Positions 1 to 43,686 of a DNA stretch of 43,686 bases are shown here, in pieces (within the stretch, counting starts at the first letter, position 1; every line of letters begins with the position of its first letter). Position numbers and translations under genes: made by a program. The notes beneath the pieces are model-generated. The model had not been told where the DNA came from, did not search any database, and saw only the letters and a list, made by a program, of their open reading frames with translations. This stretch comes from Perkinsus chesapeaki (taxonomy: Eukaryota > Perkinsozoa > Perkinsida > Perkinsidae): contig JAAPAO010000281.1 of assembly GCA_013115145.1 (NCBI GenBank), positions 1 through 43,686 on the forward strand, given 5' to 3'.

Positions 1-836
1 AGGCTGGTCATAGAATCCTTCAAGTAGCGTTTGGTAGCGGGTTCAAGTGTAACTCGATGGTTTGGCTTTGCCTCCGTAACTAGTATTATACGAGACATCT
101 CGTAACTAGTTTCTCGAGGCTTTTGACTTTTCTCCTTTTTCTTTTTGCATCCATGTGTGATGGTTAAATCGTTTGTCGCCACACTGTTGTGAGGGACGCA
201 CGCTAAATCACTCACATACTTGACATTTCTCCTCATATTAAGCAAGAGTGGCGTTGGGCATAGTTGTTACGTATTTCTGGGTGCGTCTATTGATAGGCAA
301 GATACTGTACATCGCAGTGTCTAGGGCTAAACGAGTTTAACGAGGTGTCATGAGATAGCGCTTGATAGAACACGACTCGTGTTACACGAGAATTAGTCGC
401 GAGCATGACGCATGTTGACAGTCAACAGTTGACTGCGTACCCTGCTTCCATTGGAAGTGTTTTGCCATACCGAGAAATAGGTATTTATTTGGCTTTAATT
501 CACGACGCTCGGCTTCGGAGCGCTGTAGCCCACTGGATTCAGCGTTTAGACTGGATGTTACAGAGTGCGACATCCGTGAGGATTGTTAGATCCTCCAGCA
601 CAGCCTCGTAACTTTCGTGACAGTGTCAACACTCGTCCATGAATGATTTGTCGTGATATGGCCGAAAGTAGTCACAGTAGTTTCCTCACAGTTGAAACTC
701 AAATACAACAGATGCAGGAGTATGTATACTGCGGCGCAAAGGCCTTAACTAGATTAATGGATAGCTGCGTTAGGGAACGCATCGGTACAACAAAGGAGTA
801 TACACCACAAAGTCTACCCCTTTATGTCATTCCCAT
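1..836. other. No supportable gene
   Basis: The stretch has only short overlapping reading frames on both strands with no recognisable domain, signal peptide or splice-consistent exon chain. An 8-bp-arm palindrome with a one-base centre lies at 419-435. Palindromes of that size are expected by chance about once in a window this long. Confidence 0.5.
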
Positions 837-1265
837 TCAATAGCATGTCCCGTTCAATAAGAGGGTCCTCTCACTGCCGCCAAACGTCAACTTCAATTCT
901 TCGTTGTTTTTCTGGGATGTCAATTCTTTCGTATCATTATCACCCACGGTATAGTGATCACGACAGGCTGACTTCATATGTCGAACGAAATCATTGTATT
1001 CACCCTCGGAGCTGGGATCAACAACGTATGAATTGATCTTAGACTCGTCCATATTGAACGGGGACATGCTTGAAACCGAATTGAAGAAGCATTTAACTCG
1101 ATATTCCACAGTCAGAGAAGTTACATCTCCACCGCATTCCACTTCTAAGCAGGTAAACGGCTCTATCAGAACAGCGTAGTGGCCTTTAGGAGTTGGTGGG
1201 AGTCCTCCAACATATAGCGTCATACTGCAGTAGCAGAGAACGGTGAAGACGGAAGTAGTCACCAT
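837..1265 (-). CDS. Small secreted Cys-patterned protein, paralog A
   Basis: This is an intronless reading frame of 142 residues. The first 18-20 residues are hydrophobic (TSVFTVLCYCSMTLYVGG) and look like a signal peptide. The mature part begins with LPPTPKGHYA and carries five cysteines in a TC-x3-C ... C ... C ... TC pattern, plus the block TVGDND and a GSER motif near the end. It is clearly paralogous to the protein at 9536-9964: both share G-PPTP-G-YA, VVDP-SE, TVGDND, NNE-L, TF-GSER and a terminal N-x-TC. The family resembles lineage-specific secreted proteins of perkinsid parasites, but I cannot name a function. Shared Cys positions suggest a disulfide-stabilised extracellular fold. 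The gene ends about 1.5 kb from the retrotransposon that separates it from its paralog. Confidence 0.8.
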   Translation of the reverse strand: MVTTSVFTVLCYCSMTLYVGGLPPTPKGHYAVLIEPFTCLEVECGGDVTSLTVEYRVKCFFNSVSSMSPFNMDESKINSYVVDPSSEGEYNDFVRHMKSACRDHYTVGDNDTKELTSQKNNEELKLTFGGSERTLLLNGTCY

Positions 1266-2808
1266 GAGCGGAGATAAACTAAGCCTGAGGATACTTTGTT
1301 AAATTGCAATGAAGCCCGACATGAAAGATTTGGACACCTCTTTAGCCTTATCCCGGAGCACGCGTGCACCTGCAATTGTAGGGTAACAAACCAAAGTCCC
1401 AAGGGGTTGGGTAATGGAGAAAATAAAAACCTAGTAATTAGGGAGTGATTTAAGCTGTAGCTTATCCTACATCACTCATAGCTAGGAATATGCGTGCATA
1501 GACAGAATGCAGGAGAGGGAGCACTGTATACAAGGTGACACGATAGGGCTATAGTGGCTCCGCACAATGGCTCCATGGTGCCTTGTCTACACGTGAGTCA
1601 CGTGACGTGACGTAGCGCTCTACATTCTAGACTAATGCGACTTGCTCCACACAATTCACATACAGCGGGACAGACTGGAATAATTGTGCTAAAAGAGTCT
1701 CACTTTGATTAGGACTCAAAGAAAAGATTTTGGCGGAATCATGACGTACGACAGTTGGCCCCATACTGATGTGAGCACGATAAGTTAGTGAAGCCTAGGA
1801 ATTCCAGGACTCACTCTACAATTGAACCCACTTTTCCACGAGACCGGCCGCCGGTTACCGGCGGTCACCATTTAACTGTGACACCTGAGCAATTACAGCT
1901 GAGATATTATATGCGACCCAATCGGAGGTATTCGTATTAGGCACACTCCTCACATGGCGCTATCATAGCGGCGCAATGTTATTCGGTAAGGTAGTAGAAG
2001 TAAATGGCCTGACACCGATATTATCGGTCCGATAACCTACGCTTAGCCGCCGTGCGAATCGCTTAAAGGAAGCAAGTAGTAGATTAACAAACACTGATCT
2101 TTACAACAAAGATGGATAGAACATAGAGTAGCACTAGCTCTTCTCCGAGCGCTCAAGTGGCTACGGTAAAAGGCAAGATTGAATGCTCAAAGTTCTTGAG
2201 ACGAAGTTTCTGGTGTCGCAATTGTGTTTTGGCAGTTGTACCCACTCTACTGGATTGCGTCTGTGTCTTCCGCTGGAAGGAGTAAAATCTCTTGACATCT
2301 GGCTGCATTCTTATCCAGTGACGCTTACAGTGAAGGTATTCCACCATCTCGGGAGTTGCACATAGAATGGGTAGTTCAAGCAATCTTCGGGGTTGGGCTA
2401 TAAACTCTCACCCACGCGATGGTGCTTTCAGCGGCCAACAATGTGATCAATAACCCTATCTTGTAGCCGCGTCTATATTGCAGACATTCACATACGTTTT
2501 ACAGGATCCCCTCACCTGGTGAGGGGATCCTGTCCGCCTCGGGTTTCCGAAACACCACATAGATCGATGATTGCTCAGCGGCCGTTGTTTTACACTCCGT
2601 GTAGAATACTAGTACACAGACTCTGCAGTACGGAGGCAATGTGGACCTACTCTTCGGGCATTTGTCCCACCCACAGCGTCGGCAGGGTACCCCAGATTCA
2701 CTTTGTGTGTCAACCAACAGTTTGTGGCTTACCAAGGTCGCAGGGATCTACTGACACCACCCGTATTTACCTCGCTCCCCTTCACAGGGATAGAAGACTT
2801 CTGCCCCC
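1266..2808. other. Intergenic stretch with palindromes, no gene seen
   Basis: Reading frames here are short, overlap on opposite strands and carry no domain I recognise. The stretch does contain several inverted repeats: 2021-2035 (7-bp arms, one-base centre), a CCGCCGG/CCGGCGG pair near 1849-1865, and the long perfect palindrome annotated at 2501-2533. A cluster of CACGTG and GACGTG motifs lies at about 1590-1614. No promoter can be assigned with confidence. Confidence 0.45.
2501..2533. repeat. 33-bp perfect palindrome with one-base centre
   Basis: Arms 2501-2516 and 2518-2533 are exact reverse complements around T2517 (arm starts ACAGGATCCCCTCACC). A 16-bp exact arm is far beyond chance in 43 kb. 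It lies about 280 bp from the 3' LTR end of the retrotransposon, outside the element. Its role is unknown; it could be a protein-binding site, a cruciform, or the centre of an older foldback insertion. Confidence 0.9.
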
Positions 2809-2811
2809 TAA

Positions 2812-2974
2812 TGGGGAAACTTTAACACGACGCCAGTTGGCGCAAAGTACAACTAAGAACACTAACATGCTTATAACAACAAGTCTCTAGCGACGATCAC
2901 TCCTGGGGAAATCCCAAGCGCTCGAACATTTAGTCCTGCGCCCGCCTGGGAAATCGATACAATTTGAGCAATCA
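2812..2974 (-). repeat. 3' LTR of the retrotransposon
   Basis: This 163-bp repeat has TG...CA termini and is identical to 9278-9440. Read on the minus strand it begins TGATTGCTC and ends TTCCCCA. It is unusually short for an LTR. Confidence 0.9.
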
Positions 2975-2986
2975 CGCCCCCCTCGG
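2975..2986 (-). other. Putative polypurine tract
   Basis: On the minus strand GAGGGGGGC directly precedes the 3' LTR start, the expected position and composition for the plus-strand primer of reverse transcription. It sits between the integrase stop codon (2993-2995) and the LTR. Confidence 0.6.
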
Positions 2987-2992
2987 CGGCAC

Positions 2993-5569
2993 CTAGTGCC
3001 GTCCGACCGAGTCGCCTAGCTCCCATTGTTCACCATCCAACCACAGCCGTTCGTCCGGAGATCCATCCCTCCAACGAACTTGGACATGACCGCTCTTAAA
3101 CTCTCGAATAACATCAGCTTCATACCAATGTAGTCCTCTTTCCCCCCGCACCCTTAACTTGACTTTGATAGGCATCCCAATTCGGTTCGGAGAGCTCTGT
3201 ATATCGCGGGTGCAATCCAACATAGGGTCGTCGCTTTCGTCCAAGTCCAAACAATCTTGCTCCATATCACGAGTCACCGGAAGCAAATTGTAGATATTCT
3301 CTCGGGTCACTCTTTGTTGTTTACCAGGAAATATAATATCCACGGTATGGTCTCCGCGAATAGCGATGACATGGCCAACGCGCCAGTCAAACCCTAACTT
3401 CCGATTGACAGGAGCATAGACCAACGCTGCAGAACCAATCTCAAAGCTGAAAGCAGTCTTACCCTTTGGACACTTATGCCTAACGGACTCCAGGGCTCGC
3501 TCCTTTAATATTATCCAGTGGTAGTCTACAAATTCTCTGCGCATAATCAGAGCATCGCGGCCGGGGCGTATCGGGTCAGCAGATTTAGCATACCCAAAAG
3601 CTGTCGTGCTGGCCCTTGTATACCCCCAACATAATGAATCAGGAGTAACGATACGCCGCTGGCCCTCGGCATCATGGTAGTAGGACAGAGTCGGACGAGT
3701 GTTGAGCAAGAGACAAACTTCGAGAAGAAGCAAGTCAAGGTCATCATCCGTAAGGTCGGCTACTTTCCCGCAATGTCCGCGGAGCATCACTCGCAGTTTA
3801 CGCCCTCCGAGATCGTGCACCTTCTCATATCGTCCTCCTTCAAAAGGCGAACGTACACTCAAAGGCTCAACTTGAGCTCCGAGAGACTCGTCACAAAGGG
3901 CGCTGAATCTCTGAGTAGAAAAGTAAGAAGCTGCATCGACCACTAATTCCTTCAAGCCACCCATCTCCAACTGGACCTTCCTCAAGGTCATCATGACAGT
4001 AGAAAGGTCTTCGCGTGGCGCTCGTTTCCAACATGTATGACCAGTAACCAAACACGTCACACTGATGACCTTCCGCCCTTCGCCCAATGCATAATAGTCG
4101 ACCCCACAACGATAGTAAGGAGGGTAGAATTTCAATCTTTCCACATGCCCCTTACCCAGGCTAGGCGGGGTAACCCACACTCGGCGAGCACGTGCTAGCT
4201 GGCACGTGAGACACGTCTGTATAAGCCTCTTCGCGACTTGTTCGGCGCCCTTCATGTGGAAGTCGCATATCGCAGAGCAGGTGCCAGGAATAGCACTATG
4301 CCTTGTCTCTCGATGGGCTGTTCTCACCACCAGACTTCTCACATCTTTGGCCGACTTCGGGAGTATAGGTAAGAAGCTCACTCGACCAGAGGCGTGTCCG
4401 GTTCGATACGCCAAATAACTCGCAGTGGTACCATCAACCTCCAGTCTAAATAAGGGACCGCAAGGCCGTAAGTTAGACGTGTCATCCGCGTCGACTTCTG
4501 ACGAATACTTCTCATCATACAACTGAGCGCTCCGACAAACAAGCTTATCCATTGCCGCTGGGTCATAACGTCTCAGTTGTACTGGCTTCTTAGTAGCATT
4601 AGCTCGGAGTATATCAAGAACACAGCAAGCACCCCAGACCACCCGCCGGAGCGAAGACAAATCGTAGCATACCTTCGCTCCCCGTTCAACCAAAGGCTGC
4701 AACTCGCAGGACCTGGATGGAGGTGCAATTCGAAACAACGAATCTGTTTCTATCCCAATGAAAGACACCACATCATAAGCTGAAGCGCCATTCTCGATGG
4801 CCGATAGGGCCAGCCGGACTGCGGGTTCCGTGGCTGCTGCAACTTCGACCGTAGTATCTGCTGCTTCGGCTAATGCTCTCACGTTGTCATCCTCTTGGAG
4901 AATGACGTCTTGCTCTCCTGCCGGCTCCCACTCAGACACTAGGGGGTCGTCTTGGAGAGCACTCGTCACACGCGGCCATCCTTGACCTCTCCGATAACTT
5001 GGATCTCTCGCATAAATCTCATTCTCCCCGCCCCCCTTGCTGAGACACTCAGCCAAAGTGAGACGTGTTCCAGGGACTTTGCGGTCAAACACACGAGAAA
5101 GGGAGTCGGCGGTCTCGTTGGAAGAACCCTGGACGTGACGGATGTCGACTTTCGCCAGTCGTCGTATGGCCAGGAGCTCTTCGTGCAAGGCTCCTACAAG
5201 CCGACTCAAAGAGCGTCTTTCGACGCCACGCGAGTTACCTAAAATCTCGGCACTGTCGACGTTACCAGACCAGCTAACACACGCTGCATTATCGCAGTAT
5301 AACTGTATCTCCACAGCCTCACAGGTCGCGTCAATCGCAACATCATTTCTGTACTTCAGAAAATCATAAAGATCTTGAAGCAGACGAAGCAAACACACTA
5401 CCTCTCGCCGGTTGCTATGCCACTTCAATTCACCAGCTTTGAAACGAAAACTCTCGGCGAATAGCGGATATGAGGATGTCGAATCGACTCTGTAGACCAC
5501 GTATCCTCCACCGCTCAAGCTAGCATCACTATATGGCATATAGTATATGCGCTCAGCTTCAGCGTCGAA
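2993..5569 (-). CDS. Retrotransposon pol, part 2: RNase H and integrase
   Basis: The frame is open from 5569; the first ATG is at 5539 (848 residues from there). RNase H comes first: Asp in YSDAS (residue 5), Glu in GELKWHSNRRE, Asp in LYCDNAACV (about 83) and Asp in SNETADSLSR (about 145). The integrase zinc finger follows with HRETRH (409-414) and CLTC (443-446). The catalytic core has Asp in GVDYYA (about 480), Asp in VVDAAS (about 535) and Glu in FEGGRYEK (about 572). The later LLLLEVCLLLNTRP block is typical of BEL/Pao-type integrases. The ORF overlaps the RT ORF by about 55 nt in the -1 frame, and the first RNase H Asp is encoded inside the overlap, so a frameshift must occur within it for a fused product. 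All catalytic residues are intact. Confidence 0.88.
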   Translation of the reverse strand, partial: FDAEAERIYYMPYSDASLSGGGYVVYRVDSTSSYPLFAESFRFKAGELKWHSNRREVVCLLRLLQDLYDFLKYRNDVAIDATCEAVEIQLYCDNAACVSWSGNVDSAEILGNSRGVERRSLSRLVGALHEELLAIRRLAKVDIRHVQGSSNETADSLSRVFDRKVPGTRLTLAECLSKGGGENEIYARDPSYRRGQGWPRVTSALQDDPLVSEWEPAGEQDVILQEDDNVRALAEAADTTVEVAAATEPAVRLALSAIENGASAYDVVSFIGIETDSLFRIAPPSRSCELQPLVERGAKVCYDLSSLRRVVWGACCVLDILRANATKKPVQLRRYDPAAMDKLVCRSAQLYDEKYSSEVDADDTSNLRPCGPLFRLEVDGTTASYLAYRTGHASGRVSFLPILPKSAKDVRSLVVRTAHRETRHSAIPGTCSAICDFHMKGAEQVAKRLIQTCLTCQLARARRVWVTPPSLGKGHVERLKFYPPYYRCGVDYYALGEGRKVISVTCLVTGHTCWKRAPREDLSTVMMTLRKVQLEMGGLKELVVDAASYFSTQRFSALCDESLGAQVEPLSVRSPFEGGRYEKVHDLGGRKLRVMLRGHCGKVADLTDDDLDLLLLEVCLLLNTRPTLSYYHDAEGQRRIVTPDSLCWGYTRASTTAFGYAKSADPIRPGRDALIMRREFVDYHWIILKERALESVRHKCPKGKTAFSFEIGSAALVYAPVNRKLGFDWRVGHVIAIRGDHTVDIIFPGKQQRVTRENIYNLLPVTRDMEQDCLDLDESDDPMLDCTRDIQSSPNRIGMPIKVKLRVRGERGLHWYEADVIREFKSGHVQVRWRDGSPDERLWLDGEQWELGDSVGRH

Positions 5570-7245
5570 TTACCCGCCGAAAGATCTCGGACTAACGATC
5601 GGTGGTCACATACTTCGACCAACAACTCGGCCATCCACTCGATCAAGCAGAGGTATGCACATTGTAATTCATGGTTTAAAGTCTGTATGTGGATTTCGAC
5701 CAACCAATCGATCTTCGCAAACTGACGACCAACCAATGACCGCAGAGAGTCAGCGCATGCTCTTGCTAGGACATGTTGACGCGCGGGATCAAAGGCTAAG
5801 CATCCAGCCGCCTGGAAGACCTGACGCTTTGAGGTAAGAGAACTGCTGCGGGTATGCTCAACGAAGTCCCTCACAACCAGCATACGTTTCTCACGCTTGC
5901 AAACCATTACCATATAGAGGCCCTCGTATCTCACCATCATACCAAGCAGCGAACCTTCCTTTGCCAAATCCGGTGGACTACCGGAGAACTCGGTGGCCAA
6001 GGCTCGGTGGACGTCTTCCTTCACCGCGTCGCAGCTTAACACATGCACTTTCGCGACCTGCGCATCGAAGCCGGCCAACTCCATCACACCCAAGGTTATA
6101 CGAAACCTGTGGAGGACCTGACGTACTTCCCCGCTGAGAGCAACGTCGTCAACAAAAATAATAAGTATGGCAAACCCTCCTGGAATGGGGACAATACGAA
6201 CCTGGCAACCACAGGACCGAGCCAGGTCTATCAACCGACCAAGATTGGCCGATAGGCCGCTAGGACCAACAACTATACCAAAGACTAGACGAGAACTCTG
6301 GAAGGTTCCAATACCCGTATCAAGGGTTAAAACATACGGTTCACCATTGGAATCAACTAGTCTCACCTTGTAGAAGGCGGCTCGGGCATCGCCTATCACA
6401 GTCAACCTCCCCCCGAGCGCTCGCATAGCAACAATTGGCAGCCATAAACTCGGTGGGTTGGAAGACGCTTTAGGAAGCCTCTCAATTATATCTCGCATGT
6501 CTACCACTAACCTTGGTTTACGGGATCCTCCGGGAAGCAAAAAAACTTGCGCTCCAGGTAGTTCATCCTGTTTGTGTAACCTGTCAGTAGTCTTGGGTTC
6601 CCAAAACTTGGAATCCACGTAAGCTTCAACCAGATCACGGTAGACGCTCTTCAACTTGGGAGTCAGACGTTCATGCAAACGCACTGCATAGGACCTACAA
6701 CGTATCTGACTCGGATTTTCCACTTTAGGCACCATAACTTCACAGATAAATCGTTGGTTAGGTAGATCGAGACGATCAGAGACTCGCGCAGCGCGGACAC
6801 GGGCCTGGTACATGCCACATGTGCTCGGGACCGTCACCCACGATTCAGGCACTAACTCGGATAATAAGTCGTGGATGAAGGCCTTCTCGTCCTCACTAAA
6901 CTTTGGACAACAGGTCTGTAGTGGGGCAGTGCGGCCGGCGAGCAAAGTATCGTGGGGTCGTTGAGTCCCATCTACGACCACCGCGACAGACTCAGTCAAG
7001 ATCTGTTGTACCGGAACAGGAGCTCGGTATATGCAACGGCTCCATCCCGGTCCAGCATAAGCTTCCAAAGAACTTACAATGAGAATTCCCCAATCCGCGA
7101 TGAGTGATCTTCCAGCCAGGATCGACAAATGTGGGCTAGTCGAGTTCGTTGGATTAGGGAGAATCCTTAACCGAGTTAAGTTAACTCGGTTGAAACACAT
7201 AACACACGCTTCAAGTCTACATCCAAGAGACTCAAAGAACAGCAT
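5515..7245 (-). CDS. Retrotransposon pol, part 1: reverse transcriptase
   Basis: This ORF of 576 codons encodes a reverse transcriptase. Recognisable blocks are VFLLPGGSRKPRLVVDMRD (about 235-252), GDARAAFYKVRL with the first catalytic Asp (about 286), and FVDDVALSG (about 364-372), the YxDD-type active site with Phe in place of Tyr. The N-terminal ~100 residues are poorly defined, and true translation probably enters from the protease ORF by -1 frameshifting in the 7176-7245 overlap. The ORF ends at 5515 inside the start of the RNase H ORF. No stops interrupt the catalytic region, which fits an active or recently active element. Confidence 0.85.
   Translation of the reverse strand: MLFFESLGCRLEACVMCFNRVNLTRLRILPNPTNSTSPHLSILAGRSLIADWGILIVSSLEAYAGPGWSRCIYRAPVPVQQILTESVAVVVDGTQRPHDTLLAGRTAPLQTCCPKFSEDEKAFIHDLLSELVPESWVTVPSTCGMYQARVRAARVSDRLDLPNQRFICEVMVPKVENPSQIRCRSYAVRLHERLTPKLKSVYRDLVEAYVDSKFWEPKTTDRLHKQDELPGAQVFLLPGGSRKPRLVVDMRDIIERLPKASSNPPSLWLPIVAMRALGGRLTVIGDARAAFYKVRLVDSNGEPYVLTLDTGIGTFQSSRLVFGIVVGPSGLSANLGRLIDLARSCGCQVRIVPIPGGFAILIIFVDDVALSGEVRQVLHRFRITLGVMELAGFDAQVAKVHVLSCDAVKEDVHRALATEFSGSPPDLAKEGSLLGMMVRYEGLYMVMVCKREKRMLVVRDFVEHTRSSSLTSKRQVFQAAGCLAFDPARQHVLARACADSLRSLVGRQFAKIDWLVEIHIQTLNHELQCAYLCLIEWMAELLVEVCDHRSLVRDLSAGNSTLKLSAYTICHIVMLA
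5536..5550. repeat. Palindrome at the RT / RNase H frame junction
   Basis: GCATATA (5536-5542) and TATATGC (5544-5550) are exact reverse complements around a single base. The motif sits within the overlap where the ribosome would have to move into the -1 frame, so it may mark or structure the frameshift site. Confidence 0.6.
7169..7191. repeat. Palindrome at the protease / RT frame junction
   Basis: Exact 11-bp arms (7169-7179 and 7181-7191) flank G7180. The gag-protease stop codon (7176-7178) lies inside the palindrome, and RT is in the -1 frame across it. A hairpin centred on the stop codon could affect frameshifting. No canonical X-XXY-YYZ slippery heptamer is obvious beside it. Confidence 0.7.
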
Positions 7246-9275
7246 ACAACCCAGTCTACCTGGGTATTAACACCATCCGCCAAAGTGACGGCGACAGGCT
7301 TCGACAGTCTCACTGGATCGACTCCAATGATGTCACTCAAACATTCAACAGAAGGTACCAGAAGATAGGATCCGCCGGCGGCTGTGTCAAGAACACAGCG
7401 TCCCGGGAGAACTTTACCACCAGTTGGAGCACCAAAACGAACAGAAACACCAACGATAATTTCAGGAGGGACCATCACTCTCCTGGCCTCCTTAAACTCA
7501 CAGCTTGAAAGAGAACAAACATTATCAGCAAATAACCGATCTATAGAGCCAGAAAGGGCTTGATTTGATACATATGTAGGATAGGATTCTAACTCAGATG
7601 GACATCCGGTTGCGACCGAATCCTGAAGTCGCACTCCATCACGCGTCTCAATTAGAGTTTCGAGTGGACGCCCAGTTTGGGTACGCCCCCCAGTACGAGC
7701 CAAGCGTTCCTGGAACCGCCATGTTCGGAACAGATCCTTAGATAGCCCAGAGATTTTGCTCTTAGCTACTGACTCATCCTTATATCCCAAAATATAATAG
7801 GTCCGACCGGCTTGACTGGTTCGAGGTAGGAAGCCGTCGGGTTGGCTTGACGCGAACAAAGACTTCTTATCCCGGCACCCTCGGCCTGCAACCCCATAAG
7901 CAACAGCGAAGCCCTTAACCCAGTCGGTAGCTCTCACTCGAGGAAGGGATTGGTCTAACACCCTAGCGACGCTAGAGCTATCGTGGCCTTCCACTGGGGT
8001 CTGTACGGACCTGACCGAATCTTGATGTGGGTCAAACTCCTTCTTAACACAGTCTGCTTCTTCCAGTAGACGGCACTCGGTTTTGATGAACTCCGTAAGG
8101 GTAGCCTCAGTACTCCCGTCCAACGAGTGAAACTCAACCGCTACTTCCCAGTCACCTTCCTGAGCTGCACAGCGCTCGCGGCAGCGACGAATGACGCCGA
8201 CCACAACTTCACGGGGTAACTGAGCTAAGACTTTTCTGACGAATTGGACCCTCTGGGCCGTGTCAGTTTGGTGCACGATCCTATAGAGTTCATTGACAGC
8301 GATAATGTCCTTGAGGTAAATCTCCACCCCTGTCACTCCTGGAAATTTCAGCTTCTTCAATCGCTCTTTCAATTCTTCCAATAGGATTGGCCTCTTAGCA
8401 AACTGCTTCTTGCATGCCCCAACAATAACACCCCACCGGTCTCCATGGATCTCGTACAGGGCTAGAGCTCGATCATAGACGGTTGGACATCCTTGTAAAG
8501 TAGGGAGTAGCTTCTGTGTGCAAGTATGACGTAGATCTCGATGAGGAAAAAAAACTTCGCCTGTAACATCGAACTCTCCAGCCCCAATCTCGACGAGAAC
8601 CTCCTCTAAACGGCGGCAATGCTGAGGGAACTTGAACGAGTCCTTCAACTCGACAACGCTCAGTTTCCCAACAACTCCCGCATCACAGTGCCTGCGGGTG
8701 GTACGCTCTCCATTTGACTGTGGACGGGGTGAAGGCAGCACTGATATGAGGTCGTTCACAACTTCTGGTTGACCGTCAGAAAGAGTCTCAGAGGTCCTTG
8801 GGTTTTCGTCAAATTTGAGCGAACGGCGGACGTCCGCAATGGATGCCGCTTCGCGTTCGCCTGCCTTGTGGCTGGTACTTGTCGAGATGTTAGTGACAGC
8901 ACGCATGTTCATGAGCTCTTCAGAACGAAACTCCAGTTCCACGATGTAAGTGATAGCTTCCTCCAATGCCTTCTCGGATTCTCTTTCTCGACGGTGCAAT
9001 TCCTCTAACGCTTCATGATCGTCCTCGGAGTCTCCAATTATGTTGTCCATAGCTTCTCTCACATTCTTTAGCTGGGTCCTCACTCTTCCTCGATAAGACC
9101 TTGCCTTGCGTAACTCTTGTCGAAGCTCGTTCTGGTCGGTGAAGGCTGCTGCTGATTCTCTCCATCCTCGACGCTCGGTGCTGCTATCTTGCGGGTCTTC
9201 CGGCCTGATTTCGATATGTGGGGGCTCTTCTTCGTCCCCTTGAGGGTCACGGTGTATAGACGCAGGTGTCGCCAT
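7176..9275 (-). CDS. Retrotransposon gag plus aspartic protease
   Basis: This ORF of 699 codons begins with ATGGCGACACC two bases after the 5' LTR. Residues about 45-120 are strongly charged with heptad-like Leu/Glu/Arg spacing (QELRKARS, LEELHRRERESEKALEE), consistent with a coiled coil in a capsid-type protein. Near the C-terminus (about 635-650) is CVLDTAAGGSYLLV, the DT-A-G active site of a retropepsin-like aspartic protease. I saw no CCHC zinc knuckle. The ORF ends at 7176 and overlaps the RT ORF by about 70 nt in the -1 frame. Because the LTR-to-ATG distance is almost zero, any primer-binding site must overlap the coding sequence: TGGCGACACC starts within the ATG codon and has the expected TGG start. 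Confidence 0.85.
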   Translation of the reverse strand: MATPASIHRDPQGDEEEPPHIEIRPEDPQDSSTERRGWRESAAAFTDQNELRQELRKARSYRGRVRTQLKNVREAMDNIIGDSEDDHEALEELHRRERESEKALEEAITYIVELEFRSEELMNMRAVTNISTSTSHKAGEREAASIADVRRSLKFDENPRTSETLSDGQPEVVNDLISVLPSPRPQSNGERTTRRHCDAGVVGKLSVVELKDSFKFPQHCRRLEEVLVEIGAGEFDVTGEVFFPHRDLRHTCTQKLLPTLQGCPTVYDRALALYEIHGDRWGVIVGACKKQFAKRPILLEELKERLKKLKFPGVTGVEIYLKDIIAVNELYRIVHQTDTAQRVQFVRKVLAQLPREVVVGVIRRCRERCAAQEGDWEVAVEFHSLDGSTEATLTEFIKTECRLLEEADCVKKEFDPHQDSVRSVQTPVEGHDSSSVARVLDQSLPRVRATDWVKGFAVAYGVAGRGCRDKKSLFASSQPDGFLPRTSQAGRTYYILGYKDESVAKSKISGLSKDLFRTWRFQERLARTGGRTQTGRPLETLIETRDGVRLQDSVATGCPSELESYPTYVSNQALSGSIDRLFADNVCSLSSCEFKEARRVMVPPEIIVGVSVRFGAPTGGKVLPGRCVLDTAAGGSYLLVPSVECLSDIIGVDPVRLSKPVAVTLADGVNTQVDWVVCCSLSLLDVDLKRVLCVSTELT

Positions 9276-9277
9276 AA

Positions 9278-9440
9278 TGGGGAAACTTTAACACGACGCC
9301 AGTTGGCGCAAAGTACAACTAAGAACACTAACATGCTTATAACAACAAGTCTCTAGCGACGATCACTCCTGGGGAAATCCCAAGCGCTCGAACATTTAGT
9401 CCTGCGCCCGCCTGGGAAATCGATACAATTTGAGCAATCA
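9278..9440 (-). repeat. 5' LTR of the retrotransposon
   Basis: Identical to 2812-2974. On the minus strand it is followed by TT and then the gag ATG at 9275-9273, leaving no conventional leader. Confidence 0.9.
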
Positions 9441-9535
9441 CCCTCCCGCCGCCGCTGACGTGGTAAAACAATTAAGTGCCTGGACAATGAAAAAGTCGAG
9501 GCATGATAAATAGAATATGGTCGTGGGATTGTCGG

Positions 9536-9964
9536 TTAATCCCAACAGGTTTTATTGAAGACAAGAATACGTTCGCTTCCGGCAAATGTTACATACAACT
9601 GCTCATTGTTGTTTCTAGATACGAAACGCTTCATATCATTATCACCAACAGTAAGGTCTGGAGCACAAGTAGTCTTGATCGCTCGGATATATGTGTTGTA
9701 GGCTTGCTCGCTCTCGGGATCAACAACGAACGAATTGAGCTCAGTCTCTTCCATCTCCAAAGTGGTGCTAGGCATAACAGCTGAGTCACATTGAACCCAG
9801 AGTTGGGCCTTCAGTGTGGTGAAATCTCCAATGCAGTGAACTTGAACACAAGTATCTTCATCTATGTTCAGGGCATAGTTACCATTAGGAGTTGGTGGGA
9901 ATCCAGCAACACACAAGATGAGGTAGCCAAAATAGCCGAGAATGGTGTAGATGAAGTGAGACAT
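9536..9964 (-). CDS. Small secreted Cys-patterned protein, paralog B
   Basis: This intronless 142-residue protein is the same length as paralog A at 837-1265. It has an N-terminal hydrophobic segment (YTILGYFGYLILCVAG) typical of a signal peptide, then FPPTPNGNYA, five cysteines in the same TC-x3-C arrangement, VVDPESE, TVGDND and FAGSERI, ending N-KTCWD. Roughly half the positions match paralog A, so the duplication is old although the two lie only about 8 kb apart with the retrotransposon between them. Function is unknown; extracellular location is inferred. A solo LTR lies 125 bp upstream on the same strand and could supply its promoter. Confidence 0.82.
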   Translation of the reverse strand: MSHFIYTILGYFGYLILCVAGFPPTPNGNYALNIDEDTCVQVHCIGDFTTLKAQLWVQCDSAVMPSTTLEMEETELNSFVVDPESEQAYNTYIRAIKTTCAPDLTVGDNDMKRFVSRNNNEQLYVTFAGSERILVFNKTCWD

Positions 9965-10088
9965 TCTAGAGTAACCTTGTCAGAGAAAGCAGTGGAGCTT
10001 GCATCCCTGGTGTCACTCACTTCGTGACCTCGCGACACGGAGATACTGTTTCGGAGTTCTAGATGACGATGAAGTTCACTGAAACTCA

Positions 10089-10251
10089 TGGGGGAACTTC
10101 AACACGACGTCAGTTGGCGCAAAGTATCACTCGGAACACTCGCATGCTTATAACAACAATTATCTAGCGGTGATCACTCCTGGGGAACTCCCAAGCGCTC
10201 GAACATTTAGCCCTGCGCCCGCCTGGGAAATCGATACAATTCGAGCAATGA
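10089..10251 (-). repeat. Diverged solo LTR
   Basis: This 163-bp copy has the same length and orientation as the two LTRs and about 17 differences by hand count (near 10%), with no internal element sequence beside it. It starts TGGGGG and ends CAATGA, so one terminal dinucleotide has changed. It is older than the intact element. On the minus strand it points at the secreted-protein gene 9536-9964. Confidence 0.85.
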
Positions 10252-10996
10252 AACTACAGATCATCATAGTTCGAGGATAAGCATCCTCAGCTGCTGCTGC
10301 TGATACCCGCTAAATATGACATGTGTTAGTTGACGTCGCCTGACTCATGCAGCCACGATGCTTATTGTAGCCTGGGGAATCTGTAACTTGACTCGACGTC
10401 AAGGTACACTTGTGACCGAAGCAACCGGTCACCACCGTGACGCGATTTTCACCATTTTTGATACGAGATTGGTTGGAGATATCTGTTTGAGGCCTTTCCA
10501 TCACGATGTGTGCTCCCCCATGATTAGAACGCCGCATATGTTCGGCTTCCGCATTATAGCATTCCATCTCAGTTCCTTGTTCAAGTTCACTGGAAACTCC
10601 TACTCATGTTGATTGTGAGTAATCCCATCCATCCCGTCCGGGAATACAGCCAACAGAATTGTTGCCGATGCGCAAGAGTTCTGTTAGGATTAAAAGGACC
10701 TCCTTCTACGGACGAGCTCAGATGTTCCCTGGAGCTGCGAGTCTTTTTCAGTTCTTGCCTCGCGCGAGGATATCCCGTGAAATCGGTCTGCCGTTGTGCA
10801 ATCCTACCCATTGGCCCAACCTGGAAAATAGTAAAGCTTCGTCCTTGATAGTGTGAGTCTCACCGCGAGACTGTCACGCACGGCGATTAATTGTGCTTGT
10901 AAAATTGACAGTACTGCAGACGCAACACAACTTAATTTCCGTATTGTACTGAATAAATGGTGAATGATCAATATTCTCTTCGAGATTTCTTAACGT
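10252..10996. other. SPT6 downstream region, no gene seen
   Basis: Only short reading frames without recognisable domains occur here on both strands. A short CTG run lies at about 10,290. The right part is likely 3' untranslated sequence of the minus-strand SPT6 gene, whose stop codon is at 10,997-10,999. Confidence 0.4.
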
Positions 10997-11492
10997 TCAT
11001 TGTTGTTGGTGGTGTGGCCATCCATGATGACTGTCATCATTGCCACTCCACGAGTTACCCCCTAAAAGTTTCTATACACTGGTGAGCCGGGTAACGGAGA
11101 CGCTCTCCTACCTGTACGTTTCCAGTGGCCCCATTCATCCTTAGTCCAACCGCCGCTATTATCGTTGCCACCACCATTCCAATAGCTCTTCCCACCTGAC
11201 GAGTGCCCCCCTTGTCCCCAATCATTATTGTTGGTATTGCCCTGATTCCAGGACTGATAACTCTGAAGACGAGCAACAAACAATGAAATGGAGACGTGGC
11301 AATGTCCTACGTAATTCCAGCTTCCTCCAGGATTGCCTCCGCCTTGATACCAGTTGCTGTTGCTGCTGCTGCTGCTTCCATGGGTGTTACCCCATGACCC
11401 ACTGCTACCCCAGTCGTCCTTCTTCTTGCCCCATGAGCCACTATTGCCCCATTTATCATCACTCTGGTACCAAGACTGGCGGACCGAACCGG
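10997..11492 (-). other. GW/WG-rich C-terminal tail of SPT6
   Basis: The last three coding exons, joined through introns of about 48-50 nt in frame, encode roughly 133 residues with about 15 tryptophans. Most sit in Gly/Ser/Asn/Asp context (DKWGNSGSWGKKKDDWG, NDWGQGG, KDEWGHW, HHGWPHHQQQ-stop). Ser-rich stretches are partly encoded by a CAG/AGC run near 11,360. The composition resembles the Argonaute-hook tails of plant SPT6L and of GW proteins; the comparison is from memory. Confidence 0.75.
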
Positions 11493-14400
11493 ACTAAATA
11501 ATAGCGGAGTGGGAGTCAGTATATTAAGCTTGATGAAACATACCTTCCAATCCTTCCAGTTTTTCCAACTATCTCCGTTCTCATGCTGCTCACTGGCATC
11601 TGAATATGATGATGTAGATCAATCTTATCGGGAATGCGTAGGGACTCCTCACTTTTGCTATCCGTTTCAACTTGTGGGGAGCCTTGTTGGGCCCTCACAG
11701 CAGCCTGATGCTTCCGAGCGAGTTCTCGATACTCCTTAACATACCTGACAAGGAAGCACCGCCGATCAGCAGCTGACCGAAAGGCATATAGAAAATTCAT
11801 ACTGTTTCCTATTGATGAAACCTTCAGACTTCCACCACTGAATCATACGATTGACGCTCTTGAATGGGCCCGCATTCCACAGCTTAAACCTGAACATGAT
11901 AATAATCACAATGAAAGGGGGCTGACTGAGCACCCCGGAAAGCATACCCTCGATGAGTGATGTGGACAGGTTCCTCAATGACAGCGTATTTGCCAGACTG
12001 ATCTCTTTTTCCAGCCCACAACAAGACAGCAGCGCCACCCATTGGTTTTCTTTCGTCAAGCGTGAGGAAATACGCTACCTGTTCAAAGAAGATTGACAAG
12101 AATGATGTTGTTAGTATTATAGACACTTACATGTTTGCTTGTGCTGCTCAACTTAGTGGCAACGACAAGATTCTTTACTTGCTCAACATTGCCGCCTTGA
12201 TATTTATCAAAGTTGGTGAAGTCCGTAAGATACTTCATATACCTATAATTATAACTCGAAGAACTTGCCCTTGGGGGAGTGGCATTCCATGGTCGATAGA
12301 AATATCCGCACCGGGAGAGTGGCAATGTTTCTCCAAACGCGCAAAGAAGCGCATAATTTCCCAGAAGCCCTTAGTCAAGTCTTACGGTTCAACAATCATA
12401 GCCTTGATCTGATCAAGCTCGTCAAATTCCTCAGGTTCACCCGGCAACTGAAGAATCGCACACAATAGTCCTGTCCCCTTCTTTTATTCACTGCCTACTT
12501 TATAGACCATCTTAGCATTGCCGAGAGTATTCTGTTGGGCAGCTTGTTGTGTGAATTTACTTTTTGCCTCTTGAAATACAAACTGTTTCACCCAATCACT
12601 GCTGGCCCTGGTGCCTGATAGAACAAAGCCCAAATCTTCAACTTCAACAGGCAACAGGCTAAATGCACCTTGCTTTATCTTTATCATACAAATGTATTGT
12701 CCTTGATGGCTTGTGCTAGGACGGAAAAGTACTTCTCCAACAGGGACAGAGGCCGGCTCGAGATACTAAAACAGTGCTGCATCCGACAAGCTGCATATCC
12801 CAGATTAAGTACCGCCATTGCCGCGCTATGCGATATCTCCTTGTAGTTGTCGTGCCTTATAATACGCCTGCCGCGGATAGATGCCATGGCATCTATTCCC
12901 TGCTTCTGAGTTGCTACCACTTTACCCAGCCCTCGAAGTTCCCTAAAGGAAAGTAGCTGGTGTGAAATTGACGTTTAGAATGACCGTTACCGGAAGTCCT
13001 CATTCTTCGCCACCAGTCTTGGGTCCTGATCTATAATTTCCCTCTGTTCAAAGTCTGTGATATCCTCAACGGTGACGTCCACCTTGAACCTGATCGAAAG
13101 AGTGGCGGTCTTGCACAACTCAGCTGTGGCTTCCTACACATCAGGTTTGATATGAGTCACTCTCGCAGTAAGAAGATCTCCTTGATTCCAGTTGCCCTTG
13201 GCATTCTCTATCTCATTATTCCTCTGAAGACCCCAGACCTCCGCTCGTCTCAATCTACTTAGCAATCCTCACCTTATCCCATTTGTAGAAGAAGCCATCA
13301 CAGCGATTCTGTAACAGTCTTATCTTAACCTTGTCGTTGAAAGTGCCATCAATCACTTCACACTGTACCACGGTATTCTGAACACATTTATCATGAACAG
13401 GATTCTATTAGATCCTTTACCTTCATCAAAGACTGTGCTGTTTCGCCCGTACAAGCCTCGAACACCGCCTGGGCGGTCGGAGGCTCCCAACGAGAAGCAT
13501 AGTTATAATACGGGCTAGAAAGAAGACATGCAAGGCTGAGACCGGATAAGCTTCTTACCTATGGATTTCACTGGCGATATCATGCTTTATGTAACCAACC
13601 ATTTCGGCCTTCAATGCGCCTTTATCAACCTACCAAATAGCTGTCCCGAACGTTGTGTTCCATGAGAATGTCTTACTTCATTATCCGTGTACTGCTCAGG
13701 CAGGTCATCACTGCTCAGCATAGCATCCACAAGACTCTCCAGGTTGGCAGAGACCGCCTCAAAGTCTTGCATGGTCGACTAAGGTACATAGAGATATCTT
13801 ACAGGCCGCACGTTGATCCTCATACTGGAAGGCACATTCTCTTCTTTATGAGGGAAAGCATGCTCTTCTCATCGGCAGCATCAGCAGCGCCCAAGCTAAG
13901 CCATGCTATGCGACAAGCTTCCTTTGCAACTGATCGAGAGAGTCCAATGATGTGTCGATTGTGCGGCGAGTACCAGGCCAGGTGTCCCTCGCCAAGCGGG
14001 TAAGCTCGAAGGGGTGAGGGTTCGATACGGCGGCCAATACCTCCTCAAAAGTAACATCCTCGCCGTGAACTGGGCAAAGAACACCGCGCGCCCTGAAATG
14101 GAACGAGCATGATGGGAAGTACTTAGCGGAGGCTTGGCTCACTCATCGAATTCAGAATGATCCCAATCAGCATCAGCTTTTCCCCGATGCCTGTTCTTCT
14201 TGAAACTCTTACGCTTGCCTGAAAGTAGTAAATATAACGAATGGGACTGTTATATTGTCTTTATCTACCAGCAGCAACCGCTTGAAGAAGCTTCTCCATA
14301 TCTGGAGACAACCTCACAAAAGGTTGGCAGTTCTGCCAGACAACATCACCGAGAAGCTGCCGTAGCCGAGCCTAGCAAGAAGTTCTATAAAGTGGGCTGT

Positions 14401-17400
14401 CTGGGCGTTGTAAACCTGTCGAGGACTGAGACCCTTCCACGCTTCGCTCACATCCTCCCGCTCAAGCCCTCTCACAACAACATCTGAAAATGGGGAGTTA
14501 ACAAGTGAAACCGACAGAGATGCCTCACCGCTGCGTCTGAGTAGAATGTTAGCCTTCCTTGGGCCAAGACCAGCTACGAACTTCAGAACGCCCGCTCGAT
14601 GGGGGGACTTGGCGCATACATTTAGATCAACTCCGGCTTGATTCACACGTCTGATGATCTCGTGGGACAAAGCTTCCCGAAGGATGAACCGATCACAGTT
14701 GGCCTGCGGTGAGTAAGAGACATTCGCCACCGGCGGGGAAGTACCACAGCCCTACCTGACATGGATCAAGCGGAATATCTTGGAGAGCACTGTGACCGCT
14801 AGGATCATCAGACCAAAGCTGGACAGTCTCAGCCAAGGGATCTTGCATGAATCTAATCGAAGAAGCATCGTGCCGAAGCTCTACAACAACAGCAGTGTCC
14901 CACCTGCACATCGACAAGCCTAGCCTTTGGAGATAAGTTAGACCATCCTTCTCGGCTTTATTAGAACGCATGGCTGAGCACGAGCAGCTAACGAAGACGT
15001 GTAGAGTATAGACAACTCACCAACGATACGAGGAATGGTAGGATCACCCCAGACAACTTGAGGGGAAGGTAACACAGATTTGCTCTGTTTCAGCACAGGA
15101 TGAGTTGAGACCAACTGACAATAACAGCAGTCAAGTCAGCAGAAACGCAACGAGCTGCTGCTGCTGCTGACTTACCCAGGAACAGCTATCAGAGAGGGTC
15201 CTCATCAGACCTCGGCATCGGATGTCCATAGCGCACACCACAACCACAGCTGGAACGTAGCGAGATATCTTCTCCTCGAACTTTTTGAGATCAGCCTTAT
15301 GGCGATCCTCGGCTAAAGTCCATCCTCGGCAGTGGTAGATGATAGACCAAGGGGAGCCTACCTGATTTGGGAGCCACCAACCAATCTAGCTGAGTAACAT
15401 CCAAAAGTGACCCATCAACATCAGCTGTTATGAGGTGGCATCGGGTGCCGTTCTGCACTCTAAAACCAAAAGACATTCCGATCATCATCATTCACACCTT
15501 TATTTCCTCTCACTTTTCCATCACCACTGCTGATGCTCGGAAGTACTTCAGCTTCCTCAGTGCAACTTGCCGATCAATATCACGCTGACGCTCGAGGAAG
15601 TCGACATCATCCAGACCGCCATGAGGAGAGTCATCGTCATCCTCCTCATTATCACCCCTCCCCGCTGCCGCTGCGGCCTCATCAGGATTGGTGTCTGCCG
15701 AGTCGGCTTCAGTGCTGGGCTCGTAAGGCTTTCGACCAATTATATTGCCCAATGCAGCAGCCTGCAAGTAAACAAGTAAAGGCAAAGTGGCCGCCACTTA
15801 GAGTCACTTACGCATTTCTCAGAGATAAGCCTGTCAGATTCCCTCTTCATCCGTGCCCTCATCTCTTTACGCATACTTATATATATGCTCTGTACAGCCT
15901 GTCGTGCCGCACCCAACACGAACCCTCGCCAATCGCTCTGTGCAATAGCATACATCTCAACAACCCGTCGAAGATAACAATCCTCTCCGAGTAGCGTATT
16001 GGGCTCGATAGCCTCAGACATCATCACAGCCCCGCCAGCATTGGCACGCCGCGATTGAGTCCATTGATGCAACTGATGACCGAGCCGGCAATATCTCATC
16101 AAAGCTCCACCACCACCTCCGGCCCCACCAACTTGTGGCGCTGTGGCTGGGACAGGCTTGCCATTTTCTAGCGCTTGAATAACCTTGAAGATGAGGCTAT
16201 AGTTGCGTGACACTTGATCCTCTGTGAAAGTGTCGATGACTATCTTGTCCGGATTCTCGTAGTCGGCCCACACTATATCCACCGTAATGGAGCCCTGAGC
16301 CTCCAAAGCGCATATCCTAGACCATGTCGGGCCAACACAGGAACACAGCGGCTTCATGCATAACCGGGAGACCAGGTAATCGGGAGACGTAGCGGAAGGC
16401 TTATAGTTACCAGTCGGCATCGTACAGACGTGCGCTCGTCGCCATAGCGCACGACGGAAGAAACGACGAATGCTCATATCCGAGGCTAAAGGAAAAGATT
16501 CGAGAGGACGGAGGGGGTAGCGGACCAAAGACAGCAACAGCAGATTGTTACCTATATTGCGAGCCATAAACTGCGCCAAGGCACCCAGCAGCCTCCTCTC
16601 ATTATGGAAAATCAAGCCAGACTTCCCCTGGCACTGCGCATGAACCCACTCCGATAGCTTAGGTCTGTCCACTATTGCTGGAGCAAAGTTGTGGCCGACT
16701 AACAAAGACTCTCCCACCTAAAAAAGAGTAATAGGCATACGACGGGTTTCGCTTACCTGTTGAGGATCCATACCGATTACTTCCTCAAGAGCTCTGTCCA
16801 GAGCTGCATCCGTGATAACCCGATACAGAGAGTCATCCACTCGCTAAGCACAGCATGGTAAAAGGCTATCGACCTACAAATTACCAGATGAGACTTGTGG
16901 ACTATGGTTAGGCTCTCAAATCCAGTACTTTGCAGCCGACGCAGTTTTGGTTCTATTTGAACCTGATACGAAATAACAGAGCCGGCGGGCTGGCTGGCAG
17001 CAGGTGCAGGGTGTACCCTTACCGATATCAATAGGGATATATCTCGCAAGGTCTCCGCATAGGTCTCTTCGATCATCGATGTTGAGATGTCATCAAGTCT
17101 TGCTAGAAGCATCGTGATTTGACTATTAGCCTGAATACATTCAACTCACAGTCGCCAAGAGGGGTGGAGGCGGCCACTTCATCACCTTCACAACCCTGTC
17201 CCGAAGTTCAGGGGACATTGCCTCCTTCTCGGCATGCTCCGTCGTCGATTGTTCCATCATCTCATCATCGACATCCAAAGCATGCTGTAGAGCGCTAAAA
17301 TAAACATCAACAACTATCCACTAGAGTAAGAAGTTGTTCAGTAATATGCCTTTTATAAGCCTTACCTTCATACAGGCTACATGTCACTCTACTAAGGGGA

Positions 17401-20400
17401 AATGGTTTAAAAGGAACATCAACATTGTTTCAACAACTAAGCCTCATTTTCCGGCTTATAGGATACTCAATAGCTCCAGAGAGTGCCCTTCTGGCATTGT
17501 TACGCCAAAAGTGTGAAGATCGCATTTCCTCCGGTATTAACAAGAAAATCATCCTTCCAAAGTTCGAATTGTCCTGCGGAACTATGAAGACTATAGGATC
17601 ATTTGGTAGCGATAACTCCGTCCAGCTGGCCCATTGAAGCTGCTTACTCTTTGTAACCTTGAAGCTTCCCTGCCATATTCTGTTTAACCTTTTTTATATC
17701 GACCCACTGCCTATCAAAGTCCATTATCGTCCAAAGGTCTTGCTCATCCAACACGGGACGATACTTACACCGCAGCATCCTGATAAAAGGCAACACTATC
17801 AAGAAGAAGGAAGCTGTCTCGAGCCCCCATTCCACTGCACCGGGCTCGAGGGTTTGTTGCGCTCCTCTGAGCACACTGAGCGGAAGTAGGAGAACTTTGT
17901 CACCACCCAGGGGATAGAGTGGGAGGCTCCCTAGAGGTAGCGGAATTGGAGACGCTGGACCCTTTGGAAGAGGTCAGTGCAAATTCATAATTTACACTTC
18001 TTCAACGACACTTTTCTTCTTACCCGTTCCATATCGTTGGTATCTCATACCCTCGGCCTTTAACGTCTCTCAGTAGGACCTCTATTAGCGGTATGACTTG
18101 GAACCTATAATGTGAAATGGGCCACCACTCAGCTTGGATACAACACAATCACTTGTATGTGTCATCAGCGAACACTTGAGAAAAGGAAGCTGGAGTGGTA
18201 CTGTAGGAGTCTGGATTCGGGAACACGTCTGCCTGAAAGCAAGAAGAGGTTAAGGATGCATCGCACGTCGCTGAAAGATACTCTCTCCCGTATCTTGGCA
18301 TAAATCCACTTAGCCTCAACACTCCATTCTTGGTTATACATCTCCTTATCAGTTGCTGCCTTTGCCGCCGACTCGGCCTCAGCAGGGTCCAATGCAATCT
18401 GATAACTCGGTAACCACCACATCACACCCACAACAACAAAGTCCCACTCCTTCAGCTCCCACAGCAGCGGGCACTGCTTTAAAAGCAGCGATACAGCGAG
18501 CAGCGGCATTGGGGCCATACTCGGCTTGATAACGTTCGGGGATCTAATAACATTCCATCACCACTCGCCCCTTCTCCCTATTAAACTTACGTTAGCTCTG
18601 GCTATTGCTTGATCCTTGGCTGTTACGAAACGGGCTGCCATTTCTTCGGGGTCGAATCTTGCCTATCGAAACTGGTGAAGTCAAAACCATGGCCGAGGTC
18701 CTAACCTCGAGATCCTTCTCTGGATCACCCGCGCCCGCCTCGGCCATCTCAGCATCCCTATCTTCCTCCTGCTGCTGCTGTATCGCTGACATCCTACCGG
18801 CTGCCAAATTGAGGACTCTAGCATCTCCAAAGACTTCCTACAAAAGTAATATGCCACCACCATACCATCACGAAAGGTACTTACATCAATTTCCTGCAAT
18901 AAGCCAGCCATATCTTCACCGTATCTGAGAACACCGCCATACAACACAACGACTATGAGGGCGCTAGCAACCAATCGCTACTACGAAGTGTGATCCCTAG
19001 GTCAATTGGCACTTATAGGCGACTTCAGAGTAACAGACTGAGTAGCCCGTTGGCAAAAGTACGTCATTAATAGTAATCACTAGATACTAGTGATCATTAA
19101 AGAGCTTGAATGGGACTCCCCAGTGGTATGATTCAATACGGTTAAGCCCTCTGGTATGAGCGGAATGTTATGAGAGTCAAGTCCATAAAAGCATCTCCAA
19201 GCCATTTGAGTGTCCAAATCAACCATCACGGACATAGTAAATTTCTGTGAAGACATTGTAGCAGATAGGCCTCCAGTCGCTGATGTACTGGTTATTACCT
19301 TTCGGCATACTCCCTCCCTCTATTAGGCAGATCATCATCATCGACATCTCTACCGGAGTCACCTGCTTCTCGGACCTACTACATGTACTACCCAAGATTC
19401 CCTCATAAAGAAACTACAATGAAGTCCGCAAGGGAATCATTATCCGAGTCATTATCGTCTCCCCTATCCCTTCTAGAGGCCGGGGATCGTCCCTGGTCAC
19501 CGAGACCGTCCTGAGCAAACGTAAGCTCATTGGCAATATCTAGTCCAGACATGCTACTGCAAAGTCATCATCATCGAATAGGCGGTCTTCTAGAGCATCG
19601 GCAGATGTAGCGGTAATGTGCTGAGCTTTGGTGAAGTCCCTGAGCAGGAGGCGATAAAGGCGTCCCTCCCCAGAGCTTTAGTCCACTTCTGCTTCTTCAG
19701 CCTAGAAAAGCCCTTCTTTCTTCCGCCCAGTAGGCTATCATCATCCGAGTCATCATCTCCACCAGCACCTCCAACAGGAGCCCTCTCCGTCCCACCAGAC
19801 GTCCCAGCATCAGCGCTTCCCCCTTCGGCTGCCTTGGTCGCAGCGGCCTTTCTCGCCATAATACGGGCATATCTAAAACATAAACCTTAAATAGGAACAC
19901 CCACTATTTGCCCTACGCTTCAGGATTGGTCTCTTTAACAATAAGCAGATCACCGTCGTCTATGTCATCTGGATCGAGCTCACTGTTCTCGTCCTCACTA
20001 GATGAACCTTCAAGAAAGCATCGCCCCCCTACAGTATGACGCACTACACTCTCACCACTAGCACTCGACCCATCATCATCGCTTCCTTCATTATCCTCAT
20101 CATCAACTACAAAGCCGTCATTTTCAAACCCCATAGCAGTTACTTTGGACTAGAACAACATAACGCTTGGAATGACCCTAGCCGAGGGCGGCCGGCCTAC
20201 TGGTGACTTTCCCGGTGAGCGGCTGGCTTGTTCCTCATCATCTTCATCATCATCATCCTCACCAGATGAAGCCGATGAGCCTTCATCAGAATCGTCATCC
20301 GAGTTTCCCGAAGCGCCTACCCATCACACTAACCCCTGTGCCACCCACTACTACTATTACTTCCACCCTTATCGTCCTCCTCTCCAGAAGAAGACGACGA

Positions 20401-20561
20401 CGCCGATGATGACGATGACACGTCATCTAAATGGGGACAGATTGCACAACCACCTCATCACCACCTCGAGTACCATCATCTCCCTCTTCCTCCTCCTCAT
20501 CTCTCTTCTTCCGTTTTGTTTCGTTTCCAGCAGCGTCGCTCGCCCCTCGCTTCAGAACCAT
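10997..20561 (-). CDS. SPT6: Transcription elongation factor SPT6, many short introns
   Basis: SPT6 is a histone chaperone that travels with RNA polymerase II. Exons read in order from 20,561. An acidic Ser/Asp/Glu N-terminus continues as MGFENDGFVVDDEDNEG through a 51-nt in-frame intron. ALEDRLFDDDDF follows near 19.58 kb and AKWIYAKIRERVSFS near 18.3 kb. The hallmark block LPFIRMLRCKYRPVLDEQDL is at 17.65-17.87 kb. A Tex-like helical region ending in RMKRESDRLISEKC lies at 15.8-16.7 kb, and YqgF-like VPAVVVVCAMD near 15.25 kb. The helix-hairpin-helix VNQAGVDLNVC ... FVAGLGPRKAN is at 14.3-14.7 kb. Tandem-SH2 segments (SSRPLSLLEKYFSVL, FKSVNRMIQWWKSEGF) lie at 11.8-12.9 kb. The protein ends in a Trp-rich tail. 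Several exon boundaries between 12.9 and 19.5 kb were not resolved. A start at 20,132 (MGFEND...) is the alternative. Confidence 0.88.
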
Positions 20562-20673
20562 TATAAACAAAGGTACCAGCCGGCTGCCAAGCCCTTCCCA
20601 CTTTGCAGATCCAAGAGAACTCAAGGGAACATATATTACAGGTAGAGATAGAAACGTTATGGCTGGTATTGGC

Positions 20674-21693
20674 CTAGTGGCGACGGCGACCCTTGGTAAC
20701 AGTCTGGAACCCATCCTCGTCGATTTCCGGTTCGGGCTTGGCCTCGACGAGCTTCGGTACAGCTGAGAAGTGATTATTTTACGTAATCATAAGAGTATTG
20801 ACTGTGATCAAGTATAGATTTAATACTACATTCGTCCCCCTCCTCATCCTCGCCAGATGAGCCTTCTTCAGCGCATTGCTCCAGTACCTATTAAGATCAC
20901 ATGGGACCAGATATACCACACGGTGCATTCCCTTATCAACAACCTATTTTTCCCCCATTTTCCTCCGAGGCTACATGACTCCCTACCATAAACCCGATTA
21001 CAGTCAAAACAACTCGAGCTTTACGCGAAGTCAAGCTGCTTGATAGATCCCTTCGCCTCACCAATGGCTACTTAATAAACCACTTCACCCTCATCTATTC
21101 TCGGGTTTCTCAGAAGATGCGTTCGAAACGCAGCGCTTCTATCCCATGATGGAGTACGACTGATTGCCCTGTCAATACCATACCCCACCAAGGCTTACTT
21201 TAGCCTGATCACGACCATCAGTGGCATGCATCACTTCCTGAGCAACGCTGAGATCTCCTCGACTACAGGACTCCCATAACCTTATGAGCATGAAGGCCAC
21301 ATCCTCGTCTGACCCATCCTCCAGTGCCTGCCCATGACCATCAAACCATGCTACTACCACAACAACTAGTACCATTTGGAAGTTACTGGCGACCAACTCA
21401 AATAGCTTATCGGCCAACTTCATAACCTGGTCGTTATTCTCGCTGGCCAACTTAGCTCCGCCCGACCGTAGATCGGCCACGATAGTCTCCGCTATAGATT
21501 CTATACGGTGCGAAGCCTCCCTAAAGATTCCTTATCCAGACCACCCGAACCCTAGGCACTACCTAGGATTACAATCGCAGTTCTCTTTCGCCAGAGTTAA
21601 AGCGGTCCAATGAGTGAATACGTGGTGGACTCCATCGAGGAATGCTTGCTCGCACTCAGCAGTCGCAGCAGCAGCAGAAGAAGAAGACGTCAT
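20674..21693 (-). CDS. TSR2: TSR2-like pre-rRNA processing / RPS26 chaperone
   Basis: TSR2 escorts ribosomal protein S26 to the 40S precursor. Exon 1 encodes AFLDGVHHVFTHWTALTLAKE, the family's N-terminal F-x2-G-x3-L-x2-W block. A 42-nt phase-2 intron leads to an exon with KLADKLFELVASNFQM. A 45-nt intron then joins to ALEDGSDEDVAFMLIRLWE, the family's E-DGS block. After an intron of about 300 nt come an acidic exon (EEGSSGEDEEGDE) and the terminal exon EIDEDGFQTVTKGRRRH. The I-DEDGF-x-V basic ending is diagnostic. The ATG at 21,693 is nearest the domain; an in-frame ATG at 21,753 would add 20 residues. It is on the same strand as SPT6, 112 bp upstream of that gene. Confidence 0.88.
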
Positions 21694-21875
21694 TATGGTA
21701 CGGGAAAAGATACTTCGCTTTGCGCACTCTGAAGATTCTGCAACTGGACTCAACAGAGTAAGATATCAGAAACCATAACGTATCATTGAGAACATGCTCC
21801 TCACACAACCTCATCAATAACGTTCGTTCGAGGCAGGCTACTGACCTTTCGGCGATATTGCCGATGACGCTGGAC

Positions 21876-23229
21876 CTACCGCTCCACTGTTATGGCCAAC
21901 CCTACTCGAGATACTACCCTCCTCAGCTCCTCTAATTCAAGATCATCTATAAGAGCATGACACAGCTCATATGTCGAAAACAGAAGTCCACTTGCCAGCA
22001 TTATCTGAGCCAACTCACCCTACCAATAATACCAGCCCCGAGCCATGTATAACCCTGGCCGTCCTGGGCACTATCCCCAAGGTAAAGCCTTTCCATCCAT
22101 ATTGCTCATAAAGTGCCTTGGCGCATGTCCAGGTGTTATGTATCCTATAGGGACCGTATTATTCACATCCATGCCACCACCGAAGCTACTACCGATATAT
22201 TCGGAAATTGTTCCTAGAAGTTGCTCTTTGATGAGACTGCAACTGTGTCTTCATGACGTCAAATGGATGGGTCGCAATAGCAGCGATCGCCCCGCAGGTA
22301 GCCGCGTTAAGGAAGGAGTATCCCCACACTTCACCATACATCCCAGCGCTACCCTCAGTAGCCTCCTATAGGACAATTTTATGGAGAGATTACCAGTTAA
22401 CAATTAATACCGCATCAGCAAACCGCTCCGCCAACTCCAATTTCTCCCTCTTGGATCCCCATTTAGCCGTACCGCGCCTCTCCACATGAATTGGCAGCAG
22501 AAGCTGCTTACCTTTCTCATAGTTGGACCAGAACAAAGCCGCAAAAGGGACGTCTCTAAACCGTCTACTAAGGCTTGTGAGCTACCTAGTAGTACCTCAT
22601 CAAAGTCACAAGAAGCCCTCTCCAATAGCTGACAAATGTGTCCTCATAGAACACTGTAGCGAAGGCATTGAAGTAGCCAGGGGTACCATAACCGGCCCAG
22701 GCTTGGACTCGCGTTCTCAGAAATTCCACTGAAGGGAGATATAAAGGGATTTATGGAGCGGCCCTATTACAAGGCTGAGAAAAGAAAACTACCCACATAC
22801 TGGACTTGGCCGCTGCCCATTCGACAGGATACCGCTCTCTTCTATAGTGCTCATACAGAGTCAGAAATGCCTATAAAGGTATTAGTAATAAGAGCCTTAT
22901 GGGGTGGGTTACTAGATTAGACGGCACTGCGATGGTTAAGCTCGGTATAATGCCAGTCCAAAGGCCTTTAGGCCCTAATAGCCTAACAACATGCCTCCCA
23001 GCATCCATCATACCATACTGAAGACGCCTATTGTTGAAGTCAGGTGATCCCTAAACCAGTAACAGCTTTAAGAGGTTCCTTTGTGGTCCTATATAACCTG
23101 TATCATATTCTTAATAACGTCTAGAGGTGTCAGTAACCCCACGGTAGCCACCGAGCCCAGGCTTGCAGTGTAAAGGCCGGCTGACCGATTCAGGCTGGTA
23201 ATGCCGAGATAGTACGGTAGTTGGTCCAT
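21876..23229 (-). CDS. Mitochondrial carrier, SLC25A39/40 (glutathione) type
   Basis: Three carrier repeats are visible. Repeat 1 has TPLDVIKNMIQ just after MDQLPYYLGITSLNRSAGLY and continues with GLWTGIIPSLTIAVPSN. Repeat 2 has VEFLRTRVQA and then YWRGLLVTLMR joined by an intron of about 40 nt to DVPFAALFWSNYEK. Repeat 3 has ATHPFDVMKTQLQ, YGWKGFTLGIVPRTAR and, after a 49-nt intron, LASGLLFSTYEL. The AVP in repeat 1, the DVPF-x-W-x-NYE ending of repeat 2 and PFDVMKTQ in repeat 3 fit SLC25A39/40/Mtm1 better than the SLC25A38 glycine carriers. In animals that group imports glutathione into mitochondria. The gene ends ELRRVVSRVGLAITVER-stop and is divergent from phytochelatin synthase. Repeat 1 lacks the usual basic residues after KNM. 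Confidence 0.82.
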
Positions 23230-23357
23230 AATGGAAACACTAAAGGCGAGGGAGAAGGATCACAGACTACGCGAAAGAATAGAATAGGGAGCCGAAACTT
23301 AGCGGAGCGAAGCAGAGCTTGCGCAAGTAGCATGTGACGTTTTACAATTTACACATA

Positions 23358-23497
23358 GGGCCTATAACACAGTGGCAGCTCCTTAAGGAAGGAGCCCTCC
23401 CTCCTCCTTAAGAAAAATGTGTTATAAGGTACGGCGCCTTAAGGGAGGAGGGTAAGTAGCTCCTTCCTTGAAGGAGCTGCCACTATGTTACAGGCCC
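23358..23497. repeat. 140-bp nested foldback (inverted repeat)
   Basis: Outer arms 23358-23395 and 23459-23497 are reverse complements with a few mismatches (left arm begins GGGCCTATAACACAGTGGCA). A second arm pair (CTCCTCCTTAAG at 23401-23412; CCTTAAGGGAGGAGG at 23437-23452) nests inside. The left half also has its own ends: CCTATAACAC near 23359 pairs with GTGTTATAAGG at 23419-23429. It could be a MITE-like insertion or a cruciform-forming regulatory region. It fills nearly half of the shared promoter region between two divergent genes. Confidence 0.85.
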
Positions 23498-23537
23498 ATA
23501 GCCCATTGTAGTTCACTGTCGACACTGTCTTTTTTGA

Positions 23538-25487
23538 ATGTCTTTCGGTGATTCCCCTATACCGCAAGGTGTCTTTTATCAAAAGAGGTTGCCTGATGAC
23601 GAGCCATCAGTATGTAGTAAGGAAGGACGTAGACGTCTAGGTGACTCCATGGCTAACGGTCATGCTTATCCTTTCCTACCACTGATGTGCCAATTTAAAA
23701 CACAAGTACGAAGCCTTTAATAAGATATTAAGATATAATACTGTAGGACCAACCTGCCTATTGTGGCTTAGCTACTCTTACGATGACACTAAACACATTG
23801 GGAATAGACCCTTGGCGGACATGGAAGGGCGTCTGGAGATGGTAATAATAGGGCAGCGTTATAGCCGATCTACGGTATATATTACCCACTCTTCCCCCCT
23901 TGGAGTTGCCCATATCTTTGCCTGTACTGGCGCTCGTTTAATATGTTAACGTGCTCAATAGTTTCCCGTACTGGTCGCCTCAAAATAGGTATGACGAGAA
24001 CCATCTTGGTGATTGTTGCATTAACCTGGAGGCAGTAGCAACCGAAGGTATCACCATTGACACCTTTGTATGCCTAGCTAGATGCAATGGCCTCGGAGTT
24101 CAAGTACACAGACCACCAGTACTAACGACATGGCCAATGAAACGGTTATAGGATATCTTATCAGCTCCAAGATCAGCCATCAGACAGCTGTACCGAAAAT
24201 CCCAATGTCGATGAGGAGTTTCTCAGTAACTTCCGGGAGGCAGTGACGTCTTGGACGTCTGACGAGAGGATGTTAGAGTCTTGCGGGGGCCTCGATACGG
24301 TCATTGGGGAACTCTAAAAAGTGGCTGTTACTGGCCTTGGCAGGTACTTGTTGTGTCGTATGATAGGTCGACTGTAGGGCAAGCTGGAACGGGGCACTTC
24401 TCTCCGATAGGAGCCTACCATCCCGAGACCGATTCAGTGTTGGTGCTGGATGTCGCTAGGTTATATTAAAACAAACTGTTTGGTGTATAGGTGTTCCTAT
24501 CAGGTTCAAATACCCTCCACATTGGATAGAGCTTCCTCGGCTTGTTAAGGCTATGTACCCTGTAGATGATACTACAGGGAAGCCAAGGGGCTATATACTA
24601 CTTGCTCGAAGGAGGGTAATAGAGGAGGAACTTCTCAGGGACATCTAGTGGTCTCCTTCAGCCCGGATCATTACCACCTGAAGCGGGCCCAAAGCTGCTG
24701 GCATTAGCATCCATTCCGACATCGGCAACTGTATGCCTGACGGAACAGTTTCGACGGGAAATGCAGCGGCAATGCAGCAGCAGCATAAATGCAGACTGTT
24801 CGCGGAATGAATCCTCCACCCTTTCGGGGACAGATCTGTTGGTGGAAGTTTTTACTTGTTTTTTGAGAGCTGTTGCGAAGCTCGACTCTCCTATAATGAG
24901 GGGGGTCTTTTTTGCTGTTGCCGAGCAGAGGCGACTGGTTGATATGATTCACAGCTACGCTGACCCAGCTAAGCCTCGTTCAAGCTCGGATTCTGATTAC
25001 TCTACCTGCGCTTATGAAACTTATACGGGCGGCAGGAACGGCGCCATAGTCGCGGCTTTGCTGAATGCCTTCTTGGAGGAGAACTCTCATCCCCCAGTGG
25101 CAGGTCGATTGCCACCGGCTTTTGGGCCATCGCATGACAGGCCAGAATGGATGGATGATAAGGCTGTTGCCGCCGTATGGGCGGCGGTCTTCTTCTGTAT
25201 TCCAGATGAGCTTCTATTGATAGACAGTGATGCTTGTGGCAGCTCATCGAAAGTAATAGGGGAAGTGGTAGGGTGGCTGCGTAGATGCTGGCTTTAAGGT
25301 TCCAAGCCCATCTGAGGTCTTGCTTGACCTAACCGAAGGCTCAGATGATTACCAGCTTATAAGGGCATTTGTCTTTACGTTAAGGAGTAAGTGCTGTCCT
25401 GGTGATGGCGAGGAAGTCGCCCACTTCAAAGGCATGTGCTCATGCAAATGCCCCAAGCCCAAGGCGGGCAGCAATAGCTGCAGCTAG
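23538..25487 (+). CDS. Phytochelatin synthase (gamma-glutamylcysteine dipeptidyl transpeptidase)
   Basis: The enzyme makes metal-binding phytochelatins from glutathione. Eight exons join in frame: 23538-23705, 23747-23841, 23989-24118, 24165-24299, 24344-24459, 24504-24615, 24662-25252, 25299-25487. The papain-like triad is complete: Cys in [19 protein letters not shown], His in [15 protein letters not shown] and Asp in [10 protein letters not shown]. Other family blocks are VFYQKRLP near the N-terminus, [28 protein letters not shown] and [20 protein letters not shown] long C-terminal region of about 260 residues ends in a Cys cluster, KCCPG ... [16 protein letters not shown], as in many eukaryotic homologs. 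An alternative phase-2 donor before that cluster could join to 25,524-25,814 (WPSLFLYATSNVCRATRG...). Introns are 41-48 nt except the second (147 nt). Confidence 0.93.
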
Positions 25488-26184
25488 TTACCCGGTTGAT
25501 TAAAGGTCCATAGTTGGCCATCACTGTTCTTATACGCAACGTCTAACGTATGCCGTGCCACTAGAGGACTTGCTAAAGTTGGTCTTGGGAGTTGCGTTGA
25601 AGTTCCCAGGGACTTGACCAGGTTTTTATTGGCCATAATGAGCCAGCTTGGAGGAGGAGGCATCGATAGCCTATTCTCGTCGGACCTCACTCCACTGGGT
25701 CAGGCAGTTGGTGCTGATATACATGTTTTATCTAGGATACAGTCTTATATTACTTTACATAGACGTCGAAGAACAAAGAGGCATCACGTAGAGGAGGAGG
25801 AGGTGGAGGGGTAGTAGGGATGGACTGTGATGAAATTTGATATAATAAAATCCCTTGTCGGTGATAGGACGCTATTATTGTTATTAGTTATATATCATTA
25901 TTGACACCATACATCATATTGGTATTATACGTTATGAGAAATGTGCCGATATTGAATATCTAATGCAAAACTTTGCCGTAGGCGGCTGTGCCTAACCGAG
26001 CGTACATCCTGGGTTAGGTGGTATTGAGGATATAATTCATATTACACAATACCGCATCTTGAGGTTGTACCTCAACCACCACCATCGATTCCCCTCAGCC
26101 TTCGTTACCCATTGCCGTTTACGCTATCGGTTCCTCTTCTGTAGGCCTAAGTCCAGCTTGCCACAGCAAAGGGCATCGGCTTCT
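25488..26184 (+). other. Gap with a possible alternative 3' exon of phytochelatin synthase
   Basis: From about 25,524 to 25,814 a plus-strand frame is open without a convincing start of its own (EVPRDLTRFLLAIMSQLGGG ... RRRRTKRHHVEEEEVEG). It follows an AG acceptor and could be an alternative terminal exon of the upstream gene. From 25,815 to 26,080 the DNA is AT-rich with no gene and small inverted repeats, for example TTGAGGT/ACCTCAA near 26,060. Confidence 0.4.
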
Positions 26185-27962
26185 ATGACAGCTTTATGTA
26201 GCTTTATAGAGGGTACAGTGGGTCTTACCACTGGTCTGACTATTGTATCGTTGATATCGTTATTAATGAGCAGGAAGACAGCAGTTCAATTCAAGCATGT
26301 GTTGCAGGGTTTCCCTGTTCATGCTCGTAATGCAGCGGCCTTGGGCGTTTTCATGGTAATACCTACAGGCTGGCCGGCGCTTGAGAAGCACTTGACAGAA
26401 CCGGGGAATTCGACCATAGGCGATTTCCTCCAGTTGGAGGAAGTTCATGTTTGACAGGGTGTCTTAGATCCCTATCATCGCCTCTTGCGGTGATGCAGGA
26501 TACCTTTTTTAACTGATACGCGTTACTACTTTATAACTAACTACTCTATAAGGTTGCAGACAGACGATGAAGATATGAACAGCTGTGTTCAACTCATTTG
26601 CTCAATGGGTTGATGGAACAATTACCACGCCACCAGCTTATAACGATACGCCTCGTGCTGCTGCAAGTGCCCAGTCGGCTAGGATGCACTCAGTCTTCAT
26701 GGAGCATCATTGCCCTTTCAGGCCCTCTATAATGGTATGCTTGCACGCTCTCGTACTTCAGCTGTAAAGCAAGCAGTGAACCTTTCGTCACCTTTTTCCC
26801 GTGGTTTCATAGCCACGTTGATATCGCTGCCATTAGCGGAGCGAAGCGGTCGCTATTTCACCGCCTTATTTGTCATTTGTCGGGCATGTGAAGTCCTCAC
26901 TGTTTTGGGCTATACCAACTTGCCCTCGAAGGCCAGAACTATCATAGATACCCTTTGCGGAGGTCGACCTGCTACAGCCGCCTCGGTAGGTTGGAGGAGT
27001 TGCAAACGGCTTCTGGAATAGCGGTCTTGTCTCAGCTTACGGTGATGACGGTCGGGGTGGGCATAGTTGTAGATGCGACTATTAGACATCCAGAAACTAT
27101 GGACCCGAAGTACAGGAAGTTCGCTGGAGTCCAGGCCATGGTGGACCAGGACAGGCTGGAGGCCTTCTTCCACAGGTCAGCTGCCGTGCACCATAGGTCT
27201 TCAGCGGCAGACATCTCGATAGGCTTGGCCAGCAAAGCAGCAGAGGGCCAGAGCTGGACCATCGGTACCCACCGGGCCAAGTGTCCCTCTGTGGTCTGCA
27301 TCATTATAAGGAAGCTGAAGGGTGTAAGGGCGGAGGATTCTCGAGGAGGGCGGCGGCGGCAGTTGTGTGTTTTTAGGTGTATCTAGTGCCGTTCAATTCT
27401 GCTTACATTCCTTTACCAAGCTCAACATGCCTCTCTATACCAAGCTTTATTTGTCTACTCTCTTCATTGCTCTTGTGAAGGGCGAGAGGAACTACGTCAA
27501 AGCTGCTACGCGCTTCTTTAAGAACGTATGCAGATCATCGCTGTTTATGACGACGTAAGGACCGTGGCTGGTTGGCCCCTTGGGGGAGGCGCGTATCTCA
27601 GGCAGGTGGCCCTGCTGCACCTGCTGGTTTGCGCGGCTACTAGGCTCTCCTCATCTGAAAGCACGTTGAACTCTAAGTATGGTCCGTTGATAGGAGGCAT
27701 GCTTGGTGGTCCAGCAATTCTGATTGAAAAACCGCAAAGACGGTAAGAGCCAGCAGCTCGCTCAACGGAGCCCATGTGTATGATCAGGCCGGAGATAGCC
27801 ATGTTTGTCATGTCCCACGCCCTTCATATAGTCCTCCAGCGAGCCACCATAGGAGTGCTTCTACGAAGACTTCTACTTCTGATGGCAGCCTGTGGCGTTG
27901 GGACTCTCACATATGCTTTCGAGAAGGAGGAGTCGAGCCTCCAAGACAAGGGCCCGGTGTAA
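26185..27962 (+). CDS. TMEM135-like (peroxisomal/mitochondrial) multi-pass membrane protein
   Basis: Exons on the plus strand carry the two halves typical of the TMEM135/PMP52 family. The first half has a hydrophobic start (MTALCSFIEGTVGLTTGLTI), then SRGFIATLISLPLAERSGRY followed by a hydrophobic helix. The second half has VVDATIRHPETMDPKYRKF, a Cys/His-containing segment, FFKNVCRSSLFMTTY, GPLIGGMLGGPAILIEKPQRR and, through a 45-nt phase-2 intron, PEIAMFVMSHALHIVLQR and a final helix MAACGVGTLTYAFEKEE. The R-S-S-L-F and G-G-x7-E-x3-RR-xE-A motifs guide the call. Several internal boundaries (26.35-26.6 kb, 27.2-27.4 kb) are unresolved. Members act in peroxisome or mitochondrial dynamics; that role here is inferred. 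Confidence 0.7.
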
Positions 27963-27984
27963 GCCGAGGAACACGGGCGTTTAT

Positions 27985-28291
27985 TGCAGGCATCCCGGAT
28001 CTTAGGCCTCCTGCACCAGTAGCGCCAGCCTCAACTGGTAGATTGATGCCACCGCCACCCAACAGCGGGTTGGGGCGGAACTGGCCGAGCTCAGCATCGT
28101 TTTACTCCGAGTCGGAGATGTCTTCCGAGGAGTACGTGGATAGCAGTGAGCCGGAGAGGGTCCCAAAGGATACCTCTAAGGACGACGAGCACCATCTCCT
28201 GAGGCCTTCATATAGGGCTGTCTTACGGTGGCTATTGGACACCCCCGGCAGGCAACACAAACTGTCCCTGGTCGGACCAGCGAGCAAGTGA
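27985..28291 (+). CDS. Unassigned open frame, Pro/Ser/Glu-rich
   Basis: The frame reads GIPDLRPPAPVAPASTGRL ... SEMSSEEYVDSSEPERV ... HHLLRPSYRAVLRWLLDTPG and stops at 28,289-28,291. The composition is protein-like, but no ATG or clean splice joins it to the TMEM135-like gene. The only nearby donor gives a 33-nt intron in the wrong phase. It may be an alternative C-terminal exon of that gene or a separate small exon. No domain is recognised. Confidence 0.3.
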
Positions 28292-28417
28292 ACATGTTGT
28301 TGATGAAGCCCGTTTGTCTTATTTCAAAATTAGTCTCAACCGTTTCATTTAACAAGATTGTTTTTGTTGGTTGTACTTGTTGACTGCACAGCTGCTTCTC
28401 TAGCTGCTGTTATCTTC

Positions 28418-28641
28418 ATGTCTGGTCGATCAGCCGCGGTGGAGTCATTTCTTGACTCGGTGTTCGGAGGGGCAGCAGGCAGCAAGAAGAAAAGTCAGCC
28501 TAGACGGACAGGAGGAGGAGGAGCTAGAGCTAAGAGTAAACGACGGAAGGGGGCAGCAGCTGACAAGTAGGTTGGTGGCATCTGCGGTGGTAGAGAGGTC
28601 TATTAGGAAAGCTCCTATGGTGCCAGAGCCGTCTCCTTCCA

Positions 28642-28684
<43 letters not shown>

Positions 28685-29886
28685 GCTGAGGACCATGCAG
28701 GACACGGTCTCTTCCAGTGGGCCGCCACCACAGGACCTTATTTACTCAACCTCGGATGGAGCTAGGCTCATGGGTGAGCTTGGTGTGATGGGTGCTGTGA
28801 TGGCTGTCCTGCTGCTGGGTTTTAGATTTCAATCCTGAGGTGTCTGTACCGAGGATAATGAAGTGTGCTGGGGTGTATGCTGGAATGAAGGATGAGGAGG
28901 CGGCCTTCGCTAAGATACAAGTCCAGTAACAACAACTGCACGGCTGGTCTGTGGTAAGGTGCCCCCCCTGTAGGTATAACAGACAGATAGCGACCAAACC
29001 GGTGCCGCTGGACGCTGGCATGGCCAAGGCCTGTCGAGATAGGAGGGAGGACTGTGGGGCAATGCTGAGCAGGAGGGCTCTCAAGTTGGGGGGTATTGAT
29101 GATAGGAAGCCTCCTCCAGGAAAGCCTGAAAGTAGTGCTGTCTGCCGCACTGTGTATGGCTATGAACCCGCTATGGTTGCTGCATTCGTCATACAATACT
29201 GCTTACGTCAATACTGTATTTCTATCGGTTGTCTGTACTGACGTATCGGTTCCATGTGCGTGTATAAAATCAATCACATCTATCTACATCATACCGCACG
29301 TATTACATATAGGGTAGACTATATAACACATTACCGCACGTATTACATATAGGGTAGACTATATAACACATTTTCTGATGCCTCTGACCTCTGACTCGGT
29401 CCACATGATGTTTGCTATCAGATGAGGAGGAGAGGCAAAGGCGGCTGTCGGCAGCCTCAGACCTCCGAGAGCTCTGGTCTAGCTACATCAACACTACATG
29501 CATAACAGAGGACGGCCGGCTCAGGATGAAGGAGCTCCGCCAAGCATCTTGGATTGGGGCCGAGGTGGAGGTCATCGACTCGAGGGATAAGACGATGATA
29601 GGGATGGGTGGTACGGTTATGATGGAGAATCAAAACAGTCTGGTAGTGCTGGACCACGAAGATGCTAGGTGAGCCAGCCAGGAGTTTCGTGGCGCAGTGA
29701 CGTTCATACCCTTCCAGATACCGGCTGTTACCAAAGTCAGTGTGCACCTTGGAGTTGAAGATACCGTTATCGCTTGGTGGCATCGAGCGGCGAGTGACGG
29801 TCTTCGGGCCTCTGCTGAGGGATAAGCCATCGGCTGGTCACGGCAGCGCGCCCTCCCGAACCAGGCTCAAAAAGATGTTTCTATGA
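28418..29886 (+). CDS. POP4: POP4 / Rpp29, RNase P and RNase MRP protein subunit
   Basis: POP4 binds the RNA of RNase P/MRP. The gene starts MSGRSAAVESFLDSVFGG. A basic linker and a 40-nt intron lead to a poly-Ser tract, then GPPPQDLIYSTSDGARLM and, via a 52-nt intron, DFNPEVSVPRIMKCAGVY. An exon with SRRALKLGGIDDRKPPPGK matches the family's basic pre-domain. After an intron of about 290 nt comes LRELWSSYINTTC, then the Sm-like core ASWIGAEVEVIDSRDKTMIG and MGGTVMMENQNSLVVLDHED. A 49-nt phase-2 intron follows, then YRLLPKSVCTLELKI and RRVTVFGPLLRDKP. The order LHELW-like helix, L-GA-x-V, V-G-x-G, I-PK-x-V-F-x-EL and a short basic C-terminus is that of POP4. Its stop is 50 bp from the next gene's ATG. 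Eukaryotes with PRORP often keep POP4 for RNase MRP. Confidence 0.88.
28642..28683 (+). repeat. (CAT)14 microsatellite encoding poly-Ser
   Basis: Fourteen perfect CAT units lie inside the second POP4 exon and are read as TCA, giving a serine run. Length polymorphism between strains is likely. Confidence 0.9.
29293..29372. repeat. Two exact tandem copies of a 40-bp unit
   Basis: The unit starting ACCGCACGTATTACATATAG occurs at 29293-29332 and again at 29333-29372 without change. It lies inside the longest POP4 intron. Confidence 0.93.
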
Positions 29887-29936
29887 CTGCTTGTGCTATT
29901 TGGTTGAAGTGCTCGGAGCTCGTATCTGGTAGTTCT

Positions 29937-30779
29937 ATGTCGGAGAATCTGGCAGACAGGGGCTACTGGGACCTGAGGTATAAGAAAAATAAGGGTACCA
30001 ATGAAATCATCATCGGTGCCAATGCTAGGTGTGCTAGGCAGGGATGCTACTGAGTGGTATGCCTCCTGGCCGACACTAGAGGCCCCTCTGCTGGCTTATT
30101 TCCAAGGCCGCGACGTTCTTGAAATTGGATGTGGTGACTCGGATGTTTGTTTCCGAATAGCTGAGGTATTCCTGCCCTTGGCGGCCCGGACTGCTAGGAT
30201 GGTCAGGTGGCTCGTTCCGTGCTGGCGACTGACTTCTCGAAAGTTTGCCTTCAAACCCTAGAGGCACGTCCCGATCGGCCCGGCAACCTCCAGTTGGCCC
30301 TGGCCGACTGCTGCTGCCTTCAAGCTGTTACTGGGGAGGCTAGCATGGACGTTGCGTTCGACAAGGGGTGTTTAGATGCCCTCTGTAGGCCCCCTTTGTG
30401 GACGCATCTTCAGTAGATGGGTAGGCACTATGGTAGACTACGCAGACACTCTCCGGCGAGCCCTACAGAGCATTTCAGAGGTAACAGGTCTCCTAACCCG
30501 TCGACTAGTGGAGCTGTCGAGGTGCTGCGTCCAGGAGGGAAGTTCATCCTGGTCACGTGGTGTGACATTGCACAGGTTGGAGAGCGAGTAGCCCTCCTGT
30601 TGGACCCTAGGCTGCCGTGGACTGTGGACACCGTTGTACTGGAATTGCCGTCACTCCTGGGTTAGTCTTTTATGTAGCTCGAAGTGCATCCGGAGAAGGA
30701 CACCTCAGACAGGCACCTGCATTGCCATAAGTGCTTCGTCTACATTTTCGAGAAGGATAGCTCAAGCAGAGATAGATAA
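29937..30779 (+). CDS. METTL13 / EEF1AKMT4-like class I methyltransferase
   Basis: Exons join as MSENLADRGYWDLRYKKNKG, a 43-nt intron, RDATEWYASWPTLEAPLLAY, FQGRDVLEIGCGDSDV (SAM motif I), RIAE, a 41-nt intron, VARSVLATDFSKVCLQTLEA (motif II with Asp) and MDVAFDKGCLDAL, the family's D-KG-LDAL motif. Then come VEVLRPGGKFILVTW and, after a 42-nt intron, LEVHPEKDTSDRHLHCHKCF and a stop at 30,777-30,779. The YWD-RY...EW...W and D-KG-x-LDA signatures belong to the METTL13/EEF1AKMT4/CS-lysine methyltransferase group, several of which methylate eEF1A. The exact substrate here cannot be told from sequence. Boundaries near 30.4-30.5 kb are uncertain. Confidence 0.85.
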
Positions 30780-30893
30780 TTAGGAGTTCCATGGCATGAC
30801 ACCGAAAATTCTTCATAGTGCGATGGTATCTTCCATTCGCGTTAGATTCGTGGATGAAGCTTGGATATTTCTGCTTTCAGTATTTTTCTCACC

Positions 30894-32792
30894 ATGTCAT
30901 CATCTGTTGTCCATCGGATACCTACCCTTCCGCATTCCCGTCTGGTGCTCGCCGCGGCCACCCGACATTTCTCCACCGGGCCAACCTTCACCACCGGAGT
31001 TCTTCGTTGGGAGCACAGGACGCAGAACTTCAACAAGTGACCCAAACCCCTCCTGCTAGATAGCACTGTCCCTTCACAGATACGAGTATGCGCTGGTAAC
31101 ACCAACAGATGATCACGTTGGGTTCAAGTCTCGAAGGTGAGATACCCCTGAGGGCTTGAGGGAGCATGAGCTGCTTAGGTCAGCACCTCAGCCTCGGTAT
31201 CTGTTCTTCCCTTCGTTTTCATTGGTAAGCAGTCGTGAGGAATGGAGAGCAACAGCAAAGCATCTGGCGGAGCTCGGTACTCCTCCTTCTCCTCTGTGGC
31301 TGTAGGGTGGGTATCTGTGTTTAGGCCACACATCTGCGGTGGTAGACTGGCCAGGTTTTGCATTAAAGGATGGCTTTGCCAACTGGGCCATGTTGGAGGA
31401 TGTCTTTCAAGGGACACTAGTCAGCACGTACACACATTTTGCTTATCAAGTCGGTCGGCCATGTGGCGACTTGCACTGATGTCGGCCTATCAGGTTCTTG
31501 ACCATTTCTCCTCCCGCTCGAGGCCGTTCTATGTTGTTGTTGCTGGAGGGCAGGCGACGATCTATGTCCTTCGCGCACTTCGAGAACTTGAGACTGAAAA
31601 GAAGCAGAAGATAGCTCATGTGGTGGCAACATCGCCAACGTGGCTGGCCTACTTGAGAAGGTATCCCAACCTTTCCCTTTGGCTTCATTCTCCCTCTCAG
31701 GTGGGTCGGTGAGGACAAACCCAAGGCCCTGGCCAGACGCCAGCAGTACATCGAAAAGAGACTTCCTGAGATGCTCGCCACATGGTTTCGGTTGTCTAGG
31801 ATGTACAGTGGGAAAGGGATGGTTAAGAGAATAATGAAGAGGCAGATGGACGCCAACTCGATCACACCACAGCTGATTTTCCAGAAGCGAGTGAGCCTCC
31901 TGTTCGGCGAGAGCAGTGTGTGGCTATCAGTCTGCGGCAGGTGATATTGAGAAGACATAGACCCTATCAGTTGGACACTGCTATGATAGTCGGAAGGACG
32001 GATCCGGTGCAGGACACGGTGACATTTATGAGGGAAATACTACAGGGAACTCGCCCGCAATGGGAGGGCTCAGCTGGACTAGTGCACACTGAAAGTCCAG
32101 AGATGCGTAGGTCTGCTGCAGGCTGCTCGATAATAGATCAATTGATGATAGGGGCCGCAGATGCTGCATTGGCGGACAGTGATGATGAGGATGACATGCT
32201 GCTCAGCTTGAAGGTGCCAAAGTGGAGTAAGAAGTTGGAGGAAGAGGACAGTAGGCCATGGTGCGGCTCTCCATGGTAGCTTGACTTTTCAGAGGCAGCT
32301 GAGACGCGATGGAACAGCACTGCCGAGGCTATGCATTGCCCGCCTCTCACGTACCTCCTACCAACTACGTCATTATACCAGGCAGATGAGAGGACTATTG
32401 AGAATGTGAAGGAAGCTATCATGAGCGCTAATAGGAATGACCTCTTCTATAAGGAGATCCCTGGAGGGCTGGCCATGCACGAGGAGGTCCTCGTTGCATG
32501 GCCCTTCAGCGATGTATCTGATGTGTCCCTCAGGTCCCAGCTGTTGTAGCAGATCATTTGGACACTCTACACGCTAGTGGAAGTCTGGCTGCCTCAGAGG
32601 GTGCCTTAGTTGACGAAGATACAGCTGATACGGAGACCACTGGCACGGAGGAGGCTTCCGGGGTAGGAGGGCAGCAACTGAGACTGGTAAAGTGCTATTA
32701 ATGGCATTCAGGGCGTCTACTATGAGGACCCCGACGCCTCTCCAAAGAGTAGCTCAGATAAGCCCAAGGTCGCTGCAGGACCAACGTTATGA
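30894..32792 (+). CDS. Alpha/beta hydrolase with mitochondrial-type presequence
   Basis: The start MSSSVVHRIPTLPHSRLVLA leads into AATRHFSTGPTF, Arg/Ser-rich and acid-free like a mitochondrial presequence. A 43-nt intron joins RTQNFNK to YEYALVTPTDDHVGFKSR. Later exons give FALKDGFANWAMLEDVFQG, PFYVVVAGGQATIYVLRALR (nucleophile-elbow region), AHVVATSPTWLAYLRRYP, MKRQMDANSITPQLI and DTAMIVGRTDPV with a candidate acid Asp. KEIPGGLAMHEE supplies the candidate catalytic His. The pattern matches plant and algal hydrolases with a V-x-PTW block. The elbow reads GGQAT rather than G-x-S-x-G, so the nucleophile Ser is not evident. After a 49-nt intron the gene ends GVYYEDPDASPKSSSD ... stop at 32,790-32,792. 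Not every junction between 31.2 and 32.3 kb was resolved. Confidence 0.68.
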
Positions 32793-32861
32793 TGCATTTA
32801 TGTTTCTGAGGTGTTTCCTAAATCAACCTTTGTTGTGTTCCCCAGTGGGAGGGACGCGGAC

Positions 32862-33796
32862 ATGACGAACAGAGCAAGCTGCATGTGAAGCAGGATTGCA
32901 GTGTACCAGCTAATGACATTGTTTCACTTTCTGTTCTACACCACCTTGGCTGCCGTTCAAATAGCCATACTGTTATGGTGTTTCACTGGCCCTAGGACCA
33001 GATGCACCGATCGTAGGAGGCAGACATTGATGGCTGGATGTGGCCTCCTCTGGTGCCTCCTGACAGAGCTCATAGAGATAAAAGGCTATCGGGAGGCATC
33101 GGGAGAGAGGTATGCTCAGGGGAGCTGACTTACGAACGCAGGGATCATCAGATTCCACCGCGCAATAGGTTGAAGATGTTGTTGTTCTATTTTTAGATGG
33201 TGTGACTTACCTATTACCATGTTATCATGCTCTCCTCTATTGGAGTCCAAGATAAACCATCTCTATCTGTATTGGGGAATAGTCGCTGACTGGTCGTTCT
33301 TCAACAGGAGCATCGCCACTGTTATGGGAGCCCTCTTTGGATTCATGCTATTCGTGAGCCCCTCAGTAACCTTTGTATACCTCACTTTTGCCCTTCAGGT
33401 GGAGCCTTACATTCGAGAGAGAGCCGGCCCCCTCGGCCCGCCAATCTGGCTTTACCCCATCTCCAAGATAGCCTGTATCATCGCCTTGGCCTCTATCAGC
33501 TATCTCTTCGTTGCCGCATGGTTTCAGCTAGAGCTTATACCGATTCTCCCGTAGTGCCCTCTAAATTGCTCAACTACCCTTTTCATATCGGTGCCTTCCT
33601 CAGATACGGTCCCATCCTCGCCTGCGCTGCTGGCCTCTTGCAGGCCGTTTCCAACATTGAGCGAGACAACACTGCACTTTACAAGTACATGGTGGCCCAA
33701 CGGCGAGAGCAACTGAGGGCTGCCCGTGGAGCAACAGCGGGACCAACGATGGCAGGGTCCGAGGCTACCGCCGAAGATAGGAAGAAGACTACGTGA
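32862..33796 (+). CDS. Unrecognised multi-pass membrane protein
   Basis: Plus-strand exons encode about five hydrophobic segments: MTLFHFLFYTTLAAVQIAIL, MAGCGLLWCLLTELIEI, TVMGALFGFMLFVSPSVTFV, SKIACIIALASISYLFVAAW and ILACAAGLLQAVSN. The C-terminus is polar, basic and Ala-rich (YMVAQRREQLRAARGA ... DRKKTT-stop). No family is recognised. The start is uncertain: ATG at 32,862 or 32,913. Joins around 33.1-33.25 kb and 33.53 kb were not settled. It sits 69 bp after the hydrolase and 66 bp before TPT1. Confidence 0.5.
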
Positions 33797-33862
33797 ACGT
33801 TCCTTTACCATTGCAAGGCCTGTTGCGTTCTTCTCCTCGCCGCGGCGTCTCTTTGGATCATT

Positions 33863-34947
33863 ATGTCATCCGTTCGGAAGGCGACTGATCATCATCGTCA
33901 ACGGCATAACAGACGCGAGATGAGCTCCAACGAAGCAGTTTCTCGCCTCCTGTCTAAGGTGAGCTCTGCCGTTCAGCTGCTCCCCGGGAGTCCTCTAGCG
34001 GGCCATTCTCCACCGAAAGTGACGTCGTCGGGGCCTCTTTCGGCTCACCCGGCTGCGTCGACGGCGAGGCACCATAGGCGTTGTGTTCTTACATGGGTAA
34101 GCACTGTGTCAGGTTCTACGGCACAAGGCTGTGGACATGGGCCTAGCCATCGATAGGGCTGGTTACGTAAAAGTGAACGACCTGCTAGTCCATCCGCGGT
34201 TCAAAAGCTTAAAGGTGTCTGAAGATGATATAAAGCAGTGTGTAGCAACCAATGCCAAACAACGGTAGGGGCAGCCTTATAACCCAGTTGATGCCTTTTA
34301 CAGTTGTAGCCAGATTCGCCTTAACCACAGCGCCTGATGGTGAACTTCTCATACGGGCAACACAGGGGCACTCATTCCCCTCGGCCATAGTAGATCCGAC
34401 GCTCATCATGTAAGCTCATGTCGGTTACGTGCTTGAACGTAACTGTTTGATAGGACTCCAGTGAGCATGGCATGCCTCCCCCCACTGCTGGTGCATGGTA
34501 CCTATTTTAGTCACTGGAAGGCCATCCTCGCCAGTGGTGGTTTAAAGCCTATGAGCGTGGGTATCGGTTGTCTTTCTTACCGCACTTCCATCTTTCAGAG
34601 ACAACATATCCATCTAGTCGATGCATCAGAGACACTGACAGGAGTTGTCAGCGGCTTGAGGAAGTCGGCGGAGATCTACGTAAGTTCCAACGGGCCGGCT
34701 GCCTTTGAGGCTGAGCATTTGCCGTAGGTGTATGTGGATGCCAAGAGGGCTGCCGAGGATCATATACCTTTTCTGAGAAGCGCTAATAATGTGTATCTTA
34801 CGTCGGGCAAGGTATGATTCTTATTAGGTCACCTAGGAAACAACTATCTCTGTTCAGGACGGTCTGCTCGGCACACAGTACTTCAAGAAAGTTGTTGATG
34901 TTAAGGAGAGTGCCGAGGCTAAGAAGGAGTATCTTCTAAACTACTGA
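33863..34947 (+). CDS. TPT1: tRNA 2'-phosphotransferase (TPT1/TRPT1/KptA)
   Basis: This enzyme removes the splice-junction 2'-phosphate from ligated tRNA with NAD+ as acceptor. Seven exons join in frame: 33863-33958, 34113-34264, 34314-34409, 34454-34556, 34599-34679, 34728-34811, 34858-34947. Motifs in order: SRLLSK-VLRHKA (the catalytic Arg-His of the LRH motif), DRAGYVKVNDLLVHPRF, VATNAKQR-FALT, LIRATQGHS (second Arg and His), LLVHGTYFSHWKAILASGGL, RQHIHLVDA, SGLRKSAEIYVYVDAKRA, PFLRSANNVYLTSG and DGLLGTQYFKKV. All expected active-site blocks are present, so the enzyme looks functional. The last five introns are 42-49 nt; the first is 154 nt. It lies 199 bp upstream of PRORP, which acts in the same pathway. 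Confidence 0.95.
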
Positions 34948-35146
34948 AACAAGCTGGTTAACTTCTACATGGGATAGCTGCTCGAGCTCGCCGCGGAAGT
35001 GATGGTCTGATGTCTTTCGGAGGCCTTTGGATTACTATATGTGAACTGCATGTATCATTCAGCGTTGCGTTAATTTGCCTTCTCGCATGTACGCTGCGAT
35101 AGCGGGGTTTAACTTAGTTGCTTGGAGTCTCCTGTTGACGTAGCAA

Positions 35147-37880
35147 ATGGTCCACCAGAAGAACAGTAAGGAGGTTGCATTGAAGAGGCAGCTAAAGGCC
35201 TTTCAGACGAAGATGTGAGGCATCTTCCCCAGCTTCGCTCTATTATAACTGTATAGGTACACGTCAGCTCGAGAGCATGACATACTGGGAGCATTCAAAA
35301 CATACGAGGAGATCATAGAAAATGACGAGTTCGTCAAAGCCGGCCTCACTAAAGGGGTAATGTCACAACAGTAGCAGCCGTGGCTCACATCACCCGTGTC
35401 TACATAGAGATATGTATGCTCATCGATCATGGGTTCCCGGTGTTCAGATGCATGGTAGAATCCTCACTGTGGCGGCTAGTGATGTGAACCTTGAAGCCGG
35501 ATGTCCGTCAAAGGACATCGCTACTGCTAAGGAAATTCTCAGGTTGTCTCAAGAAGTCCTCGCGAAATGTACGCAAGTCATGTTTAAGCGTCCGATTCTT
35601 ATCGATCATTAGCAGGCTCAGAGCGGCAAGAGAATATCCTCACGAGCATGGTTAAGTTGGCAGTTGCTGCCGGTGAAATCGACTTGGCCCTCGAATACCA
35701 CAAGGAATGTGCGTTCCGCCGCTGCTCCTCATCCACAGGCCCGAGTTGCCAGGTTTAACCAACTTCCAGCCTCGTCTGAGAAGCTACGTCCCCCTCTTGC
35801 AGCTTTACTCATCGCCGCAATATCAAGACTTTGATGTATGACCCGCGCGCAGTATCCCAGGTATCTTTCTTCAGGCGGTTATGAACTTAGTTGCCGACCT
35901 TGAAGGCCGGGGGTTCACTCTAGGCGATGCAGAGTTGTCGTACATTCTCCGCTGTTGTCCTGCTGGAAAAGGTATTCACGTCGCACGGGAGCTGATTTTG
36001 CATGCTCGTACTTAGGTTTTGATTTTCTTGCCAACAAAGTCGCCAATACCATCGACGTAGTGACAGATTCGCGATTGACAGACTCCATACAAACCATGGG
36101 TGACCGAGACTCGGTAACGTGACTGTCGAGTAACTATAGCCATGTATGGCACATCGTTTACTCAGAACATCGAAGTTCAATCCACCGAAATCGCGCCCGA
36201 TGGCACATGTACCAAGACTGGCATAAAACTGCAGTCGATTGATATAACCGATGATGAGCTTCATGAGCTTTCGGAGTTGACCGAGCGCCTGGCTACTCAA
36301 AACTTGTCTGAGGAGCAACAAGAGAAGTTCCGCGACCTCCAGCGTTATCTTGGTGAGGAAAGTCAGACATACTCTGTGGGATACGGACCTGGTTATGTAG
36401 ATGATCAATCGAGGCCGGCCACCATTATCGTTGACGCGGCGAATATCGGTCATATGAACCAGAACTATGCAGATGGCTTCTTCCAGCATTCACAAATTGA
36501 TGACGTTGCGGAGCATTTCATTAAGGAAGGGAAAAAGGTAGCATCTTGTGAGCGTTTCGAATGAACTCCATTGAATGTGAACAGGTTCTTGTCATACTAC
36601 ACAGTAAATGGCTCGAACCTGGTCTGGACCTGACCGTCGGCACGGGACCCCTCGCCAAAAAGAGACGGAAAATTGCCAGCAAACACAAGCAAAAGCTCGC
36701 TAGACTAGACGGTAACCCGCATGTTAGGATAGGATACATGTATAGGCTGTCTACTTGCTAAATGATGGCAAGCTTAAAGGGAATGTGAATCCGTGGGAAA
36801 GCGATTCACAGAATACGCGGACAAGATTTAAAAATGTGACAGCCGTGGGGTTCGAACCCACGCCCTTTCGGAATGGCGCCTAAAGCCACCGCCTTAGACC
36901 ACTCGGCCAGACTGTCGGTGAAAATATTGATTTGCTTTCTGAGGGGTACGGACGTCGGACACAGTTACCGCCCTTTACCTCTGAAACACGCTTCTTATTA
37001 GCCTTCCTTCCTTCTATAAGGTACATTCGCGCCTGAACTTGATCCTGAGCTCACTTCTTCGTCTGCCCCAGCCAGCGCATCTAACCCGGAAAGTCCTGAT
37101 GAAGCTGGATCATCCAAGCCACAGAGCTCGCATGAGAGCGAAGAAGACGATATTGAAGAGCTCAGCGAAGAGAAGCGCAATAAGTACAATGAGCTCATTA
37201 AGAAGTAGTCCTTGATTTGTGGCAATCGTAACTGGCACGAGTTTCGGGTAGGTATAATGAGAAGTGGGCAAAGCAGAGTGATGATAAAGGAAGCCTTTTC
37301 GAGCTTTACAGAGTACGTTATCACAGTCACATTAGCATTCCTCATGTACATTTGGTAGGTGCCACCGCGTGCGAATGATGACTGGTTTTGGATGTACGCT
37401 GCTATCCGCTGCGAAGAACAAGCACGTGAGTTGGCCAAAAAGGAGGGGAAGGAGCCCGAACGGGTGTTCGTAATCTCCAATGACCTCATGAGAGATCACT
37501 TCTGGCGAATGATGGTAGTTTTACATCATAGAATCCGTTACATTCCTTGATATTCCCGAAGGTTCCCCAATCCTTCCTGCGGTGGCGCGAGCGACACGTT
37601 TGCCGAGTCAAGATCACGTTCCCAGAAGAAGACGTCGATAAGAAAGAGTAAGTGGGAGGGAAGGAGGCTATCACTGCCGCCTTTGCAGGTACACCTTTGA
37701 GATGCCTTCCGATTATTCAACGAGAGTTCAACATCAGGGACCTTACTGTCACGTAATAGGTCCAGTTATATGGTGAGCGACACGCTTTCCACGTAGGTAC
37801 CCATTACACGTCCAATAGACGACCAACAACCGGAGACCGAGACTAAATGGCTAGTTGTCATTGATAAATCGAAAGACTAG
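35147..37880 (+). CDS. PRORP: Proteinaceous RNase P (PRORP)
   Basis: PRORP cleaves 5' leaders from precursor tRNAs without an RNA subunit. N-terminal PPR-type helices are seen (REHDILGAFKTYEEII, NILTSMVKLAVAAGEIDLAL), then PRLRSYVPLLQLY. The later exons are 36140-36537, 36585-36711, 37021-37204, 37252-37312, 37359-37514, 37562-37647, 37689-37752 and 37797-37880. The NYN nuclease has all four catalytic aspartates: TIIVDAANIG, the pair in RANDDWFWMYAA, and SNDLMRDH. FLRWRERH and PYCHVPIT complete the fold. The zinc site is altered: CTKTG replaces CxxC, and WLVV replaces WLC. A Ser/Glu-rich insert of about 61 residues (37021-37204) and a basic KKRRK stretch before it are unusual; the latter suggests nuclear localisation. 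The 309-nt intron 36712-37020 contains an antisense tRNA gene. Exons between 35.36 and 35.76 kb are unresolved. Confidence 0.94.
36830..36834 (-). terminator. Pol III oligo-T terminator of tRNA-Leu
   Basis: On the minus strand TTTTT follows the tRNA 3' end by two bases, the usual RNA polymerase III stop signal. It lies well inside the PRORP intron. Confidence 0.85.
36837..36916 (-). tRNA. tRNA-Leu, anticodon UAG
   Basis: A full cloverleaf can be drawn on the minus strand. The acceptor GACAGTC pairs with GGCTGTC. The D arm begins TGGCCGAGTGG, which is also the A box. The anticodon stem GTGGC/GCCAT holds loop TTTAGGC with anticodon TAG, decoding CUA. A class II long variable arm (TCCGAAAGGGC) and a T arm GTGGG-TTCGAAC-CCCAC that carries the B box follow. 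The discriminator is A, as expected for Leu. No intron is present and CCA is not encoded. The gene lies inside PRORP intron 36712-37020 on the opposite strand. Confidence 0.97.
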
Positions 37881-37921
37881 AAGTGATGTGCTTCTCTACG
37901 TTTCTCTCTACACAAAACCTG

Positions 37922-40213
37922 TTACGTTTTGCAAGTCTCGTATGTCCCTAGAGCACTATTAACAAAACACAAAGCCTTGAAAGAGAGACACTTTACTGTA
38001 CATGCTTCGGAGTCTTTAGAACCCTTTGCTTCTTTTTTGTCCGAAGAGGTGGATATTTCTGCATGTAGTTGATTGATGGCAAAGAGCTTCCGACCGCTCG
38101 GCACAACCTGTGGGGCAGGTTTGTTCCCAAAGTGATAAACTTCGTACTCTCCGTTGTCGAAGCTGCCTCCCGGAAAATAGATTGTCACGATGGCTGCGAG
38201 GTCCTCCTCGCTCAATTCAGTATCGAAATCTCTGCGCCGAGCCATCGCATCGATGAGCTCGATGTGAGCAACAGTCTGCCGAGAACCTTGCTCTGTATGG
38301 TGCGCCTTTCTGTCATCCGCTGAGGCCACCAGGATGAAAGACATCTGCCATCGCCACTGTGCGAGCGTCTGGCTCATCTGAGCTCACCAAGACCCCGGCC
38401 AGCACAACGATCATGGTCGCCATAGCCACCTTCAGGTGACCTGGAAAACAACCATTGGCTCTCCCGTCGGAGGTCTGTTACGTATTTCTTCGGTTGTTGC
38501 ATCATCATGACCCCAAGGTGAACCGGCGTAGTTACCATGCAACAGCTCGGGTGAGTGTACCATCCGATTGGACCACCCTGTGTTTAACTGATTTACTAAC
38601 ACCGCACAAGACCGATTATAAAATCCGTATCCTTTTAAACTGTGGGCGATCGCCATTCGACGGGTCACCCTTAATGGTATAGTATGACTCAAACAGCATT
38701 GGATCACTAAGCAGATCAGGCTTAACCGGTGGTCGCTCGTCGATGCTGATGTCGAGCAGCTTGAAGAGGTCTTGGAAGACTCTATCAGAACGAGTGAAGA
38801 AACGAAGATCTGCATGAATAGACTAACGGTTGAGCGTGGATAGTGGCCTACCGCAACGCGAATCGTAATCTGTCTTTTGGAGGTTGATGATGACCACCCG
38901 CCCTCGCTGTGTCTTCTTCATACGACTATTGATCCACTGGGCATAAAAAGGGAAGGAACTTGCTGGTTCGATACGCAAAGAAGAGCCTAACAAGGCAACA
39001 TGATGAGGAGTAAATGATGAGTAATTCGTCTCACCCACAACTATACACAAATCGGCTAGCTTGCATTGTCGAATTGCTCGGCTCTTGTCCGGCTCGGGCA
39101 GCTCCTCCTCCCAGTCCAGCACACAGTCACGGAGAACACAATCTCGCCGATGGCCCTCTCGCCTGGCTGTACGAACAGGCCGCCGCAGGGATGTCTCTGC
39201 AAAGGAATCACATTAAACCTGTTAAGCATAAGCAGGGTATCGTCTACTTTCATTGCTTCGCTCGCATTTGGGACATAGTAGCCCTCCTGGCAAAGGCTTC
39301 TGGCCGCAGCCACCGAGGTCATCTAAGTGACGGTACCTGCTGAAGCGTTAGAGAGGTTTGGTTGTTTGCTGTGTTCACTCAGTTTGACAACTCTCACAGA
39401 ACGAAGCGAGAAGGCAGCCGTGAATCTCTGATAGGACGCTCCGTGGTATACCGGACTTCCAGTGGAGACCATCGACATTCTGAAGTGAGCGCGTGGATTA
39501 TTGAAGGATCTCCATGGAGTGGTCGTTGGATGCTTACTTGTGTAATGACGGCCTTGGCCTTTCCGCGGCTGATGAGCTCCGCAATCGCCACATGAGAGTA
39601 GCTGGGAGTTGCTTCAGAAAACGCTGAAGAGAGGACGATCACCAGCGACAGAGGAATCGCCGAGGACTCACAGACAGCTTCTGGACCTTCGGCGGTGGAT
39701 GGCGTCAAGGAGGAATCTTCCGTTGCGTTCCTACATGTGGAACGTCGTTTCTCTCTTGTCCAAACTCCATTCGGGCCGCGGAAATCAGGTATACCGCACG
39801 CAGTGGAGATACCGGCACCAGTGAAGAATACGAGATGCTGAAGAATAGCGTAGTTTTATACAGAGGACTTAGGAGTAGCAGATTAGTTAGAATCGTGGAT
39901 CCAAATGGTGACAATACATAGTAGGGTGCCGGGAGCCTGTACAGAGTCTAGAGTTGGGTCGAGCTTGATAAGAATGGGCTCACTGGCGCACACTCTGCCT
40001 CACTAAAAGATCAGTCCCCTGGAGGCCTACCTCGGCCTCCTCAACCCACTTGGTGAGCTGCTGTATCTTTTCAACATATTCATGAGAGTCATAATCCTCT
40101 TCATATTCTGGATCACCACACACCCCCTTGTTAGGGTATGGACTGAGTCTATCATTGTAGGCACCAGAGCTGGACCGACGACCAGACGACGACGGGGGCG
40201 ACTCGACCGGCAT
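37922..40213 (-). CDS. SIRT6-class NAD-dependent protein deacylase with C-terminal extension
   Basis: The start [20 protein letters not shown] leads to [15 protein letters not shown], the SIRT6 N-terminal signature. The Rossmann fold has [20 protein letters not shown] and [29 protein letters not shown] and VITQ join through an intron to [21 protein letters not shown] with the catalytic His. Zinc cysteines appear in LLCPKCERS and in [18 protein letters not shown]. The end of the fold is [14 protein letters not shown] and [15 protein letters not shown]. Beyond the catalytic domain the frame continues through [12 protein letters not shown] and, by a 63-nt phase-0 intron, [18 protein letters not shown], ending at 37,922. 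That extension has no recognised domain. Stops of this gene and PRORP are 41 bp apart, tail to tail. An independent small gene starting at 38,423 is the alternative for the last part. Confidence 0.87.
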
Positions 40214-41139
40214 GGAAAACACTGAGGCCGCGCAGAGTTGTTAAGTATCCGTCATTCGACTATACACGAGTGTTAGACACATCTTTTGACCATGCTGGGA
40301 GCCAAACTAGCTGCAGCACTCGGAGCCAGCGGAGCTTCTTTCGTGCGGTACACTAATGCATCTGCGTAGCGCGATGCCCCTCACCAAAAGTGGGGTAGGG
40401 TGATCCACTTTATCCTTCTCCAGTGAGCTCGGCATAGGTGATGGTAGCTTTAACGGGAAGGATAGGTGATTCATATCACAAGAGTTATGCCAGACAGTGA
40501 AGGAATGTAGCACCGTGAAGGGGCAGCCGAGCCTCCGCCGAGGAACAGCGGTCAAATGCTACAGGCGATATTTTGCAGCTGTCAGAGAGACGATGTAGGA
40601 ATCCGTTAGAGGAGGGTAAATGATAGAAGTAGATGAGGAATGACGATCCAGAGAGCACCCATCTTCCCACTAGTATGGAAGGGACATACACCCTGTAGCG
40701 CACCGAGTAGCGACTAATCGAGCAGCTGCACGCACGCGCAGGTGATGATGTGATTCAGGGCCCTCGTAAGGATAGCGTAGCGCAGCCATGGCTATCTACT
40801 ATGACCTTAGACCAGGTAGAATTTAACGAGGAGACATGTTAACATCATCAAAGGTGAAAGATGTCCACAAATGGCTTCAGCTAGCCACCATACGATTGCG
40901 CGCGCCCACGACTGGCGACTATAATACATAGGGTGTTCTAAGTGACCTCGGATATGTACGAAGGCAATCACAACTTCATCCGTTCTATATCGCCTGTTGC
41001 CTAGATTTAGTGCTTTCGCAGCAAGTAGAAGGTGGTTTTTGCTGACCCAGTTCACGTTTGAAATACGCAGGCCAGCGTTTGGCGTGGTGGTTCGTGCTCG
41101 ACCGTGGTGGGATAATCATCAACGCAACTCATCGAACTA
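40214..41139. other. Intergenic region, no supported gene
   Basis: Reading frames on both strands are short and mutually overlapping. The minus strand has frames such as MNHLSFPLKLPSPMPSSLEK (ending near 40,307) and WVSKNHLLLAAKALNLGNRR (about 41,050), either of which could be an exon of a small gene or untranslated sequence of the HPR gene. No domain was recognised and no start-to-stop splice chain was found. Confidence 0.35.
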
Positions 41140-43488
41140 TCAGAAACTTTTACGAGAAACATCTTCATCGGTCGAATTGCTCGTGCCATCTTCACTATAC
41201 ATGGGGAACTCAGTAAAGGCATGCTCATGTGCTCCATCGTCGCCCTCTCCAGCCGATAAAGTAGTCCCATCACGATCTTGCCAGCCCATAGCTCGTAATG
41301 ACTCCATGATCCTCTGGGCATCCTGCTCGTTCGCGGCGGCCACGAATGACTCTCTTGCCAGCAAGTGCCGCAACTGAGGGACACACTTCAACTTGAAAAC
41401 GCAACGTGAAGTGGAGCACTTTTCCGAGAAGGCCGTTGTGACGGTAGTGGAGGTTTGCCATCGCGTCCAGCGCAGAGGCAACCTCAGCCGGGGTGAACTC
41501 CGCATCATCTCGATTGCTCACATGGTCGCAAATAGACTCCGCTGCCGAATCTGAGGATAACAAGGACTTCGCTGTACACTGCAAAGATGCTCCTCACTGT
41601 AGATGCTGTTGCTCTTGGGGCTAACATGGAGCATGCTCATCGCTTGAACTATACCAAGCAGCGGCAGAATCTGGCATCGGTCCCTTGTAGGGTCAACCTC
41701 GTCGGCAACCGACACAGAATACTCGTCCAGAGCCGATGAGGCCGATTCATCCACCTGAACCACAAGTACTCTAAACTCCAAGCGGGTGGTGGTGTATACA
41801 GTCTCATCAGGAACGATAGTGTCCTGTACAGCAATGAGATGAGGGACCCTTCCCAAAGTGGTGTCTATGAGCTGGAGATTGTTTATGTTTAGTCTGGCGT
41901 AGCCACGCAGCAACATGAATATCTCCGACAAGGTCACCGTTGCGAGACTAAACAGGGGACATCAATCAACCTCAGAAGTATCTTCGTCAAAATGCAAACG
42001 GAAGCCTCTCACTTCTTTTCAACAAGCTCTGGTGTGTGATAAAGTAACGGACCATTGCGGACATCTGCTATACTAAACGAGTGCACCAGCGACGCCGCTA
42101 TCCTTGGTGTCATCTTCTCCGCTTCACGAGATACCTTAAAGGCAGAACCCTTGCCCCATTGGAGCCCGTGTACGCCCTGGTCACCTGGTCACCAAGTGCT
42201 GCGAACAACTCTGGAGCTTTATGCCCAGCTCGAGCATAGGAGGACGCCACTAGCATCACCGACTGTAATGTATAATTCTTTATATGCTTTGGGATTTCCT
42301 AGTAGCCAGGTGAGCGCAAAACAGCAGGCGAGGTGGATACCTTAGCGAAATAGTCGAACAGTAGAGGGTTCGGGTGGTTGAGCTTGGCGTAAGAGTTCAG
42401 CATCAAAGCCACTCCTTGGGGGGAGAATCTGTAACACTCTCGCGGATCCCGGGAGAGCCAGCCCTACTTTCCACGATGTCGAAATGACTCATCCATGAGG
42501 ACTTCCAACAAAAATCTATTGTGCACATTCAACCGGGCTAAATCGGAACAGTAGCTCCTTTAGTTGAATGACGAGTAGGAAGCCTCACCGTAGCTGTTGG
42601 CCACAAGCGCTAGTGATTTAGGTGGGAGGTCGCCTATCCTTTTACATATCTCACCAGCCAGCACAGCAAATAGTTTGGTATCGGTCAGCTGCAGCTTAGC
42701 AAAAGCCGAGCACGTCTGACAGGGCAAAGACTAACCTGTTGACCACGAACAGTGGGGCTTACCAGAGCGAGATGCCAGCCCTCCATATTAGGGGCTACCT
42801 CCACGACCCGCCGTCTGATGACGTTGAATAGGCGTGGGTGGACGTACTGCAGTGAGGCAAATGCGAACATTATATCGCTGACCTACAGCGGACATCAGCC
42901 ACAACGGTGGAGGACTCCTACTTGTCTGGCATTGCATTTATGCATGAGCCGTGCTGCCTCCCTGGCGGCAATGTTGAACAGTAAGTCATGCCTCATCTCC
43001 AACCGAGCGTAGGAGGATAGAAGATACCTTCAGTAAGCTCTATTAAGTTATGCTACCAGCCCTACGCTAAATCAGCTGGAGAGAACCTCCCCATTTGTGT
43101 TGGATACTCCTGGGCAACCCGAGACAGCAGCTCACGGTCACGCAGTCGTAGCCGGGCCAAGGAGAAGCATATAACGCTCATGTCGGAAGGTTGCATCATC
43201 GGCACCTGGAAAGTGCTCCGGTCGGAGGTCCCTCTCCGTCCTACGATTTCTTTAGCGCGTTCTGCTATTGCTTTCCATGTCTTTGCGTCTTTTCGGCTCT
43301 CCCTTAGATTTCTCAACGCGTATCTTCAAACAGTAACATTTATCGAGTAAGCTCTCCCACACCAGCCCGCACCTGGTCAGCGTCCAAGGCGCCATTTTAC
43401 CGATACAATCGCCAGGGGAGCTCGCAGCAAAGCCGTCGAGCAGCGTGGCCACTCGTGCCCGCTGCATCATCCTAGTTGGAGGCCCCAT
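41140..43488 (-). CDS. HPR (heptatricopeptide)-type RNA-binding protein, probably organellar
   Basis: The gene encodes repeated helical units of about 37 residues of the kind found in RAP/HPR and FASTK-like organellar RNA-binding proteins. Examples are MQPSDMSVICFSLARLRLRD followed by MGRFSPADLA; SDIMFAFASLQYVHPRLFNV; LSEIFMLLRGYARLNINN; and FTPAEVASALDAMANLHYRH. Each begins with a DLS/DI-type turn and an A-x2-LxR/Y-x4 core. Arg-rich sequence near the N-terminus (MMQRARVATLLDGFAAS) is compatible with organelle import but not decisive. The C-terminus (LRHLLARESFVAAANEQDAQ, then an acidic tail ending at 41,140) shows no clear RAP domain. The start at 43,488 is the first in-frame ATG; the open frame runs upstream to at least 43,635, so the gene may extend beyond the window. 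Such proteins are expanded in alveolates and linked to fragmented mitochondrial rRNA. Confidence 0.65.
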
Positions 43489-43686
43489 GCTCCACTTCAA
43501 TTCACTGCAACAGCCTAATTTTCCCTTGGCCGAGTTGCGTCGGGCGCGCGCTTTTTCCCTGTGTGAAATTTTCCGCTCAAAACGTCCGGTAGCAAATCGC
43601 AGTACTTGTACATGGTTTGCCCATTTTTGGACCAATCCACTATTGGACCAAAGAGAAAAGCGCCAGTCCCTCTCTAAAAGCTTCCC

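What the first reader, a model, noticed from the sequence alone, without database searches (positions are those of the whole stretch)
36712..37020. A tRNA-Leu gene sits antisense inside an intron of the tRNA-processing enzyme PRORP
The PRORP intron 36712-37020 joins exons ...KLARLD-G and G-TFAPEL in phase, is 309 nt long where nearly all others are 41-51 nt, and holds a complete tRNA-Leu(UAG) with its own boxes and terminator on the opposite strand. The host enzyme is expected to process the nested tRNA's 5' leader. Pol III transcription would run against PRORP pre-mRNA and the two RNAs would be complementary. This offers a possible feedback between tRNA output and RNase P level. I know of no described PRORP gene with this arrangement, but I could not search.
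Basis: partly seen in the sequence, partly recalled or inferred. Interest (0 to 1): 0.88.

Follow-up and report, generated by a model that had tools for sequence, protein, structure and literature searches.

The report
tRNA gene inside RNase P intron
In the mollusc parasite Perkinsus chesapeaki, an intact leucine tRNA gene sits back to front inside an intron of the gene for a protein enzyme that trims tRNAs; the layout is real, but other tRNA genes in this genome also sit inside introns, so it looks like ordinary nesting rather than a proven feedback circuit.

Summary
The window is a Perkinsus chesapeaki contig. A complete PRORP gene (35147-37880 +, 15 introns) has a 309-nt intron (36712-37020) holding an intact tRNA-Leu(UAG) on the minus strand (36837-36916), with promoter boxes and a T5 terminator. 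NCBI's protein for the locus and its P. marinus and P. olseni relatives run straight across the splice junction. Against two other UAG copies the tRNA shows a compensatory base-pair change, so it is probably functional.

PRORP plausibly processes this tRNA: one PRORP locus was found, no credible RNase P RNA although MRP RNA was, and mitochondria encode no tRNAs. But nesting looks common: a home-made gene model puts 37 of 94 examined tRNA genes in introns (20 antisense, 17 sense; nine firm), against 23 of 44 random decoys. The Pol III unit appears to lie wholly in the intron, so it should not pair with mature PRORP mRNA. Conservation in other species could not be tested.

A second case turned up: tRNA-Ile(UAU), antisense, in an intron of the TFIIIC subunit Tau95 gene. 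Mammalian Polr3e-MIR is the closest studied precedent. Feedback is possible but unshown.

The parts
35147..37880 (+). PRORP (protein-only RNase P) gene, 16 exons, 581 aa, ATG to TAG
   Evidence: splice model, identical to P0001; Pfam PF16953 and PF17177
36712..37020 (+). 309-nt host intron, phase 1, GTAACC...TATAAG
   Evidence: junction continuous in P0001, P0002, P0003
36837..36916 (-). tRNA-Leu(UAG), 80 nt with discriminator A, no intron
36899..36909 (-). A box TGGCCGAGTGG (consensus recalled)
   Evidence: read from the sequence
36848..36858 (-). B box GGTTCGAACCC (consensus recalled)
   Evidence: read from the sequence
36880..36882 (-). anticodon UAG
   Evidence: ARAGORN position 35
36830..36834 (-). 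T5 run, Pol III terminator-like, two bases after the discriminator base
36585..36711 (+). PRORP exon before the nested intron; encodes the basic stretch KKRRKIASKHKQK
37021..37204 (+). PRORP exon after the nested intron
33863..34947 (+). upstream gene, Tpt1/KptA tRNA 2'-phosphotransferase (limits predicted)
   Evidence: gene model; PF01885 E 8.3e-34 on a frame read through introns; Tpt1 then PRORP domains also in P. olseni P0004

Best explanation
A functional, autonomous Pol III tRNA-Leu(UAG) gene is nested antisense in an intron of the Pol II-transcribed PRORP gene. The intron is about 260 nt longer than its neighbours and holds the whole Pol III unit clear of both splice sites; host splicing discards it, so both genes can be expressed. 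Shown: the sequence anatomy, continuity of the protein across the junction in three species, a compensatory change in the tRNA, and other intron-nested tRNAs in both orientations in the genome. Inferred: that both genes are expressed, and that PRORP (probably this cell's nuclear RNase P) trims this tRNA as it would any nuclear tRNA. Any effect of the tRNA on PRORP is most likely a small cis effect on Pol II elongation by collision or roadblock, not RNA pairing, and may be none. The pairing of this tRNA with this host is most likely one of the many nestings that chance provides.
For: tRNA 54.5 bits, E 4e-9. Junction agrees with NCBI's protein and with relatives in two species. Against the other two UAG copies found there are three differences, and two of them form one acceptor pair (alignment columns 7 and 73: T-A in both copies, C-G here). 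Of the 19 aligned genes 17 have T in column 7, and only this one and L045 have the C-G pair. A T5 run lies within the intron. Nesting: 20 of 58, 5 of 12 (its C764 row left out as a repeat of L021) and 12 of 24 tRNAs, 37 of 94 in all, 20 antisense and 17 sense, in 34 predicted host genes. Nine are firm because a Pfam domain or an orthologous protein spans the junction: PRORP, Tau95 (L021), SNF2 domain (L003), helicase OB domain (L012), DEAD helicase (L067), BRCT (L068), PP2C (L085), globin (L087), Vps53 (L088); 6 antisense, 3 sense. Random 80-nt decoys fall in predicted introns in 23 of 44, so tRNAs show no excess in introns.
Against: No RNA data: neither the splice nor the mature tRNA is shown by experiment. 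The survey rests on a gene model that I wrote and trained on this window. The decoy rate also shows that the model readily bridges any masked stretch inside a gene, so an intron call by itself is weak; 28 of the 37 have no independent support, and the host proteins of 11 of the 37 were not put to Pfam. The tRNAs are not a random sample. A second tRNA-pathway host (Tau95) is a hint, too weak to test, that the pairing might not be pure chance.
Confidence: 0.8

Rival explanations
1. Regulatory nesting: Pol III transcription of the antisense tRNA slows Pol II in PRORP (head-on collision or TFIIIB roadblock), so high tRNA output lowers the level of the enzyme, a local feedback of the Polr3e-MIR type.
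For: Antisense layout in the intron of a tRNA-maturation gene; the same layout in the Tau95 (TFIIIC) gene. In mouse cells, deleting an antisense Pol III unit in Polr3e removes a Pol II pause and raises expression, protein effect about 1.5-fold (PMC5358760, passages). In C. elegans opposite-strand intronic tRNAs show higher Pol III occupancy than same-strand ones (PMC4999229, passages).
Against: Predicted nested tRNAs occur in both orientations (20 to 17) and mostly in hosts with no known link to tRNA among those identified. PMC5358760 finds few intragenic Pol III units that cause Pol II accumulation in human cells. No expression data here; the sign is odd for a feedback, as more tRNA would mean less processing enzyme; conservation untested.
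Confidence: 0.12
2. The nested tRNA is a decaying copy without function that happens to lie in a long intron.
For: Related tRNA genes are dispersed: 19 places, this one included, on 18 contigs. The intron matches other places only over the tRNA and up to about 19 nt beside it. RNAfold alone does not return the cloverleaf as the best structure.
Against: Cloverleaf scored by two programs that know tRNAs; boxes and a terminator-like run present; the substitutions include a compensatory pair.
Confidence: 0.06
3. The tRNA is made from the host transcript, like the intron-encoded RNase P RNA of Drosophila.
For: Intron location.
Against: It is on the opposite strand and has promoter boxes and a terminator-like run of its own; the Drosophila RNA is on the host strand and lacks Pol III signals (PMC4287351, passages).
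Confidence: 0.01
4. The intron call is wrong and the 309 nt separate two genes.
For: The intron is far longer than the median of 46 nt; the acceptor ends in AAG, as does one other of the 15.
Against: The protein is continuous across the junction in NCBI's P. chesapeaki protein and in P. marinus and P. olseni; the PRORP nuclease motifs lie on both sides.
Confidence: 0.01

Closest known systems
Polr3e-MIR pair of mammals (Yeganeh et al. 2017, PMC5358760; abstract and passages read)
   Same: A Pol III unit antisense inside an intron of a gene of the Pol III/tRNA pathway.
   Different: There a SINE in the first intron of a Pol III subunit gene, conserved in mammals and shown to reduce host expression. 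Here a tRNA gene in the tenth of 15 introns of a processing enzyme, with conservation and effect untested. The Tau95 case (L021) is the closer parallel.
Intronic tRNA genes of Caenorhabditis (PMC4999229; abstract and passages read)
   Same: tRNA genes in introns of protein genes, on either strand; 44% of 609 tRNA genes.
   Different: There host-tRNA pairing is reported as conserved between species and the host promoter matters; here neither could be tested. No tRNA-processing host is named in the passages I read.
RNase P RNA gene in an intron of ATPsynC in Drosophila (PMC4287351; passages read)
   Same: A tRNA-processing component and an intron-nested RNA gene.
   Different: Roles reversed: there the RNA of RNase P is nested on the host strand and made by Pol II; here the RNase P gene is the host and the nested gene is an antisense tRNA gene.
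PRORP, protein-only RNase P (PMC10941002; passages read)
   Same: Domain make-up (PPR region plus nuclease) and active-site motifs.
   Different: About 110 residues where plant PRORP2 has about 20, between the first Asp motif and NDDW; the nested intron falls in that insert.

Membership tests
Antisense intron-nested tRNA gene | Complete tRNA gene with internal promoter boxes and terminator | tested here: met
   box consensus recalled
Antisense intron-nested tRNA gene | Lies wholly in a spliced intron of a protein gene on the other strand | tested here: met
   by protein continuity, not RNA
Antisense intron-nested tRNA gene | Transcribed by Pol III to a mature tRNA | not testable with these tools
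   no RNA data
PRORP | PPR region plus PRORP domain above curated cut-offs | tested here: met
   PF16953 76.7 bits (39.1), PF17177 52.8 bits (27)
PRORP | Catalytic Asp motifs (VDxANIG, NDDWxW, NDxMRDH) | tested here: met
   aligned with solved plant PRORP2; roles of these residues recalled
Polr3e-MIR type interference | Antisense Pol III unit in an intron of a Pol III/tRNA pathway gene | tested here: met
   PRORP and Tau95, by sequence only
Polr3e-MIR type interference | Arrangement conserved among relatives | not testable with these tools
   only proteins of other Perkinsus species came up
Polr3e-MIR type interference | Pol II pauses at the unit and host expression rises when it is removed | not testable with these tools
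   needs an experiment
Host-transcribed intronic RNA (Drosophila RNase P RNA type) | Same strand as host, no Pol III signals | tested here: not met

The most novel reading that the evidence does not exclude
Perkinsus has placed antisense tRNA genes inside several genes of its own tRNA pathway (Tau95 of TFIIIC, PRORP), so that Pol III activity throttles in cis both the factor that starts tRNA transcription and the enzyme that trims the product: a distributed, RNA-independent governor of tRNA supply built from the tRNA genes themselves.
Probability: 0.07. Interest if true: 0.8.

Novelty: new member of a known kind. Interest (0 to 1): 0.4.

Why it matters
It adds a protist example, with two pathway-related hosts, to the known cases of Pol III genes nested in genes of the tRNA pathway, and points to a compact-intron genome in which about 4 in 10 examined tRNA genes appear to sit in introns. 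Since predicted introns have a median of 46 nt here, each nested tRNA marks its intron as an outlier. Whether tRNA-host pairings persist between species, and whether tRNA-pathway hosts are over-represented, can then be counted directly once other Perkinsus genomes are compared.

Tried and rejected
RNase P RNA: an Rfam hit (RF00009, 25.0 bits, cut-off 28, C621; E 2.1e-4 for the genome, 8.6e-5) at first suggested an RNP RNase P beside PRORP. I judged it spurious: 194 of its 322 bases lie in predicted coding exons of a same-strand gene that has a ketopantoate hydroxymethyltransferase match further upstream, and the nearest T4 run is some 55 nt past its end. Two results go the other way: its E-value is not that of a typical chance hit, and its strand folds better than shuffles (z -2.54). 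MRP RNA is found at 79.4 bits. Rpp30 is found but is shared with MRP (recalled). POP1_N gave nothing and no control rang; the Pfam PRORP profile likewise missed the gene in this very window, so blank answers for intron-rich genes say little.

Alternative genetic code: apparent in-frame stops around PRORP (e.g. at 37205) turned out to be short introns. Orientation bias: 14 of 20 antisense in the first batch vanished with more loci (20 of 37). The other UAG copy L033 in an SMC-like gene is not secure (delta 1.4, SMC match below cut-off, junction outside it). Target-site duplication: longest repeat between the flanks is 6 nt, typical of shuffles. Flank homology: nothing beyond the tRNA and up to about 19 nt beside it. 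Tau95: my first model missed an exon; orthologues corrected the intron from 214 to 127 nt. A look for tRNAs in aminoacyl-tRNA synthetase genes was not possible, as no loci were cut out. Literature: in the listings no title or abstract start names a PRORP gene as host of a tRNA; I read passages of five papers only, and the library is open-access only.

Full report
What was checked. The window is contig C203 of a genome of 35.4 Mb in 884 contigs. A protein search with the spliced PRORP gives Perkinsus chesapeaki FOL47_005011 on a contig of exactly 43,686 bases, plus three relatives from P. marinus and P. olseni. So the source is P. chesapeaki.

Gene and intron. PRORP runs from 35147 to 37880 (+) in 16 exons; my curated join is identical to NCBI's protein P0001. 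Solved plant PRORP2 aligns at the motifs VD-ANIG, NDDW-W and ND-MRDH (same query). The 309-nt intron lies between the first and the later motifs, so its retention (TAA at 36759) would remove the later ones. Thirteen of 15 introns are 39-52 nt and one is 91. In the window my gene model predicts 195 introns, median 46 nt, seven of 143 nt or more. Rfam finds only this one RNA in the window at curated thresholds.

The tRNA. It is a tRNA-Leu(UAG) of 80 nt with a long variable arm, on the minus strand. A DNA search with it finds 19 places, itself included, three of them with anticodon UAG. The nested copy differs from the other two UAG copies at three positions, and two of these change one acceptor pair from T-A to C-G. 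A T5 run starts two bases after the discriminator base. L032, another UAG copy, shows no T4 in the 58 nt printed after it; L033 has one about 14 nt on. The T5 run lies 118 nt from the donor and the mature 5' end 104 nt from the acceptor (coordinates). RNAfold by itself returns another fold as best, which is common for unmodified tRNA sequences (recalled).

Is nesting unusual here? I wrote a two-strand gene model with codon, splice and intron-length scores, seeded with this gene and retrained on the window. With tRNAs masked it puts 20 of 58, 5 of 12 and 12 of 24 tRNAs in introns: 37 of 94, PRORP included, 20 antisense and 17 sense, in 34 predicted host genes. Random decoys: 23 of 44. The decoys measure how much of the DNA the model counts as inside genes, exons included; they show no excess of tRNAs in introns, and also that an intron call alone is weak. 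Nine cases are firm because a domain or an orthologous protein spans the junction; the other 28 are model calls only, and the hosts of 11 of the 37 were not put to Pfam. The tRNAs are the best of 63 Rfam candidates scored out of 3361, the relatives of the nested tRNA and their neighbours, so the fraction is indicative. In C. elegans the figure is 44% of 609, not different from chance (PMC4999229, passages). As a kind, then, this is ordinary.

Is PRORP the enzyme for this tRNA? One PRORP locus was found with the protein itself as query. MRP RNA is found clearly (79.4 bits). The one RNase P RNA hit is below the curated cut-off and 194 of its 322 bases lie in predicted coding exons, though its E-value of 2.1e-4 is not that of a typical chance hit. 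Four Perkinsus mitochondrial genomes showed no tRNA genes (PMC9550989, passages). A review states that PRORP and RNP RNase P have not been found in one compartment (PMC10941002, passages). The Pfam PPR match begins at residue 17, leaving little room for a targeting peptide, and a basic KKRRK stretch is shared by the three species. All this fits a nuclear PRORP that trims nuclear tRNAs, including this one. It is inference; a divergent RNase P RNA or an assembly gap could upset it.

A second case. tRNA-Ile(UAU) on C764 lies antisense in a 127-nt intron (L021 1068-1194) of the gene for Tau95, a TFIIIC subunit. The junction ICRPQP|YNFEGNAY is continuous in the annotated P. chesapeaki, P. olseni and P. 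marinus proteins. Retention gives an immediate stop, and a T5 run again ends the unit inside the intron. So among the 33 predicted host genes other than PRORP, one is known to be a tRNA-pathway gene; most of the rest have no firm name, so more could be hidden. If about 2% of genes serve the tRNA pathway (my estimate, not a call), at least one among 33 would be expected about half the time. This is a lead, not enrichment.

Mechanism. The most likely reading is two independent genes sharing DNA. An antisense Pol III unit can slow Pol II in cis: in mouse Polr3e the effect on protein was about 1.5-fold, and in the reporter it needed antisense orientation (PMC5358760, passages). Here such an effect is possible. 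RNA pairing with mature PRORP mRNA is unlikely, because the unit appears to lie wholly in the intron.

Limits.

Noticed in passing
L021 1068-1194 (contig C764): tRNA-Ile(UAU) nested antisense in a 127-nt intron of the Tau95 (TFIIIC subunit) gene; protein continuous across the junction in three Perkinsus species.
   Followed up: yes
window 33863-37880: A Tpt1/KptA tRNA 2'-phosphotransferase gene lies directly upstream of PRORP on the same strand; P. olseni P0004 carries both domain sets in one annotated protein, so the order is shared.
   Followed up: partly
L087 643-738 and 993-1285: A globin-like gene appears to hold two tRNAs in two introns: tRNA-Arg antisense (junction inside the domain) and tRNA-Lys sense (junction at the domain's edge).
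   Followed up: partly
L043 1501-1580: A tRNA with the tRNA-Leu body but anticodon AUA and a mismatch in the anticodon stem; ARAGORN names it tRNA-Tyr; perhaps a pseudogene.
   Followed up: no
L077 1501-1717 (contig C223) and L075: Strong RNase MRP RNA (79.4 bits) but no credible RNase P RNA in the held assembly, which would fit PRORP having replaced the RNP enzyme.
   Followed up: partly
G000 contig C440 (L007-L009, L017, L019): A cluster of at least five tRNA-Arg genes on both strands within about 4 kb.
   Followed up: no
P0002: The P. marinus PRORP orthologue is named 'multidrug resistance pump, putative' in the source, which does not fit its PRORP domains.
   Followed up: no
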